Below are positions 1 through 64,000 of a stretch of DNA of 64,000 bases, one piece after another. The translations under genes and the position numbers were made by a program. This DNA is from a virus: positions 115,976 to 179,975 of the IMG/VR virus record IMGVR_UViG_3300026488_000012. One strand, given 5' to 3'. Under the pieces are notes generated by a model that saw only the letters and a program-made list of their open reading frames with translations, had not been told where the DNA came from and did not search any database. Within the stretch, counting starts at the first letter, position 1. Every line of letters starts with the position of its first letter.

Positions 1-2
1 TG

Positions 3-590
3 GATAATTCTGTTTTAAACAAAATAACAATCATAAGACAAGTAGGGCAACCTACTATGGAAATGCCTGATATACTAACAAGTAACGTTTCTGAGGAGGT
101 ATATATACCTACCATAGAAGCTAAGTTATCAACTATGATAAGAGACATGGTATCAACGCTAATAACAAAGAACATGCTAATGTCCATTACATTCACGATG
201 ACTAACGCCACCATAGACGGTAGTATTTACCTCACGCCTATTCACGCTACTCCTGTAACAGGAGATCTCGATGTTAAGTACTTGGTAAACAAGTTTAAGT
301 TAGAGTTTGAGCAATTAGTGGTCCCTGCTATAACATATAATAATAGTTTAGTGTTGAATATTAACGTTTATGCTAGTATACTTGGAGAAACCAAAATCTC
401 AATATCTGTGAACGGTGGACCTGAGATATTGTTTATATATCCTACGTTCGCAGATAATCTCTATAACTCACTATTATCAGACGTTAATAAATTTAACGAA
501 GTCACCAGCAGTTATAAAAATATTGTAGATGTCGCTCTTGGTGAACTCAAATATATGACAGATTCTCAAACAGCAAAAATTGTACAATAA
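3..590 (+). CDS. Unknown phage protein, 5' end outside window
   Basis: The reading frame is already open at base 3 with no stop before TAA at 588-590, and the first in-frame ATG (57) has no Shine-Dalgarno sequence, so the real start lies to the left of the window. About 195 residues are visible. I recognise no domain. The visible part has alternating hydrophobic residues typical of beta-rich virion proteins, ending in a more helical tail. The stop is followed after 19 bases by the next gene, whose leader is a run of A followed by GGAG, so the two are probably co-transcribed. A structural role is only a guess from the neighbourhood. Confidence 0.75.
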   Translation, partial: DNSVLNKITIIRQVGQPTMEMPDILTSNVSEEVYIPTIEAKLSTMIRDMVSTLITKNMLMSITFTMTNATIDGSIYLTPIHATPVTGDLDVKYLVNKFKLEFEQLVVPAITYNNSLVLNINVYASILGETKISISVNGGPEILFIYPTFADNLYNSLLSDVNKFNEVTSSYKNIVDVALGELKYMTDSQTAKIVQ

Positions 591-609
591 AAAAAAAAAG
601 GAGTTAACA

Positions 610-1800
610 ATGGAAAGAATAAATGAGTTTTATAAAGATATATTAGAAGCTTTAGGTTTAGTTGTAGATGAAAAAGGAAGAATATTCGTTAAAACGGGTA
701 AAACTCTTACCCCTCTTGTCATGGATGGTTTACAATTTGTGTTACCTACTAAAGAGAATATAGAAAATCTTATAATCAAAGATGAGAACGGTAAATATAA
801 AGCTGCTTATAGATTTTTCAATCCAGCATACGAGGACCCTATTAAAGGAGTAGATGTATCTCTTAATAAACTAAGAGAGATTATGTATAGAAGATTAGAG
901 AATAGAGTTGTTTCCATTATGGAAGTATTAATAAATATCGCTATGGGCGAAGCAGCTAGCCCAGGCGCTATAGAATTTATAGAATTACTAAACAGGTATA
1001 AAAACTCAAACATTAAGAAACTCGTAGATACGGGTATCTTAGATGCATTAAGAGCTCTCTATAAAAACAGCACCAGCTCTAAAAATCCATTAGATAATTT
1101 CTTACATATATATCTTCAGAAAGGTACTACCATCAATAATGAAAAGTATAATAAGATAGCTTCTACTCAATTCCATATGTATAATAGACTCATAGACTTT
1201 AAAGTAAAGCAAGACGATATTAATGGAATTAAATTAAGAAATAAAGACAAAGGAGCTATTTTATCAGGATACGAATATATATTCAAAGATGTTGATGAGC
1301 TCATTAAAGGCATCATCATAGGTAGTAAAAACAATGTAGCACCTGGACTACATTCATTATTGCTAACCTATGACAAATTAGTCGATAAGACTAATAAAGC
1401 TATAGAAGATATTAAGGAAGATATTGAAGAAGAATTGTTTGTAGAACTTAAGCTAAGGAAGTTGAAAATAAATGTAAATGATTTAGATAAGTTCTTAACT
1501 GAACTCAAGGAAGATTTAAAATTCATACCTAAAGATTCTGAAATCGAGCAAATGATTCAGCAACAAACTACTATAGGTTATGTAACGCCTAATAGAAAAA
1601 CAGTACAACCTAATCAACAAACGACTCAATCTGAACTAGACCCTGTTGAACTTGCTGCTATGGAATCAGTAAACGAACCTGTGACTATGACTGGCGGATT
1701 CGTTAATCCTATGACACCGGTACCTCAACCACAACAAATGAATAATATTCAATCACAAGTAAGTAACCAGGGTGATTATGATCCTGTACTAATGATGTAA
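610..1800 (+). CDS. Unknown protein with Pro/Gln-rich C-terminal tail
   Basis: This is a 396-residue protein. I chose ATG 610 because it follows GGAG (599-602) with good spacing; the frame is open upstream to 580 but without a ribosome site. Residues 1-310 are mostly charged, helical sequence. The last 80 residues are low-complexity and rich in Q, P, N and T, then end in a methionine-rich tail. Such a layout is common in phage structural or scaffold-like proteins, but there is no motif that fixes a function. It is followed closely by the small gene at 1821 and seems to belong to the same transcript as the partial gene before it. Confidence 0.8.
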   Translation: MERINEFYKDILEALGLVVDEKGRIFVKTGKTLTPLVMDGLQFVLPTKENIENLIIKDENGKYKAAYRFFNPAYEDPIKGVDVSLNKLREIMYRRLENRVVSIMEVLINIAMGEAASPGAIEFIELLNRYKNSNIKKLVDTGILDALRALYKNSTSSKNPLDNFLHIYLQKGTTINNEKYNKIASTQFHMYNRLIDFKVKQDDINGIKLRNKDKGAILSGYEYIFKDVDELIKGIIIGSKNNVAPGLHSLLLTYDKLVDKTNKAIEDIKEDIEEELFVELKLRKLKINVNDLDKFLTELKEDLKFIPKDSEIEQMIQQQTTIGYVTPNRKTVQPNQQTTQSELDPVELAAMESVNEPVTMTGGFVNPMTPVPQPQQMNNIQSQVSNQGDYDPVLMM

Positions 1801-1820
1801 ATTAATATAAGGAGACAGTG

Positions 1821-2015
1821 ATGAGACAAACTATGACAGTTGATAATAAAGGAAATATCATTCTGCTTACAGAGAGGAATAATAACCTCTCTGTTAATTA
1901 CAAAAATATAAAGTACAGTAACTTTTCAGAGTTCATGAAAGACGCTTATGGTGTCGATGAAAATGCTTCATCTATAGATGAAGCTATGAAAGCGATTGAA
2001 AAATATAATAAATAA
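1821..2015 (+). CDS. Small unknown protein (64 aa)
   Basis: ATG 1821 lies 6 bases after GGAG (1811-1814); a GTG at 1818 is in frame but too close to the ribosome site. The short protein has a beta-like N-terminal half (alternating hydrophobic and polar residues up to about residue 35) and a helical acidic C-terminal half. Nothing is recognised. It is the last gene of the first transcript: the stop codon TAA overlaps the left arm of a perfect 26-base palindrome that acts as terminator. Confidence 0.65.
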   Translation: MRQTMTVDNKGNIILLTERNNNLSVNYKNIKYSNFSEFMKDAYGVDENASSIDEAMKAIEKYNK

Positions 2016-2039
2016 CACGTGACTATATAGTCACGTGTT
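2014..2039. terminator. Bidirectional terminator
   Basis: A perfect 26-base palindrome (arms AACACGTGACTA and its complement) lies between two convergent genes and is followed on the plus strand by a T-rich tract (2041-2060). The minus-strand gene at 2052 also runs into it. Confidence 0.85.
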
Positions 2040-2051
2040 ATGTTTATTTTT

Positions 2052-2408
2052 TTATTCTTTATATTTAACGAGATAATCGTTATATAGGTCTTGTAGTATC
2101 TCACCTTTTATTATCTTAAGTTTTGTAGGTAGCTTACCTCTTTCAAAATCTATCTTAAAATCATAATTACTTAGATTGTTTATTCTAATATTAGGATAGA
2201 TATATACATCAGGTATTTTAAATTTAGTCTTAATAAGTCCTCTTAAGTCTCTTATCCATTTATAAACTTCATATGGTTCTATTGTTACTATATCAACCAT
2301 ATCGTCCGTTATATAACCGGATGCTATTATATTCTCCCAGTAATTTAACAATCTTTCATCAAGTTGAGGATTATTATAATTAGTATAATCAGATAAAACG
2401 GATAACAT
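2052..2408 (-). CDS. Unknown protein (118 aa)
   Basis: The start is fixed by AAAGGA about 8 bases upstream of the ATG (complement of 2406-2408). The 118-residue protein is mildly acidic with several Tyr, Asn and Ile residues; residues 60-100 look beta-rich. No family is recognised. It forms a short minus-strand unit with the 78-residue gene at 2480, although a strong hairpin (2449-2480) lies between them and may terminate most transcripts coming from the upstream gene. Confidence 0.7.
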   Translation of the reverse strand: MLSVLSDYTNYNNPQLDERLLNYWENIIASGYITDDMVDIVTIEPYEVYKWIRDLRGLIKTKFKIPDVYIYPNIRINNLSNYDFKIDFERGKLPTKLKIIKGEILQDLYNDYLVKYKE

Positions 2409-2448
2409 ATCTAAGTCCTTTCTTTTTTTAATTCACTAAAAAAGAAAT

Positions 2449-2480
2449 ACATCTATGAGACCGTTAAGTCTCATAGATGT
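2449..2480 (-). terminator. Terminator after the minus-strand gene at 2480
   Basis: Arms of 13 bp (2449-2461 and 2468-2480, loop CGTTAA) are followed on the minus strand by a T-rich tract. The stem reaches into the stop codon of the gene it terminates. Confidence 0.85.
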
Positions 2481-2716
2481 CATAGTTTCTCTTCTAGATT
2501 ACTTACAATAAAATATGTACCGTTTGTCTCTACATTCTCTTCTAAGTGTGTTATTACACCGCATATATCTTTAAATTTAGTATTAGGTGCATAGTACATC
2601 CAACCATCTTCTCCTGGCTTTAAGAATCTCAATAACACCCTACTGTCGTTTATTGGTTTATTTGTTTCAAATTCTACTGTAAACTTAGCTCCTGTAACTG
2701 ATTCCAAATGTAACAT
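2480..2716 (-). CDS. Small unknown protein (78 aa)
   Basis: This 78-residue protein starts at the complement of 2714-2716, after AAGGAGG on the minus strand. The sequence looks like a small beta-rich domain with GEDGWMYY near residue 37; it is not recognised. It is transcribed divergently from the lytic transglycosylase gene at 2839, with about 120 bases between them that must hold promoters for both directions. Confidence 0.7.
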   Translation of the reverse strand: MLHLESVTGAKFTVEFETNKPINDSRVLLRFLKPGEDGWMYYAPNTKFKDICGVITHLEENVETNGTYFIVSNLEEKL

Positions 2717-2781
2717 ACATACCTCCTTATTGATTTTTTTACACCTTATTAGGTATATCTTAATTTTTTTATAAATTTCAT

Positions 2782-2804
2782 TTATATCTTACTGAGATGT
2801 AATT
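2782..2804 (+). promoter_or_regulatory. Phage promoter-like motif
   Basis: TATCTTACTGAGATGTAAT matches the recurring motif (TATATTACTAAAATGTAA) found upstream of many transcription units here. It is followed by an A-rich leader and AAAAAAGGAG before the gene at 2839. Confidence 0.6.
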
Positions 2805-2838
2805 AAATAAACAAAAAAAAAGAAAAAAGGAGTTGAAA

Positions 2839-3384
2839 ATGAGATTCTTATTTATTTTAATTTATACGTTAACCCTATATGGGAAAACAATGAATACGAC
2901 TGAAATATCAGTCGTACATAAAGATAGGAGACTGGTAAATGAGTATTATCAAGAGTTAAAAAACCTGTCTGATGACCAGAAATTCTGGTTGAGTGAGGTG
3001 TACAAGACCTGTCTAGAGTATGATCTAGGTTATACTTGCGTAGCGATAGCTTGGGAAGAATCCAAGTTTAATAAATGGGGAGATAACGAAGCAGGTGACT
3101 ACGGTTTAATGGGTATAAACCTATACTGGTACATGATAGACAACGGACTTAATTATAGAAACAAATATAGGAGAATAGAAGTCCGCACTAGGTTAATAAG
3201 AGATAGTTACTATAACTTAAGGTACTCTATATCTAAGCTTATAAAATTAAGAAAGAAGCATAAGAACAACTGGTTTAAAATATGGGGTTGTTATAACGGA
3301 GGTACAACCCCTAACTATTACTATAGTAGAAGAATATTGAATAGAATTTATGCTTTTAGAAAATGGTTAAAGACAAATAACTAA
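2839..3384 (+). CDS. Lytic transglycosylase / lysozyme-like (SLT fold), exported
   Basis: The 181-residue protein begins with a hydrophobic N-terminal segment (residues 2-15) that looks like a signal peptide or anchor. The catalytic region resembles the soluble lytic transglycosylase family: E74 in EESKF (70-77), then GDYGLMGIN (86-94, equivalent to the GLMQIN motif) and a Tyr-Asn motif near the C-terminus (CYNGG). It would cleave the peptidoglycan glycan backbone, in lysis or in DNA entry. ATG 2839 is preferred to TTG 2833 because AAGGAG ends at 2832. Perfect inverted repeats lie inside the gene (2895-2916, 9 bp; 3284-3311, 8 bp). The 28 bases 2823-2850 are identical to 35573-35600, so the first codons match those of the gene at 35589. 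Confidence 0.8.
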   Translation: MRFLFILIYTLTLYGKTMNTTEISVVHKDRRLVNEYYQELKNLSDDQKFWLSEVYKTCLEYDLGYTCVAIAWEESKFNKWGDNEAGDYGLMGINLYWYMIDNGLNYRNKYRRIEVRTRLIRDSYYNLRYSISKLIKLRKKHKNNWFKIWGCYNGGTTPNYYYSRRILNRIYAFRKWLKTNN

Positions 3385-3398
3385 AAAGGAGGGTAAAG

Positions 3399-3638
3399 AT
3401 GAATAGAAGATATAAAATACTTCTAATGGCGTTAATAGTTATCCTAAGTGTATTATTAGTGATGTATGAAGACACAGAATATAAAAAAGTTAAAAAAGGG
3501 GAGTATGAGTTACAGTGTCTAATAAGAGATAAAGGATGGGTCACCATAGACCCGTCTAAAGTTGACGGACACGATCCAGAATCAGACTGTTGGTCTTTTA
3601 CTAACGGATGGGCTTGTAACTGTGAAGTTACAAAATGA
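3399..3638 (+). CDS. Small membrane-anchored protein with Cys-rich outer domain
   Basis: The 79-residue protein has one hydrophobic segment (about residues 7-23) after a basic N-terminus, which predicts an inner-membrane anchor or signal sequence with the rest outside. The C-terminal part has cysteines (C40, C58, C67, C69) and aromatic residues. It lies 14 bases after the transglycosylase gene with its own AAAGGAGG, so the two probably share a transcript and may cooperate at the envelope (lysis control, or spanin-like). This role is inferred from position only. A 7-bp perfect inverted repeat surrounds the last codons. Confidence 0.65.
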   Translation: MNRRYKILLMALIVILSVLLVMYEDTEYKKVKKGEYELQCLIRDKGWVTIDPSKVDGHDPESDCWSFTNGWACNCEVTK

Positions 3639-3659
3639 CCCCCCTATCTTTTTTCTTTT

Positions 3660-3684
3660 TATTATATACTGAGATTCAATATTT
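3660..3684 (+). promoter_or_regulatory. Promoter-like motif before a short non-coding RNA
   Basis: TTATATACTGAGATTCAAT resembles the recurring promoter motif but is less perfect. No gene follows before the terminator at 3705, so any transcript would be a small RNA. Confidence 0.35.
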
Positions 3685-3742
3685 ACCTCCTAATTTTATA
3701 GTTTATAGACTATAGGGATATCCCTATAGTCTATGTTTTTTT
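3675..3742 (+). ncRNA. Candidate antisense small RNA against RNA polymerase gene ribosome sites
   Basis: A short region without an ORF runs from a promoter-like motif to a strong terminator hairpin (3705-3734). It carries ATATTTACCTCCTAATTT (3679-3696), the exact complement of the ribosome binding site and start of the gene at 23886 (23870-23887, 18 nt). It matches the sites of the two RNA polymerase genes at 6048 (6034-6049) and 10227 (10213-10228) over 16 nt. Other genes in the window use different ribosome site contexts. The sequence facts are direct; that an RNA is made and represses translation is inference. The CCTCC core also equals the anti-Shine-Dalgarno of 16S rRNA. Confidence 0.45.
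3705..3734 (+). terminator. Terminator, perfect 30-base palindrome
   Basis: The palindrome has GGGATATCCC at its centre and is followed by GTTTTTTT. It ends either the transglycosylase transcript or the small RNA proposed just upstream. Confidence 0.85.
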
Positions 3743-3771
3743 AATAGAATTTTGTGTTGTAAAATATTTCA

Positions 3772-3796
3772 ATTACATTATATTAATTAGTAAAAA
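3772..3796 (+). promoter_or_regulatory. Weak promoter-like AT-rich motif
   Basis: ATTATATTAATTAGTAAAAA lies between the terminator and the dNMP kinase gene and partly matches the recurring motif. It is the likely place for the start of the next transcript. Confidence 0.3.
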
Positions 3797-3825
3797 AGGA
3801 CAAACTAACTAAAAGGAGAAGCAAT

Positions 3826-4440
3826 ATGAGCAAAAAGACAGTGATCGGGATTGTAGGGTATGATAATTGTGGTAAAGATACTTTTGCCAGATATCTAAAA
3901 GAAGAATTAATTAAAACTTACAACAGCAGAGTCGAAATACTACATTTTGCAGATATCTTAAAGAAACTTGTTTCTAATATTTTGGAAACAGATATTGATA
4001 CAATTGAACGGTTTAAGAAAGATAATGGTATTAAACCTATTAATATTGTATTTGACAATAGTAGCAGAGAATACACAATGAGAGATTTTATAATTAAAAT
4101 AGCTAAGACTGTAGTTAATGTTTTTGGTATTGATATTTTTGCAAGAGTAGTAGAACGAAATATACTAGAGTCTGAATCGGGTATATTTATTATACCAGAT
4201 GTAAGATTCTTAATAGAAGCAGAGATAATGAAAAAAGAGCTGGGAGGTATTTTAGTAAAGATAAATTCAGATATAGATGGTTGTAATAACACAGGTTATG
4301 AGTATGAAATATCGTTAATAGAAAAACATGGACTTATAGATCATTATGTCAAGTTTAAAAATTTAGAAGAATCTATAAGAGAGTCTAAACGTATAAGTGT
4401 AATAAACGAAATAAAAAATAAATTAAAGGATGAACAATGA
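3826..4440 (+). CDS. Deoxynucleoside monophosphate kinase (T4 gp1-like)
   Basis: The N-terminus carries a P-loop, GYDNCGKDT (residues 11-19), followed by a helix (FARYLKEEL), as in T4 gene 1-type dNMP kinases and related P-loop nucleoside monophosphate kinases. Around residue 120 there is FIIPDVRFLIEAE, matching the D-x-R segment of the family. The enzyme would phosphorylate dNMPs to dNDPs for phage DNA synthesis, working with the NrdAB and ThyX proteins encoded around 52-58 kb. Length (204 aa) is near the usual 200-240. It overlaps the next gene by ATGA, so translation of the two is probably coupled. Confidence 0.75.
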   Translation: MSKKTVIGIVGYDNCGKDTFARYLKEELIKTYNSRVEILHFADILKKLVSNILETDIDTIERFKKDNGIKPINIVFDNSSREYTMRDFIIKIAKTVVNVFGIDIFARVVERNILESESGIFIIPDVRFLIEAEIMKKELGGILVKINSDIDGCNNTGYEYEISLIEKHGLIDHYVKFKNLEESIRESKRISVINEIKNKLKDEQ

Positions 4441-4997
4441 GTATATCATATATAGTAAGATTTATAAATGGTGGAGAAGAGTGGTTTTCAGTTGTTGTGG
4501 ATGAGGATAACGAAGCTAACTTTAAGAATGGTTTAATAAAGACAGGTGATAATAGACTTTTTGATGATGAAGATACGGTCATACTCACATCTAAACTTGA
4601 TTTAGATGGAATCGCACATTTATTAGACGTGTGTATGTCTGATAGTAATGGCGGTAGAGATCATATCCTAATGAATACAAGACTTGTAAATAAAAACGAT
4701 CGCATAGCAGATGTACACGTGTCTATACTGGTTTACCTTACTATAGGAGCTCTAGAGATATTAGAAACACTATTAGGTAAACCGAATATTAATATAGATG
4801 AACTTATAAATGCTATAGACGATGGTGATGACGAGGTTATCGATATGGTGTACTCGTTAGTAAACACTATAGCTGCGTTAGATGCTTTAGAAGTATTAGA
4901 CGAGATGATTAAATATTATCCTATGTTGATGAAGTATGAAGAAACGATTAAAACAGTGAGAGAACACTGGAGAGAGTTATATGATAAAATTATGTAA
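4437..4997 (+). CDS. Unknown acidic protein (186 aa)
   Basis: The start codon overlaps the stop of the dNMP kinase gene (ATGA), which suggests translational coupling. The protein is strongly acidic and mostly helical after residue 75, with no recognised motif. It is followed after 12 bases by the gene at 5010 (AAAGGAG between). A role linked to nucleotide metabolism or the virion cannot be separated from sequence alone. Confidence 0.7.
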   Translation: MSISYIVRFINGGEEWFSVVVDEDNEANFKNGLIKTGDNRLFDDEDTVILTSKLDLDGIAHLLDVCMSDSNGGRDHILMNTRLVNKNDRIADVHVSILVYLTIGALEILETLLGKPNINIDELINAIDDGDDEVIDMVYSLVNTIAALDALEVLDEMIKYYPMLMKYEETIKTVREHWRELYDKIM

Positions 4998-5009
4998 AGG
5001 AGTATAGGT

Positions 5010-5879
5010 ATGTTGTTTAGTTATTCAGAGAAAGATATAGGAGACTATACTAAATGGTCTCCTATAAAAGAAATAAAAGAGCGTGTAGGTAATTTTATTT
5101 TTGCTATTGATAAAGATGGAGAGCTATACGGATATCTAACGAATGAAGATAACAAGACTTATAAAGCTGTAAATAGGGAAGGTTACTTTATAAAAGAGAC
5201 GATTGATTTAAGTTTTACATTTGTTATCTCTAATATAGAGGATGAGATTAATGATTTATTAGCTAATCCTAATGTTTTTATTAAGAGAATAAAGGATGAG
5301 TTATACGACAACAGAGATGAGATAAATAGTGGTGATGGTCATATTTTAAACGATAGTGTTATTGTAAAATTAAATACGGAATATCCACTGATAGATGACG
5401 ATGAAGATGAATTTAAAGAATCCACTCTGAGTAATACGTTAGCACAGTTAATAAAAGCAGGTCTTATTTTTTCTTTAGTCTTTACAAAGTCGTTAGGAGA
5501 TACGAGTAAACCTGTAATATATGATAAATTAAGTGTTGATAATAGAGAGATTATCCTTCCTCACTACGAATATAATTCTTCTGTTTTAATAGTTGATATA
5601 GATGAAACAGATAAAAATGTAATAGTACTTGGGAAAGGCTTAAATTTACATATTGACTCTAAAGTTGAAAAGCTACCAAAGGATTTATATTTCTTATTAC
5701 ATGTTTATCTAACTAAGTATGCTAATATTACAAAGGATAATCCTCTTAGTATTATCCTAACTAAAGAACTTATTAACGAATATGTATCTAACATATATAG
5801 TGTAGAACCATCGGAAGGATTATTAGTTAATGAAATGTCTAGAGTAGATATAGAGACTAACTTAGGTATAAGTATTTAA
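5010..5879 (+). CDS. Unknown protein (289 aa)
   Basis: ATG 5010 follows AAAGGAG with normal spacing. The 289-residue protein starts with a beta-rich domain (about residues 1-75), continues with acidic helical sequence around residues 80-140 and ends with mixed alpha/beta sequence. I do not recognise it. It is the last gene of the transcript with dNMP kinase; two inverted repeats (5886-5940 and 5945-5970) follow. Confidence 0.75.
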   Translation: MLFSYSEKDIGDYTKWSPIKEIKERVGNFIFAIDKDGELYGYLTNEDNKTYKAVNREGYFIKETIDLSFTFVISNIEDEINDLLANPNVFIKRIKDELYDNRDEINSGDGHILNDSVIVKLNTEYPLIDDDEDEFKESTLSNTLAQLIKAGLIFSLVFTKSLGDTSKPVIYDKLSVDNREIILPHYEYNSSVLIVDIDETDKNVIVLGKGLNLHIDSKVEKLPKDLYFLLHVYLTKYANITKDNPLSIILTKELINEYVSNIYSVEPSEGLLVNEMSRVDIETNLGISI

Positions 5880-5885
5880 ATATTT

Positions 5886-5970
5886 TGACGGTTATTCGGG
5901 TTATATAGTAATATATATTATGAACCGTCATATTCTTAGTGAGTCCTATAGAGCGATATCGCTCTATAGG
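5886..5970 (+). terminator. Double hairpin terminator region
   Basis: TGACGGTT (5886-5893) pairs with AACCGTCA (5933-5940). Directly after, a perfect 26-base palindrome centred on GCGATATCGC (5945-5970) is followed by a T-rich tract. No gene lies between 5880 and 6047; the rest of this gap holds the promoter and leader of the RNA polymerase gene. Confidence 0.75.
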
Positions 5971-5977
5971 GGTAATA

Positions 5978-6052
5978 TTTTTAATTTTAACTATATATAT
6001 TGTTATCTTACTAAAATGCAATAAAACTACAAGATTAGGAGGTAAATATGAG
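5978..6052 (+). repeat. 75-bp leader identical to that of the 10227 gene (copy 1)
   Basis: Bases 5978-6052 are identical to 10157-10231. The repeat covers the promoter-like motif (6003-6025), the untranslated leader, the ribosome site TTAGGAGG and the first five bases of the coding region. Both copies precede RNA polymerase subunit genes. Confidence 0.9.
6003..6025 (+). promoter_or_regulatory. Promoter-like motif of RNA polymerase beta-C gene
   Basis: TTATCTTACTAAAATGCAAT is a variant of the recurring motif. The same sequence lies at 10182-10204, and a looser form at 22727. Confidence 0.6.
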
Positions 6053-8288
6053 TAATGAATTTTACAAAATTAAGGATATTATAAATAGATACGCAAAGTA
6101 TTTTAAAGATAACAACTCTGAGTTAAGACTGAGATATGAGTTATTTTCAATTCACGCGCTTAACCCGTTTGTTATATATAACTCTTCTCCAAGAGGATTG
6201 ATGATGGCGTCGCATGTATCACAGATACTTGTTATAGATAATCCTGAGAAAGACATAATACAGACGCCTACTATGAATGATCTTAGTAGATATGTTATAT
6301 CTAAGAAGTTTCTACATGATGCAGAGATAATTGATGTAATAAGTAGATATAGTAATCCATCCATAGGTAAAGAGGTAGAGTATGATATCATCTATAGAAG
6401 ACTAGATGACGGTAAGGTTGACGTAATGAAAATACCATTATTTAATAAATTTCACACCTATTTTGGATTCCTATACAAATTCCTATTAAATCATAGAGAG
6501 TTATACCCGGGAACAATAGTTAAAAAAGATACATACGTAGCAGTACCGCCTACTGTTATAGATGTTGATGACGAGGGCAATTTTGACTATGGGTTTGGTT
6601 TAAATGCTAACGTAGCAATGATAACTATACCGGAGACTGCAGAAGATGGTATAGTGATATCCGAATCATTCGCTAAGAAACTTAAATTTAAGACTATAGA
6701 GAAAAGAGTTTTATTCGTAGAACCTGATGAGGTATTACTTAATCTTTATGGAAATGATGAACATTATAAGCCTTTCCCTGAGATAGGAGAGGAAATAAAC
6801 CCAGACGGTGTTTTAATGGCAAAGAGAAAGATAGATGATGAGATAATAATAGGACTATTGTCTAAGGATGAGTTAAGAAGAGTTAATCCTATGTTCGACG
6901 AGGCTGTATATTGTAAAGGAAAAGTTATAGATATTAAAGTCTATAAAAATTATAAGAACAAGATGATACCTATGGAACCAGACGAGTTTATTAACAAATA
7001 TGTACAGGGTATGAGTGATTACCATAGAAGAATAGTTGATATATACAACGTTCTTAAAAGATCAGACCCTAACTTAGAAATGACTCCACTGTTTATAAAA
7101 TATGTATCGAACAGTATAGGTTATTTAGAATCAGAAGAGTATAGAAGAAAGAAAGTATATAGAAAGGAGGAGATAGAACTTTACAGAATAGAAATAGAAG
7201 TAGTTAGGGAAATAATACCTACTAAAGGATTTAAGTTGTCAGACTTCCACGGGGGTAAATCTGTGATAGTGGATGTATGGAAAGACGAAGATATGCCAGT
7301 AGATGAATTTGGAAATAGAGCTGATATCATAGCTGACCCGTCTGCTACCGTATCCAGACTTAACATAGGTAGGATGTACGAGAGGTACATAAAGGCTGCG
7401 TCCAGAGAAGCTAAGAGACAGCTTATAAATAAAATAAGAGAGTTACTTAATCTAACTGAAGTATCTTCTCAAGATGTCGATATATTATCAGACGAACAAG
7501 TAGTTAATTTATTTAAAGAATATGTAATAGAATTTGTAAATATGTTCGATACTGAACAAAAAGCTGCTTACAACCAAGTATTACAGGGTAATGATATTGT
7601 CTCTATGAGAGAGATAATTAAAGAGATAGTAGATGAGGAGTTCTATATCTATCTAACTCTGGATAATCCGAAAAGAGCTTATGAGATAGTGGTAGATATA
7701 GAGTTGTCTAAATTTAAACCTCCATATGGTAAGGTTAAGTTCAATTATTATGGTACTCCTGTGGAAACTAAAAATCCGGTAATGATAGCACCGATGTATT
7801 ACATACTTCTATCTAAAATAGCAGATGACTATCTCGTAACATCTTCTGCTAAGTTAAATCATTTCGGTACTCCTATTACTGTATCATCAGTGGATAAACA
7901 CAGGTTACCGCATAGGAATTCTCCTACAAGAGTATTAGGAGAGACTGAAACTAGACTATATGCGTCGTATTGTGGTAGAGAGTTTCTAGCCGAGTTAAGA
8001 AATAGAAATTCGTCTATAGAACAACACGCTACAGTCTATAGAAATATATTAAACGCAGATGAACCTACAGATATAGATGATGTTATACCGAGAGACGTTT
8101 ATCCGTATAAGAACGATAGACCTCTAACTATGTTAGAAGCATTATTTCATTCAGTAGGACTGGATTTGAAATATACGGAAGATATAGATTTACTTCACGA
8201 GCCACAGCAATTAAAGACTAATGAAAATCTCGGTGATGATATAGAAATATACGAGGAAGATAAATCATCTTCAGATAGAGAGGGTTAA
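6048..8288 (+). CDS. Phage multisubunit RNA polymerase, beta subunit C-terminal half
   Basis: Several blocks of cellular RpoB are visible in order. LNPFVIYNSSPRGLMMASH near residue 38 matches the beta segment with the conserved R..M.....Q pattern. EDGIVISESFAKKLKF near residue 200 matches the EDSI-x-ISE block. HGGKSVIVDVWKDEDMP with NIGRMYE near 390-450 matches the HG-K-G and SRMNIGQ blocks. HFGTPIT and RVLGETETR near 605-650 match the region with RxGExE before the C-terminus. The first half of beta is missing; a matching N-half-like protein is encoded at 23886. A split beta is typical for jumbo phage RNA polymerases. The gene transcribes phage DNA as part of the virion or non-virion enzyme. 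A 75-bp leader is shared with the beta-prime gene at 10227. Confidence 0.85.
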   Translation: MSNEFYKIKDIINRYAKYFKDNNSELRLRYELFSIHALNPFVIYNSSPRGLMMASHVSQILVIDNPEKDIIQTPTMNDLSRYVISKKFLHDAEIIDVISRYSNPSIGKEVEYDIIYRRLDDGKVDVMKIPLFNKFHTYFGFLYKFLLNHRELYPGTIVKKDTYVAVPPTVIDVDDEGNFDYGFGLNANVAMITIPETAEDGIVISESFAKKLKFKTIEKRVLFVEPDEVLLNLYGNDEHYKPFPEIGEEINPDGVLMAKRKIDDEIIIGLLSKDELRRVNPMFDEAVYCKGKVIDIKVYKNYKNKMIPMEPDEFINKYVQGMSDYHRRIVDIYNVLKRSDPNLEMTPLFIKYVSNSIGYLESEEYRRKKVYRKEEIELYRIEIEVVREIIPTKGFKLSDFHGGKSVIVDVWKDEDMPVDEFGNRADIIADPSATVSRLNIGRMYERYIKAASREAKRQLINKIRELLNLTEVSSQDVDILSDEQVVNLFKEYVIEFVNMFDTEQKAAYNQVLQGNDIVSMREIIKEIVDEEFYIYLTLDNPKRAYEIVVDIELSKFKPPYGKVKFNYYGTPVETKNPVMIAPMYYILLSKIADDYLVTSSAKLNHFGTPITVSSVDKHRLPHRNSPTRVLGETETRLYASYCGREFLAELRNRNSSIEQHATVYRNILNADEPTDIDDVIPRDVYPYKNDRPLTMLEALFHSVGLDLKYTEDIDLLHEPQQLKTNENLGDDIEIYEEDKSSSDREG

Positions 8289-8298
8289 ATCCCTCTCT
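8277..8298 (+). terminator. Terminator of beta-C gene
   Basis: AGAGAGGG (8277-8284) pairs with CCCTCTCT (8291-8298); the stop codon TAA is in the loop. A T-rich tract follows. Confidence 0.8.
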
Positions 8299-8416
8299 TG
8301 TTATTTCAAATTTTTTCATTTATGTATTACTAAACTGTAACAAAACAAAAAACCTCTCTACCAAGTACTGCTCCTCTGGTGTGAAGGAGAAGGTCGAGAC
8401 TAACCCCGGTGGTATA
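8293..8416 (+). repeat. 124-bp direct repeat, copy 1 (other copy at 63875-63998)
   Basis: The end of a terminator, a promoter motif and the first two thirds of the structured leader RNA are identical over 124 bases to the sequence at the right edge of the window. Confidence 0.9.
8319..8340 (+). promoter_or_regulatory. Promoter-like motif upstream of structured leader RNA
   Basis: TATGTATTACTAAACTGTAA is identical to the copy at 63901-63922. The structured RNA starts about 10 bases downstream. Confidence 0.65.
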
Positions 8417-8471
8417 AGGGGAGTCAGAAGACCTTCTCGACGAAGAGGAGACGTGGAACGGTAGAGAGGTT
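8351..8471 (+). ncRNA. Structured leader RNA, copy 1
   Basis: Nested perfect helices are visible. P1 is AACCTCTCTACC with GGTAGAGAGGTT (12 bp). P2 is CTCCTCT with AGAGGAG. P3 is GAGAAGGTC with GACCTTCTC (9 bp). P4 is GACT and CCCC with GGGG and AGTC, interrupted by a two-base bulge. Copy 2 at 26702 keeps the same helices with different bases, so pairing has covaried, while joining segments AGTACTG, AGAA, GACGA and GTGGAA stay the same. AGTA opposite GAA at the P1/P2 junction looks like a loop-E motif. It ends 14 bases before the next start codon, so it is a leader RNA that could control expression. I cannot match it to a known family. Confidence 0.8.
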
Positions 8472-8485
8472 AAAAGGAGTAGATA

Positions 8486-8992
8486 ATGAAAAAAATTAAA
8501 GTGGAGTACGATTATAAAGAAATTTCTTCCCCTGATATTGACGTTATAAAGGAGATAAGAATTGGCGAGAAAGTAGTCTCGCCAATAGCAGTAAAAGGAG
8601 TAGAATCCATTAGTCCCAACAGATTATTTAGCAATGTAACTAGTGCAAGAGCAATAGTTCTTGCTTATCTTTTTGAGGATGAGATAAATAATTTGTTGCC
8701 TTACCCTATGATGATTTTCGATAATAGAGGAACAAATGTGGTCGCTACGGAAAGAGAGGAAGATGAATTTCTCTCTTATGATTATGTAGATATGACAGGG
8801 GTTAATTGTGGAAGAAGTCAACCGACTTATAAGATATTTGAGTTAACCGGGGACCTAATGACCGATGTTTATCACATCATTAACCCTCCGGTGAGGATAG
8901 ATTATATCTATCCTAAGTTTAGAGCGGATATTCTTTATTTAGGGAATCAGGCGTTCGCTCTACTTGATGTAGAATTTATAAAACCATATTAA
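8486..8992 (+). CDS. Unknown protein behind structured leader RNA (168 aa)
   Basis: ATG 8486 follows AAAAGGAG right after helix P1 of the leader RNA. The protein has a hydrophobic stretch near residues 55-75 and conserved-looking Gly, Asn and Pro positions, but no recognised domain. The coding sequence is rich in perfect inverted repeats, for example 8561-8586 (9 bp), 8895-8913 (8 bp) and a nested set around 8845-8893. Its leader type is shared with the gene at 26834 and an unseen gene to the right of the window. Confidence 0.75.
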   Translation: MKKIKVEYDYKEISSPDIDVIKEIRIGEKVVSPIAVKGVESISPNRLFSNVTSARAIVLAYLFEDEINNLLPYPMMIFDNRGTNVVATEREEDEFLSYDYVDMTGVNCGRSQPTYKIFELTGDLMTDVYHIINPPVRIDYIYPKFRADILYLGNQAFALLDVEFIKPY

Positions 8993-8993
8993 T

Positions 8994-9011
8994 GGGAGTT
9001 TATAAACTCCC
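8994..9011 (+). terminator. Terminator of the 8486 gene
   Basis: An 18-base palindrome, GGGAGTTTATAAACTCCC, is followed by a long T-rich tract (9013-9034). Confidence 0.8.
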
Positions 9012-9080
9012 TTTAATTTCTTCTTTTTTTTTTATTTTAAACATATATATATATATGTATGTATTTCGAACTGATTTCGT

Positions 9081-9105
9081 GTATATACTATTAAAACGCA
9101 ATAAA
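9081..9105 (+). promoter_or_regulatory. Promoter-like motif of the 9128 gene
   Basis: TATACTATTAAAACGCAATA is a relaxed version of the recurring motif, followed by the typical A-rich leader. Confidence 0.45.
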
Positions 9106-9127
9106 ACAAAAAAAAAAGGAGTTAAAA

Positions 9128-10132
9128 ATGGTACTTAATCAAAATTTAGCTGATCAAAATTCAGTAAGTAGAGTAAAAAGATGTACAGTTTGTGGAGCAG
9201 TATACGGTCGCTCCATAGGAACGCTGGAAAGATGTGATATCTGTGGCGGTATACTCATAGACGCGACACAAGATGCTTTTCTACAACAAAGAATGAATCA
9301 AGGATTCGCGCCATCATATTCGTATATTCCAAATACGCCTAATCATATACCTGGACATATGAATATGTCCAGTAATTCTAATTTATATACACCTCATGTA
9401 GGTAATAAAACATTCTTGAAGGACCTATATGAAAACGGTCTCATCGATACCTATGTGAAAGTCACTTATAGTTTTCAAGAGGCGTACGAGGATAAAAATT
9501 GGATTTTACACTACGGTTATGGTACAGGTATGTATGGTCTAAAAAATGAAATCACACAAGTAGAACAAGGTGATGTTGGTAGAGATTCATTAACGCTAGG
9601 AACGTTGTTTAATGACACAGTAACTTTGTTAAAAGAAGTGGTACTTGATGAGGATAGTAAAGGAACACTGGATATAGATGCCAGTGTTACGTATATTCGT
9701 GGAGACAATAATATAGACAGTATATTACAGGTGATTGAATTAGATAACGACGGCGAAAAAGCATTGACCGCAAGTTTAATAAGTGAGGAAAGCAAATGCA
9801 TAGACGGCGTTTATAAAAAAGCTATGCTTCTCACCGTTTATTATTTAAATAGAGAATTAATATTAAGTAATGAAGTCTCTATTACTATCGAAGACGTTGA
9901 GTTGGAAGATGGTAATAGAGTACTTTATATAAGTTCTGATAACTCAAAAACTGTAAGAAGAGTTAACTTTAGAGAAAACACAAACAGTATTTATATCTAC
10001 GATAACATTAATCTTCTACCAGAAGAGATTAAATATGTTTACAGTTTAAGGTTAGTAGATAGTGAATCTTACAAAATCGCAGTTGACAGTTTAAAATTAA
10101 AAGTAAACTACAGAGTAAGAAAGACTACATAG
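9128..10132 (+). CDS. Zinc-ribbon-containing unknown protein (334 aa)
   Basis: Residues 18-45 hold two CxxC pairs (CTVCG and CDICGG, 18 residues apart), a typical zinc ribbon. A linker rich in Asn, Pro, Ser and His follows (about 55-95). The rest, from about 95 to 334, reads as beta-rich repeats of similar length, as in virion decoration proteins or beta-sandwich proteins. Function is not known. The gene stands alone between its own promoter motif and terminator, directly before a beta-prime gene. Perfect inverted repeats occur within it (9351-9372, 10 bp; 9664-9688, 8 bp). Confidence 0.75.
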   Translation: MVLNQNLADQNSVSRVKRCTVCGAVYGRSIGTLERCDICGGILIDATQDAFLQQRMNQGFAPSYSYIPNTPNHIPGHMNMSSNSNLYTPHVGNKTFLKDLYENGLIDTYVKVTYSFQEAYEDKNWILHYGYGTGMYGLKNEITQVEQGDVGRDSLTLGTLFNDTVTLLKEVVLDEDSKGTLDIDASVTYIRGDNNIDSILQVIELDNDGEKALTASLISEESKCIDGVYKKAMLLTVYYLNRELILSNEVSITIEDVELEDGNRVLYISSDNSKTVRRVNFRENTNSIYIYDNINLLPEEIKYVYSLRLVDSESYKIAVDSLKLKVNYRVRKTT

Positions 10133-10144
10133 TCTTTCTTACTC
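10113..10144 (+). terminator. Terminator, 15-bp stem containing the stop codon
   Basis: GAGTAAGAAAGACTA pairs with its complement at 10130-10144 with a two-base centre; a run of T follows. The stop TAG of the gene is in the stem. Confidence 0.85.
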
Positions 10145-10156
10145 GTCATCTTTTTT

Positions 10157-10231
10157 TTTTTAATTTTAACTATATATATTGTTATCTTACTAAAATGCAA
10201 TAAAACTACAAGATTAGGAGGTAAATATGAG
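10157..10231 (+). repeat. 75-bp leader identical to that of the 6048 gene (copy 2)
   Basis: This is the second copy of the 75-base identical promoter and leader block (see 5978-6052). Confidence 0.9.
10182..10204 (+). promoter_or_regulatory. Promoter-like motif of RNA polymerase beta-prime gene
   Basis: TTATCTTACTAAAATGCAAT is identical to the motif before the beta-C gene at 6048. Confidence 0.6.
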
Positions 10232-12266
10232 AATAGGCGTTAGAACACTTTATAGATTACCATTAAAAGACATAGTTGAGTTAAGAACTAATTTAACATT
10301 AGTATTCGAAGACGGTATAGAGATACAAGCTACGTATAAAGAGGTTATAATATTTAGAGCATTAACAGATTTTCTTACCAAATGGGAAGTACCCATTACG
10401 TCAGATATGTGGTTAAGTAACTTCTATACGAAAGGTTACTTCAGTAAGGATACTTACTTAGAAATGTATTCTCTTATGTATCAGAGAATCGTTAAACTAA
10501 TTCTTGAACCGCAAGGAAGATATGGAGAACATTCCGAGGTATTAAAAGACATATTCAAATCTGTTAATATTTTCGTAAATGAGATTGTATCTAAGATACA
10601 GGATTATAATATAGGTATAGAGATTATAGATATTTTACCTATAGCGTTAGACGAGGAACAGCTGTTATCTATTATGGAAGTAGAGAAAAATCCTACACAA
10701 GAATCTATCGAACACACGTATCAAGTGTTAGATAAAGTTATACATAAACCTGAGAATAGTGGAAAAGTTATGAGACTCGTTTATGATTCAGGTATGGTTA
10801 ATCTCAATCAGCTAAGACAGCTATTCGGTAGTAGGGGATTCTTAACAGAGATAAATTCACAGATATTTAAGAAACCTATGATAAATAGCTTTACATTAGG
10901 TTTTAGGGATATGTATGAAGCTATTATAGAGTCAAGAGCGGGTGCGAAAGCTCTTAACTTATCTACAAAAGCTATTCAGAAATCTGAGAAGACAGCAAGA
11001 GAATTTCAGTTAGCTACTATGCCTGTCGAAGAAATAGTTTACGGTGACTGCGGTAACAGAGACTATATGGAGATAACTGTAAGACCTAAAGAAATAGATG
11101 AAGATGGTAATGTAGTACACCAAGGAGACCTTAAAAACCTGTTAGGTTCTAAGTTTTTAAACGATAAAGGAGAATGGGAAACAATTACTCCTGAACATAA
11201 ATATTTAGAAGGACAGACTATTAAGTTAAGGTCAGTATTACACTGTAAATTAAGAAACAAGAAGCAAATATGTACTGCGTGTTATGGAGACCTCGCTTAT
11301 GGTATGTTTTTACATCAAAATGTGGGACATATAAATACTACAAACATAACAAGGGATATTTCACAGTCACTACTATCTACTAAACACTTATTAAAGTCAG
11401 CATCATCCGCTCCACTTAATCCACATCCATCTGTATTTGAGTTCTTTAACCTTAAGGATGAGAAGCTATTTATAAAACCTGAGTATATAGCTAAAAAGAA
11501 CAAAAACAAAATTTATATACTTGTACCACAATCACAGGCTAGAGGGTTAAGAGGAATAAATGATATCAATATCCTTAACGTCAATATTAACAAGATATCA
11601 AGAATAACTAACATCGCAATAGTGATAGAAGATCCAGAAGGTAATAAAGAAATACATCCGGTGTCTATACTATCGGATAGAAGATATGGATTTTTCACAT
11701 TCGATTTTATCAGATATATAAGAAAGAACGGTTATTTTGTAATGGCAGAGTTTCCTGATTTTTATGCTATCGATATCTCAAACATCGATAGGAAGCTACC
11801 TATTATAAAATATGAGAGAGCAGAGTTTGACTTTAATATCTTAAGCGATGAGTTTAGTAAGCTTATAGCGGATAAGAAATACGTTATAGTAGGAGGTAAA
11901 CGTAAATCTGAATATACTCCTGAAGTATTAGTTCAGAAACTATTTGACTTACTTAACAAGAAGCTATCTATAAATATTAAAAAGATAGAAGCTATGGTTT
12001 ACGGATTTACTGCTTATAACTTAGACCAAGATAACTTCGATTTAGGAAGAAACTCCGAATATATGGATGTTATCGGATTGAAGTATGCTATAGATTATAG
12101 GTCTATAGGGGGAAGTTATGACTGGAGTAGATTCACTACTAAAATATATTCTCCGTATATGTTCTTCCCTAGAAATAAACCTGATCATCCATTAGACGTA
12201 TTATTCAAACCTAACGAAGTATTAAATTACTATAAAAACGCATACCCATTAATAAAGGATAAGTGA
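10227..12266 (+). CDS. Phage multisubunit RNA polymerase, beta-prime C-terminal half
   Basis: The region NLNQLRQLFGSRGFLTE (about residues 192-208), followed by P-I-x-x-F-x-x-G and SRAGAKALNLSTKA, matches the beta-prime QIRQLAGMRGLM ... F-x-x-GL ... ST-GARKGLADTALKTA block, that is the bridge helix and trigger loop area. NKKQICTACYGDLAYG near residue 347 followed by an ISQSLLSTKH segment matches the conserved CxxCYG and AAQSIGEPGTQLT blocks. The half with the catalytic NADFDGD motif is not in this gene nor in the window. With the beta-C (6048) and beta-N-like (23886) genes it shares a ribosome site of 16 identical bases, so the three likely build one enzyme. The end overlaps the SF2 helicase gene. 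Confidence 0.85.
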   Translation: MRIGVRTLYRLPLKDIVELRTNLTLVFEDGIEIQATYKEVIIFRALTDFLTKWEVPITSDMWLSNFYTKGYFSKDTYLEMYSLMYQRIVKLILEPQGRYGEHSEVLKDIFKSVNIFVNEIVSKIQDYNIGIEIIDILPIALDEEQLLSIMEVEKNPTQESIEHTYQVLDKVIHKPENSGKVMRLVYDSGMVNLNQLRQLFGSRGFLTEINSQIFKKPMINSFTLGFRDMYEAIIESRAGAKALNLSTKAIQKSEKTAREFQLATMPVEEIVYGDCGNRDYMEITVRPKEIDEDGNVVHQGDLKNLLGSKFLNDKGEWETITPEHKYLEGQTIKLRSVLHCKLRNKKQICTACYGDLAYGMFLHQNVGHINTTNITRDISQSLLSTKHLLKSASSAPLNPHPSVFEFFNLKDEKLFIKPEYIAKKNKNKIYILVPQSQARGLRGINDINILNVNINKISRITNIAIVIEDPEGNKEIHPVSILSDRRYGFFTFDFIRYIRKNGYFVMAEFPDFYAIDISNIDRKLPIIKYERAEFDFNILSDEFSKLIADKKYVIVGGKRKSEYTPEVLVQKLFDLLNKKLSINIKKIEAMVYGFTAYNLDQDNFDLGRNSEYMDVIGLKYAIDYRSIGGSYDWSRFTTKIYSPYMFFPRNKPDHPLDVLFKPNEVLNYYKNAYPLIKDK

Positions 12267-13771
12267 TGATGATAATTAAAACTAACCAGGGGTTTATCGT
12301 TAGACCCTCTGGCGAGGATATTTTTGATTTATTACCTAAACTTAAATTCTTCTTAAAGAAGTTCACTACCTATAGGTTAATAGTTGATAAAAAGAACAGG
12401 ACCAAGAAACTTGAAGTAGATAGAACTTTTTATTTACAGGATTTAAGAAATAGTAGGTTATATTTCATAGATACGGTCTATAAACAATTCAAAGGTTACT
12501 TTAAGAGAGAAATAACAGAAGAATTAATTAGAGAAGATTACGATGTAAGAGAATTAGGTAATGTAGATATAAATCCTAAATATTTACCAAGAGAATACCA
12601 AAAAAAATACATAGAAATAATAACGAAAACTAAACTACCAAGAATACTGGTAGATTTACAGACAGGTAAGGGTAAGTCGTTTATAGCTACTTACTCGGCA
12701 GTTAAAAGAGGTAAGGTCTTTGGATTTTTATTATTACCAAGGTACATAGATAAATGGATAAAAGATATAACAGAGTACACTACTCTTAGAGAAGATGAGA
12801 TATATGTGGTAAGAGGAAGTGGTAGTCTTAATGCTTTAGCATATCTAATAGAAGAGGAACTAAGTAAATATAAAGTTTTTATATTCTCTCTTACAACTAT
12901 GAGAGAATACCTATCTAATTATTTAGACATAAATGAAGAGTTCAGGTATGAATTAGAACCAAGTGAGTTATTACCTTTCCTTGGTATAGAAACACTTATC
13001 TCGGATGAGATACACCAGGAGTTCCATAATGTATTTAATTTAACTCTTTTATTAGACCCTAAATTTTTATTAGGATTATCTGCTACATTATTACCAAGGG
13101 ATAATAGAGAGAAAGAAATACAAGAGAGTTTCTTCCCAGAGGATTATCGAGTATCTAACATTATAAAGTATGATAGGTACATAGACGTGGTAGCAGTAGA
13201 GTATAATTTAGTAAATCCTAATAGATATAAGCGAGTTGAAACATCTAGAGGGTACTCACATACTAAATTTGAGCAAACTCTTATGAAGTATAAGCTAACA
13301 TTAAAGAGCTATTTTGAATTAATATATGCGTTATTAATGAGATACTATGTTAAGCCAAAGAAAGAGGGAGATAAAGCTCTTATATTTGTAACTACTGTGG
13401 AGCTTGCTAAGAAGTTAAGGGATTACTTAAGATCTAAATTACCCGACCTTAAAATAGAGAAATATACTTCCGAAGACCCTTATGATATATTGTTCAACTC
13501 TGATGTTATTATATCTACATTAGGTAGTGCAGGAACCGGAGTGGATATACCTAATCTTAGAGTAGTTATACAGACGGTATTAATAAAATCAGCTAAGACT
13601 AATATACAAGCATTAGGTAGACTTAGAAAACTAAATGATAGAAACGTAACATTTATCTATATATTCTCTCCTGATATAAGGAAACATCTTGAATATAATA
13701 GAGAGAGAATAGATGTCTTCAGGGATAGAGTGAGAAGTCTTAAATTTGTAAGATATCATAAACTTATTTAG
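12266..13771 (+). CDS. SF2 DNA helicase (UvsW/RecG-like ATPase)
   Basis: The 501-residue protein has SF2 motifs in order: Q-type lead-in LPREYQKKY (107-115), Walker A LQTGKGKS (131-138), motif II DEIH (247-250), motif III LSAT (271-274), and motif VI QALGRLRK near 455. Spacing fits the UvsW-like group that remodels branched DNA at replication and recombination forks. ATG 12266 is preferred over GTG 12263 because of AAAGGA at 12254-12259. It overlaps the stop of the beta-prime gene (TGATG), so translation is coupled and expression goes with the RNA polymerase. An N-terminal domain of about 100 residues precedes the helicase core. Confidence 0.85.
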   Translation: MMIIKTNQGFIVRPSGEDIFDLLPKLKFFLKKFTTYRLIVDKKNRTKKLEVDRTFYLQDLRNSRLYFIDTVYKQFKGYFKREITEELIREDYDVRELGNVDINPKYLPREYQKKYIEIITKTKLPRILVDLQTGKGKSFIATYSAVKRGKVFGFLLLPRYIDKWIKDITEYTTLREDEIYVVRGSGSLNALAYLIEEELSKYKVFIFSLTTMREYLSNYLDINEEFRYELEPSELLPFLGIETLISDEIHQEFHNVFNLTLLLDPKFLLGLSATLLPRDNREKEIQESFFPEDYRVSNIIKYDRYIDVVAVEYNLVNPNRYKRVETSRGYSHTKFEQTLMKYKLTLKSYFELIYALLMRYYVKPKKEGDKALIFVTTVELAKKLRDYLRSKLPDLKIEKYTSEDPYDILFNSDVIISTLGSAGTGVDIPNLRVVIQTVLIKSAKTNIQALGRLRKLNDRNVTFIYIFSPDIRKHLEYNRERIDVFRDRVRSLKFVRYHKLI

Positions 13772-13774
13772 ATA

Positions 13775-13802
13775 CAGATACTCGCGTAGGTGCGAGTATC
13801 TG
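13775..13802 (+). terminator. Terminator after SF2 helicase
   Basis: CAGATACTCGC pairs with GCGAGTATCTG (loop GTAGGT); a T-rich tract follows at 13810. Confidence 0.8.
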
Positions 13803-13838
13803 ATGAAATATTTTCTTTTTTCATATAAGGAGTTATAT

Positions 13839-14435
13839 ATGGCTGATTGTAAAATATGTTTTAGTACAAATGAGGTAGCCGAGTTATACGAGATTATGCA
13901 GAATAAAACTAACTTATCGGTAAATGAGTTAAAGGAGATTATAGCTAACAAAGCTGGTGTGAATTCCTTATGTAAAATACTTAATGAATTCTTAGATACT
14001 ATAGAAGGTAAACTACCGGATGATCTAAGTATTAAAATAAAAAACAAGATACCTGATATAGATTCAAAAATATCCGAGGTAGATGAAACAATTAGAAGGG
14101 TTAATGAGAAAATAGAAGAACTGGAAGAAATTAAGATAGATAAAAAAGACCTTAAAGAGTTTGAGAAGGTTAAGAATTGTTTTAATTCTTTAAAAATAGT
14201 TAGGGAAAAGGTAGAGGTTAAAGATGGTGTATTTGAGTTAGAAAATACACCAACATTTCTTCTTGGTAACCCGTTCTTAAATAGCGACTATATAGTAAAT
14301 TCCTCAGATGGTGTTTATTTCTTAGAAAAAGAACCATCCTTGTTATATGGTAAGAAGTTCTTAACAGAGTCTAGTCTTAATGGTTATATGTATGTTAAGT
14401 ACTTTACATTAATAACAGATTGTGAAGATATGTAA
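13839..14435 (+). CDS. Coiled-coil virion-type protein (198 aa)
   Basis: ATG 13839 follows AAGGAG; the open frame upstream to 13803 has no ribosome site. Residues 65-125 have heptad-like charged and hydrophobic spacing (coiled coil) after a Cys-containing N-terminus. The C-terminal 60 residues are beta-like, with two similar units (ENTPTFLLGNPFLNSDYIV and EKEPSLLYGKKFLTESSL). It heads a run of four co-directional genes whose products look like fibre parts. The exact role is not recognised. Confidence 0.7.
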   Translation: MADCKICFSTNEVAELYEIMQNKTNLSVNELKEIIANKAGVNSLCKILNEFLDTIEGKLPDDLSIKIKNKIPDIDSKISEVDETIRRVNEKIEELEEIKIDKKDLKEFEKVKNCFNSLKIVREKVEVKDGVFELENTPTFLLGNPFLNSDYIVNSSDGVYFLEKEPSLLYGKKFLTESSLNGYMYVKYFTLITDCEDM

Positions 14436-14454
14436 ATGATGAAAGGAGTAATAC

Positions 14455-15105
14455 ATGGCTAATAAACTTATTTTTTTACCTGTCAAAGAGATTAAGTCAA
14501 AGTTAGTAGAGAAAGTAGATATATTAGAGTTCAGGGAACTCCAACAGAAAGTTGATGAGTTAGATAGAAGATTAAAGAATTTATTAGAAACTGACTTAGA
14601 GAAATTATCAGAACAAGTCGATAAAATAGATTTCGATAAATTAAAAGAGTTAGAAGATGAGTTATCAAAAATTAACTCATTACTTATATCGGAAGATGAG
14701 TTAATAAAACAACAGATAGAAAAAGCTATAGAGGATTTAGATTTAACAGAAGTCGAAGAAGAACTAAAAGCTTACGTAGATGAAAAATTTACAAGAGTTC
14801 TAAAAAATGCTGAGAAAGTTATTCCAGTACATATGGAGATAGACACTACTGATTTTACTTTAGACTTAGATTACAAGGTAAAACATATAGTAGAGTTGGG
14901 TGTTCCTATATTCTTCTATAACGAAGATGAAGATATAGTTATCGTTGATTATGTTACTGTAGACAATGTGACGCCTACTACAATTAAATTGTTAGTAACT
15001 GATGAACTTGTAGAAAAACTTAAAGAAATATCTGATAGTGGGTATAAACTTTACACTAAGTTTAATTATGTGTCTAAATTAGCTGATGTTATGGGATTAG
15101 ATTAA
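14455..15105 (+). CDS. Coiled-coil plus beta-domain protein, fibre-like (216 aa)
   Basis: Residues 20-115 form a long predicted coiled coil (Leu/Glu/Lys heptads), typical for a trimerising stalk. The C-terminal 100 residues are beta-rich and end in a methionine/leucine-rich tail. Its start follows AAAGGAG. The neighbours on both sides have the same architecture, so the set probably forms tail-fibre or baseplate-attached trimers. No receptor-binding module is recognised. Confidence 0.7.
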   Translation: MANKLIFLPVKEIKSKLVEKVDILEFRELQQKVDELDRRLKNLLETDLEKLSEQVDKIDFDKLKELEDELSKINSLLISEDELIKQQIEKAIEDLDLTEVEEELKAYVDEKFTRVLKNAEKVIPVHMEIDTTDFTLDLDYKVKHIVELGVPIFFYNEDEDIVIVDYVTVDNVTPTTIKLLVTDELVEKLKEISDSGYKLYTKFNYVSKLADVMGLD

Positions 15106-15125
15106 AATTATAAAGGAGATAAGTT

Positions 15126-16013
15126 ATGGTTGTTTTAATGTTCAAGAATTTAGATATACCAGATGGATTCACACATAAGTCATCTGACTGGCAGATAGCT
15201 GAAGATAAGTATTTTAAAAATATAGTAGCTGAATCTAGAAACGATACTAAAAACTTAACATCTATTTTGTTCGATGTTGATTTAGACCCTGATAAGAAGT
15301 ATTATGCAAGAGCTAGAGTTATTATGGATTATGGTCCATCGGATTGGTCTGATATAGATATAATACAAGCTGAAGACCTCAATAAAGTTGATTTAGATAC
15401 AGATATACCTTCAGTAGTAGCTACACCAGAAGTTTCTGTTAATTTCCCCTATGATAAAGTACCTCCTAGTATGTTTACCATAACTACGTCAAATATGTCT
15501 ACTAACAGCAATGCTAAACACATGTCTACTGATTGGTTCATAACAGATATAGACGGTAACTTAGTATATATTAATATTGATGACCAGACTAATCTGACAT
15601 CTTTATTCGTAGATGATATCTTGTTAGAACCAGATAAGTTCTATAGAATAAAAGCATCGCATAAGTCATCATCCGGAGATATATCTGAGTTAGGAGAGAG
15701 ATTAATTTACGTACCAGACGCCAAGGAGATAGAACTAGCAGAAAGATTCAATACTGCTAATGTTAGAAAAAATGGGTTAAAAGTAAATCTAAAACCAGTA
15801 GACGATGTTGAGAATATATATGTAAAAGTATGGATGGTTGGAGATAACAACGCAGTTAAAGCATATGAAAATATTGAAGATATTTTTTCTTTTGTTATAC
15901 CAGGTGATTACTTTACATCAGAGTTAGGTAAATATCTTGTAGAAATACAGTATGAATATATTAACGGAGAGAAATCTAATATTAAATATTTCCCATTAAC
16001 GGTAACAGGATAA
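15126..16013 (+). CDS. FN3-like tail/fibre protein
   Basis: The 295-residue protein carries at least two repeats of a fibronectin-III-like pattern: (T)HKSSDWQIA ... NLTSILFDVDLDPDKKYYARARVIM (residues 15-65) and STDWFITDIDGNL ... DQTNLTSL ... LLEPDKFYRIKASH (about 135-185). The same two-repeat block occurs in the 391-residue protein at 43001, so the genes are paralogues. Such Ig/FN3 domains decorate phage tails and fibres. ATG 15126 follows AAAGGAG. Confidence 0.7.
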   Translation: MVVLMFKNLDIPDGFTHKSSDWQIAEDKYFKNIVAESRNDTKNLTSILFDVDLDPDKKYYARARVIMDYGPSDWSDIDIIQAEDLNKVDLDTDIPSVVATPEVSVNFPYDKVPPSMFTITTSNMSTNSNAKHMSTDWFITDIDGNLVYINIDDQTNLTSLFVDDILLEPDKFYRIKASHKSSSGDISELGERLIYVPDAKEIELAERFNTANVRKNGLKVNLKPVDDVENIYVKVWMVGDNNAVKAYENIEDIFSFVIPGDYFTSELGKYLVEIQYEYINGEKSNIKYFPLTVTG

Positions 16014-16023
16014 CCTGTTACCG
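16000..16023 (+). terminator. Terminator of FN3-like gene
   Basis: CGGTAACAGG pairs with CCTGTTACCG (loop ATAA), with the stop codon TAA in the loop; a T-rich tract follows at 16031. A second smaller inverted repeat (16043-16062) lies in the leader of the next gene. Confidence 0.75.
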
Positions 16024-16085
16024 AAATAACTATTTATTTTTTGATAGGGTTTTTACCTATCGAAAAAACAAATAAAGGATAAACA

Positions 16086-16928
16086 ATGGCATTAATTCTT
16101 ACATTAGAAGATTTAAATCAAGAACAAAGTATAAAACAATTAGAAACTAACAAGGTTAGTATTACTACTTTCAATACTACTGTTAACCAAATTGAAAGTG
16201 AAATTTCTGAACTTAATAAAAAGTGTGATGACAACCTGGTAACTGCAAAATCGTATGCAGACGAACTAGTGAAAAGTCTTAAAGAGAATGAAATTGCTGC
16301 TCTTCAGTCAGCTATTGATGTGCTTAACGGCGATGTTAATACAGAAGGTTCTGTAGATTTCAAAATTTCACAAGCTATTTCTAAACTTGTAGATGGCGCA
16401 CCAGAAGCACTTGATACACTTAAAGAAATCGTTGACTTTATCAAAAATACTGAAGTAGATGTTGAAAATCTTATCGATGCCGTTAACGCTAGAGTAGATA
16501 AATTAGTGGACGGTGCTAGTGCTGACTACAACACACTAGGAAAAATTGAACAAAGAATTAAAGAACTTGCTGCTAAAGAAGCAGAAGATATTAACAAACT
16601 AGAAGAGAAAATCGAAACAGTTGGTTCTAGCCTACCAGTTTATAAATATGACGCTGGTCTACCGCTTAACAAAGAAGACGATGTATACACATTTGAAACT
16701 ACTTATATTCCAAATGGTGACATTTTAGAAAATAGAGCAATGATTTACTTCACTGATGATATCGGTAACATTATTAAAGTTGCTGACGCTACTGTATCTA
16801 AAGTAGATGGTAATCCTAAAAAATATAAAGTTGAACTACCTAATGACTTCATTACTAGATTCGCTACAGAGTTAGGACAATCTAAAGTTTCAGTATCATA
16901 TTTCTGGAGAAATATCGATAATCAATAA
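16086..16928 (+). CDS. Coiled-coil virion protein, probably abundant (280 aa)
   Basis: Residues 10-85 and 130-175 are coiled-coil-like; in between is VDFKISQAISKLVDGAPEAL plus TLKEIVDFI, a pattern often seen in phage tail-fibre and neck proteins (a related LVDGA repeat recurs at about 140). The C-terminal 100 residues are beta-rich. Codon choice leans to GCT, GGT, AAC and CTA, like the capsid gene at 19764 and unlike neighbouring genes, which suggests high expression. A structural role is well supported, the exact part is not. Confidence 0.7.
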   Translation: MALILTLEDLNQEQSIKQLETNKVSITTFNTTVNQIESEISELNKKCDDNLVTAKSYADELVKSLKENEIAALQSAIDVLNGDVNTEGSVDFKISQAISKLVDGAPEALDTLKEIVDFIKNTEVDVENLIDAVNARVDKLVDGASADYNTLGKIEQRIKELAAKEAEDINKLEEKIETVGSSLPVYKYDAGLPLNKEDDVYTFETTYIPNGDILENRAMIYFTDDIGNIIKVADATVSKVDGNPKKYKVELPNDFITRFATELGQSKVSVSYFWRNIDNQ

Positions 16929-16940
16929 TAAAAACATTTG

Positions 16941-16971
16941 ACACCCAACGGTAATAACTACCGTTGGGTGT
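16941..16971 (+). terminator. Terminator after the 16086 gene
   Basis: Thirteen-bp arms (ACACCCAACGGTA and its complement, loop ATAAC) lie 12 bases after the stop codon. The T tract is short. Confidence 0.7.
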
Positions 16972-16994
16972 TGTTTAAAAATAAAGGGTTAGCT

Positions 16995-17210
16995 ATGTTC
17001 AATCTTATTTTAGTTAAGTTAAAAATGATTATAGAATTCCTAAAGTCTGATTTTTGTATATTATCAGTATACAGGAATTGTAGTAATGATGAAGAAAACT
17101 ATATAGAAGTGCTTAATAATAAGCTAGAATGTTTCTGGAAGTATGTTAAGTTAAAAAACAGTATAGAAAAAGACGACTGTAAAACAATTATTATATTAAA
17201 ACTAGATTAG
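16995..17210 (+). CDS. Small unknown protein (71 aa)
   Basis: ATG 16995 follows AAAGGG after the terminator hairpin; the frame is open from 16938 but that start would lie in the hairpin. The protein has a hydrophobic N-terminal half and three cysteines, no recognised motif. It converges with the DnaB-like gene. Confidence 0.5.
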   Translation: MFNLILVKLKMIIEFLKSDFCILSVYRNCSNDEENYIEVLNNKLECFWKYVKLKNSIEKDDCKTIIILKLD

Positions 17211-17233
17211 GGAGTAAAAATACTCCCTAATCT
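17204..17233. terminator. Shared terminator between convergent genes
   Basis: AGATTAGGGAGTA and its complement (loop AAAA) contain the stop codons of both convergent genes. T-richness is better on the minus side. Confidence 0.7.
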
Positions 17234-18719
17234 AAAATTCTAATTCCATACTATCTAAATCTTCATCTCTCATACATGGTTTATGATCCTCGCTTTCTCC
17301 CGGTATAGGTGCTTTATTAGGATATATGAATTCCAACATAAAGAATTTCTTTTCATCTGGTATAGTAGTAGGTATCCTATGCTTACCTCTCTGAACTGTT
17401 AATACTGGTTTCTTGTCCTTCTTAGCTATATGTATATATAACTCTAAATCTATTTCTTGGTCTAGTCTTTTACTACCATCGTAAAAACCTTTATTAGCTA
17501 TGAATTTAACAAACTCTAATGGAGGTAGACCATTACTTAATAATCTCTTAGCGTCTGTAGAAATCTGATGTGGTGTTACGAATAAAATCTTTTCTCTATT
17601 AGCATAGTTCCTAAACATTTTAAATAGATTTTTTAAATCACTACCGGTTGGTCCTCCTTGTGCTAAACCATCTTTTTGTATTTGACTTAAATAATCTACA
17701 AATACAACCTGTACGTCATATCCAGATAATTTATAACTTTCTATTTTGTCTTTTAATTTTCTAGGTGTTATGTAGTTAGGGTCCATTCTTAATATTTTAA
17801 CACTGAATCCATTTTTAGTTAGTTCTTTCTTAATATAATCCTTCATCTCTTCTTCTGATACATTATTAATATCTACTACCTCACTCTCGTTAGTTATTTT
17901 AAGATATCTATATATAAATTCAAATACATTCTCATTTTCGTCTTCTAGACTAAATAGAATAGCTAATGGTTTCTTATTTTCAAATCTTATAGCGGGTTTA
18001 TTTAAAGTTACTATCTGCGTAAATAAACTAAATGTAAAACCTGACTTATAGTTATGTTGCAGACCCGCTATAGTTACAAATTCACCTTTTCTTAACCCTC
18101 CTTGAGTTGTTTCATTAAGACAACTCCACCCTGTTTTAAATACATGTTCGTCTTTTCTTCTATCTTTAATCCTCTTTATGACGTTAAGTATTATGTCATC
18201 ATCGCTTTCTAAATCTATTTCTTCAACCATAGCGTCATCTGTTCTTCTGTTTAATGTTATCAACTTTAGAAACCTATCTATCATCTCTTGTAAATTCCTA
18301 TCAATTTCATCTATGGTTGATTCCGTCTTTATCTTGTATAGATTAACCTGTAGTATTTTAATAATCTCACTTCTCTTTATAAAATCATCTATTGTTCTTT
18401 TAAGGTACTTAAGAGAACTTTGTAACTCTTTTCCATCTTCTATTTTTCTTATATTCTCTATACTTTTTAGTATATCCTGTCTATTGGATAAAATAAGTTT
18501 TATATTTTCATAGACAGCGTTGTTTTCCTCTATGTCATCTACTATTATTTTATCGAGTATGTTCATTAATTTACCGTATATGTCGCTATCACCGGAATAT
18601 GTTTTAATATTGCTTTCTTCTAATATCTCAAGTATCTTCTTTGCTCTCTCTATATTTTTATCGTTTTTTTCTTTTAATAGCAAAACAATAGTATTAACTA
18701 AGATGGTTAATCTATCCAT
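17232..18719 (-). CDS. Replicative DNA helicase, DnaB-like
   Basis: The C-terminal RecA-like half fits DnaB/gp41-type hexameric helicases: GLRKGEFVTIAGLQHNYKSG (about 208-227), an acidic segment after a long strand (FSLEDE near 257), Walker B VQVVFVDYLSQI (D342), FVTPHQIS as the H4-like motif, and LTVQRGKHR near 457 in place of the arginine-containing end motif. The P-loop reads HNYKSG, so the usual glycine before the lysine is tyrosine, as in some phage helicases. The N-terminal 190 residues are helical and poorly conserved (primase- or loader-binding). It is a single-gene minus-strand unit; AAGGGAG precedes its ATG. Confidence 0.8.
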   Translation of the reverse strand: MDRLTILVNTIVLLLKEKNDKNIERAKKILEILEESNIKTYSGDSDIYGKLMNILDKIIVDDIEENNAVYENIKLILSNRQDILKSIENIRKIEDGKELQSSLKYLKRTIDDFIKRSEIIKILQVNLYKIKTESTIDEIDRNLQEMIDRFLKLITLNRRTDDAMVEEIDLESDDDIILNVIKRIKDRRKDEHVFKTGWSCLNETTQGGLRKGEFVTIAGLQHNYKSGFTFSLFTQIVTLNKPAIRFENKKPLAILFSLEDENENVFEFIYRYLKITNESEVVDINNVSEEEMKDYIKKELTKNGFSVKILRMDPNYITPRKLKDKIESYKLSGYDVQVVFVDYLSQIQKDGLAQGGPTGSDLKNLFKMFRNYANREKILFVTPHQISTDAKRLLSNGLPPLEFVKFIANKGFYDGSKRLDQEIDLELYIHIAKKDKKPVLTVQRGKHRIPTTIPDEKKFFMLEFIYPNKAPIPGESEDHKPCMRDEDLDSMELEF

Positions 18720-18830
18720 TAACTACTCCCTTTATTTAATAACTTTCAGTTCACAGAATTAACTCTAAATACAATTAATGTTAAAGATATTGGAGAGTTT
18801 AAAATGAAACCAGCTTAAGGAGATATAAAA

Positions 18831-19718
18831 ATGCTTAGGAATTTGATATTCGTTCACGATTTTGAGTATGTGGAAAAGATAACTAAAATGTTACAGGATA
18901 AAAATTTTTCTGGAGTATATTTAATACCTATCGAAGATGTTAGGAGATTGCTTTTATTAAATATAGCTAATCCTGTTTTTCACTATGAGTTCGTAAATGA
19001 CAATATGAACAGGTTTGATAAATTTGGTAAGAAGGGTATTGATTATACAATGCTTGACTATACAATAATGAGAAATATGAAAAACTTATTAATTAGTTTT
19101 CTGGAAAGAGTAACCACTAAAGGAATAAAGCATTACTTAGATACACTATATGATAATATATTAAATGGAAAATATAAGAAGGTAAAGACCGAGTTTATTA
19201 CTACAGAAGATGAGGATAGAATTATTACTAAACTAAACGAATACGGTATACCAAGACTAATAGACAAATACATGAATGAGGCTGCTGATATAACTGATTA
19301 TCGTAGTCTAATGGTATTAATATGGAGTATCATAGACATTATTAAAAATTACATCTATGATATCAAAAACAACGAGATAGTGGGATTAACTAACAATATA
19401 TTATCCGTTAATATTAAGAATAACGTAGAAACAGCCTTCGTAATAGTCAATTATCCATACCTGTATAGGCTAGCAGGTATGATAACAGAACTGATACATA
19501 ATAGATTTAATATAAAAGAAGAGGTTAGTAGATATACACCGGTTTACGTAACTTATTTATTGTTAGATCTAGTGTTAAGAAAAAACAAAAATGTAAGAGA
19601 GTTCATAGAGAGTAAATCAAACTTTAATGACGTCGTTAATACCAGTGGTTATATGATGTCTGATTATTTTTTAAATTGCCCTATTATTACAACTGAATTC
19701 TCAAAAATTATTAGATAG
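18831..19718 (+). CDS. Unknown protein upstream of capsid gene (295 aa)
   Basis: ATG 18831 follows AAGGAG; a four-codon reading frame (18804-18818, MKPA, own GGAG) ends inside this ribosome site. The protein is mainly helical, with many Tyr, Asn and Ile residues. No family is recognised. It lies 45 bases before the probable major capsid gene, so a role in the head (portal-, protease- or scaffold-linked) is possible but not shown. Confidence 0.7.
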   Translation: MLRNLIFVHDFEYVEKITKMLQDKNFSGVYLIPIEDVRRLLLLNIANPVFHYEFVNDNMNRFDKFGKKGIDYTMLDYTIMRNMKNLLISFLERVTTKGIKHYLDTLYDNILNGKYKKVKTEFITTEDEDRIITKLNEYGIPRLIDKYMNEAADITDYRSLMVLIWSIIDIIKNYIYDIKNNEIVGLTNNILSVNIKNNVETAFVIVNYPYLYRLAGMITELIHNRFNIKEEVSRYTPVYVTYLLLDLVLRKNKNVREFIESKSNFNDVVNTSGYMMSDYFLNCPIITTEFSKIIR

Positions 19719-19763
19719 TATCCTCGAGATATATTGATTATCAATCTTATACAAGGAGAAAAC

Positions 19764-21890
19764 ATGTTAGATAGATTAATACAAAACTTAGCAGAGAGAG
19801 TAGAAGACGCAAAGTCTCTTAACCCAAATCTGTTCATGGATAAACAAATTACTCAAGAAGTTGTAAGTGCTGGTTTAGAAGATGCTATGGATGAGAACAT
19901 AATGGTTGCTGAACTTGTTTCGCTAGTTAAGACAAACTTGCTAAATGATATAGCTGATGGTATCGAAGATTTAACACCTGTTCAAAGAGATTCAGCAGCT
20001 ATGATTTTACCATTTGTTAATGATCCTAAGACTGCTATTAGTAAATTGTTTAGTGCGCCTAAACAAGATTTCGATGGTGACGATATAGATGCAGTTGTTG
20101 ATAGTTATAAATATGCAGCTGAAGATACAGTTAACGTAGGTATCGAGTATTTCGATATGCAAAATGTTACTACATCAGTAGTGTTTAACGTTGTATATAA
20201 CACGTTCGCACCTAAGCAAGATGAGTTCGCTGAATTATTCTTCCCGATGGTAGCTGTAGACCCTATGACAGCTGGTGCTAAAATTAAAGCTAGAATCATT
20301 AACCTATGGAAAGAATATAAACTTAATGGCGACCCGACACCAGCAGAGGATAAAATCCAAGAATTCCCACTAATTAAAGCTATCTATAATACTGACTTAT
20401 TAACAGCTGACAGAATTAAACTTATACCAGTTGTAAGAGATAGTTATTCTAGTTATCTATTTACAGATGTTAAATGGAACGAAAACTATATGGATGAAAC
20501 TGTAACTACAGCTCCTATTAAATTTGGTAGAAAACTTAACATTATTAGTATTTCTCAAAATGACAAAATGCTTGCTGAAGGTGGTGCTGACTTTACAGAT
20601 GGTATCGAGTCTTCTATTAAAGTACGTGAAGTATATTTCAAACTTAGTGGTAAAGATAAAGATGGAAACGACGTAACAGAAGTATTTAGATTTAGTCTTA
20701 AAAATAGAAACGCATTCCTAAATGAAACTATCCAAGGTAACAATAAACAAATGGTGTTAAACTTCGATGAAGATAAATTCATTATGCTAACACCGGATAC
20801 TAAAGCTATTGATGAGAATGGTAATGAAGTAGATTCAAAAATTATGGAAGCTTTACCTAGCAACCTAAAAATCAATCTTGACCTAGCAATTAACGTAACT
20901 GCTAACGTAGCACTAGGTGACGTAGCTGCATATTTCAATGGTTTAACTATTAAAGATATTACTACAAAAGAAGGTGTTCCTGTAACTCCTGAGAGTGATG
21001 AATATCAAAAAGTTAAAAAAGTAATCGATACAGTACAAGCAGGAGGTATCGTACTTGATGTATACGCAACTCTTGCAAATGCTAAAAGAACAGGAACAAG
21101 AGTTCTTACAAGAAAAGTTGCTGTAGCTGTAACAGTTCCATATAGAACTGGATTTACACAAACATTACCTATCGTTCAAACTGGTAATGACGGAGACCCT
21201 GTAGACCTTATTTCACAAATTATGGGTACAAGAATGAAACTTAACGCATATGCAGTTAAGACAATTACAGAATTCATCAACGATATGAGAGCTAACCCAT
21301 ACCAAAGAATCCAAGGTATTTCACATTACTATGTAGACAACTTCTTCTTTGAAGATACTATTAACCTACAAGAAATTGCAGACAGTATTAGAAGTTCAGA
21401 AAAAGCTGAAGATGTTAGATCAGCATTAATTAACAAAATTAAACTTATCGTATCAAATATGGTGGTACAATCTAACTATCTAGCAGCTAGACAAACTCTT
21501 GGATATACTGGTCCTGTTGATGTGCTAATTGGTACACATGCTTATATTAAAAACAATATCTTTGGTGATGTTACAAGTGAACAAGTAGGTGGATTCAGAT
21601 TTAACTATGGTGCAACTATCTTTGAAGAAGTTAAAGATAAAATCATCATTTCACTTGGTGTAAGAAATAATAATGGTAGAGATATTGACCCACTTAACTT
21701 TGGTGTATGTCTATGGACTCCTGAACTTGTTATTAATACTAGAAAAACAGTAGCTAAAGGTGTTGTACAAGAAGTAAATACTTATCCAAGATTCTTACAT
21801 TACATTAATCTTCCTATTATCGCAGTATTGAACATCGAAGGTGTTGATGCTATCGCTAGCAAAAACATTTTCCATACACAAACTGTTTAA
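19764..21890 (+). CDS. Probable major capsid protein (708 aa)
   Basis: ATG 19764 follows AAGGAG. The size matches the roughly 700-750-residue capsid proteins of phiKZ-like phages. The N-terminal 100 residues are helical and acidic (candidate processed or scaffold-like part). Then comes VFNVVYNTFAPKQDEFAELFFPMVAVDP (about 150-175), which looks like the capsid N-arm/E-loop strand region, and the C-terminal part has long regular beta strands. Codon use is the most biased of the window (AAC, GGT, GCT, CTA, ATT), as expected for the most abundant virion protein. A perfect 30-base palindrome terminator follows. Another large structural protein such as a tail sheath cannot be fully excluded. Confidence 0.6.
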   Translation: MLDRLIQNLAERVEDAKSLNPNLFMDKQITQEVVSAGLEDAMDENIMVAELVSLVKTNLLNDIADGIEDLTPVQRDSAAMILPFVNDPKTAISKLFSAPKQDFDGDDIDAVVDSYKYAAEDTVNVGIEYFDMQNVTTSVVFNVVYNTFAPKQDEFAELFFPMVAVDPMTAGAKIKARIINLWKEYKLNGDPTPAEDKIQEFPLIKAIYNTDLLTADRIKLIPVVRDSYSSYLFTDVKWNENYMDETVTTAPIKFGRKLNIISISQNDKMLAEGGADFTDGIESSIKVREVYFKLSGKDKDGNDVTEVFRFSLKNRNAFLNETIQGNNKQMVLNFDEDKFIMLTPDTKAIDENGNEVDSKIMEALPSNLKINLDLAINVTANVALGDVAAYFNGLTIKDITTKEGVPVTPESDEYQKVKKVIDTVQAGGIVLDVYATLANAKRTGTRVLTRKVAVAVTVPYRTGFTQTLPIVQTGNDGDPVDLISQIMGTRMKLNAYAVKTITEFINDMRANPYQRIQGISHYYVDNFFFEDTINLQEIADSIRSSEKAEDVRSALINKIKLIVSNMVVQSNYLAARQTLGYTGPVDVLIGTHAYIKNNIFGDVTSEQVGGFRFNYGATIFEEVKDKIIISLGVRNNNGRDIDPLNFGVCLWTPELVINTRKTVAKGVVQEVNTYPRFLHYINLPIIAVLNIEGVDAIASKNIFHTQTV

Positions 21891-21904
21891 TACGTAACTA
21901 ACAA

Positions 21905-21934
21905 ATAACTTAGTGGGATATCCCACTAAGTTAT
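21905..21934 (+). terminator. Strong terminator after capsid gene
   Basis: A perfect 30-base palindrome centred on GGGATATCCC is followed by CTTTTTTT. Confidence 0.9.
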
Positions 21935-21974
21935 CTTTTTTTATTTGATTACAATTTTAATAAAAGGAGTATTT

Positions 21975-22685
21975 ATGGCTAAAGTTAGATTAAATAAAAA
22001 AGAAAATAATACACAGACAAAGAGACAAGATAAAACGAATAAAGAAGAAAACAAAACTCCCGTTACAGAAGAACAAAAAGCTATGACTAACGATAACGAA
22101 CAGGTGACGATAGTTAAAGACGAAAATACAAATAAGGTAGAAGACAATAAAGAAGTTAAACAAGAAGAGACTGAAACTACACCAGTTAAACCTATAAAGT
22201 ATAGGACTATTAAGTCTAATATGATAGCAAAAGTATTTAAAGATATAACTTTAGAAGAAGCGATTGAGGAAGGTAAAAAATATCCTAACTTGAAAGATAT
22301 CGCGGAAACTTTCGATAGATATATTAAAAACTTCAATATGAAAGATGGAGTGTTAACAGCAAGACTCAATTATGGTATTTATTCAGTTATGAAGACTACT
22401 ATAGAAAAAGATTATAACGAATTTTTACCTAGATTTAGATTTATTAATATGTTAATCTGTAAAGGTAAAACTGATAAACTTAATTCTGTAAGACTACTTT
22501 CACACGACTTTAACTGGAAATGGGGAGGTACTGAGTTTAGAAGGTTTTCTTATCTTGTAACAGCATTAACTGCTAAATGCGAATACGGTAATAAAAGATT
22601 AGAAAACGTTATCTCTATTTCTAAGTTAGTTAAAAAATTTACAGGAAGAACAGCAGAGAATTTACAGAAATATTTTACAGCGTAA
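21975..22685 (+). CDS. Unknown protein with charged N-terminal tail (236 aa)
   Basis: ATG 21975 follows AAAAGGAG. Residues 1-75 are very rich in Lys, Glu, Asn and Thr (disordered tail), and 80-236 form a compact mixed domain with many aromatic residues (WKWGGTEFRRFSYL near 180). Not recognised. The stop codon lies in the stem of a terminator palindrome. Position after the capsid gene suggests a virion or DNA-binding role, not more. Confidence 0.7.
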   Translation: MAKVRLNKKENNTQTKRQDKTNKEENKTPVTEEQKAMTNDNEQVTIVKDENTNKVEDNKEVKQEETETTPVKPIKYRTIKSNMIAKVFKDITLEEAIEEGKKYPNLKDIAETFDRYIKNFNMKDGVLTARLNYGIYSVMKTTIEKDYNEFLPRFRFINMLICKGKTDKLNSVRLLSHDFNWKWGGTEFRRFSYLVTALTAKCEYGNKRLENVISISKLVKKFTGRTAENLQKYFTA

Positions 22686-22704
22686 GGGATATCCCTTACG
22701 CTGT
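22677..22704 (+). terminator. Terminator with stop codon in the stem
   Basis: A perfect 28-base palindrome (ACAGCGTAAG... centre GGGATATCCC) holds the TAA of the upstream gene; T-rich sequence follows. Confidence 0.85.
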
Positions 22705-22726
22705 GTATTTTTATTTATTTATATCG

Positions 22727-22747
22727 TTATCTTATTAAAAAGTAAAA
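22727..22747 (+). promoter_or_regulatory. Promoter-like motif of the 22771 gene
   Basis: TTATCTTATTAAAAAGTAAA resembles the variant in front of the RNA polymerase genes at 6048 and 10227. Confidence 0.45.
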
Positions 22748-22770
22748 CAACAAAAAACAAAGGAGCTAAC

Positions 22771-23820
22771 ATGTTAGATTTTAATAAAGTATTTGATATC
22801 GTAAAGTACGAGTATACAGAAGAAAAAGAGTATGGAGATTATATCTACAGTACAGGGGACGAATCTATCTCTATAAACGAAGATGTGATTGCGCCATCTA
22901 TAAGAATTAATTTCTATAAAAACTTTAAGGAAGACGTTGGTGTTTATGACGGGGTTATATTAATACCTGTTACGTATAGAGAAAAACCTATATCCAGTAG
23001 ATTTAGGGAGGAAGGGTTGTATATGGTAAAAACCATTACATATAAGAAAATGTCTAGAGTAGAGGTTGAAAGATTGATTAAGTATTACGAAGAGTTAAGG
23101 GATAACGATAGTAGAAAAATAGCGGAAATAATAGCTAAGCAGGTAGATAACTACTTTAATTATAAAGTAACCATAAGAGAGATAGACTTCATAAGCAAGG
23201 ATGACTTAATGCATTTTGGTGTATTGAATTTTAGTAACTATATTATAAGATACGGGTCTATGTACGATGATAATGACGATGTTATTACAGGTGATATGAA
23301 GTTCGTATCCGTAACTAATGATAATATAAGTAAAGAAAGAGTATATACCTTAAATATAGAAGGTAATCAGATAGATATACCTCAGTTCTTTAGAGATGAG
23401 TTAAAAAAGGATGTAGAAGAAGGGGTGTATTTAGCTACTAATAAGAAGTTGATAAAACTACCATATGCTAATATCCTATCTTATAAGGCTATTAACGAAG
23501 CGTGGAAAGCAGTTAAAAAAGAGTTAGAAGATTCAGGTAGAAGAATAATAGAGGATATGATAGATGTAAGAAAAACAATCATTAACATGGTGTTTCAGAA
23601 GCATAAAATCGTTTACGATATAATAAAACAGAGAGAGGAACTTAAAGCTATGTATACTTTAAACGAACAGAAAAAAGAACTGGAGGAGATTAAACTTAAT
23701 AGTACTGTATCTAAAGCTAATTTGGAATTAGAAGTAGCTGCGAGAAAAGCGGAGTTAACTGAATACCAGAGTATGAGTAGTTTTGTTACGTCGCTATTTA
23801 AGATGTTGGGTATACTTTAG
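22771..23820 (+). CDS. Unknown virion-type protein with C-terminal coiled coil (349 aa)
   Basis: ATG 22771 follows AAAGGAG. Residues 1-240 are mixed alpha/beta with many Tyr and Asp; 245-330 are a long helix (coiled coil), ending in a short hydrophobic segment. I do not recognise the family. It lies directly upstream of the beta-N-like gene and may be on the same transcript, since no terminator is visible in the 65-base gap. Confidence 0.7.
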   Translation: MLDFNKVFDIVKYEYTEEKEYGDYIYSTGDESISINEDVIAPSIRINFYKNFKEDVGVYDGVILIPVTYREKPISSRFREEGLYMVKTITYKKMSRVEVERLIKYYEELRDNDSRKIAEIIAKQVDNYFNYKVTIREIDFISKDDLMHFGVLNFSNYIIRYGSMYDDNDDVITGDMKFVSVTNDNISKERVYTLNIEGNQIDIPQFFRDELKKDVEEGVYLATNKKLIKLPYANILSYKAINEAWKAVKKELEDSGRRIIEDMIDVRKTIINMVFQKHKIVYDIIKQREELKAMYTLNEQKKELEEIKLNSTVSKANLELEVAARKAELTEYQSMSSFVTSLFKMLGIL

Positions 23821-23885
23821 AAAAAAATTAAAGTATGTTTATCTATGAGTACATATGATGTCTAAAATTAAATTAGGAGGTAAAT

Positions 23886-25565
23886 ATGAACAAAGTACTA
23901 AAATCTGTTCTTAATGACAAAAATAAGAAACATATGAACAGAGTGGTAATGGAGGGTATACCTAAACACTCCATATTAAAAGCACCTGAGTTTGTAGATG
24001 CATTAATACGTGATAACATAAAAGAGTTAGATCCATCTATTAAACTCGTTTATAAAGGATTTAGGTACTTAGATCCTAGAGAAGAGTATGAGACTGATAA
24101 AATAGGTACGAGTTATGATTTAGCTATGAACTATCTGTATAAGATAGAATTACAATTTGAGTTAGATGGTGAACCATTTAACCGTATATTAGCGTTACCA
24201 TTTGTAGAAGAGAATGGTAGTGTAATTAAATTATCAGATACACAATATGTTATGTTACCAGTTCTCACTGAGTATGCTATCAATCCTACCGGTGGTAAAG
24301 TATTTATTAGATTGTTAAAAGACAAATTAAACTTTATGAGACAGGATAGACCGTTCATAGTTAATGGTATCCTAACAAGCTTGCCATATATATATGCTCA
24401 CACATATAAATTAAAGAGTAATGGTATATTCGATAAGGTACCGTTAGGTTTATATTTATTCTATAAAGATGGTTTATTCGAGACCTTTAAAAAGAGAGCA
24501 GGTGTAGATGTAATAATTACTGACAAAGATGAAGAAGTTGAAAAATTTAGAGAGACTCACGATGTATACGAAGTAACAGGTAAGAAACCTAAGATGGTTA
24601 AAATATCTAACTATAGACCTCCTAAGTTTAAAGTTCTGTTACCTAAAGAACATAGTAAGAACTTATTCGCTAAATCATTAATAGCTAACCTGTTATTCGC
24701 TTTTGAATTATATTCAGATTTTGTTAATTTGTATTATAAGGTTCATTATGACTCTTTAGAACAAGAGAGAGGATTTTGGAAATTATTACTGGCTAAAATT
24801 ATTTTCAAAGATGCATACGAAATCGATAAACTTCTAAGTAACATTCAAACACACTTAGACTTGTTAAAGACGTATTTAGACGTGACGGTTAAGAGTAGGT
24901 TGGAAGAATTAGGGATTTATCTAAACGATTTCTACGACCTTATAGCTTATGTCATGGAGAATTACCATAAGCTTGTCATTAACTCAGAAAAAAGATCTGG
25001 AGATATAGAGAACAGATATATAGAAGTTCTCTATTACGTGCTATTCGATATTATAGCGGGTATTAATAAGACGTTCTTTAAGATAAACGAAAACTTCAGA
25101 AACAAACAAGCTACTATTAAGAACATAAACAGTATATTTAATCAGGAGTTATCCCCTAAGAAGATTTATTCGATTATTAAAAATGGGGGAACTAACTTAG
25201 CAATTATGGGGATAGACTACACCGGAGATAACTTATATCCTAAGATATCTTCTATATTAGAAGATCAAAATAGAGGTAGAGGTGTTAAGAGAGATAAGGA
25301 TAACGCTTTTCCTCCATACATAAGGAATATAAGAGCTGAGGATATAGTTTTCGGTTCTATCTTATATCTACCTAAAAAATCTCCTACTCCGAGATTAAGA
25401 ATTAATCCTTATATAGAGATTAATCCTAATAACGGTAAGTTTATAATTGATGAGTATAAAAACTTTATTGATATTGTTAACAGTATGTTAGAAGGTAAAT
25501 TAGAGGATGATGAACTACTCGATAGGATTATTGTAGATGAAGACGATAAAGTAGAAGGAGCCTAA
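23886..25565 (+). CDS. Putative RNA polymerase beta subunit N-terminal half
   Basis: Two areas look like beta. RILALPFVEENGSVIKL...YVMLPVLTE (residues 98-128) resembles the MPLMT-x-NGTFIINGxERVxVSQL block, and NAFPPYIRNIRAEDIVFGSI followed by PTPRLRINPYIEI (about 478-517) resembles the end of the N-half with [26 protein letters not shown]. The length (559) fits the missing part before the beta-C protein at 6048, which starts just after that point. The ribosome site TTAGGAGGTAAATATG is the same as in the beta-C and beta-prime-C genes and in no other gene here, which supports a common complex. Alternative: a phage-specific RNA polymerase partner subunit. Confidence 0.55.
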   Translation: MNKVLKSVLNDKNKKHMNRVVMEGIPKHSILKAPEFVDALIRDNIKELDPSIKLVYKGFRYLDPREEYETDKIGTSYDLAMNYLYKIELQFELDGEPFNRILALPFVEENGSVIKLSDTQYVMLPVLTEYAINPTGGKVFIRLLKDKLNFMRQDRPFIVNGILTSLPYIYAHTYKLKSNGIFDKVPLGLYLFYKDGLFETFKKRAGVDVIITDKDEEVEKFRETHDVYEVTGKKPKMVKISNYRPPKFKVLLPKEHSKNLFAKSLIANLLFAFELYSDFVNLYYKVHYDSLEQERGFWKLLLAKIIFKDAYEIDKLLSNIQTHLDLLKTYLDVTVKSRLEELGIYLNDFYDLIAYVMENYHKLVINSEKRSGDIENRYIEVLYYVLFDIIAGINKTFFKINENFRNKQATIKNINSIFNQELSPKKIYSIIKNGGTNLAIMGIDYTGDNLYPKISSILEDQNRGRGVKRDKDNAFPPYIRNIRAEDIVFGSILYLPKKSPTPRLRINPYIEINPNNGKFIIDEYKNFIDIVNSMLEGKLEDDELLDRIIVDEDDKVEGA

Positions 25566-25573
25566 TGCTCCTT
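25555..25573 (+). terminator. Weak hairpin around stop codon
   Basis: AAGGAGC pairs with GCTCCTT; the TAA is in the loop. No T tract follows, so read-through into the 25597 gene is likely. Confidence 0.4.
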
Positions 25574-25596
25574 TAAATTAAAATAAGGAGGCAAGT

Positions 25597-26106
25597 ATGG
25601 AAAATTATAAAATTATAGAAGATTACATAAAAAAGATAGAAGAACTATCCGAACGTGATATGATACCAGAGGATAAAATAAATGGAATAATTAATTCTAT
25701 ATGCTCTCTTATCCTAGAGTTATACAAAAAATCCTATATAAAACCCGATAAGGAATATTTACTTAGTAAAGGATCCTTACGCGATCCGGGTTTCGGTAAA
25801 GAAAGGGTTGACATTTTTATAGCTGTTAAAGATGGTGAAATAAAACTTATAAAGAAAAATATGTTTGGAATGGACGAATATAATTTAATAGAAAACTTCG
25901 CAAACGAGTTTAATTTTTGCAAGGAGTTTAAAGATTATTTACTAAATTTTGTTAATAGCGAAGTTGACGATGTTCGCGATATGGAGCTTCTACTAGATGT
26001 TCTGAGATTTATAAAAGATGTACTAAAAAATGGGTATATTAGAAGAGAGAAAAAAGTAAACAGCATTATAAATGTTGTTTTAGAGACATTAAAAGAAAAT
26101 GATTGA
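25597..26106 (+). CDS. Unknown helical acidic protein (169 aa)
   Basis: ATG 25597 follows AAGGAGG. The protein is helical and charged, with a central segment DPGFGKERVDIFIAVKDGEIKLI (about 66-88) that reads as a small beta unit. No function recognised. The coding sequence contains a nested perfect inverted repeat (25741-25747 with 25787-25793, and inner 25749-25754 with 25774-25779), part of a wider pattern in this window. Confidence 0.7.
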   Translation: MENYKIIEDYIKKIEELSERDMIPEDKINGIINSICSLILELYKKSYIKPDKEYLLSKGSLRDPGFGKERVDIFIAVKDGEIKLIKKNMFGMDEYNLIENFANEFNFCKEFKDYLLNFVNSEVDDVRDMELLLDVLRFIKDVLKNGYIRREKKVNSIINVVLETLKEND

Positions 26107-26117
26107 AGGAGGTAGTA

Positions 26118-26576
26118 ATGAAAAGATTAGTATTAACTTGCAATGGTAGAGGTGTGGTAGAGGCTATTTATGATAAAGACGATAAAATAGATAACTATAT
26201 AAAAGAAGAACTAGATGGTAGTTCAGATAAATTGTTTACAGAAGTAAACTTAGAAGACTCAGGTGCTAACATAGTCAATGGTTATTTAAGGATACCTATT
26301 AAAGATGTAGATGGTAATTTTAATCCTGAAGAAAAACGTATGATGGTAGAAGTGGTAGAGTGTGAAGAGAGTCTTACTGTAAAAATTACTAATAACACTA
26401 CTAGAAAAGATATGGACAAGTTATTTAAGGAGGAATGGGAAAAAGTAAAAGACTTAAACCTAGGATGTAAAAAGGTAGAAACAGATAATTCTAAGTCTAT
26501 AATCTGTGATAGTTATAGATATAAGGTATCATTAGTGGATGACGATAGTATTTCCACTATAATTACAGTTGATTAG
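26118..26576 (+). CDS. Unknown protein (152 aa)
   Basis: ATG 26118 follows AAGGAGG (26106-26112); a TTG at 26103 is in frame but lies before the ribosome site. The protein is acidic, beta-rich, with no clear motif. It is the last gene before a strong terminator and is separated by about 250 bases of regulatory sequence from the next gene. Confidence 0.65.
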   Translation: MKRLVLTCNGRGVVEAIYDKDDKIDNYIKEELDGSSDKLFTEVNLEDSGANIVNGYLRIPIKDVDGNFNPEEKRMMVEVVECEESLTVKITNNTTRKDMDKLFKEEWEKVKDLNLGCKKVETDNSKSIICDSYRYKVSLVDDDSISTIITVD

Positions 26577-26605
26577 TAATAGAATATCGAGTTTAATAAA
26601 CAGTT

Positions 26606-26640
26606 AAAAATAACCGGGAGTTATCTCGGTTATTTTTTTT
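26606..26640 (+). terminator. Terminator after the 26118 gene
   Basis: AAAAATAACCG (26606-26616) pairs with CGGTTATTTTT (26627-26637), followed by more T. Confidence 0.85.
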
Positions 26641-26653
26641 TATTTTTTTATAA

Positions 26654-26680
26654 TTATATATTACTAAGATACGTGATTAA
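26654..26680 (+). promoter_or_regulatory. Promoter-like motif before structured leader RNA copy 2
   Basis: TTATATATTACTAAGATACG matches the recurring motif; the structured RNA follows about 25 bases downstream. Confidence 0.6.
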
Positions 26681-26701
26681 AAAAAAACCCGTAAGTCCTT
26701 T

Positions 26702-26816
26702 TTGAAAGAGTACTGCTCTCCTGGAGAAGGAGGAGACTACGACTTATCCCGTTGTTCTGTGGGAAGTCAGAAAGTCTCCTCGACGAAGGAGAGATGTGGA
26801 AAATCAAGAAGGCAGG
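26702..26816 (+). ncRNA. Structured leader RNA, copy 2
   Basis: The folding seen at 8351 is repeated with other bases. P1 is CCTTTTTGA with TCAAGAAGG. P2 is CTCTCCT with AGGAGAG. P3 is GAGGAGACT with AGTCTCCTC (9 bp). P4 is GACT and TCCC with GGGA and AGTC, interrupted by the same two-base bulge. Joining segments AGTACTG, AGAA, GACGA and GTGGAA are unchanged. Helix bases differ while pairing is kept, which is direct evidence of RNA structure under selection. It ends shortly before AAAAGGAG of the next gene. Confidence 0.8.
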
Positions 26817-26833
26817 GGTAAAAGGAGCCAAAA

Positions 26834-29020
26834 ATGGCTAAATTAATAGTGAAAAGAGATAGAATTGTATTTAAAAAAGAAACTATCTTAGAAAATAGAT
26901 CTTTGACAATTAAAGGTCTAAAAAGATTTCTCAACAAGAGAAATCTTAAAATAAAAGAAAAAGATTTAAGCGCAGCATATGCTGCGTATACTGGAGAAAA
27001 TTCTCCAGTTAAAGTTCCTGTTATAACAGGGAAAAGAAGAAAAGGAGTTGTTTCTAGGGAAGAAAGAATCCCTAGAAACACTCCTGTTAAAAGTCTAAGG
27101 GGGGATATCCTCCCTAAAAAAGTCTCTTTAAAAGAGAGACTTAAAGCGGCTGTGAAAAAAGCAAAAGAAGACGGTCATAGATTCGCAGCCGTTAGAACCG
27201 CATACGGTCTTATCGAAGTTCGTAGAAGAACGAGCTTTGATGAGACCTATGAAGTTTTTATGGAGGTCTTTAAAGAAAAAAGGGCTGAAATACTAGCGTA
27301 TGAAAAAGCGCTAAGTGAGGACTTGTCCCATCCTCACTTAGCGAAACATTATATTAAAGAGTTTGGGGACAAAATTATCCCATACTTTAAGCTGGTTGAT
27401 ACAATGGCTTTATCCTACGGTATGAATCCAAGGAACGTGTGGGATTCATGCGGAGTATGGGGAATATCTCCTGACCTATTCCTATTCAAGATTGGTGACA
27501 AAGAACATCTTCACAACATAAAAGTTGTGAAGATGTTCGTGGAGATAGCCCTAGAAACTTTAAGAGTTAGGGGGAGGGTGGATCGTATTCCAAGTATATT
27601 CCACCCATCAGTATTTTTCGAACAAAGAGAAAGAATGAAAGAATACAAAGAAAAAATTGATTCTAATATAGTCTATCCAGGGATCGAAGAGTATGAAATA
27701 TTTATCTCGATCTTCTGGAGACTATATAAAAAATACGGAGTAGACGGAATTCCGTCACTACGCATTACCCAGTTAATGAACTGGGATGAAACCTGGGATG
27801 AATTACTGGGTTGGAAAGACGAGGATCTATTACCTCTAACGCTAATGTTAATAGATTCGGACTTCTACTCCATCGATAAAGTTAAAACCGGTGAGGGTAG
27901 AAGAGGCGGCTATTATAAGATAAATTTCAGAAAACTAAATAACTGGAAGAAACTTAGCAAGAGGGAAAAAGCTAAGTTTCTTCCAGCGCCATTAGCTTGG
28001 AGACTCCTATTCAATAGGAAAGCTCCAGATGGAATCGAATTTCGTGATCCTAATCCTGTTAACTTCACGAGAGCTTCTCAAAGGGCTTTTCGTGAGTTAG
28101 CAGAAATCATCAAACGCGACGACAGGGGATATTTTGCTGCTAACATTAAAGCAGCGTATCACCTTAGTCTCGCGTTTGGTGATATGAATACAGTGAAAAG
28201 ATGGCTAAACGCACTAGGATTGAAAGTGGATGCGCTAGGCATTCACGACGCGTTCGTAAACGCCCACCATTTCTTAAAGCTTAAATATAAAGAAAAATGG
28301 GCGGCGCTCCTAATCAAATTCCCTGGGCTCAGAAAAGTTACATGGGCTTTTAGGGAGTTTGAGAGGGAGTTTGGACGCGTAGCAACTAAAACTGAAATCA
28401 GTAGCTATGCCGCGACTAAAAAATATAGGAATGTAAAATTAAAAGATGTCGCGGAGATAGCTGCTGAGTTAAAATTATCTCAGAGGGAATTTGAGGATTA
28501 TCAAAACTTTTTCCTCAAAACCCCTGAGAAAAAATCTACTATGTTACCAAATGTGGTTGTCGAGAAAGGTGAATATAAATTTAGAAAACTCGATGACCAC
28601 GATAAAATAGGCCCGTTCTTAGGGTTGTTGACAGACTGTTGTCAACACCTCCATAACGCAGGTGACACATGTGCTAAGGCGGGATGGAGGGACCCTGAGA
28701 GCGGGTTCTATGTCGTCGAGAAAGACGGCAAAATAGTTGCACAATCTTGGGCGTGGAGAGGTAAAAAAGGCGAGCTTTGCTTTGACTCTATAGAAGGGCT
28801 CGGTAATGTTAATGTTAATATAATTGCCGAGCTATATAAAGAAGCAGCTCGTCAGTTAGTCGGCAAAATGGGGATCACTCGCGTGACTGTGGGTGATACC
28901 TCATATGGCTTAACTGAGGATGTAAAACAAATCCTCGGTGGAGTCAACCGCGAGTCAGCGGTCATGATCAAAAAGGTGTCTTATACAGACGCTGATGATC
29001 AGTGGCTCTTAGCCGACTAA
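26834..29020 (+). CDS. Large unknown protein; coding sequence is a chain of inverted repeats
   Basis: This is a 728-residue basic protein. Residues 1-130 are Lys/Arg-rich, the middle is helical and rich in Trp, and the C-terminal 150 residues hold a compact domain: LGLLTDCCQHLHNAGDTCAKAGW, then GFYVVEKDGKIVAQSWAWRG and LCFDSIEGLG, then a long helix and strand. This end resembles PcfJ-like or GNAT-like folds seen in mobile elements, but I am not sure. G+C looks higher than in neighbours. The gene contains dozens of perfect inverted repeats in a row, for example 26923-26947 (10 bp), 27309-27343 (12 bp), 27503-27538 (15 bp) and 27942-27985 (16 bp). It has the structured leader RNA and its own promoter. 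Confidence 0.75.
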   Translation: MAKLIVKRDRIVFKKETILENRSLTIKGLKRFLNKRNLKIKEKDLSAAYAAYTGENSPVKVPVITGKRRKGVVSREERIPRNTPVKSLRGDILPKKVSLKERLKAAVKKAKEDGHRFAAVRTAYGLIEVRRRTSFDETYEVFMEVFKEKRAEILAYEKALSEDLSHPHLAKHYIKEFGDKIIPYFKLVDTMALSYGMNPRNVWDSCGVWGISPDLFLFKIGDKEHLHNIKVVKMFVEIALETLRVRGRVDRIPSIFHPSVFFEQRERMKEYKEKIDSNIVYPGIEEYEIFISIFWRLYKKYGVDGIPSLRITQLMNWDETWDELLGWKDEDLLPLTLMLIDSDFYSIDKVKTGEGRRGGYYKINFRKLNNWKKLSKREKAKFLPAPLAWRLLFNRKAPDGIEFRDPNPVNFTRASQRAFRELAEIIKRDDRGYFAANIKAAYHLSLAFGDMNTVKRWLNALGLKVDALGIHDAFVNAHHFLKLKYKEKWAALLIKFPGLRKVTWAFREFEREFGRVATKTEISSYAATKKYRNVKLKDVAEIAAELKLSQREFEDYQNFFLKTPEKKSTMLPNVVVEKGEYKFRKLDDHDKIGPFLGLLTDCCQHLHNAGDTCAKAGWRDPESGFYVVEKDGKIVAQSWAWRGKKGELCFDSIEGLGNVNVNIIAELYKEAARQLVGKMGITRVTVGDTSYGLTEDVKQILGGVNRESAVMIKKVSYTDADDQWLLAD

Positions 29021-29037
29021 CCTCTCCTTTTTTTTTT

Positions 29038-30354
29038 CTAAATTATGTCATTCAGGTCTAATTTAACAAGATTTAGACTTGAGTCGTGCATTGCTTTCAT
29101 ACTTGAATTAAGTACTTTACCGAACATATCTATAACCATTAGCGCTATACCGTTTTCATAATTTTTCATATCCTCACCCATACATACTTTACATCTACCG
29201 TGTTTGTCTAGTTTACAGTACATAGGGGTTCTTAGTTGTACTAGTTTACCTATATATTTTTTAGCTTCTTCTTCAGTAGATATCAACACAGGCTTACCTT
29301 GTTTTAATATATATCTACCTTTTAATTCTTTATAATTCATATCCGTAACATTTAAGTTATAATACATTTTACTACCGCAGTCTGTATCTAATACTTTCAT
29401 ATCGATAGTTGCTCTCAATCCCTGCTTAGCTCCGTATCCACCTTTCTGAGTTTCAAATCCCCTTTTAAAACTACCCTCTCTAATATCGTTATAGAGAACT
29501 GTTATTTTTTCATCATCTATATCCCATCCCTCTGCTAATGATTCAGGAACAACATGTGCTTTACCATCTTTAAAATAAAAACTACCTCCGTGTCCATAAC
29601 TCAGATACATCTTTTTCATAGCGTTTAAGACTTTACCTTTTACATATGTTTTAATAGTAGGATCGTCTTTTAGATACTCTTTCTCATATTCTAATAACTT
29701 CTTATCTATCTCAGCTACCTTATCCAGTTTTTCTAATACATTATCTCCGTATTTTTTCTTGTATTCGTTTATTAATTTCTCTCTGTATTCTTTAATGTTA
29801 GGAGGAGGTTGCGTGGTCTTTTCTGTAGATGACACTGCTATCAATCTGTTTAATCTTGACAAATAGATAACATAATCTACGAACTTCTCGTACTCAGCTA
29901 TAGTTATATGTGTTTTACCTTTTTTCTCTATCTCGTCGTTAGATATAAGAAGATTCTTAATGATTGTATCTTCTATATCGCCTACTGTGAATGGTGCGTT
30001 AATATAAGCTACCTTATTATTAAAAGGTTTATAGATTACTATAAAGTTAGCAAGAAGTCTACCAAATGTAGTATCCATGTCTTCATCTATAAAAGGTAAG
30101 AATCCTTTAGGTAGATGTAAAGGTGTTTTAGGCTTTAGTAAAGGTTCGTTACTATAATCAGTATTCAATTCTAAAAGTTCGATTTCATTAGTTTCAGTAT
30201 TCTTTATTTTTCCATAAAAAACATTATCTTCCACCTTTACGAATTCATCTTCTGTACCATCTGGTAATAATGATAGCATATCGACTAACCAGTCGAAGTT
30301 TAATGGATAGTCGTTTTCAAATGCGTATTTTAAGTATTTTAAAATATTATTCAT
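29038..30354 (-). CDS. Second RNA polymerase beta-prime C-terminal part (divergent)
   Basis: The C-terminal 220 residues match the same beta-prime area as the 10227 protein: FKRGFETQKGGYGAKQGLRATIDMKVLDTDCGSKMYY corresponds to F-x-x-GL ... [23 protein letters not shown] ... DCG, followed by RCKVCMG as the CxxC-G segment and SSMKAMHDSSLNL near the end. Jumbo phages typically encode two RNA polymerases, one packaged and one made in the cell, so two beta-prime C parts of different sequence fit that. The N-terminal 200 residues are not recognised. AAAGGA precedes the ATG; the gene overlaps the upstream minus-strand gene by 8 bases. Confidence 0.7.
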   Translation of the reverse strand: MNNILKYLKYAFENDYPLNFDWLVDMLSLLPDGTEDEFVKVEDNVFYGKIKNTETNEIELLELNTDYSNEPLLKPKTPLHLPKGFLPFIDEDMDTTFGRLLANFIVIYKPFNNKVAYINAPFTVGDIEDTIIKNLLISNDEIEKKGKTHITIAEYEKFVDYVIYLSRLNRLIAVSSTEKTTQPPPNIKEYREKLINEYKKKYGDNVLEKLDKVAEIDKKLLEYEKEYLKDDPTIKTYVKGKVLNAMKKMYLSYGHGGSFYFKDGKAHVVPESLAEGWDIDDEKITVLYNDIREGSFKRGFETQKGGYGAKQGLRATIDMKVLDTDCGSKMYYNLNVTDMNYKELKGRYILKQGKPVLISTEEEAKKYIGKLVQLRTPMYCKLDKHGRCKVCMGEDMKNYENGIALMVIDMFGKVLNSSMKAMHDSSLNLVKLDLNDII

Positions 30355-31420
30355 CGAGGTTCCTTTCTATTTCAAATACTTGGTATAAAAGGTTTTTATT
30401 TCTATCGTCTGTTAATACTGTTTTATACTTGTCGTAAACTTCATTAACTATTTTTAGCATTTCTCTTTGACCAGGTAACTCCGTAGTCGAAATAAATATT
30501 AAGGTGTCGTCTTTGCTATTGTTTATACTTTCTTCTATACTGTTTTTTAGAAATCTGATATTGTTATACAGGTTTAGAGTAAATATATCGAACAGATAAC
30601 CTCTTATAGTAGGTATAATTGCTGTAAATGCATGATAGTTTATTTCTTTTAGACTATCTATAAGAAGTTTTCTAATCTTGGTTAATTCAGAATTGAATCC
30701 TGATTTATTAAATAGTGAGTCAGTATACATAAGGTCTGTTATCATTGAGTTTAAAACAATCGAACTTTTGTAATCATCGTAGAAATTATTAACAAATTCG
30801 TATACTAGTAATAGTTTATCAGTGTCTACATCGTCGTAATTCAGGTAAGATGTATCTGTTTCGTTAGCTAATTTAACTACCATATCCTTTAGAACATTTA
30901 AGAATGTACCAGTATAATCTTTAATCAGTTTGTAATATTCATCAACGTTTAAATCAGGTATATAGTAACTGAATATTCTATACATAATTTCGAATTTATC
31001 CAAATAATCATTGTTAAACAAATCAGAGAAATACAGAGCGTCTATGTCTGACATAGTTTTTAGAAAATAAACACATTCTAAAATATTGACGAAGAAATTA
31101 AAATGTTCAGAGTAAGATTCATTTACTAAATCGCTATCTTCTATTTTAATACCAATAGACTCCAGTAGTTTAATCGTATGTGATATTAATAGTTCCATAA
31201 ATAATAGGTTAGCTTCTGGTTGGTAGATATTACTATGGTCTAAATTTATAAAATTGTAAACATCTAAAGCATAATCTCCATATCCTAATAAATCAAATGT
31301 TCTAATAAGTCTTCTTATATTAAAGACAGTTAACGGAGTGAAGTTGTTTGTTATATATTCCTCCAGTTCATTGTCTATAAAATCATTTTCTAATTCTGAG
31401 TATTCCACGACTTTTTCCAT
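30347..31420 (-). CDS. Unknown protein co-transcribed with second beta-prime part (357 aa)
   Basis: This all-helical, acidic 357-residue protein overlaps the beta-prime-like gene by 8 bases (30347-30354), so the two are translated from one transcript. AAGGA precedes its ATG. No family is recognised. Because of the strict coupling, it may be a partner subunit or specificity factor of the second RNA polymerase; this is inference only. A gap of 81 bases separates it from the divergent gene at 31502. Confidence 0.7.
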   Translation of the reverse strand: MEKVVEYSELENDFIDNELEEYITNNFTPLTVFNIRRLIRTFDLLGYGDYALDVYNFINLDHSNIYQPEANLLFMELLISHTIKLLESIGIKIEDSDLVNESYSEHFNFFVNILECVYFLKTMSDIDALYFSDLFNNDYLDKFEIMYRIFSYYIPDLNVDEYYKLIKDYTGTFLNVLKDMVVKLANETDTSYLNYDDVDTDKLLLVYEFVNNFYDDYKSSIVLNSMITDLMYTDSLFNKSGFNSELTKIRKLLIDSLKEINYHAFTAIIPTIRGYLFDIFTLNLYNNIRFLKNSIEESINNSKDDTLIFISTTELPGQREMLKIVNEVYDKYKTVLTDDRNKNLLYQVFEIERNLDE

Positions 31421-31501
31421 TTAAAAATCCTTTTTATGGGTTTGAATCATTTGATGTCGACCCTAGTAAATAAAGGAATAAGTTAGTAAAGGAGAAAAAA
31501 A

Positions 31502-32047
31502 ATGAGTAAAAAAGAAGTTAAAAAAGTAGCAAAAGAAAATAAAGAAAGCAGATGGGAGGATGTAAGAGAAACTTATGAAAATGCTGTTAAGATATATCTG
31601 GTCTCTGTGAAAGCTATGACAGATGTCTATAATAAGTATCTACCTATTATAGAAAAACATCCAGAACTTAAGAAATTGTTAGACGGTGGTGCTAAGACGT
31701 TGGATGGTATAAGAGTATTGATTAATAAAACTGCTCTAAGTCACATAACAGAAGTTAAAGATGATAGTGATGAAAAGACATTCACGATAGGTGATAAAGC
31801 GTATACATTTAGAAAGGGTGTAATAGACGAGAATAACGATAATGACGTAGAGATAGCAGTTAGAGCTATGTTAGCTTATCAACAGCTTATATCTAGCATA
31901 TACGCAGTAGTTAAGAACACTATGACTGTATTTCTATCTGAGGTTGAAAAGATTCTTAATAGTATAGATGATAATAAAATTAAAGAAGAATATGGTAAAA
32001 TGTTAGAAGTAGATAAACAAGAATTTATAGAGACAGCTAATAACTAA
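31502..32047 (+). CDS. Unknown helical protein (181 aa)
   Basis: ATG 31502 follows AAAGGAG. The 181-residue protein is helical with one beta hairpin near residues 90-105 (EKTFTIGDKAYTFRKG). It leads a run of five plus-strand genes (31502-35495) that look like virion or tail-assembly genes. No specific function is recognised. Confidence 0.7.
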   Translation: MSKKEVKKVAKENKESRWEDVRETYENAVKIYLVSVKAMTDVYNKYLPIIEKHPELKKLLDGGAKTLDGIRVLINKTALSHITEVKDDSDEKTFTIGDKAYTFRKGVIDENNDNDVEIAVRAMLAYQQLISSIYAVVKNTMTVFLSEVEKILNSIDDNKIKEEYGKMLEVDKQEFIETANN

Positions 32048-32064
32048 TAAAAAAGGAGTAACTA

Positions 32065-33558
32065 ATGGACAATGTTAAAAAAGATAATGAGAATGTTACT
32101 CAGGTAGTAAAGGAGAAATTACTACCTGATGTAGCTAAAGAGAGACTTAAAAAGTTAAAAGACATATATAAAGACGTCAAAGATGAGTTATTAGTTGTTT
32201 TACCTGGTGAGTTATATAAAAAATTAGAATCATTTGTAGAGAATTTCGAGTATTTAGAAGAAGATGATTTTGCTAATATACCTGAAGATTTACAAATACT
32301 ATTAATTAAATTACCAGAGTTTATGGAATCTGTTAAATATAAAGATGTAACATCTAAACCTCTAACAGAAGAGGTTAATAATAAGATAGTAAAAGATGAT
32401 AAAGAAATAGGTATCAAACATCCTAAAATTAAATCCGGTAAAAGTAAACAATCTTTCCTATTAGAGTTACAAGAGGGAGTAGGTTTAGGTAAAATTACTA
32501 AAATTCCATTATGGAATAGCGGGTTTTGGATTACTATAAAACCGCCTAAGACTGAAGATATAGTAAATCTTCAGCTTAAGTTAAGTGAAGAAATGGACCG
32601 TATAGCTTCACTCACTACGAATTTAGCATTTAGTAATATCACTACTGTGTTCCATAAAATCGTCTTTGAGTATGTTATGGAAAGGATAGCTGACAGTAGT
32701 TTAGATGTACCTAAAAAAGAGCTTATTAATTATATCTCGTTATTAGATTTAGATACTATTTTGTTAGGTGTATTGCAACAGGTTTACTATAATGGTTTTG
32801 ATCTTTATCTACCTTGTAAAAATAATTATAATACAGAAAAGGATGATGAGGTTAAAGTTAAGAACAAATGCAGCTACGTATTAGAAGCCAAGGTTGATTT
32901 ATCTAAATTACTATGGGTAGATATGAGTAAGATACCTGAAGAGGCTCTAGTTATAATAGCTAACTCCATGCCTAAATCTGTTACAGTAGCGGATATTAAA
33001 AAATACAAGTCTATACTTAACCGAGGTATAGATAATAGAGTTACACTGACTCTTAACAATGGGAAAACTATTAGAATGGATTTAGAAGTTCCTAATCTTA
33101 AAACGTACTTTAATGTAGGGGATATCTTCATACTTAAACTTAACAAAATCGTTAATGAACTTATGGAGAATGGAATATTAAAGAATGAGAAAGACAAAGC
33201 AGTGAATGTCGCTACCAAGACGTTGTTCCTGAGTATTTATAGTCATTTTGTAAAAGCTATTAAAAACGGAGATGTTGAGTTTACCGATAGAGATGTTATA
33301 AATGAAGCGTTAGAAATCATCTCTAGTAACAATAAAGATACTAATGAAATAATAGAAAAGATAAATAACTTCATTACTAAATCCTCTGTTACTACTATAG
33401 GGTTACCTAACTTCGTATGTCCGGTTTGTAAAGAGAAACAAGAAACAACTGATACATTTGAAAATATAGTTCCTTTAAATATGGTACTCTATTTTTTTAC
33501 TTTATGGACACACCGCTATATGAAATTACTGGAGGAAGAAAAAGAGAAACAAAAATAG
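32065..33558 (+). CDS. Putative baseplate-hub-type protein with zinc ribbon (497 aa)
   Basis: Residues 145-190 contain LPLWNSGFWITIKPP-like sequence (IPLWNSGFWITIKPPKTEDIV), a pattern I associate with T4 gp26-like baseplate proteins. The C-terminus has a Cys pair, FVCPVCKEKQ (about 451-460), the start of a short zinc-ribbon-like end. The first 130 residues are a charged helical extension. The next gene starts inside its last 55 bases, as in tail cassettes. Function call is tentative. Confidence 0.5.
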   Translation: MDNVKKDNENVTQVVKEKLLPDVAKERLKKLKDIYKDVKDELLVVLPGELYKKLESFVENFEYLEEDDFANIPEDLQILLIKLPEFMESVKYKDVTSKPLTEEVNNKIVKDDKEIGIKHPKIKSGKSKQSFLLELQEGVGLGKITKIPLWNSGFWITIKPPKTEDIVNLQLKLSEEMDRIASLTTNLAFSNITTVFHKIVFEYVMERIADSSLDVPKKELINYISLLDLDTILLGVLQQVYYNGFDLYLPCKNNYNTEKDDEVKVKNKCSYVLEAKVDLSKLLWVDMSKIPEEALVIIANSMPKSVTVADIKKYKSILNRGIDNRVTLTLNNGKTIRMDLEVPNLKTYFNVGDIFILKLNKIVNELMENGILKNEKDKAVNVATKTLFLSIYSHFVKAIKNGDVEFTDRDVINEALEIISSNNKDTNEIIEKINNFITKSSVTTIGLPNFVCPVCKEKQETTDTFENIVPLNMVLYFFTLWTHRYMKLLEEEKEKQK

Positions 33559-34109
33559 AGAAGAAGATTAGGAAAATAAGTAACGAGTACTATCTGAAGC
33601 TTAATAGACTTATCTCTAAAAGAAAACTTAATCTCTATAGAGAGTATATAAAGCTCTCTTATAGAGAACTTTTTAATAAGATATTTACTATCTTATCTAA
33701 TTTCATAGGAGATAAGGAATTTAAGAATACACAAGAAGCCGAGTTATACAGAAGAAAATTTTTAGAGGGGTTATATAGAGAAGGTAACTTAAAACCTGAC
33801 CAAGATATAGACCCCATGGTCTATAGACAGATTTATGATGTCCTACATAGAGAACCTGTTGATTATAATCTTAAGGTATCTAAATACCCTAGATACGCTA
33901 TGGATTATATCGCAAGGGAATTAGGTCAAATGCTTGGTATCTCTTATAAAGAGTTTTTTAAACTAACTCTCGAAGAATTAGAAATAATTCTGGAGATTTC
34001 AGATTTAAAATTAAAAATAGAAGAAACGATGAACGAAGAGATGATGCGTGAAGTTGAGAAGTTAAATAATGAAAGTAGTGATGATAAACTTAATCCTTTT
34101 GAACTTTAA
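33504..34109 (+). CDS. Unknown protein overlapping the hub-like gene (201 aa)
   Basis: The gene starts at ATG 33504 within the previous gene in another frame (55-base overlap) and lacks a clear ribosome site, so it depends on translation of its neighbour. The protein is basic and helical; LGISYKEFFKLTLEELEIIL (about 149-168) resembles the short C-terminal signature of phage tail-assembly chaperones. Tail or baseplate assembly is likely from context, without proof. Confidence 0.6.
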   Translation: MDTPLYEITGGRKRETKIEKKIRKISNEYYLKLNRLISKRKLNLYREYIKLSYRELFNKIFTILSNFIGDKEFKNTQEAELYRRKFLEGLYREGNLKPDQDIDPMVYRQIYDVLHREPVDYNLKVSKYPRYAMDYIARELGQMLGISYKEFFKLTLEELEIILEISDLKLKIEETMNEEMMREVEKLNNESSDDKLNPFEL

Positions 34110-34119
34110 GGAATAAATT

Positions 34120-34896
34120 ATGAACAAGTTGAATTTTACAAAGGGTATAGTTAACATACATAAAGGCGTCTATACTGAAATAGACGCTATTCTAGATACG
34201 AGATACGCGGTGTTGTCCAGATATTTTCCAGATATCGCTAAAAAGATAGAGACTAATAAAACCGGTCTAGAGTATTATCACTCTAGACCTATTGATGAAT
34301 TTTTTAATCTTCCATATGAAGTTTTTAATTTATTTTATAAAAGAAGAAATAGAGAGGTTCTTAAAAATGCTAAAATTAATGCTGTTATACATTTTCTTAA
34401 TTTAACCTTAGCTGATTTGTTAAATAAGAGAATAAATTCAGAACAAGGTAATTCTATAGTTAATTTAGTGGTCAATACGTATCCGTACCTTCTTAATAAA
34501 TCAGAGATTAATCTTATGGAGAATGCTATTAAGTTAAAGCTGACATATCCTACTATGGTTAATGTGAAATTCAGTTATATACCATACCATAAACTAACAT
34601 CCAGATACATAGATGAGAACTTTGGTTTAATGGTTATGTATAACTACATAGAGTGGTATAATATAAGAGGTTACCTAAAGGATATAACCCCTAACATACC
34701 GCACGTTAAATTAATAACACCTGCGTTAATAGATAAGGCATTAGTATTTAAAGATAACAAGACATACGAAGACTATTTTAAAAGTATGGAGAAAGCTACA
34801 ATGACATATATAAATTTAGAATTTTCTGGAATAGAAATATTTAACAGCTTACATTTAGTGCAGTTAAAAGATCAAATGTTAAAGGATGAGAAATGA
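34120..34896 (+). CDS. Unknown protein (258 aa), tail-cassette neighbour
   Basis: ATG 34120 follows AAGGA. The 258-residue protein has mixed helices with many Tyr and Asn, no recognised motif. It overlaps the next gene by ATGA. Position inside the hub-like cluster suggests a virion or assembly role. Confidence 0.65.
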   Translation: MNKLNFTKGIVNIHKGVYTEIDAILDTRYAVLSRYFPDIAKKIETNKTGLEYYHSRPIDEFFNLPYEVFNLFYKRRNREVLKNAKINAVIHFLNLTLADLLNKRINSEQGNSIVNLVVNTYPYLLNKSEINLMENAIKLKLTYPTMVNVKFSYIPYHKLTSRYIDENFGLMVMYNYIEWYNIRGYLKDITPNIPHVKLITPALIDKALVFKDNKTYEDYFKSMEKATMTYINLEFSGIEIFNSLHLVQLKDQMLKDEK

Positions 34897-35495
34897 CAAA
34901 AGAAGGACTGAAAAGACTCATAGACGAACACTCTATAGAATTAGATAAGGAGAGTGAGAGAGTTAATGTTTCGCCTATCTATACGGACTACTATTATGTA
35001 ATCAAACCTATAGAAGAAGGTTTATTAGTAGAATCTTTAATACCGTATGATAACAGTATGTTCGTTGTGAATACCGATGATAAGCTAGATAGAGTAATAT
35101 TAGTTAACAAATTACCAGAGAGTATTGATAAAAATTATATAAGAGATGAGTATCTTAAAAATTTAAAAGCAGATAATATTACAGATGTTACGGAAATTAT
35201 TGATAAGTATGTATCTAGATATAAAGTAAGAATAGACGTAGTCTTAGAATTACTTACTACTGCATTAGGTATATTAGAAAAAGAAGGTATTAAGAAAGTA
35301 AAAGATGAATTAGAGAATCTAAAGGATTTATCAGAAAAGATAGACACTATAAACAGATTTGATATAGAAGCTATGAAGAAAATCTATAATGGAGAAGGAT
35401 TAGAAGTACTCGAAAATTTAAATAGACAAGTAACAGATTTAATAAATACTTTAATTACAAAGATGAACGAAGTTACTACAGATACTTCTAAGTAA
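34893..35495 (+). CDS. Unknown acidic coiled-coil protein (200 aa)
   Basis: This start overlaps the previous stop (ATGA), with AAAGGA just before. The N-terminal 70 residues are beta-rich, and residues 85-195 are one or two long helices with heptad spacing. It ends the cluster that begins at 31502; a terminator follows at 35525. Confidence 0.65.
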   Translation: MTKEGLKRLIDEHSIELDKESERVNVSPIYTDYYYVIKPIEEGLLVESLIPYDNSMFVVNTDDKLDRVILVNKLPESIDKNYIRDEYLKNLKADNITDVTEIIDKYVSRYKVRIDVVLELLTTALGILEKEGIKKVKDELENLKDLSEKIDTINRFDIEAMKKIYNGEGLEVLENLNRQVTDLINTLITKMNEVTTDTSK

Positions 35496-35524
35496 AATCA
35501 GCCATATATAATTCGTATAGAAGA

Positions 35525-35553
35525 GATACAGTGGGTTTTTTACCCACTGTATC
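35525..35553 (+). terminator. Terminator
   Basis: GATACAGTGGGT pairs with ACCCACTGTATC (loop of five T), 30 bases after the stop of the 34893 gene. Confidence 0.75.
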
Positions 35554-35588
35554 CCATTTTAAATTCAAATACAAAAAAGGAGTTGAAA

Positions 35589-35978
35589 ATGAGATTCTTA
35601 GAGAAAATAAAATATTGGGAGGACTTAGAAGTTGAATTTGAGAAATTAAAAGACCAGTTTTGGTCTGTTGTAAAAGAGCTGAAATTCTGGAAAAACAGAG
35701 TTAAGGAGCAGGAGCTCAAGATAAAATCTCTAGAAAGAGAGAATAAAGCTCTTAAAGCAATATTAGAAGAAGTTTACAAAGAATTAGATAAACTACCCAA
35801 AACAAGAATAAAGGTAATAGAAAAGGTAATAGAGAGACCAGTTATAAAGAGAATAATGGTTAAAGAACAGGATGATAAGAATGTTGAAATAGAAGACAAC
35901 ATTAAAGAAAGGGTTAATAGGAAACTATTAAAAAATATAAAGGAGAGAATTGAAGAGAGATTAAATATGTACGCATAA
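35589..35978 (+). CDS. Small coiled-coil protein (129 aa)
   Basis: ATG 35589 follows AAAAAAGGAG; the TTG at 35583 is in frame but less likely. Residues 10-75 form a strongly charged coiled coil, then a basic region with VIEKVIERPVIKRI (about 78-91). The first 28 bases around the start are identical to those of the transglycosylase gene (2823-2850). Short perfect inverted repeats occur inside. No function recognised. Confidence 0.65.
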   Translation: MRFLEKIKYWEDLEVEFEKLKDQFWSVVKELKFWKNRVKEQELKIKSLERENKALKAILEEVYKELDKLPKTRIKVIEKVIERPVIKRIMVKEQDDKNVEIEDNIKERVNRKLLKNIKERIEERLNMYA

Positions 35979-35986
35979 ATTCTCTC
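35944..35986 (+). terminator. Terminator around the 35589 gene end
   Basis: AGAGAATT (35944-35951) pairs with AATTCTCT (35978-35985), followed by a T tract. The loop is long. Confidence 0.5.
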
Positions 35987-36046
35987 TTCTTTTTTTCTTT
36001 ACTAAACCATCTGTTGCTAACACTAAAAACAAAACAAGGAGTGATT

Positions 36047-36790
36047 ATGAGAGAAGTTTACGACATGATTAATATATACGACGTTACAGACACGGATTAT
36101 AGAGACCATGAGATAATGGATTTCTTAGAAGAGATAAATAACACTAATCCTAACACAATTTACAAAGATGATGATAACTATATTATAGCATTTGAGAAAC
36201 CATACAAAATTAATGACGGAGATAGATGTTCTATTAACGTTTTACCTTGTATAAATATCAATCTCTATAACAAAATCTTGAATATGATTAATTCTGAAAT
36301 AAAAAGAGAAGATATTGATTTATCTGCTTGGTTAAATAAAATTAATCCAGTAGATAAAATTATATTATTTCAAGAAGTTAATGGATTAACAGAACAACCA
36401 TTTAGTTATAGGGTAGAAATGATAAATGTTATTGAAGAACTATTAGAAATTAAATACGGAGATAAAGCTAGAGATAAAGCTATTGAAATAGTTAGTCAAG
36501 TGTTACCAGAGGATTTAACAGATGAAGAATTAATTAATAAGAGAGATGAACTTATAGATATATTTGCAGATATTTCAGTTTTTGCTATAGGTGCTCTACT
36601 AAAATTAAAAGCTAATCCTATTTGTGTTCTTGATGAAGTGTCTAAAGTTATAAATAGTAGACAGGGTGAGATTATAGATGGTAAATTTACAAAATGCAAA
36701 ACACAAGAGTGTGTAGATAAGTGGTATACTCCTAATTATAATAAATGTATAGGCACAGGGAATATTACAGATGACGAAACTAGGGATTAA
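36047..36790 (+). CDS. Putative MazG-like NTP pyrophosphohydrolase (247 aa)
   Basis: ATG 36047 follows AAGGAG. The second half (residues 125-247) looks like the all-alpha NTP-PPase (MazG/PRA-PH) group: EELLEI, then DELIDIFADISVFAIGALL (E..D pair for metal) and the typical end DEVSKVINSRQGEIIDGKF...WYTPNY. These enzymes hydrolyse nucleotide triphosphates or alarmones; phage versions may clean the nucleotide pool. The N-terminal 120 residues are not assigned. The next small gene starts inside its end. Confidence 0.55.
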   Translation: MREVYDMINIYDVTDTDYRDHEIMDFLEEINNTNPNTIYKDDDNYIIAFEKPYKINDGDRCSINVLPCININLYNKILNMINSEIKREDIDLSAWLNKINPVDKIILFQEVNGLTEQPFSYRVEMINVIEELLEIKYGDKARDKAIEIVSQVLPEDLTDEELINKRDELIDIFADISVFAIGALLKLKANPICVLDEVSKVINSRQGEIIDGKFTKCKTQECVDKWYTPNYNKCIGTGNITDDETRD

Positions 36791-36944
36791 AGAACGTCTT
36801 GATCTAATCTCCCTTGTGCTTATAATAATTATGTTCTTTCTTTCCTTTACTGGACAGTATGATAATGCTCTAATATTTATTATGTTCTTATTTGTTTATA
36901 TTAGAATTATTTATATAAGAGAAATTATAAAGGATAGAAAATGA
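36771..36944 (+). CDS. Small two-helix membrane protein (57 aa)
   Basis: ATG 36771 lies inside the end of the MazG-like gene in another frame (20-base overlap), so translation is probably coupled. The 57 residues hold two hydrophobic stretches (about 13-25 and 31-47) with a basic C-terminal end (REIIKDRK). It may be a holin-like or other membrane peptide. Its stop overlaps the ATG of the broken gene at 36941. Confidence 0.5.
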   Translation: MTKLGIKERLDLISLVLIIIMFFLSFTGQYDNALIFIMFLFVYIRIIYIREIIKDRK

Positions 36945-37152
36945 GAATAAACATAAGAGATAAGGTAGACTCATTAAGTTACATAACAGGATTAACCTTT
37001 ACGATCGATACATAGTTACGGAGTACAATGGTAAAACACATTATAGTTAAAAGTATACTTATTTGTTCGATAAAGATAATGTAATAAACGAGGAGTTAAC
37101 ATCAGATTTAATCAAGGAGGTTGAGAATGGAAGAGAATGTAATACCTATTGA
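36941..37152 (+). pseudogene. Broken small gene: one frameshift and one in-frame stop
   Basis: An ATG at 36941 with AAAGGA opens a frame that stops after 24 codons (TAG 37013). The coding sense continues in another frame from 37006 (RYIVTEYNGKTHYS), then TAA at 37048, then again in the same frame (KYTYLFDKDN...) to TGA at 37150. Together the pieces read as one protein of about 70 residues. Either the gene has decayed or the assembly has an error at 37000-37050. Confidence 0.5.
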
Positions 37153-37348
37153 GATTGAAATCCTGTTAAAAGAGAAGTTTCCGTTAACAGAAGAGATTTT
37201 AAAAGAAGATATTAGTGTTAACCATATAAAGATGTTTTTAATGGATAATGATGTAAGAGGTAAAGATGCTAGAAAATATGCAAAGGCATATTACGAGAAA
37301 CTTGAAATATTCAAACATGACTTAGAAGTTATGGGTTCTAAAAGTTAG
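37127..37348 (+). CDS. Small unknown acidic protein (73 aa)
   Basis: ATG 37127 follows AAGGAGG (37114-37120); TTG 37121 is in frame but too near the ribosome site. The protein is helical with charged residues throughout and a Lys-rich part (DVRGKDARKYAKAYYEK). It overlaps the end of the broken gene. Not recognised. Confidence 0.6.
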   Translation: MEENVIPIEIEILLKEKFPLTEEILKEDISVNHIKMFLMDNDVRGKDARKYAKAYYEKLEIFKHDLEVMGSKS

Positions 37349-37386
37349 GAAAGACACGAAATGAATGTTAATAGAAAAGTGTTTAG

Positions 37387-37419
37387 ATACAGATATGGGG
37401 ATAAAACCCGTATCTGTAT
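37387..37419 (+). terminator. Terminator, 13-bp stem
   Basis: ATACAGATATGGG pairs with CCCGTATCTGTAT (one G-U), followed by a run of T. Confidence 0.85.
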
Positions 37420-37436
37420 TTCATTTTTTTTTTTCA

Positions 37437-37464
37437 TTTATATATAGTTAAACTGTAACAAAAC
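37437..37464 (+). promoter_or_regulatory. Promoter-like motif of the 37483 gene
   Basis: TATATATAGTTAAACTGTAA is close to the recurring motif and is followed by the A-rich leader. Confidence 0.55.
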
Positions 37465-37482
37465 AAAAAAAAGGAGTTAAAA

Positions 37483-38478
37483 ATGGAAAAAATATTAAAA
37501 CTAAGATATACCCATAGAACTATTCATAATGAAACAGGGTTGTTTTACAACCCTAAAACTAAAGAGTTCGATATCGTCTGGACCGATCCAGACGGTATAT
37601 ATACGTTAAATGATAAGGTTATTCCAACAAAAATTAAAAGGTGCTGCGCAAGTGTTAAAGTTAGGGTAGAATTACCCGATGATTGGTTATATGTTGGGAA
37701 GGTGAAGAGACTGGATATTAATAGAGTTGCTTTTTACCATCCGAGTCTCAAAGACGATTTGGGTGGTTATTATACTGACTTTTTATTAATAAATATAAAA
37801 AATAACGTCGCATATGCTTTTAGCGGCGTTATATGTTCTCATACTGGGCTAAGCGGATACGCTGATGAAATAGATTTCACTCAGTACTTACTTACTGGTA
37901 GTGTTTATAAATCAGTGATTAAACATGAGAAAATTAGAATTGAAAAAGAAGGAGTATGTATAACATTCCCTCGTAAACCAGGAATTAGAAAAGAACTGTT
38001 AGCGTGTCTATATTATAGATTCGACTCGCTGGTTTACACAGGAAACGACAGAAGGAGACTGGGAGGGTTGTATAGTTTTGTGGATCGTACGACAAATAAG
38101 GTCCTTATAATAGATAATGTATTTAATCCAAAATATATATTAATTAAATCAGTCCACTCACTCGAAGAATACGAGTGGACTTTCCATTTATACAGAGATC
38201 AGGAATTACTCAAGAGGACCGGTCTCCCGTATAAATGGAAAGGAGATACCCTAATAATATATGATAAAGTGCCTGTAGCTATTAATAATACTACAAGTGT
38301 ATACGGGGATGAGTATATGCTCTGGAATAGAACTTGGGTTAACAGTATATCATTAATCGAGTCCATCGATAAAGAACTTATCGATGATTTGGAAGATTAC
38401 GCCAAAAAGCTCATGAGTTCAGGAAGTAATGAAACTACAGAAGATATAGAGGAAATTGAAGAAATTACAGAGGACTAG
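37483..38478 (+). CDS. Unknown protein with inverted-repeat-rich coding sequence (331 aa)
   Basis: ATG 37483 follows AAAAGGAG. The protein is beta-rich with many Tyr and Arg, ends in an acidic tail (residues 312-331, mostly E, D, T and I) and has no recognised motif. Like the 26834 gene, its coding sequence holds many perfect inverted repeats: 37536-37554 (8 bp), 37575-37594 (7 bp), 37973-38037 (9 bp), 38152-38180 (8 bp), 38184-38238 (10 bp), 38364-38386 (9 bp). It is a single-gene transcription unit. Confidence 0.75.
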   Translation: MEKILKLRYTHRTIHNETGLFYNPKTKEFDIVWTDPDGIYTLNDKVIPTKIKRCCASVKVRVELPDDWLYVGKVKRLDINRVAFYHPSLKDDLGGYYTDFLLINIKNNVAYAFSGVICSHTGLSGYADEIDFTQYLLTGSVYKSVIKHEKIRIEKEGVCITFPRKPGIRKELLACLYYRFDSLVYTGNDRRRLGGLYSFVDRTTNKVLIIDNVFNPKYILIKSVHSLEEYEWTFHLYRDQELLKRTGLPYKWKGDTLIIYDKVPVAINNTTSVYGDEYMLWNRTWVNSISLIESIDKELIDDLEDYAKKLMSSGSNETTEDIEEIEEITED

Positions 38479-38497
38479 AGGTTTTAACCTCTAGTCC
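38472..38497. terminator. Terminator between convergent genes
   Basis: GGACTAGAGGTT pairs with AACCTCTAGTCC (two-base loop); the stop TAG of the plus gene is in the stem and a T-rich tract follows on the plus side. Confidence 0.85.
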
Positions 38498-38507
38498 CAT
38501 CTATCTT

Positions 38508-39500
38508 CTATTTTTTTCTTTCAAAATTGTCTCTTATTATGTATCTAAGCGACTTGACGTTACTCTCTAAATTAAATTCATAGTAGTTGATTAGGTTTCT
38601 ATAAAAATTATCATTACTCATAGGTTTGAATGCAGATATGAAGTTCTCTATATCGTCCCATATACTCCTTTTCGATATCAAGTTACTGAGAACCTCTGAC
38701 TCTTCCATTAGTTTCTCCAACTCAGGTATAAGCTTAAGTTTTTCTTCTGTGTATTTTTTAGTTATTTTAACTATATTTTCAATTGTTTTTATATCAGGTA
38801 TTACTACTAACTTTTTCCATTCTAACATGGTTTTACCAACTATATACAAGTTAGGTATCAATGTTAACTTGCTAAAATAGCTACTGGTTATATGCGGTAA
38901 CAGTAACTTTAACGTATTCAATTCTTTTTTCGATAACTCCTTTTTCTTAGTTAATTCTAAAGCATCTTCGCTTAACATTATAATAAATCCAGGCATCTCT
39001 AAGAAGTTCGATCTCTTTATAGGATGTCCTATAGGTATGATCGTTAGATATTTAACTTCAAATTTATCCTTAAATATTTTCTCCATAATGTATTTTTTAA
39101 GCTTTTTCTGATAAATGTTTAATTCTATCTTGGTATACCTATTCGTAACTTTGATAATGTCTTTAAACGTAGATGATTTATATACCTCGTCTATCTTAAA
39201 ATTATCATCTTTAATTTCGTTAGTTAACTTAATTAAATCATTTCCTATATGAGTAATCCTTTTTATAATATCTGGATTTATTATATGTAGGAAAAACTCT
39301 TTCCATTCGTCATTGTTTTTAAGTTTTATATCTATTCCTAGTTCCTTATATGCTAAAAATATAGCGTATATAGGATTTTGAACGCCTATGTTGGTTGTTG
39401 GCTTTATCTTCTTACTAGATAGTCTATTCAACTCTAATAGTAACTCATCGATATCGTTCGTAACCGTTAACTTAAGATGTCTAACTATGCTACTAAACAT
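38508..39500 (-). CDS. Unknown protein (330 aa)
   Basis: AAAAGGAG precedes the ATG. The protein is basic and helical, with many Lys, Leu and Ile. I looked for DNA polymerase B motifs (KxxxNSxYG, YxDTD) since the N-part of a polymerase lies just upstream on the same strand; none is present, so it is not the missing polymerase half. No family recognised. Confidence 0.7.
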   Translation of the reverse strand: MFSSIVRHLKLTVTNDIDELLLELNRLSSKKIKPTTNIGVQNPIYAIFLAYKELGIDIKLKNNDEWKEFFLHIINPDIIKRITHIGNDLIKLTNEIKDDNFKIDEVYKSSTFKDIIKVTNRYTKIELNIYQKKLKKYIMEKIFKDKFEVKYLTIIPIGHPIKRSNFLEMPGFIIMLSEDALELTKKKELSKKELNTLKLLLPHITSSYFSKLTLIPNLYIVGKTMLEWKKLVVIPDIKTIENIVKITKKYTEEKLKLIPELEKLMEESEVLSNLISKRSIWDDIENFISAFKPMSNDNFYRNLINYYEFNLESNVKSLRYIIRDNFERKK

Positions 39501-39587
39501 ATTAACTCCTTTTTTTTTTTACTTGGCTGACTTAGCTTCAATAGAATCCTTGTATGTAATTAGAACTATTTATAAATAATATGTAAT

Positions 39588-39712
39588 GGACGCTAGCTTA
39601 AGAGCTGAAAGAATCATAGGTAGTAGGAATACTAAGATTCTCTCGGTAGGTAGGATTTGTAAGCAGGTATATAAAAATGATAACTGTAGCGTAAAACAAG
39701 TAACAAAAATCT
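39588..39712 (+). ncRNA. Candidate structured RNA between two minus-strand genes
   Basis: Inside a 248-base gap without genes, ACGCTA (39590-39595) pairs with TAGCGT (39687-39692). Inside this there is AGCT-TAAG-AGCT (39595-39606), then AGAATC with GATTCT enclosing TAGTA-GGAA-TACTA (39622-39635), a five-bp stem with a GGAA tetraloop. The GNRA-type loop is on the plus strand, so the RNA would be read opposite to the flanking genes. An AT-rich promoter-like stretch precedes it and a terminator follows. It is not a tRNA (no T-arm or standard acceptor). Confidence 0.45.
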
Positions 39713-39713
39713 G

Positions 39714-39750
39714 ATACTCGGAGAAATACTCTCCGGGTATTTTCTTTTTT
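39714..39750. terminator. Terminator after RNA candidate / DNA polymerase gene
   Basis: ATACTCGGAGA pairs with TCTCCGGGTAT (one G-U, loop AATAC), followed on the plus strand by TTTCTTTTTT and on the minus strand by a shorter T tract. It can serve both directions. Confidence 0.75.
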
Positions 39751-41401
39751 AATAAGCTTCTGCTAATTCCTTTAAGGATGGGAAGTTAAACATATTTCTA
39801 CAGTATTGAACAGAATTAATAGGTCCAAACATAAGGTTAATATTCTCTATCTTAAATTCAGATTTATTTTTACCTTCTATAGCTAATAACTCTCTATGAG
39901 TAGTGTCTTTAGATACATTAGCTGCTCTAATATTACTCGGATAACTACTAACTGCGTCTATATCACATATATGTGTTCTTATGTTAGTTCTTATAAAGTT
40001 ACCTTCTTCTAAAGCATATGCTCCATTATCTATTATTCTATACCCAGGTAATGTAACTATCCATTCGTCTAATCCTAATAATTTATCCTCTGTATCTACG
40101 TTACTAGGTTTAACTCCTAATACGTATCCTTTACTTAATACGAAAAAGTAATATGCGTCTATTATCCTTTTAGGACCACTGTTAAATATGTCGTAATGAC
40201 TTACTCCTAATAATAAATCTATAACGTATTTTAAATCCTCTGTCTTGTCGTCTAATACTAACATAGACATAGTATCCCATATATTGTATATGATGTATTC
40301 TAATGGTTTATTCTTAACCATATAGATATGCCATTCGGCTCCTTGGTTAACAGAACCTGTATCGAATTTTAATTTTTGAGCTACTCCTTCTTCTTTAAGG
40401 ATGTTATCCAGACTATATCCTCCTGGAACAGTAGCTCCTCCTGCTCTAACGTATCTATGAGCAGCCATAGCGTCTATTATATAAAAGTTACTGCTACTCT
40501 TAACGGTACTCCATATCTCTTCAGGGTTTTTCGGTACAACTCTACCAGATGCAGTTACTTTAGTCTTAGTCCCCTCTTTAAAGTTAAAATACTTATACTT
40601 ACTCGGTATCTTATCATAATGGAATATATCAGCAGGGTCTACCTCATATTTCCTTAACGTATCTAATATTTCAGGTATATCGTAATTTATATTCCAGATA
40701 GCTAATAAATCTATATCTAAATTATTAGCTTGTTTAAATATCCATTTTAATAACTCTAACTCATTACTAAAGATTTTAAACTCTAAAGGAGTATTTTTTA
40801 TATCTACGTCTGGTATATATTTATCATACATCTGCTTTAGTTTAGTTATAGGCTCTTTTTCTTTCCATATAAGCTTACTTAGTATTCCTACGAATATCCC
40901 TTTTTTACTAGCTAAAGAAGCTACTATTATTTCATCTGTTAGTATGTTTTTCTCAATGTCGAATGCTGCTACTTCGTTGAATGTAACAGTATCGTATTTA
41001 GATAAATATTTATGTTTTATTATAGTTCTAGCATCTACATCTATACCATATAAATAAGGAGATTCTTTTAATAATCTTAGGTTAGGTTTTCCAGTATATA
41101 CATATTGATCTCCTAAACGTCTTGCTATATTTTCTGCTAATCTACTCTGAGTGGATTTAAACTCGTAGGTTCTATCTTTCAACTCTACTTCTTTTTTCTC
41201 TTTGTGGTTTCTAAACATCTCTTTAGTTATCCAGAAAGGTCTTTGGAAGTCTTTAACTATTCTTATATCTCTTGTTACTTTACCGTCAGGGTGTATGAGT
41301 TTCTCTCTGATTATATGTGTATCTTCTCCAACTTCTCTCTCTGAGAAATGTTGTACTAACTTAGCTTCTCTCTTTATGTTTGTTAATTTCGCCTTATCCA
41401 T
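39749..41401 (-). CDS. Family-B DNA polymerase, N-terminal part (exonuclease plus start of palm)
   Basis: The 550-residue protein has the three proofreading exonuclease motifs: FDIE (D148, E150), WNINYD (D241) and YNIWD (Y372, D376). It continues to palm motif A, DAVSSYPS (D482). It ends about 60 residues later. Motif B (KxxxNSxYG) and motif C (YxDTD), needed for synthesis, are missing here and not found elsewhere in the window. The other half is probably a separate gene outside the window, as in some T4-like phages with a split gene 43. The AGAAG-rich start region and normal length before the break argue against random decay. It forms a single-gene minus-strand unit. Confidence 0.8.
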   Translation of the reverse strand: MDKAKLTNIKREAKLVQHFSEREVGEDTHIIREKLIHPDGKVTRDIRIVKDFQRPFWITKEMFRNHKEKKEVELKDRTYEFKSTQSRLAENIARRLGDQYVYTGKPNLRLLKESPYLYGIDVDARTIIKHKYLSKYDTVTFNEVAAFDIEKNILTDEIIVASLASKKGIFVGILSKLIWKEKEPITKLKQMYDKYIPDVDIKNTPLEFKIFSNELELLKWIFKQANNLDIDLLAIWNINYDIPEILDTLRKYEVDPADIFHYDKIPSKYKYFNFKEGTKTKVTASGRVVPKNPEEIWSTVKSSSNFYIIDAMAAHRYVRAGGATVPGGYSLDNILKEEGVAQKLKFDTGSVNQGAEWHIYMVKNKPLEYIIYNIWDTMSMLVLDDKTEDLKYVIDLLLGVSHYDIFNSGPKRIIDAYYFFVLSKGYVLGVKPSNVDTEDKLLGLDEWIVTLPGYRIIDNGAYALEEGNFIRTNIRTHICDIDAVSSYPSNIRAANVSKDTTHRELLAIEGKNKSEFKIENINLMFGPINSVQYCRNMFNFPSLKELAEAY

Positions 41402-41442
41402 ATGTATCCTTTTTATGAAGTATTAAAATATAAAGGAGTAAG

Positions 41443-41898
41443 ATGCCTGAATTTAAATTAGATAAATCAGAGTATAAATCCAACAACTGTTGGTTATTCA
41501 GTACTGTATTTATAATAACCTTAACCGTTATGGGTATAAGTCTATTAGAGTATTTAAAAAGAAGTAAGGTAGACCATGATGTTTTAATTTTGTCTATTCT
41601 TCTTATAGTTGGTTTCTTATTAATACTTCTAAGTTTTATTTATCTTACTAATAAGAAAGATGAATCTAAATTAAATTTGAAAGAGACTGAACTCAATACT
41701 AAAAATCTTACTAATCTAAAAATGAAAAGTCTGGGACTTAGAACTAAACTACTAGACGAACGATTGCATAAAAACGAAATAATGAGTATTAGGAAGAATA
41801 CAAGAGATAGGAAGATAAAATTTAGAACAGACTATAAATATAAATATCTTAATCTAAGTTACGATAGAGTAAATAAGATAAGATTAGGAGGAATATAG
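41443..41898 (+). CDS. Membrane protein with basic cytoplasmic tail (151 aa)
   Basis: AAAGGAG precedes ATG 41443. Two hydrophobic segments (about 19-38 and 48-68) are followed by a strongly basic, Lys/Arg-rich helical tail (75-151). No family recognised. It is followed after 16 bases by the frameshift gene at 41915. It could anchor a complex to the inner membrane; nothing more can be said. Confidence 0.65.
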   Translation: MPEFKLDKSEYKSNNCWLFSTVFIITLTVMGISLLEYLKRSKVDHDVLILSILLIVGFLLILLSFIYLTNKKDESKLNLKETELNTKNLTNLKMKSLGLRTKLLDERLHKNEIMSIRKNTRDRKIKFRTDYKYKYLNLSYDRVNKIRLGGI

Positions 41899-41914
41899 AT
41901 AAAAGGAGTAATTT

Positions 41915-42613
41915 ATGGAATTTGATAACATGTTTGAAGATGTTACTAAGAAGTATGAGAAGAAAGTAAAGAACAATACTAAATCTAGACCTAAGCAAAT
42001 TAACCTGTTTAAAGAAACACCTAATAAGAAGGAATTGGATTTAGATAAGTTAAAGTATAACAATGATGTAGTAATATTACTATACGATAAAGATGTATCG
42101 TTACCAGAGCATATCGTAGATAGATTTAAAACAATTCTAAATACTATAAAAGAAAAAGGTCTTAACATAAGAGGTATGTGTAAGAATATAGATATACTGT
42201 TAAAACTATTTAAATATAACATAGACAAGAAGAAGATGAGATTGATTAAACCTTGGAAAAAGTTCTGTGGCACGGATAAAGACATTAAAGAATGGACTCC
42301 TAGTAATACTAACATAGAATTAGCTGCTAATTATATTAATAACTTCGATAAGTTACCACCGGCTGTGAAATATATAAACTCAGCACTTCTAACATTATTA
42401 TTCTCTTATACTGGCGAAAACTTAGCTAAATATATAATAGTATATGACCCTTATTACAAGAATCCTGCTAAAGATAAATTAGATTACAATAAGTCTAAGG
42501 ATACGTTTAACCTATACAGGTTAAATAAAAACATGGATGGATTGTTGAATATCTATAATATAGCGAACGAAGATGATTATAAAAACTTGTTGGAGTTAAT
42601 GGAAAAAAAGTAA
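41915..42613 (+). CDS. Unknown protein, zero-frame product of a -1 frameshift gene (232 aa)
   Basis: AAAAGGAG precedes ATG 41915. The protein is Lys-rich, with a compact domain from about residue 50 to 215 (CGTDKDIKEWTPSN near 133, YIIVYDPYYKNP near 184). No function recognised. The last codons read GAA AAA AAG TAA: an in-frame A_AAA_AAG slippery heptamer (42604-42610) immediately before the stop. GGAG lies 8 bases upstream, at the place where the dnaX gene has its stimulating Shine-Dalgarno. The reading continues in the -1 frame for 97 residues. Confidence 0.7.
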   Translation: MEFDNMFEDVTKKYEKKVKNNTKSRPKQINLFKETPNKKELDLDKLKYNNDVVILLYDKDVSLPEHIVDRFKTILNTIKEKGLNIRGMCKNIDILLKLFKYNIDKKKMRLIKPWKKFCGTDKDIKEWTPSNTNIELAANYINNFDKLPPAVKYINSALLTLLFSYTGENLAKYIIVYDPYYKNPAKDKLDYNKSKDTFNLYRLNKNMDGLLNIYNIANEDDYKNLLELMEKK

Positions 42614-42903
42614 CTAAGTTTCATAACTACACTTTTGTTATCAGTGACGATGATTCCCTGAAATTACCATCTATACTTAATGAAGTTGATAACATTTTAG
42701 ATAATGCTAATACGTATGATGACGTAGTTATAGGGTTCAAAGAGTTATTAAGTAATAAAAACGCTTATGATATCCTGAGTAGTATGGATGAACTCACGTA
42801 TGTCATAACCATAGAGTTCAAACCGTTAACTAATGAACTATTTGAATTTCTAATCAGAGAAACAGGTAATAGTTATCCTATAATAGACTTTACATACAGG
42901 TAG
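42604..42903 (+). CDS. -1 frame extension (97 aa) of the 41915 gene
   Basis: From the slippery heptamer the -1 frame is open to TAG 42901-42903, reading VTKFHNYTFVISDDDSL and onward to IIDFTYR. It has no ATG, GTG or TTG start near its beginning, coding composition equal to its neighbours, and its stop codon sits in the stem of a terminator (42894-42924) as in most real genes here. A small hairpin (42623-42641) follows the slip site. The fusion would be about 330 residues. The alternative is a single-base assembly error in the run of seven A. Confidence 0.6.
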   Translation, partial: KKVTKFHNYTFVISDDDSLKLPSILNEVDNILDNANTYDDVVIGFKELLSNKNAYDILSSMDELTYVITIEFKPLTNELFEFLIRETGNSYPIIDFTYR

Positions 42904-42924
42904 GGGGGTTTCTCCTATCTGTAT
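42894..42924 (+). terminator. Terminator of the frameshift gene
   Basis: ATACAGGTAGG pairs with CCTATCTGTAT (one G-U); T-rich sequence follows (42930-42938). The stop of the -1 frame is in the stem. Confidence 0.8.
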
Positions 42925-43000
42925 ATCATTATTTTTTAATGTTCTCATCGGGATATAAGGCGGGTATCAGTTGAATTATCTAGTAGATAAGGAGTAATCT

Positions 43001-44176
43001 ATGTTTATTTTAAAGATAGATCCTATTAAAACTAACGGCGATATAAAGCATGAAAAGACTAGCTGGCAAGTCAGCTTAAGTCCTGATTTCAACGATGATG
43101 ATGTTGTTTTTCAATCGTTAGAGGATACTGAGAACCTTACGCAGATAAGAGTTCCTTTACCACTGACAGAGAACGATTTATATTATACAAGAACTAAGAT
43201 ACATTTCTCTGATGATACTGAGAGCGATTGGAGTAGACCTAACATAGTAACTAGAAATGCAACAGGCTTTACATTTTCAGATACGGTATTGGTTACTCCT
43301 GAACTTAGTATAGACTTTGATAAAAGAAATGCTCCTTTAGGAGGATTCACAGTAAAGACAACACCTTTTACTCTGTTTATGGGTATAGGTAAGCATAGAA
43401 GTACTAACTGGATAATAGAAGATACTTCTGGTAACACGATATGGAAAAGGTTAGATGATAAACATAACTTAACAGAGATACGTATACCTTCTAACATATT
43501 AGAACCAGGTAAAATGTACACAATTAAAGCTTGTCACATCTCAGATACTAACGCATATAGTAACTATGGTAAGTTAAGAATTATTACAAATCCTGATTTA
43601 GTAAGAGACCCTATCTATCAGTATGATAAAAATATCTCTTTACTTAAACTATTTGAAACTAACACTGCGTTATTACAGTTATTAAGAGACTACACTCCTG
43701 TAGATGACCTATTGAGTAAGATTATTGAACTAAACATAGAATCAGGATTGAAATCTAATGTTATAGACAAGCTAAATAATAAGCTTAGCATACTGAGAGG
43801 ATTTATAGATAAGTTAGTGTTATTAGGAGATATAGACGATGTTACTGAGGAAGATATAGAGAGAGCTGAAGAGATTACTAGCGATATATTAGGTATACTA
43901 GACGAAATAAAAAGTACAGTATATAAAGATATCAGCGATAATGAGATTTCAAGTATTAAGAAAGTATTGACGAATATACCTAATCGACTTAGAAGTATCT
44001 TGGAGTTAAAAAACACTAATGAGACACTAGAAAAAGAGATAGAGGAATTAAAAGAGAAATTAAAAGACTACAATTCTATAGAAGAGACGACTGATAAACT
44101 TTTAGAGGAAATAATTAAATTAAAGGTTATAGTAAATATGCAAGAAGCGTTAATAGAAAAGTTAACCGGTAATTAG
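43001..44176 (+). CDS. FN3-like tail protein with C-terminal coiled coil (391 aa)
   Basis: Residues 10-80 and 90-190 hold two FN3-like repeats (HEKTSWQVS ... NLTQIRVPLPL and HRSTNWIIEDTSGN ... NLTEIRIPSNILEPGKMYTIKACH), clearly related to the 295-residue protein at 15126. The rest (about 205-391) is helical, ending in a coiled coil. AAGGAG precedes the ATG. It lies directly before the large fibre gene, so a baseplate- or fibre-linked connector is likely. Confidence 0.7.
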   Translation: MFILKIDPIKTNGDIKHEKTSWQVSLSPDFNDDDVVFQSLEDTENLTQIRVPLPLTENDLYYTRTKIHFSDDTESDWSRPNIVTRNATGFTFSDTVLVTPELSIDFDKRNAPLGGFTVKTTPFTLFMGIGKHRSTNWIIEDTSGNTIWKRLDDKHNLTEIRIPSNILEPGKMYTIKACHISDTNAYSNYGKLRIITNPDLVRDPIYQYDKNISLLKLFETNTALLQLLRDYTPVDDLLSKIIELNIESGLKSNVIDKLNNKLSILRGFIDKLVLLGDIDDVTEEDIERAEEITSDILGILDEIKSTVYKDISDNEISSIKKVLTNIPNRLRSILELKNTNETLEKEIEELKEKLKDYNSIEETTDKLLEEIIKLKVIVNMQEALIEKLTGN

Positions 44177-44217
44177 AATGATATTCCCGATTTTAAATTT
44201 TTTCATAAGGAGAAACA

Positions 44218-47200
44218 ATGGCAATTAACTGGGATGTAATTAGCAGAAATATTATTAATATTTCTGAAGTACTCAACGACTTTTTAGATACTGAAAATCC
44301 TAAAAAAGTAACTTGGGTATATATGGAAGAAGATGGTTCAGTAAAAGAGAAACAAGTTGATAACTTAGCTACCGTTATTAATTATCTAAAAGAGAACAGT
44401 GTAACTGATGATGAGTTAACTGATAAGTTACGTGATTTCTATACTAAAGGCGAAGTTAATAAGATCGCTGATAGTATAAAGGCTATGTTTGATAACTATT
44501 ATACAAAAACAAACATTGAAGATATCGTAGACGGTATTAAGGGTGATTTTAACGAGAAATTAGCACAGTATAAAGAAGAAATCAATAAGATAGTAGAAGA
44601 CGGAGTAACAAGAAGTAAAGTTATGACTGAAGCTGAATATAGAGCTTTGCAAGAAGTTAGAAGAAAACAGTTTGCTGGTAGCGGATTTGTAAAATGGGGT
44701 GGAATTAATTCACTAAGAGACTGGTATATAAAATATGGTATCTGGGGAGCTAGTCGTACTTATGAAAAACCTAATGTATTTTATTTAGGACAAAATCCTA
44801 ATGACCCGGGCGGCGCTATTTTACCCCCTGATAGAAGCTTTATTCCTGTAGTTAACTTAAATGGTAATCTAGTGGCTTTGAATAGTGTAGGAACAGACTT
44901 TTCGACAAATTTAGTAAAACTCCCAGAACCACCGACAGTAAAAGCAGTAGTAAGAGACAGTAAGTCTTTACCTGTAGATTTAAAACAAGGTGATTTTATT
45001 ATTCTAAAAGATTTTGATAGAGAATTAATTGTTAACGGTACATTTGACAGCGGTATTGAGGGCTGGAGTTCTTTAGACGGTGATAAAATTTCCTACGATG
45101 ACGAAAATAAGCAACTACTGCTAAATTTATCAGACGCCGGTTCTTATATCGATGTTGCTAATGATAACGATAAAAAATTAATATCGGGTGTTAAATATAG
45201 AATAAAATTTTCAGCACTCAGAGATAAGGAACAATGTGATAAAATACTGGTAAGATTTTACTATCCAGTTGGCTATGAAGACAAAGTTATTTATTTTACA
45301 AAAACAAATGAATTTGAAGACTTCGAATTCGACTTCGTAGGGAAAAAGACAGTTAATTTAATAAGATTTTTCTTCCATACTACTGATGAAAACGAAGACA
45401 TAACTATTAAATTAGATAACGTCTCAGTCAAACAAGTAGAAGAACAACCTGTGGTATGTCTAATGGATATGGATAAAGGTATCGACATTTACGAATATGG
45501 TTCTAAATTTGAAGCCAGAGATTCTATATCTAGACAAGACTTGGTATTCTTAGAATACTGGGAAGAACATATTGAAGAAAAAGATATTATATATCCATAT
45601 GGTAATACACAATACAGAGGTGATAATGTAGATGATGTACCTGGTATTACTGAAGGAGATTTCCCAGGAGCAGATACTTACAGTTTGTTTGGTACTTGGC
45701 AAGAACCAGGTGAGTTAGTGGGTAAAGGTTACAAATGGAGTCAGTTAACTGATGAACAAAAAACTATATTAGCAAGTAACCCAGACCATAACATCTTCCT
45801 AAGTAGAGATGGTAAATGGACACAAGGAAGATATAGAATTAGAGTTGTTAAGGGTTCTGATAACGGGTCTTTATTAACTTGGAATAGAATTATTGGTAAC
45901 TTCGGACCTAGACCAGAATATTTAAACTATAAATTAATCACGCCACAAGGTAAAGCAGTTAAACCATTAGATTATACATATAGGAACGGTAACTTTATCT
46001 ACTGGGATATAAAACTAAGAGAAGGTTATTTTAATGCTAGTGGTTCTTATATAGATAGTAAATTAGTTACTGATGGCGAGGGGGATTATAAACTAGATGT
46101 TAAATACAGAGCTATTCCGATAGCTTTAGTACAAAGACGTAATGATGGTATCTTTAACAAAGTATTGAATCCTGAGGGTACTGCAGTTGCGTATGATAAA
46201 AATGATGATAGGATGTTGAATCTTGAAGAATATGCACTAGATACTAGATTTGTAGGTAGTCTAGAAGATTGCTTCGATACTGGTAAAATAGCAGCGGTTA
46301 CTGAAGATGAGAGCGTAGTCCCAGCTGATGACAGTAGTACTAAATATAGAACCGGTTACATAGCTTCTAAAATAAGCGGTCATGAAGCAGGTCTATACGC
46401 AGACGAGGTTAACCAAATGGATGTAGAAGACTTAAGAATGAACGCTAATAGAAAACCTTTAGCTGAAATTTTAGAAGAAGAGAAACTTAAAGATATTGTA
46501 GGCGAAAGAAGAGGTAAAGAAAACTCTAAAAACTATGTAGTAATTAGTGAAAAAGTTTTATATACTGGTAGTGCTTCTAAAGCTAAAAGTTATGACGGTT
46601 ATGTTTTGTATATTGGACGAGGTACTGATGATTATGGGTTAATACATAAAGGCAAAACGCTAATGTTTAAACCTGGTACAATCGTAGGTGTGAGCGATGG
46701 TAAGAACTTTATTAAACTAATGGTTAAAAGTAATGGTTATAGAATGTTTAGAATAACATTTAATCACAATACTAGTGGTAGTAGCGGGATGCCTTGGGGT
46801 GCTGGTTATGAGATAGATATGATGTTAATGTTACCTGAAGATAGAAGTTATGTATATAATAACACGTATATTCAAACAGATATCATAGGAGATCCAAGAC
46901 CATTAAAAGATAGAGTAGAGTATACCACAGTATCTGGAGATGACCAAAAAGCAGTTATTAACAAAAACACTTATGTAAAAGCTAATGGTAAATATTACAG
47001 AAGTTTAGTGGATAGAGGTGAGATTACTATCGATCCGGATACAGAGGATTATAGTAACACTGATAATTGGGTAGATTTAGGTGATGATGGAGAAATCGGA
47101 GGATATCCAAAAGAGTGGCTAGAAAAAGGACTCAACGGTACTCCATTATTAGTAAGTGAAGAAGGTGATAGTTTACTACCTACTGATGTAGGGATAGATG

Positions 47201-47967
47201 TTACCTATGGTGACCAGTTCTATAAATTATCTAAAAAGTATTTTAATACAAATGGTATATATAAAGTTTTAGTAAGTGATAAAGATGGTAATTTCATGGA
47301 GTTTAAGAATAAGGGACGTGAAGATGTATCTAGAGCTGATAAATTATCGTATCTAGTAGATAGCGGGAAACTTATACAAAATATTATTAATCTAAATATC
47401 GTTGATTCATATAACGATTTAGGATATAGTTCTGAACAAGAAATGTTAGACCTAATGAAAGTGATTGTAGTATATGAAACAAAAGCCGATTTTATGGAAT
47501 TAGCTAATAATGATCATATCCTACATAAAGATAACGAAGTAAGATTCTTTAATTCTGCTTATTATGGATATGGCGTATATGCCGTGCAAAGTCTAATAAA
47601 TAAAATCCCTACTGGTGATGGTAGCTATAATAACGATACAAGTATTTTACTAAACCCAAGATTAGCGCGCGATACTTTCGATCCACGTAGTTGGGGAGGA
47701 GGACATTTAGTCAATAGCGACTTTTATCTACAACACGATAATTCACCAACTGTTAAATTTACAAGATACTTAACACAACATAATAACAGATTATATCTAC
47801 AATACGTATTTAAAGAACTTAAATACGATTCAAATATATCTTCTTGGGGAGATGACAATAAATTCCAAATCGTTGATAATGCGACTACTGTAACCGACTT
47901 AAACGGTAAACGTGTTCTTATAGGACAAAAAAGGGTACCACTACCATACTTCTATAACAATAACTAA
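44218..47967 (+). CDS. Large tail fibre / adhesin with carbohydrate-binding-like insert (1249 aa)
   Basis: AAGGAG precedes ATG 44218. Residues 1-150 are coiled-coil-like. The middle has Trp/Gly/Tyr-rich beta repeats (for example FVKWGGINSLRDWYIKYGIWG near 157). Residues 275-415 read ELIVNGTFDSGIEGWSS ... IKLDNVSVKQV, the pattern of CBM4/9-type carbohydrate-binding domains, set into an otherwise continuous segment (QGDFIILKDFDR before, VVCLMDMDKGIDIYEYG after). Later regions are beta-rich with Gly, Asn and Asp. It would bind the cell surface. A helper gene pair follows at 48031 and 48979. Confidence 0.75.
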   Translation: MAINWDVISRNIINISEVLNDFLDTENPKKVTWVYMEEDGSVKEKQVDNLATVINYLKENSVTDDELTDKLRDFYTKGEVNKIADSIKAMFDNYYTKTNIEDIVDGIKGDFNEKLAQYKEEINKIVEDGVTRSKVMTEAEYRALQEVRRKQFAGSGFVKWGGINSLRDWYIKYGIWGASRTYEKPNVFYLGQNPNDPGGAILPPDRSFIPVVNLNGNLVALNSVGTDFSTNLVKLPEPPTVKAVVRDSKSLPVDLKQGDFIILKDFDRELIVNGTFDSGIEGWSSLDGDKISYDDENKQLLLNLSDAGSYIDVANDNDKKLISGVKYRIKFSALRDKEQCDKILVRFYYPVGYEDKVIYFTKTNEFEDFEFDFVGKKTVNLIRFFFHTTDENEDITIKLDNVSVKQVEEQPVVCLMDMDKGIDIYEYGSKFEARDSISRQDLVFLEYWEEHIEEKDIIYPYGNTQYRGDNVDDVPGITEGDFPGADTYSLFGTWQEPGELVGKGYKWSQLTDEQKTILASNPDHNIFLSRDGKWTQGRYRIRVVKGSDNGSLLTWNRIIGNFGPRPEYLNYKLITPQGKAVKPLDYTYRNGNFIYWDIKLREGYFNASGSYIDSKLVTDGEGDYKLDVKYRAIPIALVQRRNDGIFNKVLNPEGTAVAYDKNDDRMLNLEEYALDTRFVGSLEDCFDTGKIAAVTEDESVVPADDSSTKYRTGYIASKISGHEAGLYADEVNQMDVEDLRMNANRKPLAEILEEEKLKDIVGERRGKENSKNYVVISEKVLYTGSASKAKSYDGYVLYIGRGTDDYGLIHKGKTLMFKPGTIVGVSDGKNFIKLMVKSNGYRMFRITFNHNTSGSSGMPWGAGYEIDMMLMLPEDRSYVYNNTYIQTDIIGDPRPLKDRVEYTTVSGDDQKAVINKNTYVKANGKYYRSLVDRGEITIDPDTEDYSNTDNWVDLGDDGEIGGYPKEWLEKGLNGTPLLVSEEGDSLLPTDVGIDVTYGDQFYKLSKKYFNTNGIYKVLVSDKDGNFMEFKNKGREDVSRADKLSYLVDSGKLIQNIINLNIVDSYNDLGYSSEQEMLDLMKVIVVYETKADFMELANNDHILHKDNEVRFFNSAYYGYGVYAVQSLINKIPTGDGSYNNDTSILLNPRLARDTFDPRSWGGGHLVNSDFYLQHDNSPTVKFTRYLTQHNNRLYLQYVFKELKYDSNISSWGDDNKFQIVDNATTVTDLNGKRVLIGQKRVPLPYFYNNN

Positions 47968-47971
47968 TAAA

Positions 47972-47989
47972 TACAGGGTTCTCCCTGTA
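47972..47989 (+). terminator. Terminator after fibre gene
   Basis: TACAGGG pairs with CCCTGTA (loop TTCT), followed by CCTTTTTT. Confidence 0.8.
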
Positions 47990-48030
47990 ATCCTTTTTTC
48001 TTTAAAAAATAACAAAATAAGGGGTTGTAA

Positions 48031-48852
48031 ATGAGATTGTATAAAACAGAAGAAGATTTAAGATTAGTAATAGAACAAAACAAACCAGAAAACGTTATTA
48101 GAGTATACTGGGAAGATGTACAAAAATATAACATATACAAAAATTACATAGAACAAAAGAAAAGAGAGTATGAAAAGACTTATCCTGACTATGACGAACA
48201 GTTTAATCCTATCGAATACGCTGAATATGTTAATGAGATTGAAAAAGAAGAGATAGATGAAGAAACAGGTGAAATTGTAGTTGTTAAAGAAAAAGTATTT
48301 AAAGATGACTGTTACACTATGGATGATGAAGGTAACCAAGTTCTTAAGGAAGAATGTCAAAAACTAATTAACGAAGGTAAAGTAAGACCTACTCTTAAAT
48401 ACTTCCTACAGTTAGCTGCAGAAGAATGGGAAGAGCCTGAAGTAGATATGAATCAATACGTAGACTTCATTAAACCTATTCTGTTGGAGAAGGTTAACAA
48501 AGAGTTCGATAAAGCTATGAGTTTAATTACTAAAACATATCCTGAACATGAACAAAAAACTTGGAATCAACAAGAACTTGAAGCTTTAGCTTATAAAGCT
48601 GATCCAGAAAACGCTGAGATCCCATTACTTAAACAAATTTCTGTTACCAGAGGTATTAGTTTAGAGGTATTAGTAGATAAAGTTATAGAGAAAGCGATCG
48701 CGTATAAAGCTATCGTAGGTACAGCTATCGGACACAGACAAAAAGCAGAAGATATGATTACAAATATTACAACTATAGAAGAACTGAATAAAGTAATAAC
48801 TGAATTAGAAGCAAATAGAGACATATTTTATAAATCACTAAGAGGAGAATAA
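48031..48852 (+). CDS. Fibre-assembly-type protein (DUF4376-like), copy A (273 aa)
   Basis: The C-terminal half has YPEHEQKTWNQQELEALAY, ...PLLKQISVTRGISLEVLVDKVIEKA, AIGHRQKAEDMI: a pattern seen at the ends of phage tail-fibre assembly or fibre-associated proteins (DUF4376-like). The middle CQKLINEGKVRPTLKYFLQL is shared with the next gene, so they are paralogues. GGGG before ATG 48031 serves as a weak ribosome site. Placement after the fibre gene supports a chaperone or fibre tip function. Confidence 0.6.
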   Translation: MRLYKTEEDLRLVIEQNKPENVIRVYWEDVQKYNIYKNYIEQKKREYEKTYPDYDEQFNPIEYAEYVNEIEKEEIDEETGEIVVVKEKVFKDDCYTMDDEGNQVLKEECQKLINEGKVRPTLKYFLQLAAEEWEEPEVDMNQYVDFIKPILLEKVNKEFDKAMSLITKTYPEHEQKTWNQQELEALAYKADPENAEIPLLKQISVTRGISLEVLVDKVIEKAIAYKAIVGTAIGHRQKAEDMITNITTIEELNKVITELEANRDIFYKSLRGE

Positions 48853-48863
48853 TCTCCTCTTAG
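48838..48863 (+). terminator. Terminator with stop codon in loop
   Basis: CTAAGAGGAGA pairs with TCTCCTCTTAG (loop ATAA), followed by TTTTTTC. Confidence 0.85.
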
Positions 48864-48978
48864 TTTTTTCTTTTATTTAAAAGTATGTATAGTTCTACTC
48901 ATAGATACTGGTTCAGTTACGGTATATCCAAATTTCTTGATACCTGTACAAGGTAAATATAATTTAAAAGGATAGGAT

Positions 48979-49863
48979 ATGTTAACACTTGATAAACTTA
49001 GAACAAGTTGTAATGTCGTTAAAAACATAGACGACGCTATTAAATCTAACAAACCAGATGCATATTTAACTGCAATAAAATATGCTGTTTTATGTAAGAA
49101 AGCAAACGAACTCGTAGATAAATATGTTAAAGAATACGAGACTAAACTAATGTTACCGGGAGGTTTCTATAACGATAAGTACGCAGTATATTACGATGTT
49201 ATAGATGGTTATAAAGTATTTAATACTGATTGTTATAAAGAACCAACTACGCATGAAGAGTTCTTAACTCCTTTTTATAAAAGACCTTTAAAAGACGAGT
49301 GTCAAAAGCTAGTAGACGAGGGTAAAGTTATCCCTTCTAGAGACTTATACGTAAAACTTAACGTAGAATTACAACTACCTACACCTGATGAAATAAGTAA
49401 AGAAGATATAGTAAAATTCGGAGCTACAGCATTCGACATTTTGACTACAAGAATAGCTGATCATTTTTATAATTTAATCCAACAAATCATAGCCGATAAA
49501 CCAGATGTTACACAAGAGCTTAAAGAGAGATATAACGCTAAGTTAGAACTAGCTAAAGCATATCTTAATAATAAAGATGCTAACGCTGAAAGAGTACTTA
49601 GTATATCTGCTAAAATCTTAGGTATCAGTGTTGAGGATTATGCTAAAAGGATAGTAGAAGCAGCTGAAAAATGGACGAATCTGTTAGACTATTACGCTAC
49701 GCTAATCGATGAGTATAGAATAGCTGTTAAAACTGTTTTCTATAAAGATCCATTCGCTGCTATAGATATACTCAAAAAAGCTAAAGACTTAACTACAGAA
49801 TCTTCTGAAGAAGATGTTATAGCTATATTTAAAGAACACGGTTTTATGGATTTAGTGTCTTAA
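48979..49863 (+). CDS. Fibre-assembly-type protein, copy B (294 aa)
   Basis: This paralogue of the 48031 protein shares the DECQKLVDEGKVIPSRDLYVKL segment (residues 102-123) and the helical C-terminal half with ILGISVEDYAKRIVEAAEKW. AAAGGA precedes ATG 48979. A role as fibre chaperone or fibre-associated protein is inferred from the paralogue and from position. Confidence 0.6.
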   Translation: MLTLDKLRTSCNVVKNIDDAIKSNKPDAYLTAIKYAVLCKKANELVDKYVKEYETKLMLPGGFYNDKYAVYYDVIDGYKVFNTDCYKEPTTHEEFLTPFYKRPLKDECQKLVDEGKVIPSRDLYVKLNVELQLPTPDEISKEDIVKFGATAFDILTTRIADHFYNLIQQIIADKPDVTQELKERYNAKLELAKAYLNNKDANAERVLSISAKILGISVEDYAKRIVEAAEKWTNLLDYYATLIDEYRIAVKTVFYKDPFAAIDILKKAKDLTTESSEEDVIAIFKEHGFMDLVS

Positions 49864-49880
49864 GACATAAGGTCTAAACT

Positions 49881-50108
49881 ATGAGAAAATTTTATAAGTA
49901 TTTATTATACTTCTTTATGGGTGTTTTCTTAACTTATGTTAAGTTTTTCATATGCTTAGATAAGACGCTAATACTCGGTACTATTTTCTTTTTTAGTATC
50001 CTGACAGTACATTATCTTAATAGAAATCTTAACACCGTTACCTGGATACAGGTATTAAGTTTTATAGTCGGATTTATGTTCGGGTATTTAATTATGGAGA
50101 GGGGGTAG
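49881..50108 (+). CDS. Small membrane protein (75 aa)
   Basis: Almost the whole protein is hydrophobic, with three likely membrane segments (about 7-24, 28-43, 52-70). AAGG lies upstream of the ATG. Size and topology would fit a holin-type protein, but no family signature is visible. Next to it are an amidase-like gene and two more membrane proteins. Confidence 0.6.
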   Translation: MRKFYKYLLYFFMGVFLTYVKFFICLDKTLILGTIFFFSILTVHYLNRNLNTVTWIQVLSFIVGFMFGYLIMERG

Positions 50109-50115
50109 ATACCCC
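50102..50115 (+). terminator. Terminator after small membrane protein
   Basis: GGGGTA pairs with TACCCC with the stop TAG in the stem; a long T tract follows at 50125. Confidence 0.75.
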
Positions 50116-50171
50116 TTTCCATATTTTTTTTTTAGAATACGATGATTTACTTTTTAGATAAGGACTAGGTC

Positions 50172-50762
50172 ATGCATGAGGAAGAAATAGACGTAAAGTT
50201 AGGATTTGTAGTAGCAGACGGTCCTAAAGGTGAATGGTATAGTAAATTAATAGCCTGGTGGACTAACGGTCCATTTTCACACGTAGAACTCATTTATAAA
50301 GATAAGGGTAAATGGATTAAATGTTCTTCCAGAGAGATAACTAAATCAGCGGGTTGTGTAGAGCATAACATACATGAACCTGGTTGGGTATATGTAGATT
50401 TGGCTATTAAGAAGACGGAATTTAGTATTATAAAAGAGTTTTTTAAGGAGATAAGCGGAGCTAAATATGATATAGCTGGTATATTTGGTTTTATACTTCC
50501 AACTAAAGATAGGAGTGATAGATGGTTTTGTAGCGAAGCTGTTTCTAATGCTTTAAAAATAGCATCATTTAGACCTATGTGGAATTACGATCCATCTAAC
50601 ATATCTCCTAACTTCCTATTTGAGTTATTACTACGTGACTATAGCTCGAATAAGAAAAGTTCTAAATGCTATGTAACGAACATTAATAAAGACGACATAT
50701 ATCTATTTTATAGAAAAAGGAGGAAAAAATGGAATTTTTTAAAACTATTTACAATAAAATAA
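50172..50762 (+). CDS. Permuted papain-like (NlpC/P60-type, YiiX-like) hydrolase
   Basis: The protein has the order typical for circularly permuted NlpC/P60 enzymes: FSHVELIY with the catalytic His (residues 36-43), then WFCSEAV with the catalytic Cys (about 117-123). These enzymes cleave peptide or amide bonds in cell wall peptides or lipids. Length (196) is in the usual range; there is no signal peptide. It overlaps the next membrane-protein gene by 34 bases. A role in lysis or in virion entry is possible. Confidence 0.7.
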   Translation: MHEEEIDVKLGFVVADGPKGEWYSKLIAWWTNGPFSHVELIYKDKGKWIKCSSREITKSAGCVEHNIHEPGWVYVDLAIKKTEFSIIKEFFKEISGAKYDIAGIFGFILPTKDRSDRWFCSEAVSNALKIASFRPMWNYDPSNISPNFLFELLLRDYSSNKKSSKCYVTNINKDDIYLFYRKRRKKWNFLKLFTIK

Positions 50763-51046
50763 ACGATATGTTAATAATCGCATCTTGTGATAAATTTATA
50801 CATTTCTTCTATGGATTAATTCTAACATTAATAATTTATCCTATTTCAGGTTTCTATTTAGGACCTATGGAAGCTATTCTATCTACAATATCTTTTATCC
50901 TACTTATAGCTATAATTAAAGAGGTAATGGATGGTATAGATAGAGAATATCATACTCCAGAGATAAGTGATGTATTTTTTACTGTCCTACCGTCCATGCT
51001 TGTATTTATAATAGTTTTTGTAACGTTACTAATTGATAAAAGGTAG
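50729..51046 (+). CDS. Membrane protein (105 aa), VanZ-like topology
   Basis: AGGAGG precedes ATG 50729, inside the end of the amidase-like gene. Three hydrophobic segments (about 27-43, 48-63, 83-101) are visible. DKFIHFFYG near the start and IKEVMDGIDREYHTPEISDVFFTVLPS resemble small VanZ-like or phage membrane proteins (D-K-x-x-H-F and K-E-x-x-D). The next gene follows after 4 bases. It might be a lysis component; not proven. Confidence 0.6.
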   Translation: MEFFKTIYNKINDMLIIASCDKFIHFFYGLILTLIIYPISGFYLGPMEAILSTISFILLIAIIKEVMDGIDREYHTPEISDVFFTVLPSMLVFIIVFVTLLIDKR

Positions 51047-51050
51047 TACC

Positions 51051-51365
51051 ATGGATAATACATTAGTAACAGATAAATCAGAACCTAGGTTCTTGATAGT
51101 TCTAAAAGGATTAATAAGACCTGTATTAACATTAGGATTTTTTGTGTTGTTTCTATATGTTATTTTGTGGAAACCAGATTTAAAAGAGAAGTATGTAGAT
51201 ATGATATACAACTCTATGTGGATAATTATATTGTTCTGGTTTGCAGAAAGAAGTTTAAGAAACATAGGTTTCGGTGATTTTCTAATAAAATTAACTACAT
51301 CTAAGCAGAATGACACTGGAAGTAAAGCTGTGTCGACCATACATAAGATTAAAGGAAGTATGTAG
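51051..51365 (+). CDS. Holin-like membrane protein (104 aa)
   Basis: ATG 51051 is chosen because AAAAGG precedes it; the frame is open to 51033. Two membrane segments (about 22-40 and 54-72) with WFAERSLRNIG between the second segment and the polar tail fit a 3TM-holin-like pattern (a short FWFxxRxLxK motif). The order amidase-like, VanZ-like, holin-like on one transcript looks like a lysis or envelope cassette. Function is inferred. Confidence 0.55.
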   Translation: MDNTLVTDKSEPRFLIVLKGLIRPVLTLGFFVLFLYVILWKPDLKEKYVDMIYNSMWIIILFWFAERSLRNIGFGDFLIKLTTSKQNDTGSKAVSTIHKIKGSM

Positions 51366-51385
51366 GGATACCCCTACATACTTCC
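51354..51385 (+). terminator. Terminator, 14-bp stem with stop codon
   Basis: GGAAGTATGTAGGG pairs with its complement at 51372-51385 (loop ATAC). The TAG stop is in the stem; T-rich sequence follows. Confidence 0.85.
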
Positions 51386-51409
51386 ATATTTATTTTTAAG
51401 CATAATTGA

Positions 51410-51435
51410 TTAAATATTACTAACTTGCAACAAAA
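51410..51435 (+). promoter_or_regulatory. Promoter-like motif of the 51458 unit
   Basis: AAATATTACTAACTTGCAAC fits the recurring motif; the transcription unit probably covers the 51458 gene, ThyX and the small membrane protein at 53485. Confidence 0.55.
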
Positions 51436-51457
51436 CAAATCTAAAAAAGGAGTTAAA

Positions 51458-52276
51458 ATGGGACTAGATATGTATCTAACAGGAATCGTTAAATACGATA
51501 AAACTGTGAAGTTAGAAGAAGAGGTAAAAGATTTAACAGATAAGTTAAATAAAATAGGCGAAGAAATTACCAAAAAGTTTTCGACTGAAAATAAGGGGTA
51601 TATAGATGATTTCATCGATAAATATGAAAAGTATCTAAGAGACGACGTGAGAGACGATGTTGTAAGAAAAGTAATAGTAGTTGCTACAGATAATTTAATG
51701 GATGACGAAGATATAGGATTTTACATTTTCAACATGTTTCCTATAACTATTATGGATTTAACTAAGGAAGAAAAGAAAGAGATACTTAAAGGTTTTAAGG
51801 ATTTAGTTAACAGATTAATACTAACAGATACTAGTAAGAAAATAGAAGAGATTAGAAATATTTTATCTGAAATAGAAAAGAAAAGAGAAGAGCTTGATTA
51901 CTATATTAGACCAGTTATATACTGGAGAAAAGCTAATATGATACACGGTTGGTTTTACAGACATTTCTGTGATAGCGAGTATAAGTGTCTCAAAGGTATG
52001 TATGTTGATTACGACGACTTATTAGAATTGAAAAAGACTTGTGAAAAAGTTGTTGAACTCATCACTAATACAGTAGATGATCCATACAACTTTATTTTAA
52101 CAGAAGGTGAAGTATTTGAAGAAGTTAATAAATTACTACCGCCTATGTCTGGATTCTTCTTCGGTAACACGGATATAGATGATAGTTACCTAAATAAGGT
52201 TAAATTTACTATAAAAGAAATAGACAAAATCCCTGAAAATATGTTTGATAAATTTAAATATGAAGCTAGTTGGTAA
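51458..52276 (+). CDS. Conserved phage/bacterial protein of MGLDMYL type (272 aa)
   Basis: ATG 51458 follows AAAAGGAG. The protein starts MGLDMYL and has VIYWRKANMIHGWFYRH, a segment YDDLLELKKTCEKV, and LLPPMSGFFFGNTDIDDSYL near the end. I know this arrangement as a widespread family of unknown function found in phages and bacteria, where the parts are identical in order. An extra coiled-coil part (residues 20-140) is inserted compared with the short usual forms. Function is unknown; the neighbours are nucleotide metabolism genes. Confidence 0.7.
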   Translation: MGLDMYLTGIVKYDKTVKLEEEVKDLTDKLNKIGEEITKKFSTENKGYIDDFIDKYEKYLRDDVRDDVVRKVIVVATDNLMDDEDIGFYIFNMFPITIMDLTKEEKKEILKGFKDLVNRLILTDTSKKIEEIRNILSEIEKKREELDYYIRPVIYWRKANMIHGWFYRHFCDSEYKCLKGMYVDYDDLLELKKTCEKVVELITNTVDDPYNFILTEGEVFEEVNKLLPPMSGFFFGNTDIDDSYLNKVKFTIKEIDKIPENMFDKFKYEASW

Positions 52277-52300
52277 AAATAAAAAAGAAAGGAGTCAGAA

Positions 52301-53488
52301 ATGAGAGAAATTAAATTATGGGATAAAGGATACGTTAAAACAGTTGAGGATAAATTAGGCATTACTGATTATTCGGAGTTAGTTAAAGATAAAGAACAGA
52401 TAATCAGAACAGTTACCTCCATAGCTGCTATATCCAGAGGTAAAGATTTCAGTAAAAACCCAGAATTAAGATTTAAGCATTTATTAAAGGAAGCAGCTGG
52501 GGATATGGATGTAGAAAGTATTTATATAACAGAGAGAGCGATAGATAAATCGTATATGATAGAAAAAGACTATGAAGATTTGATGGAAGAGTTGAATGTT
52601 CCTGGTAGACCATTCGAGTTTATACCGGTTATCTTAAAAGCTAAGATAGAGATAGACGACAACATAGCTTACGTTAATTATTATACTACTAATGTAGACG
52701 TGTATAATAACAATACTGAGTCGTTATTTAGGCTACCTATCGAACATTCATATATATGGGACTATAGTCATAAGTCTATCATATCCGAAGACGGAATGAT
52801 TATAACGAACGCGTATAATGTTTTCACTAATGGAAGAGCTTTATTAAGAGATTTAATGTATGTTAAGTCTGTTATCAGGAATTATGATGCTGGAGTATAT
52901 CTAAGAATAAAGATAGAAGATATCTTATTCAGCCTAGCTGATATGAATGATGAATACAAGAACTTTTTTATCGTGGAAGTGAAGGCTCCATATTTCGCGT
53001 TTGCGCAAATCAGAACACACGGTAGATTAAGTCAGATATCTATCAGTATGAGATATGCTTCTGAAGATGACTATTGGTTACCCGGGGATATAACTGAAAG
53101 GTGGAAAGAGAATATCGGGTTAATAGAAGATTTTTTGGAAAACAAGTTTAATACACTAGAATTTAGTACATACTTGACAAAAATAAAAGAATCTAATTAC
53201 GATAGAAATCTAATATTAGAGTTTATGTTAAATAAATTTTCACCTATAGTAGGTAGTGAATTCTTGAAACTTTTGGGATATAAAAAAGAAATATATAACA
53301 GATGGAGTAACCACCTTAAATATAATACCTGGATTATAGGTGGTTGGTTAAACGACCCTAAAGCTTGGGGTCATTTGCTATTAGAAAGAAATGCTACTAG
53401 TATACTAAGTAGACCGGGAGTTCAAAAGGAAACAGCTGAAGTTGTAAAAGCTATAAAAGAATTAATTTACGAAAGGATTGAGAAATGA
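52301..53488 (+). CDS. ThyX-like flavin-dependent thymidylate synthase (395 aa)
   Basis: The motif AQIRTHGRLSQISISMRYA (about 233-251) aligns with the ThyX signature RHRxxSxNExSxRY: His, Arg, Ser and the end S-x-R-Y are kept, while the first Arg and the Asn-Glu pair are changed. The C-terminal part (RNATSILSRPGVQKETAEVVKAI) matches the helical ThyX end. The enzyme would make dTMP from dUMP with folate and FAD, for phage DNA synthesis. Length is larger than the usual 220-250, with an unassigned N-terminal half. AAAGGAG precedes the ATG; the stop overlaps the next gene (ATGA). Confidence 0.65.
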   Translation: MREIKLWDKGYVKTVEDKLGITDYSELVKDKEQIIRTVTSIAAISRGKDFSKNPELRFKHLLKEAAGDMDVESIYITERAIDKSYMIEKDYEDLMEELNVPGRPFEFIPVILKAKIEIDDNIAYVNYYTTNVDVYNNNTESLFRLPIEHSYIWDYSHKSIISEDGMIITNAYNVFTNGRALLRDLMYVKSVIRNYDAGVYLRIKIEDILFSLADMNDEYKNFFIVEVKAPYFAFAQIRTHGRLSQISISMRYASEDDYWLPGDITERWKENIGLIEDFLENKFNTLEFSTYLTKIKESNYDRNLILEFMLNKFSPIVGSEFLKLLGYKKEIYNRWSNHLKYNTWIIGGWLNDPKAWGHLLLERNATSILSRPGVQKETAEVVKAIKELIYERIEK

Positions 53489-53715
53489 TAGAGTTTATGT
53501 TTTATGTATTCATATTTTGGGTAGTAGCAGGTTTTATAACTATTCTACTATTTTATAGAGAAGAGAGAGTTAAGTACGATAGGAGGTTCAAAGACATGCT
53601 AGTCGACTATCTATTCGCATTAGCTACGTCTATGGGATTTATAATAGTATTAATTCTCGTTATTATATTTTTACCAGTTATTATTCTTACATATGTATAC
53701 GAGGAAAACATATAG
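53485..53715 (+). CDS. Small membrane protein (76 aa)
   Basis: The start overlaps the ThyX-like stop (ATGA), so translation is coupled. Two hydrophobic segments (about 2-21 and 45-70) enclose a charged loop. Not recognised. The stop codon is in the stem of the following terminator. Confidence 0.6.
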   Translation: MIEFMFYVFIFWVVAGFITILLFYREERVKYDRRFKDMLVDYLFALATSMGFIIVLILVIIFLPVIILTYVYEENI

Positions 53716-53735
53716 TAGCGTGTTTACGCTACTAT
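53712..53735 (+). terminator. Terminator of the ThyX unit
   Basis: ATAGTAGCGT pairs with ACGCTACTAT (loop GTTT), then CTCTTTTTTT. The TAG stop of the 53485 gene is in the stem. Confidence 0.85.
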
Positions 53736-53760
53736 AGTCTCTTTTTTTTATTTTTATATG

Positions 53761-53787
53761 TTTATATATTACTAAAATGTAATAAAA
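53761..53787 (+). promoter_or_regulatory. Best copy of the recurring promoter motif
   Basis: TTTATATATTACTAAAATGT followed by AATAAAAA is the consensus form. It contains the spaced inverted repeat TTAC-N6-GTAA. It precedes the two acetyltransferase-like genes. Confidence 0.7.
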
Positions 53788-53807
53788 AAAATAAAAAAGG
53801 AGTAGAT

Positions 53808-54230
53808 ATGATACATGTAAATGGATTTAGATTAGGAGTATGGAATACAGAGAATCCTGCAAGAAGATTTAAATTTGAATACTTCAAAAGTATTCTAGAA
53901 CCACATGGGTTCTGGGATACTGAAGAGGATGATTATGAACATATAAGTGAAATGATTAATACAGGTGATGTTGAGGTATGGTATAATGACCACGCGATTG
54001 CTGTTCTAGTTTACGATTTAAATTTAAAAATTTGGGAAATTTCGATTCTCGTATCCACCAAAAAGGGATACGGGAGAATTTTAATAAATCAGTTACTAAC
54101 CATAAAAGATAGGTTAGTAACAACGCCTATCAACGAAAAAGTTCGTAATTATTATAAAAAGATAGGCGGAAAAGATTTTGGTAGAAAGTCTATTATATTT
54201 AAAAGGAGTGAGAATGATAATAGAAATTAA
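53808..54230 (+). CDS. GNAT-type acetyltransferase-like protein, copy A (140 aa)
   Basis: The second half has the GNAT acetyl-CoA binding signature KKGYGRILINQLL (R/Q-x-x-G-x-G/A; about 85-97) and NEKVRNYYKKIGGKDFGR near 108-125, the usual C-terminal YxKxGF-like end. Substrate is unknown. The coding sequence has several perfect inverted repeats: 54092-54121 (10 bp) and 54124-54168 (8 bp arms). A second GNAT-like gene overlaps its end. Confidence 0.65.
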   Translation: MIHVNGFRLGVWNTENPARRFKFEYFKSILEPHGFWDTEEDDYEHISEMINTGDVEVWYNDHAIAVLVYDLNLKIWEISILVSTKKGYGRILINQLLTIKDRLVTTPINEKVRNYYKKIGGKDFGRKSIIFKRSENDNRN

Positions 54231-54627
54231 TAAATTCAATTACGAGGAGTATAAATGCTTACTCCTCAGTTATATAAACAGAAAAAGCAATTCTAAATTC
54301 GATACTATTTTTTTATTAGAAAATAAAGATTTGGTATTGCAACCTGATCTAGAAAGAATAAAAGAAGATGACTATTTTTATTTTTTAGTCATCGGTAAAA
54401 ACGGAGTCGAAGGAGGCGCTGAGGTTTTTATGGAAAATAGCATACTCTATTTAGAATATCTCAATTCTTTCAAAAGAGGAATAGGTAAGAAGTTAATTAA
54501 ATACCTACAGAGTAATTTTAAACACATAAAAGTAACTATTAAAGACAGAAATCTATACGGTTATTATAGAAAATATGGTTTTAGAAAAGTTAGAGGAATT
54601 AACGAAATGTTTTGGAAAAAGATATAG
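54214..54627 (+). CDS. GNAT-type acetyltransferase-like protein, copy B (137 aa)
   Basis: ATG 54214 follows AAAAGGAG; an open frame exists to 54178 but without ribosome site. KRGIGKKLIKYLQSNF (about 96-111) is the acetyl-CoA loop, NLYGYYRKYGFRKVRG (118-133) the typical GNAT end. It overlaps the 53808 gene by 17 bases in another frame. Tandem GNAT genes may modify host proteins or inactivate a toxin; the target is not visible. Perfect inverted repeats occur here too. Confidence 0.65.
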   Translation: MIIEINKFNYEEYKCLLLSYINRKSNSKFDTIFLLENKDLVLQPDLERIKEDDYFYFLVIGKNGVEGGAEVFMENSILYLEYLNSFKRGIGKKLIKYLQSNFKHIKVTIKDRNLYGYYRKYGFRKVRGINEMFWKKI

Positions 54628-54674
54628 AAAAACTGATATCTTGCTATTAAAATTAAAATTATTAAGGAGTGATG

Positions 54675-56984
54675 ATGTGTAAGGTAGTTATAAAACGTGA
54701 TGGTAGAGAAGAACCGTTTAATCCTGGTAAAATTAAAAGACAGATAGAATTTGCTACTAAAAATACAACTATAAATCCTATAGAATTTGAAGCTAAGTTT
54801 CATGCTTATCTACCAGAGAAAGTTAAAACATCCGAGATACAGGAAATACTTCTACAGACAGCTATAAAGGAGATTTCTGTAGATAATCCTGACTGGGAAA
54901 TCGTAGCTGGTAGATTAGCTATGTGGGATATTTACAGTAGGGTATATAAAAATACAGGCATAAAGTTTTCTAACTGGTTAACTCTAATAGAGTATTTAAC
55001 AGATAAAGGATATTACACAGAAGACGTTATCAGAAAACTTAGAGAACTTAACATTAAAGACGAGGACATATATTACGGTACTTGGAAAAATATAGATATT
55101 AACAAACATCCGGACTTTAATAAATTAATAAGACAATCGCTTATAGAGTTAGATAGATATCTAGTTAAGAATATAAACGGACCCATCGAATACCTTTTCA
55201 TATCCCATATTGCTAATGCTGTATTATTAGCGGATAATAGAGACGACTTCTTTACTAAGTATAAATACTTATCTGAAGAATTTATATCGTTAGCAACACC
55301 TTTTAAAAAGAACTTAAGAAGAGGCGGTAATACAGGAAGTTGTTTTATAGGAGTTATGGATGATAATCTACCATCAATACTAAAATCAATTTCGGATATG
55401 AGTATTATATCTCAAGAAGGAGGTGGTGTAGGTTGGGATATATCTAAACTAAGACCTTCTAATTCGTATTCTGGAAACGTACCTAAGTCTAATCCTATAA
55501 CTCACTGGACTAAAATTATAAATGACATAGCTGTGGCTGTTAATCAAAGAGGTACAAGAGCAGCGGCTATAACAGTGGGTATGAGATGGTGGCATTTAGA
55601 TGTTCAAGATTTTATAGAAGCAAGAGTTGAAACTAAGAGTGATATCAGAAGTAAAACATTTGAGATATTCCCACAACCTATCGTTGATAACTACTTTATG
55701 AAGAAAGTTAAAAACAAAGAATACGTATACCAGTTTAATCATTATTACTTTAAGAAACTAACAGGTATAGATATTACAGAGTTATTCGGAGAAGAATATT
55801 ATAGAGCTTTAGAATTAGCAGAAAGATTATGTAAGGAAGGGAAACTAACACATTACAGAAAAATAAAAGCTAATAACTTATGGAGTAAATTCCTATGGCA
55901 CTGGATAGAGATAGGTTCTATGTATATAGCTAACTTTGATAATCTTAACAAGTCTAACTATCTAAAGAATGAGACTAATAAAGAAAGAAGATTATTCACA
56001 CCTATGAGTAACTTATGTAACGAATCATTCTCAGTATGTAAGGTAGCTACTACCTGGAAGACTGAATGTAAGAATGAAAAACTTAAAACAACTGAGACTG
56101 ACGGTATGTATCATAGCTGTAATCTTATCTCCATAAATCTTGTTAAATGCGTGGATTTAACAGACGATGAATACTACGACGTTGTCTACCATGCAGTGGA
56201 TATGTTAGACAAATCTATAGACTTGACTAGCTATCCAGTAAAAGAAGCTGAATACGGTAGTAGAAGATTAAGAAATATAGGTATAGGATTTTTAGGGTTG
56301 GCAGACGTTATGGCTTATAAAGGATTAATGTATGATACTGAAGAAGGTAGAAGATTTGGAGCTGCAGAAGCAGAGAGGTTAACATATTACGCTTATAAAG
56401 CTTCTGTAGAGTTAGCTAAAAAGAGAGGAAGTTATCCTTGGTTTAATCCAGATAACTATGATACTCTATTAGGAGAAGACCCTAAAGAGCTTAATAGGTT
56501 ATCTAAAGAATATACTGGCAACAATTTCGACTGGGTAGGTTTACAACAGGATATTAAAAAATACGGTATAAGAAACTTCTTACTAACAGCTATAGCCCCT
56601 AATACATCTACTTCATTAGTTATGGGTGTAATGCCTAGTTACTTACCTGTATTTAATAAGTTCTATTATGAAACTCTATCAGGTTTGAACATACCTATCT
56701 TACCTAGATTTATTAAGGAGAAATACTGGTATTATAAAACAAGAACACAGTATAAAGTAACAGACTTGATTAAATTCACAAGAGCATTACAAAAATTCAT
56801 AGACACGGGTATATCTATGGAGTTAAATATGAATCCTAATCTTAACACCATAGATGAAATAAGTAATGAAATAATCGATGGATTTTTAAGTGGTGATTTA
56901 AAAGCTGTTTATTATTCAACCACTCTTGATAGAGAGAGTAAAAAAGATAATAAAAAACAAGAATGTATAGATTGCGCTAATTAA
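54675..56984 (+). CDS. nrdA: Ribonucleotide reductase large subunit (class I NrdA)
   Basis: ATG 54675 is preferred from three in-frame starts (GTG 54669, ATG 54672, ATG 54675), AAGGAG ending at 54669. The N-terminus (VVIKRDGREEPFNPGKIKRQIEFA) is an ATP-cone for allosteric control. GNTGSCFIG, EGGGVGWDIS, SNLCNES (N-x-C-x-E of the active site) and PNTSTSLVMG follow in family order, and the C-terminus ends CIDCAN, the CxxC pair that re-reduces the active site. It reduces ribonucleotides to deoxyribonucleotides with the NrdB radical protein encoded next. Length (769) is typical. Confidence 0.9.
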   Translation: MCKVVIKRDGREEPFNPGKIKRQIEFATKNTTINPIEFEAKFHAYLPEKVKTSEIQEILLQTAIKEISVDNPDWEIVAGRLAMWDIYSRVYKNTGIKFSNWLTLIEYLTDKGYYTEDVIRKLRELNIKDEDIYYGTWKNIDINKHPDFNKLIRQSLIELDRYLVKNINGPIEYLFISHIANAVLLADNRDDFFTKYKYLSEEFISLATPFKKNLRRGGNTGSCFIGVMDDNLPSILKSISDMSIISQEGGGVGWDISKLRPSNSYSGNVPKSNPITHWTKIINDIAVAVNQRGTRAAAITVGMRWWHLDVQDFIEARVETKSDIRSKTFEIFPQPIVDNYFMKKVKNKEYVYQFNHYYFKKLTGIDITELFGEEYYRALELAERLCKEGKLTHYRKIKANNLWSKFLWHWIEIGSMYIANFDNLNKSNYLKNETNKERRLFTPMSNLCNESFSVCKVATTWKTECKNEKLKTTETDGMYHSCNLISINLVKCVDLTDDEYYDVVYHAVDMLDKSIDLTSYPVKEAEYGSRRLRNIGIGFLGLADVMAYKGLMYDTEEGRRFGAAEAERLTYYAYKASVELAKKRGSYPWFNPDNYDTLLGEDPKELNRLSKEYTGNNFDWVGLQQDIKKYGIRNFLLTAIAPNTSTSLVMGVMPSYLPVFNKFYYETLSGLNIPILPRFIKEKYWYYKTRTQYKVTDLIKFTRALQKFIDTGISMELNMNPNLNTIDEISNEIIDGFLSGDLKAVYYSTTLDRESKKDNKKQECIDCAN

Positions 56985-56994
56985 AGGATGAGAT

Positions 56995-58146
56995 ATGAAG
57001 ATATTAGATTTAGTAAAAAGAAGAAAAGAAGAAAGAATGATGAAAGTCATTAATGACTTAGATATGAGTCTTAAGAAAAAACTCTTTAATCCAAATGCGT
57101 CCGAGGACATAAAACTCATAGGAGGAGATATTACGAATCTCTTCGTAGCTTCTAGAATTAAATATCCTATTTTTATAGAGTTGTATTATAAAGCCTATAG
57201 TCATAACTGGCTACCTGACGTAGTGTCATCAATGACAGAAGATAAACAACAGTACAAGAATATACTAACAAAAGAAGAAAAATTCGCATATGACGGTATT
57301 TTATCATATTTAGTATTCTTAGATAGTATACAGACTAACAACCTACCTAATATAGCAAATTTTATAACTGCTCCTGAGGTAGTGTTATGGTTAGTTAGAC
57401 AAGCTTGGGAAGAAGCTAATCACTCATTATCTTACATATATATCTTAGAGAATATGTTATCTATAGATGAAATAGAACACATAGTTTATTTATGGAAGGA
57501 CGATCCTATTGCTTTAGAGAGAAATAAATACATAGCAGAACTATACGAAACATTTAAGGATAGTAACGATAAGAAAGCTTTCTTAGTATTACTTATTGCT
57601 AACTATATGTTAGAAGGATTATACTTCTATAATGGTTTTATGTTTTTCCATAACCTAGCGTTTAGAGGACTGATGGTTGCTACCAATATACAGATTAAAT
57701 TTATTAAACGTGATGAGTCTTTACATTGTGAAGCTTTTAAACATATTATAAATATCTTTAAAGAAGAGAATCCCGATGACTGGGACGAAGAACTTGTTTA
57801 TGACTTATTTAAAGAAGCAGTAAGACAAGAAATCAGATTCGCTAACCACTTCATAGGTAATAATATTTTAGGTATGAGTGGACAGACTATAGAGGATTAT
57901 ACTTATTATTTAGCAAATATGAGACTTAAAGATATAGGATTAGCGTCTATCTTCCCAGAAAGAGAAAATCCTTACAAACATTTAGATAAAATAGCAGCTA
58001 TAGAAGATGAGACAGAAAATAAAGTAAATATGTTTGAATCTACATCTACTACTTATAAATCTCCTGAGGTATTTGATGGATGGGAAAAAATTAAAGAAGA
58101 TACTGCTGAGGTAGAGTATGTATGTAAACCTATGGAGTTTGATTAA
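56995..58146 (+). CDS. nrdB: Ribonucleotide reductase small subunit (NrdB)
   Basis: AAAGGA precedes ATG 56995, 10 bases after nrdA. Metal ligands are all present with E. coli spacing: D110 (FLDSIQ), E140 and H143 (EEANHS), E207 (YMLEGL), E241 and H244 (DESLH). The radical tyrosine is Y147 (HSLSY). So the protein should form a di-iron tyrosyl radical cofactor and supply it to NrdA. The C-terminal end (ending in CKPMEFD) would dock to NrdA. Length (383) fits. Confidence 0.9.
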   Translation: MKILDLVKRRKEERMMKVINDLDMSLKKKLFNPNASEDIKLIGGDITNLFVASRIKYPIFIELYYKAYSHNWLPDVVSSMTEDKQQYKNILTKEEKFAYDGILSYLVFLDSIQTNNLPNIANFITAPEVVLWLVRQAWEEANHSLSYIYILENMLSIDEIEHIVYLWKDDPIALERNKYIAELYETFKDSNDKKAFLVLLIANYMLEGLYFYNGFMFFHNLAFRGLMVATNIQIKFIKRDESLHCEAFKHIINIFKEENPDDWDEELVYDLFKEAVRQEIRFANHFIGNNILGMSGQTIEDYTYYLANMRLKDIGLASIFPERENPYKHLDKIAAIEDETENKVNMFESTSTTYKSPEVFDGWEKIKEDTAEVEYVCKPMEFD

Positions 58147-58157
58147 TAGGAGGATAT

Positions 58158-58343
58158 ATGAAGAAGTATATTAGATTACATTGTTATAAATATGGCATCG
58201 TTGTTAAGAGTATTAAATTATACGATAGTGCTAGGGTAAAATATTTTTATCCTATTCTTAAAGATAGATATGATTTAATATCCGTTATAGATGAGAATAA
58301 CGATAGATGGAAAATAGAAAATTATATATCGTGGGAAAAATAG
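58158..58343 (+). CDS. Small unknown protein (61 aa)
   Basis: AGGAGG precedes ATG 58158, 11 bases after nrdB. The protein is basic and rich in Tyr and Lys, with no motif. It is the last gene of the nrd transcript; the stop is in the loop of the next terminator. Confidence 0.55.
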   Translation: MKKYIRLHCYKYGIVVKSIKLYDSARVKYFYPILKDRYDLISVIDENNDRWKIENYISWEK

Positions 58344-58353
58344 TCCCACGATA
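58327..58353 (+). terminator. Terminator of the nrd unit
   Basis: TATCGTGGGA pairs with TCCCACGATA (loop AAAATAG, holding the stop); T-rich sequence follows. Confidence 0.8.
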
Positions 58354-58371
58354 CGATTCTTATTTTTTATG

Positions 58372-58396
58372 TTTATATATTACTAAGTTGTAAAAA
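58372..58396 (+). promoter_or_regulatory. Promoter-like motif of the methyltransferase gene
   Basis: TTTATATATTACTAAGTTGT matches the consensus motif closely and is followed by an A-rich leader. Confidence 0.65.
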
Positions 58397-58419
58397 AAAA
58401 ATAAGAAAAGGAGATGATG

Positions 58420-59055
58420 ATGAAATTTTTAGAGGACTTAGTATTAAATATTGTAGAAGGGAATTTGTTCCCTTCTAAAGAGGAGTTATTATATTCTAAG
58501 AAAAAACAAATGAGTGAAGAAGAGGTTATGGAGCTAATAGTTGGCGGTATTGTAAATAGAGATTTTATAACGGATTTCAGCTGGATGATGCCTACTGAAG
58601 ATAATATACAAAAACTGTATAAACTATTAAAAGGTAAGAAGGTACTGGAGATAAACGCTGGTACCGGATTAATCGCTAATAGATTAAATAAGTTAGGGAT
58701 TGATATAACTGCTACTGATAAAAGTTCTGAAAAATTCAACGAGGTAGCCGAGACCTTTAGGATACACACAGAAGGAAATATTCCTGTGATAGAAAAAGAT
58801 GCGTTATCAGCTATGAGTGAATTCGATTACGATGTTATATTAAGTATATGGCCTCCTTATAAGGACGACTATATGCATAAAGTTTTAGAGAAATTACCAA
58901 GAGGTAAGGAGCTTGTTGTGGTCGGTGAAGGAATGGGAGGCTGTGTGTCTAACGACGCATTCTGGACAATGTTAGAGTCTATGGAATATGATTTCATTCC
59001 TATAGACACTTGGCCTGGTATCCATGACGCAATATGGAGAGTTACTAAGGAGTAA
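58420..59055 (+). CDS. SAM-dependent methyltransferase (211 aa)
   Basis: Among ATG 58414, 58417 and 58420 the last has the best spacing to AAAGGAG. VLEINAGTGLIANRLN (about 76-91) is motif I for S-adenosylmethionine, ITATDKS is the acidic loop, and SIWPPY (around 146) stands where amino-methyltransferases have (D/N)PPY. The substrate cannot be read (DNA, protein or small molecule); short length without target-recognition domain makes a small-molecule or protein target possible. Perfect inverted repeat near the 5' end of the gene (AGAAGGGA with TCCCTTCT). Confidence 0.7.
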   Translation: MKFLEDLVLNIVEGNLFPSKEELLYSKKKQMSEEEVMELIVGGIVNRDFITDFSWMMPTEDNIQKLYKLLKGKKVLEINAGTGLIANRLNKLGIDITATDKSSEKFNEVAETFRIHTEGNIPVIEKDALSAMSEFDYDVILSIWPPYKDDYMHKVLEKLPRGKELVVVGEGMGGCVSNDAFWTMLESMEYDFIPIDTWPGIHDAIWRVTKE

Positions 59056-59070
59056 TTACTCCTTAGTAAC
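59041..59070. terminator. Terminator between convergent genes
   Basis: A perfect 30-base palindrome (GTTACTAAGGAGTAA and its complement) holds the stop codons of both genes and is followed by TTTTTT on the plus side. Confidence 0.85.
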
Positions 59071-59847
59071 TTTTTTCAAATTAGGCTTATACTCTAATAA
59101 TTTTATTTCTTTTTCGTAAAATACCGAAATATCCTCATAATCAAAATCACTTTCTAATTCGCTACTATAGATAGATTCAACTATATCTATAAGTTCGTAT
59201 TGGTCCTCTAATTTATCAGTTAGGACTTTTCTACCCCTATACCAAGTATTATCAGTACTAGTTATTTTATCAAATGGTAAGAGTATTAATGAATCAGGAT
59301 AGTATATCCTTCTAAATCTTCTATCCACATACGTATTTAATTTAATAACTTCATCGACGTCTGTCGTCTTTTTACTGAATACCAAGAATCCTTTGTCTAT
59401 CTTGTTTAGATTATCTATATAGACTGTTTTATAGTTAAACCTTATAATATCGTAATATTTTGTTCCGTTAAGTTTATAAGCAATTATAGCTGATCTGTCA
59501 TAAGCTAAATACTCTATAAGATCTTTCATAGTTTCGATTTTTACCTGTAATAAACCATATTTACTATAATCCGGTATAATCTCTACAATACCCTCAAGTC
59601 TTAATAGATGTAATTTTCTCATATCGAACATTACTAATACAAAGTTTGCGAATTCTGATAAGTTATATTTATTTATTATGCCATTGATATGTATAGTTCC
59701 TAAAATATCAGTACTTATTTGTAAGTCACTTACACCATATAAATACTCATCTGGTATTTTAGACTCCTTTAACACTCCTGCTAATTCTATTATGCCTATG
59801 CTTATATTAATTCTTATGGTTTGTTCACTTAGTATTCTACTATACAT
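59056..59847 (-). CDS. Unknown protein (263 aa)
   Basis: AAGGAG precedes the ATG on the minus strand. The 263-residue protein is beta-rich in its first 190 residues (regular hydrophobic alternation) and acidic-helical at the end. No family is recognised. It is a single-gene unit opposite to all its neighbours. Confidence 0.7.
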   Translation of the reverse strand: MYSRILSEQTIRINISIGIIELAGVLKESKIPDEYLYGVSDLQISTDILGTIHINGIINKYNLSEFANFVLVMFDMRKLHLLRLEGIVEIIPDYSKYGLLQVKIETMKDLIEYLAYDRSAIIAYKLNGTKYYDIIRFNYKTVYIDNLNKIDKGFLVFSKKTTDVDEVIKLNTYVDRRFRRIYYPDSLILLPFDKITSTDNTWYRGRKVLTDKLEDQYELIDIVESIYSSELESDFDYEDISVFYEKEIKLLEYKPNLKKVTKE

Positions 59848-59881
59848 ATTGTCTCCTTTTTTTATTTTTATTTCAATACAG

Positions 59882-59909
59882 TTGTATATAATTAATTTGT
59901 AACAACAAA
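59882..59909 (+). promoter_or_regulatory. Promoter-like motif of the 59932 gene
   Basis: TTGTATATAATTAATTTGTA is a relaxed match to the recurring motif with the same A-rich leader. Confidence 0.45.
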
Positions 59910-59931
59910 AATAAAAAAAAAAGGAGTAGAA

Positions 59932-60303
59932 ATGAAAAAAGATTTATTTAAAATTTATGGAGTTAAGACCGAGGTAGAAATAGATGGTGAAATTGTTAAA
60001 AGATTTGTTGGTAGCATAAGGTTGGATTTAAGAATTACTCTAAAGGAAGTGTTTCCAGTTGTGTATTTTAAATCCAGTCCTGATGGTTATAGTAAAAATT
60101 TGGGCTGTCATCTATTCGGACAACCAGATGTCTGGAAAGGTGTTGTAGGGGTAATTCCGTTAAGTAATAAGGATGTAACAGTCTATTATGAAAACTATAG
60201 ATCTCCTCTCAGTAAAGAGGAGGTACAAGAGGTATTGTCCCCTGTATTAGATGTGTTAAAGAAAGATGGGGTTATAAAAGATTATAAAATAATCGACAGC
60301 TAG
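59932..60303 (+). CDS. Unknown protein (123 aa)
   Basis: AAAAGGAG precedes ATG 59932. The protein is basic, beta-rich at the start and helical at the end (SKEEVQEVLSPVLDVLKK). Not recognised. It is a single-gene unit with own promoter motif and terminator, and holds short perfect inverted repeats such as CTCCTCT with AGAGGAG. Confidence 0.65.
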   Translation: MKKDLFKIYGVKTEVEIDGEIVKRFVGSIRLDLRITLKEVFPVVYFKSSPDGYSKNLGCHLFGQPDVWKGVVGVIPLSNKDVTVYYENYRSPLSKEEVQEVLSPVLDVLKKDGVIKDYKIIDS

Positions 60304-60317
60304 GACTTATCCTAGCT
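60298..60317 (+). terminator. Terminator with stop codon in stem
   Basis: AGCTAGGA pairs with TCCTAGCT (loop CTTA), followed by a long T run. Confidence 0.85.
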
Positions 60318-60374
60318 ATTTTTTTTTCTTTTTGATGACTTTAATGTTTTATAAGGATATCTAAGGAGTTTGAG

Positions 60375-61022
60375 ATGGCTGATCCAAATACAATACATCA
60401 AACAACATCTTCCATATTTGAATCAGGTTTAATAGAGATCGTTATAGCTATTATAGGATTTGGAGGATCTATATTTGCGTCTATGAGAATAGCTGAGAGT
60501 AAGATAAAAAACCTATATAAAGAAGTTGAGAATACCATACCTAATTATGTAAATAATTCAGTAAACCACTTAGGAGATATGCTTACAATAAAGATAGAAT
60601 CTATTATAAAAGATATAGAGAAGATAATAACAGATTCACAAGCTTCAGATTCTGCATTAGAAAGAAAAATAAATGAAGACGTTTCAGCTTTAAAAGAAGA
60701 AATAAGAGAAAAATACGAGATTTTCGAGAACTATAAAAAACTTCTATTTCAAAAATATGATAATCTACATGACTCCATACTAGAATTTAATAAAGTCGTA
60801 CACGACTTGAAAACCGAGATAACGGTATTTAAAGAAAAATACATATCCAAGACAGACGCTAATTCCGAGTATACGACTAAAGAGACTTTTAATATATATA
60901 AGAACCAAGTAGATGGTTCAATAAACAGATTAGAAAATACAATGGAAAAAGTATTAGACAAAATAGGTAACCTTGATGAATCTATAAGTGAAGTACTAAT
61001 ATCGCTAAGTAAAAGGAGTTAA
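60375..61022 (+). CDS. Membrane-anchored coiled-coil protein (215 aa)
   Basis: AAGGAG precedes ATG 60375. One hydrophobic segment (about 19-39) near the N-terminus is followed by long charged helices (45-215) with heptad spacing. It would be anchored in the inner membrane with a long coiled coil; function is unknown. The next gene (HNH) starts after 2 bases. Confidence 0.65.
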   Translation: MADPNTIHQTTSSIFESGLIEIVIAIIGFGGSIFASMRIAESKIKNLYKEVENTIPNYVNNSVNHLGDMLTIKIESIIKDIEKIITDSQASDSALERKINEDVSALKEEIREKYEIFENYKKLLFQKYDNLHDSILEFNKVVHDLKTEITVFKEKYISKTDANSEYTTKETFNIYKNQVDGSINRLENTMEKVLDKIGNLDESISEVLISLSKRS

Positions 61023-61024
61023 CA

Positions 61025-61330
61025 ATGTCTAGTTGGAGAAATAGTAAGGAATATAGAGAATGGCATAATAAAGTAATAGAAAGAGATGGTAAATGTGTAA
61101 TATGTGGTTCAAAAGAGAGACTACAAACACACCATCTTAACCACGCTTCGTATTTCAAAGATCAAAGATTCGATATCAATAACGGAGTAACGTTGTGTTA
61201 TCATTGCCATATGAACTTCCATAATAACTTTAAAAGAAGTTATAGACAGAAATGTACTAAATACGATTTCGAGAATTTTAAAGTATTAGCAGAATATTTT
61301 AAAGGAGTATTCAATGGGTCTAAAGATTAA
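61025..61330 (+). CDS. HNH endonuclease (101 aa)
   Basis: The protein has the HNH/zinc-finger core: CVIC (C24, C27), THHL (H36, H37), NNGVTLCYHCHMNFH (N53, C58, C61, final H66). Two Cys pairs bind zinc, and the His residues and Asn form the catalytic centre. Its small size and lack of DNA-recognition repeats fit free-standing HNH homing nucleases or packaging-type HNH proteins. AAAAGGAG precedes the ATG; it overlaps the next gene by 17 bases. Confidence 0.85.
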   Translation: MSSWRNSKEYREWHNKVIERDGKCVICGSKERLQTHHLNHASYFKDQRFDINNGVTLCYHCHMNFHNNFKRSYRQKCTKYDFENFKVLAEYFKGVFNGSKD

Positions 61331-61550
61331 TTTACAAGACATAAAACAAAATAAAGAACTACATATAGAAAGTACTGAAATAGAGGAATTGAGAAAACTA
61401 GTTATGAGTCTCGTAAAGAAGAATGAAGAACTTAGTGATAAAATCACTAAACTTGAATTAGAGTTAAATAACGTTAAATCTATCGTAAATAAATACGAAG
61501 AAAAAACAGAAGAGATTTTAGATAACAACGATAGTGAATTTTATTATTAG
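61314..61550 (+). CDS. Small coiled-coil protein (78 aa)
   Basis: AAAGGAG precedes ATG 61314, which overlaps the HNH gene end. Residues 20-70 form a coiled coil rich in Glu, Leu and Lys. No function recognised. Confidence 0.6.
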   Translation: MGLKINLQDIKQNKELHIESTEIEELRKLVMSLVKKNEELSDKITKLELELNNVKSIVNKYEEKTEEILDNNDSEFYY

Positions 61551-61562
61551 AAAGGAGTAAGA

Positions 61563-61910
61563 ATGAAAAAGAAAAGAACGATTATTCTTATAACGGCTTT
61601 GATTGTGTATTTTGTTTATACATTAGCATTAGACCCTAATGTAAAACTATTAGAAAATCTTCCTGTAGGTGGAGGATTGTTATTAACTATCCAGATATTT
61701 TTAATGGTTGCGGTAGGATTGATTATTATAGAGACTGTCACAGATTTCTATACTGATAAGTATTTTAAGATATTTGAAGAGGAAAATATGGATGACGTTA
61801 TTAAAAATAACCCTATCGCATTAGCTATTTATATGTTGGCTTGGAGCTTAAGAATTTTAGCATATGCTGTATTAACCGGATTCACTATTTATGCATACAT
61901 AGGGAGTTAA
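61563..61910 (+). CDS. Membrane protein (115 aa)
   Basis: AAAGGAG precedes ATG 61563. Three hydrophobic segments (about 7-22, 38-58, 84-110) are visible, with a charged part (60-80) between the second and third. No family is recognised. It ends the unit 60375-61910; the stop is in the terminator stem. Confidence 0.6.
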   Translation: MKKKRTIILITALIVYFVYTLALDPNVKLLENLPVGGGLLLTIQIFLMVAVGLIIIETVTDFYTDKYFKIFEEENMDDVIKNNPIALAIYMLAWSLRILAYAVLTGFTIYAYIGS

Positions 61911-61928
61911 ACTAACTCCCTATGTATG
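61894..61928 (+). terminator. Terminator, 16-bp stem
   Basis: CATACATAGGGAGTTA pairs perfectly with its complement (61913-61928), loop AAC; TA-rich sequence follows. The stop TAA overlaps the left arm. Confidence 0.8.
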
Positions 61929-61949
61929 TTAAACTTAATTAATTTTTAA

Positions 61950-61975
61950 TACTACATAACTAAACTGAATTAAAC
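61950..61975 (+). promoter_or_regulatory. Promoter-like motif of the 61999 unit
   Basis: TACATAACTAAACTGAATTA is a looser match, at the usual distance from the A-rich leader. Confidence 0.4.
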
Positions 61976-61998
61976 AAATAAGAAAAAAAGGAGTAAAC

Positions 61999-63075
61999 AT
62001 GGATAAAAGAAAATGTACACCAGGAGTATGTTTAGAAAAATGTTTGGAATGTAACAAAAAGGGACTAGGCTGTTGTGATACAGCTGTTCCTTTTAAAGAC
62101 GAGGAACTAGCAAAAGTTCATTTTGAAAATAGTCTTATAAGCGAAATGAGTGATGAGATACAGATAGTGAGAGGTGATGATAATTACTTATACGTGGTGA
62201 GTAAAGAAGATGTGACCGGTAGTAAAGTGGTTTTATCGGATAGACCTTGTGTTTTCTTCGACGGAGAAACATATAAATGTAAAATATATGATCACAGACC
62301 CGAAGCCTGTAGAAAGTATGGTGAAGTAAATAATCCTTGTATTTTTACAAATATAGACGTTGAGGATGTTAAAAACATTGAATTAGGAAAAGAAAAAATA
62401 AGAGACATCAAAATAGAAAGGATTCTATCTAAGCACAAGAATAGATTAGTGAGGTCATATTTGTCTCTCAAATTTCCTAAAATCAAGAAGTTTAGTAAAA
62501 AAGATTTGAAAAACATGAAAGAAGAGATGCTGTTATATCTTGTTATAAATGCTATTAATTTATTAGAGGACAAAGAACAAGGTAGTAGCGTTTGTCCAGA
62601 GTTGTTTGAATTTACATATAAATATCAATTAGTTATGATAAACAATACGCAGATATCTTCTATTAAATTAAAACAAATGAGTGCTAACCATGATGCTTTT
62701 AAAGGATTTGATAGAACCTATAATATCCTTAATAGGAAGTTCGTAATGAGAGACCCTATGTATCTCCAGATATTAGTAGGTAAACTCAAAAGAGTATTGA
62801 GCGGTGTAGAAGTATCAGAGATAAAAGAAATACCAAAAAATAGTGTTATAGGTAGAGTAGGTGAAGCTGTTGTTTTACTAGACTTATGGAAAACTAAGTA
62901 TAAGAACAAGTCCAATAGTTATAAGGGTATAATAAATGAGGACAATATATATAAACTAAAGAAATGGATTAATAAAGAGTTAGGAAGCGAGAGTTTAATA
63001 AATCCAGCAACAGGGTTTATTAAATTATACGAAAATGGTGAAAGAATTTACAAAGCTATATTAAAACAAAAATAA
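61999..63075 (+). CDS. YkgJ-like cysteine-cluster protein with large C-terminal part (358 aa)
   Basis: The N-terminal 120 residues carry a cysteine cluster: CxxxxC...C..C then CC (residues 6-27), later RPCVFFDGETYKCKIYDHRPEACRKYG (about 83-109), which is the YkgJ-type zinc/iron-chelating pattern (CxxF ... C-x-IYxxRPxxCR). In bacteria such proteins bind a metal cluster and may act on proteins. The rest (130-358) is basic and helical, not assigned. AAAAGGAG precedes the ATG. Two small genes follow in the same unit. Confidence 0.7.
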   Translation: MDKRKCTPGVCLEKCLECNKKGLGCCDTAVPFKDEELAKVHFENSLISEMSDEIQIVRGDDNYLYVVSKEDVTGSKVVLSDRPCVFFDGETYKCKIYDHRPEACRKYGEVNNPCIFTNIDVEDVKNIELGKEKIRDIKIERILSKHKNRLVRSYLSLKFPKIKKFSKKDLKNMKEEMLLYLVINAINLLEDKEQGSSVCPELFEFTYKYQLVMINNTQISSIKLKQMSANHDAFKGFDRTYNILNRKFVMRDPMYLQILVGKLKRVLSGVEVSEIKEIPKNSVIGRVGEAVVLLDLWKTKYKNKSNSYKGIINEDNIYKLKKWINKELGSESLINPATGFIKLYENGERIYKAILKQK

Positions 63076-63090
63076 TCGAAAAGGAACTAT

Positions 63091-63543
63091 ATGGAAAAAC
63101 ATACATTAAGGAATGAAAGAACGGGTAAAATCAGATATCTAGAAGATGTAGAAAGAATATACGAAGACGAATACCCGATTTATTATGCCTGGGCTATAGA
63201 ACTGGATTTTACTGTAAATAAGAAAAATATGAAATACTTCTATAAGACCATTAAAAGATACATGGTCGATGAGTATAGTATGTTTTCACATACAGTAATT
63301 GACGGTATTAAAATAATTGACTATGTTTTAGGTAATAAGTATAGAAAAATAGATTCTATACTTAGATATCAGAAAGCAATTAAGCATGATACTGATTATC
63401 CTGAGTTAGAAAGTGTTATTATACTTAATCTTATCGAAGAACCTGTTTTGGTAGAATACCTGGAGGACATAAAAACGATGATGGATGAAATCCTATACAA
63501 GATGAAGGATGTAGGATTAATAAATAAACTACAAGGAGGCTGA
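63091..63543 (+). CDS. Unknown protein (150 aa)
   Basis: AAAAGGA precedes ATG 63091. The protein is charged and helical with many Tyr, Asp and Lys (KYRKIDSILRYQKAIKHD near 96). It ends one base before the next gene, so they are coupled. No function recognised. Confidence 0.65.
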   Translation: MEKHTLRNERTGKIRYLEDVERIYEDEYPIYYAWAIELDFTVNKKNMKYFYKTIKRYMVDEYSMFSHTVIDGIKIIDYVLGNKYRKIDSILRYQKAIKHDTDYPELESVIILNLIEEPVLVEYLEDIKTMMDEILYKMKDVGLINKLQGG

Positions 63544-63544
63544 T

Positions 63545-63856
63545 ATGGATAAAAAAGTAGTTGGAGCAGATATTACTCTAGAGAGAGTTACGTTGGTAGA
63601 AAAGGTTAAATTAGATGGTAGACACAGGTTAATAGTTGCACATATAAAGGTAAAATTCACAGATAACGATGTTAAAAGTAGCTGGGTAGAATTGTACGAT
63701 GTTACTTATAGTAACCCTAAGTATGTAATGGAGCAACTTGGAAAACTTAAAAAACAATTAGAGGGAAATAAGTACATCTATAAAGGACCTAAGAAATTGA
63801 GATATGATATACTAAGAAGAATGTTTATAAATAACAGCAAGATAAAAGAACTGTAG
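63545..63856 (+). CDS. Unknown basic protein (103 aa)
   Basis: GGAGG precedes ATG 63545. The N-terminal half is beta-like (DITLERVTLVEKVKLDGRHR), the C-terminal half helical and basic. Not recognised. It ends directly before a perfect palindrome terminator. Confidence 0.6.
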   Translation: MDKKVVGADITLERVTLVEKVKLDGRHRLIVAHIKVKFTDNDVKSSWVELYDVTYSNPKYVMEQLGKLKKQLEGNKYIYKGPKKLRYDILRRMFINNSKIKEL

Positions 63857-63882
63857 CAAGAGAGTTGATATCAACTCTCTTG
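63857..63882 (+). terminator. Terminator, perfect 26-base palindrome
   Basis: CAAGAGAGTTGAT and its complement, one base after the stop codon; T-rich sequence follows. Confidence 0.85.
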
Positions 63883-63998
63883 TTATTTCAAATTTTTTCA
63901 TTTATGTATTACTAAACTGTAACAAAACAAAAAACCTCTCTACCAAGTACTGCTCCTCTGGTGTGAAGGAGAAGGTCGAGACTAACCCCGGTGGTATA
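63875..63998 (+). repeat. 124-bp direct repeat, copy 2 (see 8293-8416)
   Basis: Identical over 124 bases to the region before the 8486 gene. It starts in the terminator and includes a promoter motif and the first part of the structured leader RNA. Confidence 0.9.
63901..63922 (+). promoter_or_regulatory. Promoter-like motif before third structured RNA
   Basis: TATGTATTACTAAACTGTAA is identical to 8321-8340. Confidence 0.65.
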
Positions 63999-64000
63999 GG
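63933..64000 (+). ncRNA. Structured leader RNA, copy 3 (cut by window end)
   Basis: The 5' parts of P1, P2, P3 and P4 and the joining segments are the same as in copy 1. The pairing 3' parts lie outside the window. A gene should follow about 70 bases to the right. Confidence 0.75.

Follow-up and report, generated by a model that had tools for sequence, protein, structure and literature searches.

A repeated leader RNA accompanies hairpin-packed coding regions in a phage with a PhiKZ-type capsid protein

In the phage represented by the 179,975-nt IMG/VR virus record IMGVR_UViG_3300026488_000012, a structured leader RNA and hairpins packed into the coding regions behind it go together. The record is that of a DNA phage that carries genes for capsid, terminase and RNA polymerase proteins, and the window analysed here, the 64,000 nt at positions 115976-179975 of the record, encodes a PhiKZ-type major capsid protein as well as parts of a multisubunit RNA polymerase; positions in the whole record are called contig positions below. 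The leader occurs in five complete copies whose helices covary, the coding regions behind them are folded in excess, and the two features are associated. We infer that the benefit would be mRNA stability, with some nuclease or defence that would thereby be evaded, and we propose, tentatively and somewhat short of an even chance, that leader and coding hairpins protect a few phage mRNAs against decay or cleavage.

The leader copy ahead of the gene at window position 26834 (the index gene) lies at window 26697-26812 on the + strand (covariance-model match of 122 bits, E 2e-29). An earlier reading of the sequence alone had set the element at 26702-26816; it is real, with these slightly different bounds. 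The RNA forms one rod of about 117 nt built from four stacked helices, P1 to P4. In the index copy the internal loops are AGUACUG/AUGUGGAA, GG..GAAGG/GACGAAG and AGAA and the apical loop is GUUGUUCUGU; across the copies the loops stay constant (AGUACUG/AYGUGGAA, GG..GAAGG/GACGAAG, AGAA and an apical GUUGU) while the helices vary. The index leader folds at -47.3 kcal/mol compared to -31.0 +/- 3.4 kcal/mol in dinucleotide shuffles (z -4.8, 0/200), and all distinct copies lie far below their shuffles (z -4.8 to -6.1). Standard pairs occupy 95.3% of the pair cells in the four distinct copies, a share that falls to 43-52% once the partner is shifted by 1-3 columns. Compensatory change on both sides affects 15 of the 37 pairs, a count reached by none of 500 shuffles. 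Over these four distinct sequences only, covariation amounts to 0.536 against 0.254 when shuffled, G-U exchanges occur among the pairs, and RNAalifold, given no structure, returns the same fold. The helices are thus kept through compensatory change, as in a conserved structured RNA, and the earlier view that the two copies in the window share one fold with other helix sequences holds.

With the four distinct copies as its input, a covariance model finds five complete leaders in the 180-kb record (E about 5e-29 to 3e-33), at contig 1-117, 3116-3230, 62623-62740, 124328-124444 and 142672-142787. The last two correspond to window 8353-8469 and 26697-26812, and the other three lie outside the window; what had been described as a second copy is indeed a repeated element, but the count is five. 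Since four of the five matched sequences went into the model, the E-values serve for placement and count and are not independent support, which comes from the covariation. The copy at window 8353-8469 (+ strand; 135.9 bits, E 5e-33; fold z -6.1) is identical to the one ahead of contig gene 128-544, and the divergent leader at contig 62623 came to light when the upstream region of the gene ranked third for structure was inspected. In addition, an incomplete copy is found at the contig end (window 63935-64000, + strand; 46 bits, cut at its 3' side). The promoter and first leader half at window 8293-8416 (+ strand; 124 nt, repeat family D2) are identical to 63875-63998, so that promoter and leader have been copied together, either in a recent duplication or through gene conversion. 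At its two ends the record has the same 66 nt of leader sequence, apart from one indel, and, judging from these contig ends, the genome map probably closes inside the leader of contig gene 128-544.

Upstream of the index leader lies a promoter-like TATATATTAC (window 26655-26664, + strand), a predicted promoter based on its sequence and on repeat families D1 and D7, and the motif recurs ahead of many genes in the phage. The first leader helix begins 32 nt past it. The predicted fold of the index copy includes a possible outer helix beyond the common model, in which CCC at 26688-26690, 23 nt past the promoter-like motif, pairs with GGG at 26816-26818 (+ strand). The Shine-Dalgarno sequence AAAAGGAG is located just 3' of this possible helix, outside the rod and unpaired by it in the predicted fold; the leader therefore does not hide the ribosome-binding site, and neither an alternative terminator nor a hidden ribosome-binding site was seen in the leader by eye or in the minimum free energy (MFE) fold. 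Elsewhere in the window, a 75-nt identical repeat comprising promoter, 5' UTR and start codon (window 5978-6052 and 10157-10231) precedes two genes, one of 746 aa that contains an RNA polymerase Rpb2 domain and an uncharacterised one of 679 aa.

The index gene itself (window 26834-29020, + strand) encodes 728 aa and has a windowed MFE of -681 kcal/mol, as against -445 kcal/mol in synonymous-codon shuffles (z -16.8 in one window phase and -19.7 in another, 0/60 shuffles). About 50 local hairpins follow one another almost without a break along the 2.2 kb of its coding region, with perfect stems of up to 16 bp, and almost every 90-nt window of the gene is affected by the excess folding. An example is the hairpin at window 27943-27986 (+ strand), whose 16-bp perfect stem pairs CTGGAAGAAACTTAGC with GCTAAGTTTCTTCCAG. 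Sixteen base pairs is the longest perfect stem both here and in the homolog of phage contig G001 described below, and long fully paired duplexes are absent.

The link between leader and coding-region structure was assessed by taking all ORFs of 60 aa or more (168, called mechanically and without overlaps) and comparing their windowed MFE with that of shuffles that keep both protein and codon usage. The first genes behind the five leaders rank 1, 2, 3, 14 and 15 among the 168 by energy excess, and the index gene does have the most extreme hairpins, as had been claimed for it (rank 1, z about -17). Leader-led and other genes differ with an exact Mann-Whitney p of 1.1e-6, or 2.3e-5 without the index gene; this four-gene test carries some bias, as the leader of gene 62761 was noticed because the gene ranked third, the leaders of the other three having been found by sequence pattern before the ranking. 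All five genes fold beyond every synonymous shuffle (0/60 for the index gene, 0/200 for each of the other four), so the concern that further copies might precede ordinary genes is not borne out. The effect ranges from z -17 in the index gene to about -3 in the genes at contig 3247 and 124461, the latter of which lies behind the 8353 copy, encodes 168 aa (window 8486-8992, + strand; z -2.8 and -4.7, 0/200 shuffles) and contains 19 nt of inverted repeats compared to 2.5 expected (1/200 shuffles). The product of the gene behind the divergent leader, contig 62761-63609, belongs to the MYG1/UPF0160 family (Pfam E 1.6e-25). Strong coding structure is also found without this leader, namely in a 331-aa gene (contig 153458-154453, window 37483-38478), a methyltransferase-like gene (contig 174389-175030, window 58414-59055) and a paralog of the index gene at contig 30804-32729; the leader is thus not required and the two parts are separable. 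The sequence-only reading had suggested that leader and hairpins may form one control or packaging system for RNA: the association speaks for a link between them, while the structured genes without this leader and the modest z of about -3 in two leader-led genes speak against a strict version.

The index protein has no Pfam, PHROG or NCBIfam match. Its C-terminal domain, marked by an invariant CCQ and by a QSW..W motif, is modelled by AlphaFold2 with a pLDDT of 93, and the top PDB matches of the model are GNAT acyltransferases (E 1e-4, TM about 0.5, rmsd about 6 A), a similarity that Pfam and NCBIfam do not recognise in the sequence; the protein would represent an uncharacterised family whose C-terminal domain is GNAT-like. 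The paralog in the same phage is 39% identical over 378 aa and hyperstructured. The homolog in G001, a 659-aa gene whose overall identity of 45% rises to about 80% within the C-terminal domain, reaches z -19, is the sole hyperstructured ORF among 24 in 33 kb and lacks the home leader. Further homologs are ORF68L of the Microcystis phage MaMV-DC and the corresponding gene of MaMV-DH01 (z -8 and -12, respectively), as well as genes in prophages and bacterial genomes; other hyperstructured members are found in L122 and L124 (prophages according to the IMG/VR records L151 and L152) and in Microcystis-phage-like contigs. In MaMV-DC (KF356199, about 44-61 kb) several genes neighbouring ORF68L also show coding-region structure. 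Most members from Alphaproteobacteria, Clostridia, Obscuribacterales and Chloroflexi are not hyperstructured, with z mostly between -2.5 and +2.5, which rules out hyperstructure as a trait of the whole family and indicates that the protein itself does not impose the structure. One member at L137:2438-4462, on a 6-kb contig binned as Caldilineae, has z -16 at 67% G+C, and its neighbour genes have neither structure nor PHROG matches. The bacterial members L131, L138 and L144 combine the C-terminal domain with ankyrin or DUF4116 repeats. The structured members form two separate groups in the domain tree, and the family looks mobile between phages.

Across about 370 aligned codons in the 3' half of the index and G001 genes, 52.9% of the pairs are kept, compared to 52.8% in shuffles. 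Hairpins are therefore not conserved pair by pair, with the exception of a few helices such as GCTGCT/AGCAGC, which corresponds to GCGGCC/GGCCGC. As both genes are extreme in their folding even so, selection would act on being folded while the positions turn over; it appears that folding in general, and not one shape, is under selection.

To date the leader is an apparently undescribed structured RNA seen in one phage. Rfam 15 gives no match in the window at the gathering threshold, and permissive Rfam scans of both copies in the window return chance-level matches only, the best weak match over the leader itself being a microRNA model far below cut-off. In IMG/VR, a pattern of the 3' core yields 45 matches, all of them chance matches to coding sequence without AGTACTG upstream, a three-part pattern yields 14 matches, none scored by the covariance model, and a pattern of the apical half yields none. 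Covariance-model searches of eight related phage contigs (terminase relatives, G001 among them) find no copies, and neither does a core-motif scan of 96 kb of Microcystis phage, where a conserved hairpin adjoining the start codon was considered as a repeated leader and dismissed, since it occurs once. The leader has thus been found in this record only, by searches that may omit near-identical records. The G001 homolog has a leader of its own (L073:3331-3452), very stable (fold z -6.4) and of a different design, which is absent elsewhere in the records searched. Its apical loop starts CCCGUUGC, compared to CCCGUUGU in the home leader; a CCCGUUG apical loop common to both, being a single case, is suggestive only and was not accepted as a real link. 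Relatives without a gene of the 26834 type show moderate structure in small genes only, and no common leader was seen among them.

Several known systems resemble parts of this arrangement. Stabiliser hairpins at the 5' end are known in bacterial and phage mRNAs, e.g. ompA and the 5' structures of T4 mRNAs. These are likewise 5'-terminal structured leaders that leave the Shine-Dalgarno sequence free; the present leader differs in its length of about 117 nt, its four stacked helices, its conserved loops, its presence at five genes and its link to coding structure. Rfam cis-regulatory leaders and riboswitches share the combination of covarying helices and conserved unpaired loops, and none of them reaches its gathering score. 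Genome-scale ordered RNA structure (GORS), in its usual sense, characterises RNA virus genomes as wholes. The coding structure is akin to the GORS of some RNA viruses in folding that pervades the sequence and exceeds what composition and codon use would give, and in helix positions that turn over while the degree of folding stays: the energies exceed controls that keep protein and codons, the folding is spread over the whole length and the pairs are not conserved. It differs from GORS, a term in use e.g. in PMC6563262, in being restricted to individual genes, in belonging to a double-stranded DNA phage instead of the RNA genome that goes with GORS, and in the shared 5' leader. No description of leaders combined with hairpin-packed genes was found in the literature searched, which reached few subscription papers and preprints.

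How might such an arrangement serve the phage? The leader would act in cis as a 5' leader RNA common to five transcription units, a long rod directly downstream of a phage promoter that leaves the Shine-Dalgarno sequence free and may shield the mRNA 5' end from 5'-dependent decay. The coding regions would carry an ordered structure on the scale of whole genes, dense local hairpins chosen via synonymous codons, and this chain could remove the single-stranded sites needed by endoribonucleases, RNase toxins or guide RNAs. Together, the two would yield long-lived mRNAs shielded from cleavage or antisense pairing, and the turnover of specific pairs with extreme folding kept is as shielding predicts. 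Against a purely passive 5' block, the conserved loops (AGUACUG/GUGGAA, GACGAAG and the apical GUUGU) suggest that something binds the leader. The main rival builds on this and sees the leader as a regulatory operator akin to a riboswitch, where a phage or host protein or a ligand on the loops jointly controls how five accessory genes are translated or how their mRNAs decay, the coding structure being a separate property merely common in the same genes. The invariance of the internal-loop letters while the helices diverged, the resemblance of the AGUA/GAA internal loop to the bulged-G (loop E) motif, the five units readable as a regulon and the separability of coding structure from the leader are all in keeping with it. 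However, neither visual inspection nor the MFE fold reveals an expression platform, with the Shine-Dalgarno sequence free and no alternative terminator, and independence of the two parts does not predict their association (p = 1e-6); we regard an operator as unlikely and favour protection.

A further matter is whether the hairpins act as RNA or as DNA. The index gene shows an excess of -11.2 kcal per 100 nt in sense and -5.9 in antisense, and this roughly twofold difference favours the RNA level, as if G-U pairs mattered. Sense and antisense are equal in the G001 homolog, which is neutral because perfect Watson-Crick hairpins are symmetric, and antisense is larger in contig gene 128-544; RNA-level selection is not proved in every structured gene. 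The antisense folding of these two genes, the perfect inverted repeats of up to 16 bp and the apparent mobility of the family between phages are in keeping with hairpins that act or arise as DNA, be it through template-switching inverted repeats or as structure for replication or gene mobility. We judge this improbable: the hairpins are restricted to the coding strand of particular genes and strongest on the index sense strand, other genes in the same genomes, such as 23 of the 24 ORFs in G001, do without them, and the leader pairs show G-U exchanges. Slightly less probable still is a packaging or export tag, by which compact mRNAs would be taken into the virion or out of a phage nucleus, the hairpins making them compact and nuclease-proof. 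A small set of compact mRNAs with a common 5' tag in a phage with a PhiKZ-type capsid protein and multisubunit RNA polymerases would suit it, but a basic tag should be more widely shared than a leader missing from eight related contigs, including G001 with its hyperstructured gene; it is a similarly long shot that the phage marks and folds a handful of its mRNAs so that they travel in the virion or outlast a wholesale destruction of RNA in the infected cell. Least credible is a pacing of translation, in which hairpins slow the ribosomes and aid protein folding: they do fall within coding sequence and depend on the choice of synonymous codons, yet bacterial homologs of the same fold manage without them, and they occur everywhere instead of at domain borders.

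It is mainly in RNA viruses that coding regions with strong folding specific to certain genes are known. A few DNA-phage genes folded via synonymous codons, with the folding recurring in homologs across unrelated phages and missing from most bacterial ones, point to an as yet unnamed pressure on particular mRNAs, and in this phage the leader marks which genes belong together. As cultured Microcystis phages carry a hyperstructured homolog, the half-life and fold of its mRNA can be measured now.

Follow-up and report, generated by a model that had tools for sequence, protein, structure and literature searches.

RNA viruses with genome-scale ordered RNA structure (GORS) carry serial short-range stem-loops in their coding sequence, mostly as short duplexes, with energies far below those of shuffled sequence; foldedness is kept while the individual pairings are poorly conserved (PMC7642675). 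MFED values given for such viruses are about 15% for SARS-CoV-2 and 23.4% for the highest vertebrate RNA virus known to the authors (PMC7642675), figures obtained with differing method details that compare only loosely with the 55% reported here. Type I toxin mRNAs such as those of Hok and TisB are strongly folded transcripts encoding a single protein (PMC7708055, PMC6733600). Selection for folding in the middle of coding sequences is also a weak general trend in bacteria (PMC7063772). Our literature search found no description of RNA-virus-scale coding-region structure in a single DNA-phage gene, where it is unexpected.

The window analysed here is a 64-kb stretch (bases 115976-179975) of a 180-kb DNA virus record, and among its ORFs are several with matches to families of RNA polymerase beta subunits from phiKZ-type phages. 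No tRNA genes were found in the window, and no Rfam family matched it above gathering score; low-threshold Rfam matches were rejected as single-hairpin noise, many of them on the opposite strand. The gene at 26834-29020 has a raised G+C content (0.40 vs about 0.30) and is flanked by a terminator upstream, which as predicted sets this cargo gene apart from the upstream gene, and by a convergent gene downstream. The features referred to below are as follows.

6048-8288: match to an RNA polymerase beta-subunit family (phrog_3295)
26606-26637, plus strand: predicted intrinsic terminator (14-bp stem with a T run) belonging to the gene upstream
26655-26664, plus strand: promoter-like box TATATATTAC, resembling the phiKZ motif TATATTAC
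26672-26833, plus strand: untranslated leader, strongly folded, ending in the ribosome-binding site AAAGGAG
26834-29020, plus strand: coding sequence (CDS) for 728 aa, with folding along the entire mRNA (codon-shuffle z -17, MFED 55%)
26834-27298, plus strand: first ~155 codons, low protein conservation, mostly low-confidence protein, most folded coding stretch (z to -8.4)
27503-27538, plus strand: 15-bp hairpin, six outer pairs kept in the homologue L004, at least four of them changed on both sides
27943-27986, plus strand: 16-bp perfect hairpin
28136-28155, plus strand: stem at the same codons in L004 (two pairs changed on both sides) and partly in L017 from Caldilineae
28307-28369, plus strand: longer stem, at the same codons in L004
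28415-29017, plus strand: conserved C-terminal domain, LGxxTxCCQHxxxxGxxCA...IxAQSWxW...FDSxE, GNAT fold in the predicted model
29038-30354: match to an RNA polymerase beta-subunit family (phrog_2962)

The folding energy of the gene was -35.9 kcal/mol per 120 nt, compared to -23.1 in codon shuffles that hold protein and codon usage fixed (z -17.2), while the other 43 ORFs tested in the window ranged from z +1.0 to -5.2. The z value was -21 when the shuffle also preserved the codon-boundary dinucleotide and -19 when shuffling was confined to 60-codon blocks. The folding signal is therefore real and far beyond chance, and it holds under all three codon-preserving nulls. These energies bear out the proposal of the sequence-only reading that codon choice turns the mRNA into a string of hairpins, which predicted values outside the range of such shuffles. 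Among sliding 120-nt windows, 77% had a dinucleotide-shuffle z below -2 inside the gene and 18% in the flanks. MFED was 55% for the CDS and 58% for the putative transcript; with the same script it was 31% and 23% for the MS2 rep and mat genes, 3-7% for four other genes of the window and 9% for one phiKZ gene. The folded zone takes in the leader (about 26690-26820); region 26585-26860 has a dinucleotide-shuffle z of -6.0. Downstream, the zone stops with the stop codon at 29020, so that it matches the extent of the putative transcript. Within the coding region, the strongest folding coincides with the poorly conserved N-terminal ~155 codons.

The MFE fold consists of local hairpins. Perfect stems of at least 9 bp numbered 7, against a codon-shuffle mean of 0.83 and a maximum of 3, in line with the excess of inverted repeats that the sequence-only reading had reported. 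When G-U pairs were counted, helices of at least 9 bp numbered 37, against 11-32 in five shuffles, making the bare helix count a weaker statistic than energy; 35 of the 37 are at most 15 bp, and the longest is 18 bp with G-U. The individual stems listed earlier were largely recovered: those at 26923-26947 (10 bp), 26990-27009 (9 bp) and 27503-27538 (15 bp) and the palindrome at 26971-26986 are present in the sequence, and the MFE fold contains 27044-27084 as a bulged stem as well as both stems with G-U pairs (28553-28600, 28798-28832). The stem at 27309-27343 is also present, with a length of 13 bp rather than 12, and the 16-bp stem lies at 27943-27986, one base from the 27942-27985 given for it. 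The hairpin loops have A-richness as their only common feature, and no loop sequence motif is shared beyond it, which disfavours the earlier suggestion of a recognition platform in so far as this would use a repeated loop motif.

Folded coding RNA was also seen elsewhere in the record, which beyond the window was sampled as two 20-kb stretches. Window positions 8486-8992, without a family match, and a MYG1-type exonuclease homologue (PF03690) at L050:2761-3609 (record 62761-63609) each differ from their codon shuffles by about -7.8 kcal/mol per 120 nt.

Single internal mismatches in stems were used to tell RNA-level from DNA-level pairing. In eight family members pooled, G-U mismatches numbered 53, against 22.8 expected from codon shuffles, and A-C mismatches numbered 22, against 24.4. 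The G-U excess stems from the window gene, L004, L017 and L008 (44 vs 13.2), with little or none in the other four; the window gene alone had 15 vs 4. This excess of G-U over A-C in the strongly folded members argues for selection on the sense RNA, not on DNA palindromes, and agrees with the RNA-level reading made earlier. Folding of the sense strand of the window gene (mean z -4.0) exceeded that of the antisense strand (-2.8), as it also did in L008 and L017; L004 hardly differed and was near symmetric. Antisense folding of the window gene was strong too (z -13.9). Mismatch counts, strand difference, a folded zone that reaches from the leader to the stop codon, and the promoter-like boxes are four lines of evidence for the sense RNA. 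They show that the sense-strand mRNA, leader and coding region alike, is under selection for pervasive short-range folding, while the start site stays open.

A search of viral contigs with the single window protein found no relative. Homologues are present in one other IMG/VR phage (L004, 45% identity), in Microcystis phages, in Bacteroidota prophages, where one member (L043) sits between terminase and integrase, and in scattered bacterial contigs. The same record holds a paralogue of 641 aa, G000:C1:31596-32699 (L002:709-2634), which is 40% identical in the C-terminal half, folds more mildly (z -7 to -9) and has a short leader that is unfolded. This second copy, the folded leader of the window gene and its raised G+C had escaped the sequence-only reading. 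Searches of the family or class to which G001, G002 and G004 belong added no members to those in hand. Per 120 nt, the folding excess was -13.8 for L004, -13.0 for L017 (a Caldilineae contig, 67% GC) and -12.6 for the window gene, followed by the MaMV-DC gene (-7.2 to -7.6), L008 (-6.2), L007 (-5.5), L002 (-4.9) and L005/L044 (-3.9). Folding is thus weaker in the Bacteroidota prophage and cyanophage homologues than in L004 and L017, and the trait is lacking in distantly related members with ankyrin or DUF4116 repeats, which, like those longer than 900 aa, lie between -2.5 and +0.3.

In a tree built on the 200-residue domain, in which several supports are modest, the window gene, L004, L002 and L017 form one branch (87/85), with L007 and L008 near it and the cyanophage gene apart. 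The strong-folding label required 4 changes on this tree, against 6.5 in shuffles (12/500 as low). This clustering, together with a G+C span of 0.35-0.67, indicates that the trait belongs to the gene and not to one phage: folding travels with part of the gene family through unrelated phages and bacteria. Because the trait follows the family in this way, the folded RNA probably does something for the gene itself.

Several further features accompany these homologues. In L010-L032, from Alphaproteobacteria, Micavibrio, Legionella, Obscuribacterales and rumen Clostridia, the C-terminal GNAT-like domain closes larger proteins of effector-like architecture, several of which carry ankyrin or DUF4116 repeats; these members mostly are without folded mRNA, L017 being the exception. 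Beside the Clostridia homologue in L028, an unrelated 356-aa ORF on the minus strand has a codon-shuffle folding z of -11. In MaMV-DC, where the homologue of the window gene is ORF68, the nearby ORF66 and ORF65 (L042:6319-7107 and 1225-6258, both minus strand) have folding excesses of -7.7 and -4.2 per 120 nt. A small ORF that lacks annotation (about 50-60 aa, MCPYQTYLHT...) occurs three times in MaMV-DC (L003:1433-1628, 3624-3822 and 5477-5670), and in one case it is fused with ORF68 at the 3' end of the latter. In Ma-LMM01 it occurs once (L035:4104-4299), and the intervening segment with ORF68 is absent. A mobile-element boundary in the MaMV phages was considered and rejected, as the direct repeats are copies of this small gene.

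We compared the pairings themselves among relatives. Between the window gene and L004, 39 of 557 codon-aligned pairs are kept, against a shifted background mean of 2.5 and maximum of 14. The best conserved stem, 27503-27508 with 27533-27538, keeps 6 of 6 pairs, at least 4 of them changed on both sides. The covariation that the sequence-only reading had expected among homologues is therefore found in a few stems, this one foremost, but most pairs are not kept in L004, indicating that selection is mainly for foldedness and not for a fixed hairpin set. The cyanophage homologues, at 86-87% nucleotide identity, have all kept their folding (dE -5.5 to -8.3), although about 12-16% of their pairs are broken. 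Double compensatory changes among them numbered 7, against 2.7 expected and a permutation maximum of 7-8, a slight excess that is only suggestive. Permuting only the changed codons gave z -1.2 to -6.1 for the cyanophage homologue; shorter neighbouring genes reached up to -4.1, so this substitution test is weak gene-specific evidence. The overall pattern fits selection for foldedness as such, plus a few fixed stems.

The box TATATATTAC resembles the phiKZ-group promoter motif TATATTAC (motif table, PMC7058600). In an early transcription unit of phiKZ type, an AT-rich early promoter box would lie about 10 nt upstream of the point where the transcript begins. A related box, TATACATTAC, lies upstream of the L004 homologue, and TATATATTAG lies upstream of the paralogue L002. 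No over-representation of the TATATATTAC motif was found across the whole window, and we therefore infer from position that the boxes before these three genes may be promoters. Exact TATATATTAC boxes also occur at window positions 53763-53772, 58374-58383 and 5908-5917 (minus strand); the first two share the context TTTATATATTACTAA and lie about 30-36 nt upstream of ORFs 53808 and 58414. The unpaired fraction of the start-codon region exceeded that of the CDS in the window gene (0.59 vs 0.26), L004 (0.77 vs 0.28) and L002 (0.84 vs 0.30). In L008, L007 and L017, whose transcript starts are guesses, the start region does not clearly exceed the leader in openness; it is paired in L008 and intermediate elsewhere. 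The open start of the window gene, together with the good ribosome-binding site in front of ORF 26834, argues for a translated message with a folded body.

The protein had no match beyond chance in Pfam, PHROGs, NCBIfam or PADLOC, and no RNA-binding domain is recognisable in it. Its AlphaFold2 model is good only in the conserved C-terminal domain (residues 528-728, pLDDT mostly above 85), which carries a CCQH...C and AQSWxW signature. The model of this domain matches GNAT enzymes in the PDB (Foldseek E 2.7e-4, probability 1.00), and the domain accordingly has a GNAT fold as modelled; the acyl-CoA-binding loop R/Q-x-x-G-x-G/A had no clear match in the alignment inspected by eye. The first ~155 residues are not conserved and mostly of low model confidence, and the N-terminus is helical and unplaced. 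The model of the Pseudarcicella homologue (L007), of modest confidence (mean pLDDT 63), matches a PcfJ-like phage protein (Foldseek probability 0.99) and also many acetyltransferases and GNAT proteins. The window protein resembles phage GNAT proteins such as Rac to the extent that models of modest confidence allow. The L007 model provides a likeness to PcfJ-like phage proteins, but the window protein differs from the PcfJ family in having no Pfam or PHROG sequence match, and the PcfJ profile PF14284 found nothing by sequence in the window record.

The reading we prefer, at a probability of roughly 0.38, is that a cargo gene of phages, standing alone and moving horizontally, encodes a helical protein with a GNAT-type C-terminal domain through a pervasively folded mRNA that is protected yet translatable. 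An mRNA nearly without single-stranded stretches would survive and escape recognition by single-strand-directed activities, such as RNase E-type decay, RNase toxins or type III or VI CRISPR. Most helices, at 16 bp or less, are short for RNase III. The message could thus survive long enough for translation while other RNAs of the cell are being cleaved or silenced, perhaps through the activity of the gene's own product, and ribosomes would load at the open start and then unwind the short hairpins. Protection, its timing and the link with the product's activity are what we infer. In favour of protection are the strength of the folding under all three nulls and by MFED, the G-U excess in stems, the match between folded zone and putative transcript, the open start, the turnover of pairs while foldedness stays, the loops without a motif, and the clustering of the trait on the gene tree across G+C 0.35-0.67. 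Against it, a generally useful protection should be visible in other early genes, yet few fold, and more weakly (8486-8992; L050:2761-3609), and the starts of L008, L007 and L017, at their guessed transcript starts, are not clearly more open than the leader.

A possible but doubtful alternative gives the folded RNA a working role of its own: double-stranded or hairpin-rich RNA would be bound by the gene's product or by a virion protein, and the mRNA would be coated, stored or carried with the particle. The trait tracks the gene family over unrelated hosts and base compositions, the folding exceeds that of MS2, whose RNA is packaged, and folding peaks in the N-terminal coding part, where the protein is poorly conserved; however, the loops have no common motif, the protein no recognisable RNA-binding domain, and most pairs are unconserved. 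More doubtful is a dual-purpose transcript, both message and structured RNA handled (protected, stored or delivered) by its own product or the virion. If this were true, the mobile cargo of DNA phages would include a globally folded RNA like that of RNA viruses.

Translational pacing, in which serial short hairpins slow ribosomes for proper multi-domain folding or a low rate, is unlikely. It would account for an open start with a folded body and has a precedent in the weak bacterial trend (PMC7063772), but T4 and phiKZ genes average only about -2 kcal/mol per 120 nt compared to -12.6 here, the untranslated leader is folded too, and homologues as long or longer are without the trait. Still less likely is a latched toxin-type mRNA, whose folding silences a harmful product until RNA processing, as in type I toxin mRNAs. 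The gene is monocistronic and its placement moron-like, as seen in a Bacteroidota prophage where it lies alone near the integrase, and phage proteins of GNAT type are able to shut down the host (Rac, PMC7552054). However, the three members that have a recognisable promoter box show an open start, no antisense RNA was found, the whole CDS is structured and not the initiation region alone, and type I toxins are small hydrophobic peptides. An origin at the DNA level, by template switching or by selection of palindromes as single-stranded DNA, is very improbable, as the strong antisense folding, almost symmetric in L004, would suit it but a strand-symmetric process predicts equal numbers of G-U and A-C mismatches, of which only G-U are in excess, and folding begins at the putative transcript leader.

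The trait follows one family across phages and bacteria of different base composition, and some relatives lack it. The family therefore offers a natural experiment on the causes of global RNA folding, in which a single gene can be recoded instead of a whole RNA virus.

The window gene shares some traits with each of several known systems. The window transcript is strongly folded and encodes one protein, as type I toxin mRNAs do, but its product is a 728-aa protein with a predicted GNAT fold, its whole CDS is structured with a start predicted to be open, and no antitoxin RNA was found for it. The direction is that of general mid-CDS folding selection in bacteria (PMC7063772), but the size is about six-fold that of an average T4 or phiKZ gene. 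The closest likeness in form is to GORS: the energy lies well below order-shuffled controls over the whole CDS (MFED 55%), consecutive short-range stem-loops are present and long duplexes avoided, and pairings are poorly conserved among relatives while foldedness is kept. However, GORS is a trait of RNA genomes, whereas here it is one transcript of a dsDNA phage, following a single gene family, and the 180-kb record around the gene is that of a DNA virus with genes for RNA polymerase beta subunits. The window gene works like GORS but lacks its defining context, and we do not count it as a member.

Follow-up and report, generated by a model that had tools for sequence, protein, structure and literature searches.

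The question raised by this locus is whether a giant phage makes two proteins from one gene by changing reading frame on a run of seven A's. The gene in question (41915..42613, plus strand, as are the other features of the junction described below) encodes a 232-aa DprA-like protein and ends ...TTG GAG TTA ATG(42599) GAA AAA AAG TAA(42611-42613), with a long open -1 frame behind it; the initial annotation, which had read this ending in the same way, took the arrangement for a dnaX-type programmed -1 ribosomal frameshift. The window, as we call the whole 64-kb stretch of DNA that was analyzed, is the right end of the 179,975-base IMG/VR record IMGVR_UViG_3300026488_000012. It is low in G+C (31%) and has a coding density of 93%. 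The major capsid protein, the RNA polymerase subunits and the family-B DNA polymerase share about 25-35% identity with their counterparts in phiKZ-like giant phages, and judged by these protein matches the phage is a distant relative of phiKZ. All codon and run statistics given here cover the 64-kb window, with genes called mechanically as ORFs.

The immediate surroundings of the proposed slippery site are largely as first described. The heptamer A_AAA_AAG (42604..42610) lies in the frame of the DprA-like gene, within an A run of exactly seven in the sequence (42603-42609), and is followed directly by the zero-frame stop TAA (42611..42613). The two frames overlap by 31 nt (42583-42613) with the in-frame heptamer inside the overlap, and the extension is in exactly the -1 frame served by A_AAA_AAG, the slippery site preferred in E. 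coli (PMC5009743). A Shine-Dalgarno (SD)-like word, GGAG (42592..42595), stands 8 nt upstream of the heptamer as had been noted, which places it 9 nt before the heptamer's second base (42605) and within the zone of 6-17 nt upstream of that base where an SD-like stimulator is accepted (PMC4066793). The chance of finding GGAG upstream of the site is about 3%, or 12% for any SD-like word accepted as stimulatory; of the remaining two real in-frame A_AAA_AAG sites of the window, neither has GGAG, AGGA or GAGG upstream. The small hairpin that was said to follow the site did not survive analysis. Three stretches 3' of the site fold like their shuffles (z -0.07, -0.06 and +0.44), and no hairpin that obeys the published rules (PMC4066793) was found after the site, even though such hairpins are present at 37% of random positions within genes. 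A search of Rfam gave no match.

The gene upstream of the stop is whole. Searches of the phages collection, viral_contigs and genome_contigs with the gene or its extension gave no useful relative, and relatives were therefore fetched through the DNA polymerase, whose alignment with six phage homologues led to 80 IMG/VR records and later to one more. Within these records a search with the gene uncovered a clear family of about 17 homologues, down to 19% identity. In profile searches, aligned homologues match PHROG 768, the phage DprA-like recombination-mediator proteins, at E 2.1e-18 and 3.8e-21, reaching position 180-181 of 191, and several members of the family match to the C-terminal end of the profile. 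The window copy also matches (phrog_768, positions 14-114) but is diverged, with an E value of 0.0034. All eight sequences of the alignment end between -4 and +3 residues from the window TAA, and because the homologues end so close to this codon the gene is a DprA-like (PHROG 768) gene that is complete at its own stop without the extension.

The extension (42610..42903) consists of 97 codons, counted from GTA at 42610 (VTKFHNYTFVISDD...IIDFTYR), and a stop, in a frame that stays free of other stops between 42583 and the TAG at 42901-42903. The statement that it has no start of its own proved correct: the earliest ATG, GTG or TTG in the -1 frame is the ATG at 42784 (codon 68), and among near-cognate codons ATC at 42640 comes first. 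Its codon score is -3.72, compared to -3.69 +/- 0.12 for windows of real genes, while stop-free shadow ORFs of at least 80 codons score about -3.77 to -3.93 and none of them reaches the score of the extension. The extension occupies the sole unassigned stretch between two genes, and this stretch holds no other ORF. Its TAG is in the rising arm of the 13-bp stem of a terminator hairpin (42894..42924; -18.1 kcal/mol, z -4.7), and such an ending is indeed common here, since, of the 14 other genes that end in a strong 3' hairpin, 11 carry the stop codon within the stem. The DprA-like gene itself is without a terminator. Gene-like codon usage, the lack of any other ORF and the stop within a strong terminator stem together establish that the extension is protein-coding. 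The codon score, the stop in the terminator and the missing terminator of the upstream gene further mean that the transcript passes through the extension and that its frame is, or until very recently was, read. To translate it requires either a change of frame or initiation without any start codon.

The extension is an orphan. No homologue was found in any collection searched, and a match to phrog_11519 (E 0.013) was dismissed; no relative showed this match, whereas one unrelated control genome did. A single-sequence AlphaFold model predicts a beta-alpha-beta-beta-alpha-beta arrangement at low confidence (pLDDT 58), and Foldseek searches with this model returned many weak ferredoxin-like matches, none at E < 0.001, so a possible ferredoxin-like fold is treated as a lead only.

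The run of A's is itself unusual in this genome. Genes in the window contain 5 runs of at least seven A's, where 36 +/- 4 are expected when synonymous codons are shuffled within genes, a depletion of about seven-fold; such runs are common in intergenic leaders, and T runs are depleted less than A runs. The same avoidance applies to the slippery words, with in-frame A_AAA_AAA seen 2 times in the window genes against 22 expected and A_AAA_AAG seen 3 times against 9. At the observed in-gene density, the number of runs of at least seven A's expected in a 31-nt overlap is 0.0027, and for an in-frame A_AAA_AAG it is 0.0016. The presence of a seven-A run exactly in the frame overlap is not chance, and with only 0.0027 expected the coincidence needs a cause. 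This argument by itself does not name the cause, since slippage by either ribosome or polymerase and mutation by insertion or deletion both predict an A run at a frame break. Slippage is somewhat favored by the direction of the shift (-1) and by the GGAG, and an indel by the absence of a downstream structure and of conservation.

Comparison with the relatives, which had been proposed as a check, did not turn up the same layout. Among the PHROG 768 copies that were found, the window copy alone has an extension that is coding and lies in a shifted frame: the extension is absent from all of the roughly 17 homologues, none of them has the slippery site, and in those read in detail no start-less -1 frame lies behind the gene. 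Copies of the junction with any number of A's were sought in viral_contigs, and none was found. A continuous gene in a relative, which had been named as the case against frameshifting, was likewise not found among the relatives. The nearest relative (G009, locus L054) is 57% identical in the polymerase and 35% in the DprA-like gene, and there the TAA of the DprA-like gene is followed, after 11 nt that include an SD sequence, by a separate 106-aa gene with its own ATG, whose TAG is also within a terminator stem. This gene and the window extension agree in position, size and ending. Their sequence similarity is marginal, however, with shuffle tests giving p 0.028 for global and 0.16 for local alignment, and the single-sequence AlphaFold models also differ, being mostly helical for the 106-aa gene (pLDDT 76) and alpha/beta for the extension. 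Neither the shuffle tests nor the predicted folds support homology, and the 106-aa gene could be either a diverged counterpart of the extension or an unrelated small gene.

The explanation that we tentatively prefer, at close to an even chance, is that recoding joins the DprA-like protein to the extension of about 97 aa. Most ribosomes would halt at the TAA and release the 232-aa protein, and a minority would shift frame on the run of seven A's, most likely as tRNA-Lys re-pairs in the -1 frame on A_AAA_AAG, with help from the GGAG upstream. The shifted ribosomes would then read 97 more codons to produce a fusion of about 329 aa, with a small, possibly ferredoxin-like domain as its C-terminal part. 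The addition of one A by transcriptional slippage would yield the same fusion, but ribosomal slippage is more likely, given that the run has no more than seven A's and that the heptamer and SD-like word are of a kind used by ribosomes. Programmed transcriptional slippage generally calls for a homopolymer of at least about 8-9 A/T, with eight or nine as the usual thresholds (PMC3711429, PMC1088944), and the seven A's at this site fall short of that. The junction is at the natural C-terminus of the DprA-like protein, immediately ahead of the extension's first predicted strand, and by the model would thus fall in a linker. The fusion would plausibly serve in tethering or regulating the DprA-like protein. 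Direct support exists for the layout, for the extension being coding, for a transcript end common to both parts and for the upstream gene being complete at its stop; we infer that slippage occurs, at some level, and that the fusion is useful.

The strongest competitor is that one base was lost recently from a run of eight A's, or was miscounted there during assembly, so that a gene of about 330 codons is, or was until lately, continuous and the break has no function. We regard this as a substantial possibility, if one that falls short of an even chance. Runs of seven or eight A's are prone to mutation, a fact that accounts equally well for the avoidance of such runs in this phage; the record is a metagenomic contig; and the layout is a singleton without conservation. 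In prokaryotes, singleton frame breaks are mostly indels or errors and occur in excess near the 3' ends of genes (PMC3711429). Two of the five in-gene runs of at least seven A's lie within 11 nt of the gene end, where slips are tolerated, and three of the five either adjoin the start codon or lie within 11 nt of the stop. On the other side, a fused gene with an internal run of eight A's would be unusual in this genome, where a run of at least eight occurs once in 61 genes, the continuous fusion appears in no relative, and no other frame-broken gene was seen in the 64-kb window. In addition, the break coincides exactly with the natural end of the family to which the upstream gene belongs, and consensus errors from short reads are rare at a run of seven A's, which counts against a miscount in assembly. 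The absence of other broken genes, the position of the break at this natural end and in the putative linker, and the exceptional status of an in-gene run of eight are the reasons that slippage is slightly favored over base loss. Against recoding stand the lack of a downstream structure, of a conserved layout and of homologues of the extension, together with the fact that a run of seven A's is the likeliest place for an indel. Antonov and colleagues regarded frame breaks that fall outside clusters as being, for the most part, indels, errors or overlaps (PMC3711429), and our confidence in recoding is restrained for this reason.

It is improbable that the extension is a separate gene with an unorthodox start, expressed by re-initiation near the TAA or from the ATG at 42599 followed by an early slip. 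The separate 106-aa gene of the nearest relative provides a precedent of sorts, although its homology to the extension is undemonstrated, and GGAG TTA ATG in the window could serve as a start signal. The ATG (42599..42601) is codon 229 of the DprA-like gene and a poor candidate for an independent start, in that the gap between GGAG and ATG is 3 nt, outside the 4-8 nt used by this phage (30 of 32 GGAG-start spacings are 5-7 nt), and the frame is wrong for the extension; a start there was ruled out on both counts. The -1 frame offers no ATG, GTG, TTG or near-cognate codon at the right place. Nor does the site match the leaders of phage ribosome-binding sites any better than controls do: the sequence AAAAAAAGTAACTAAG, considered as the decayed ribosome-binding site and ATG of a second gene by comparison with the leader at 32065, is aligned equally well by 25-32% of control A runs. 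Less probable still is that the -1 frame is open merely by chance or is a 3' untranslated region. The extension's lack of a homologue and of a start codon would fit this reading, but a stretch of 97 codons that is free of stops and native in its codon usage, with a stop in a terminator stem and in a sequence of such high coding density, is hard to reconcile with it.

If the slippage fusion is real, its closest parallels are among the two-ORF dnaX genes of some Chlorobi, in which the zero-frame stop comes immediately after the site and a shift of frame is required for the longer product (PMC5009743, PMC3711429). The example of Chlorobium phaeobacteroides, with seven A's, resembles the window in its -1 change on a short A run, its adjoining stop and a longer product available only by shifting, and the seven-A Chlorobium dnaX has been argued to use transcriptional slippage (PMC3711429). 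The gene is nonetheless unrelated, the Chlorobi cluster extends across 12 genera whereas the window site is a singleton, and potential dnaX-like stimulatory signals were noted in C. phaeobacteroides, in contrast to the structureless window site. The resemblance to E. coli dnaX consists of A_AAA_AAG and an upstream SD-like word, which in E. coli is spaced at 10 nt rather than 8. In that gene the site is followed by a stem-loop and frameshifting yields the shorter of the two products, so the window site, with its longer product, is not like E. coli dnaX in output. Tail assembly chaperone frameshifts (gpG/gpGT type), from which phage recoding is mainly known, also extend a phage gene in a shifted frame, but the present locus does not encode a tail chaperone and its layout is not conserved. 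The proposal of a dnaX-type frameshift thus stands with respect to the heptamer in the overlap and its phase, the SD-like word at a stimulatory distance and the coding -1 frame, and fails with respect to the stem-loop, the conservation of site and layout in homologues, and the output expected from E. coli dnaX. Given that downstream structure and conservation are lacking, the site should be termed a candidate for recoding rather than be counted among the dnaX-type frameshifts.

Were recoding to be borne out, this DprA-like gene from a relative of phiKZ would add a new protein context to phage recoding, and the fusion would be of a kind that annotation pipelines overlook. The strong avoidance of seven-A runs suggests that slippage is costly in this phage, and makes a run that is kept at a frame junction a good candidate. 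A broader proposal, which is plausible but more doubtful, is that a phiKZ-related lineage obtains two DprA-like forms from one gene by a slip on seven A's, with a ferredoxin-like domain that exists solely as an extension, in a genome that otherwise purges such runs from its genes. If the break is merely an indel, the locus is instead a caution for the annotation of metagenomic phages.

Several further features of this clade deserve mention. The clade's DprA-like family keeps an acidic, aromatic N-terminal motif (41915-42010 in the window and the homologues), for example MDEFDNMF, as well as an INLW/INLF motif, with a variable linker joining the two; this N-terminal region looks like a docking tail. 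In one relative (G010, L117:667-2061), a single 464-aa gene fuses a second DprA-like domain behind putative YbiA-like and macro-like parts. In more distant relatives the DprA-like gene is flanked by an RNA-polymerase-like gene and by one that encodes about 210-325 aa, while in the window it is displaced from the RNA-polymerase-like gene (29038) and is now on the opposite side, close to the polymerase gene (compare L054:12206-13296). Finally, the leaders of three RNA-polymerase-like genes (6048, 10227 and 23886) have TTAGGAGGTAAAT in common before the ATG, and those at 6048 and 10227 are identical over 18 nt, CAAGATTAGGAGGTAAAT; most other genes have AAAGGAG.
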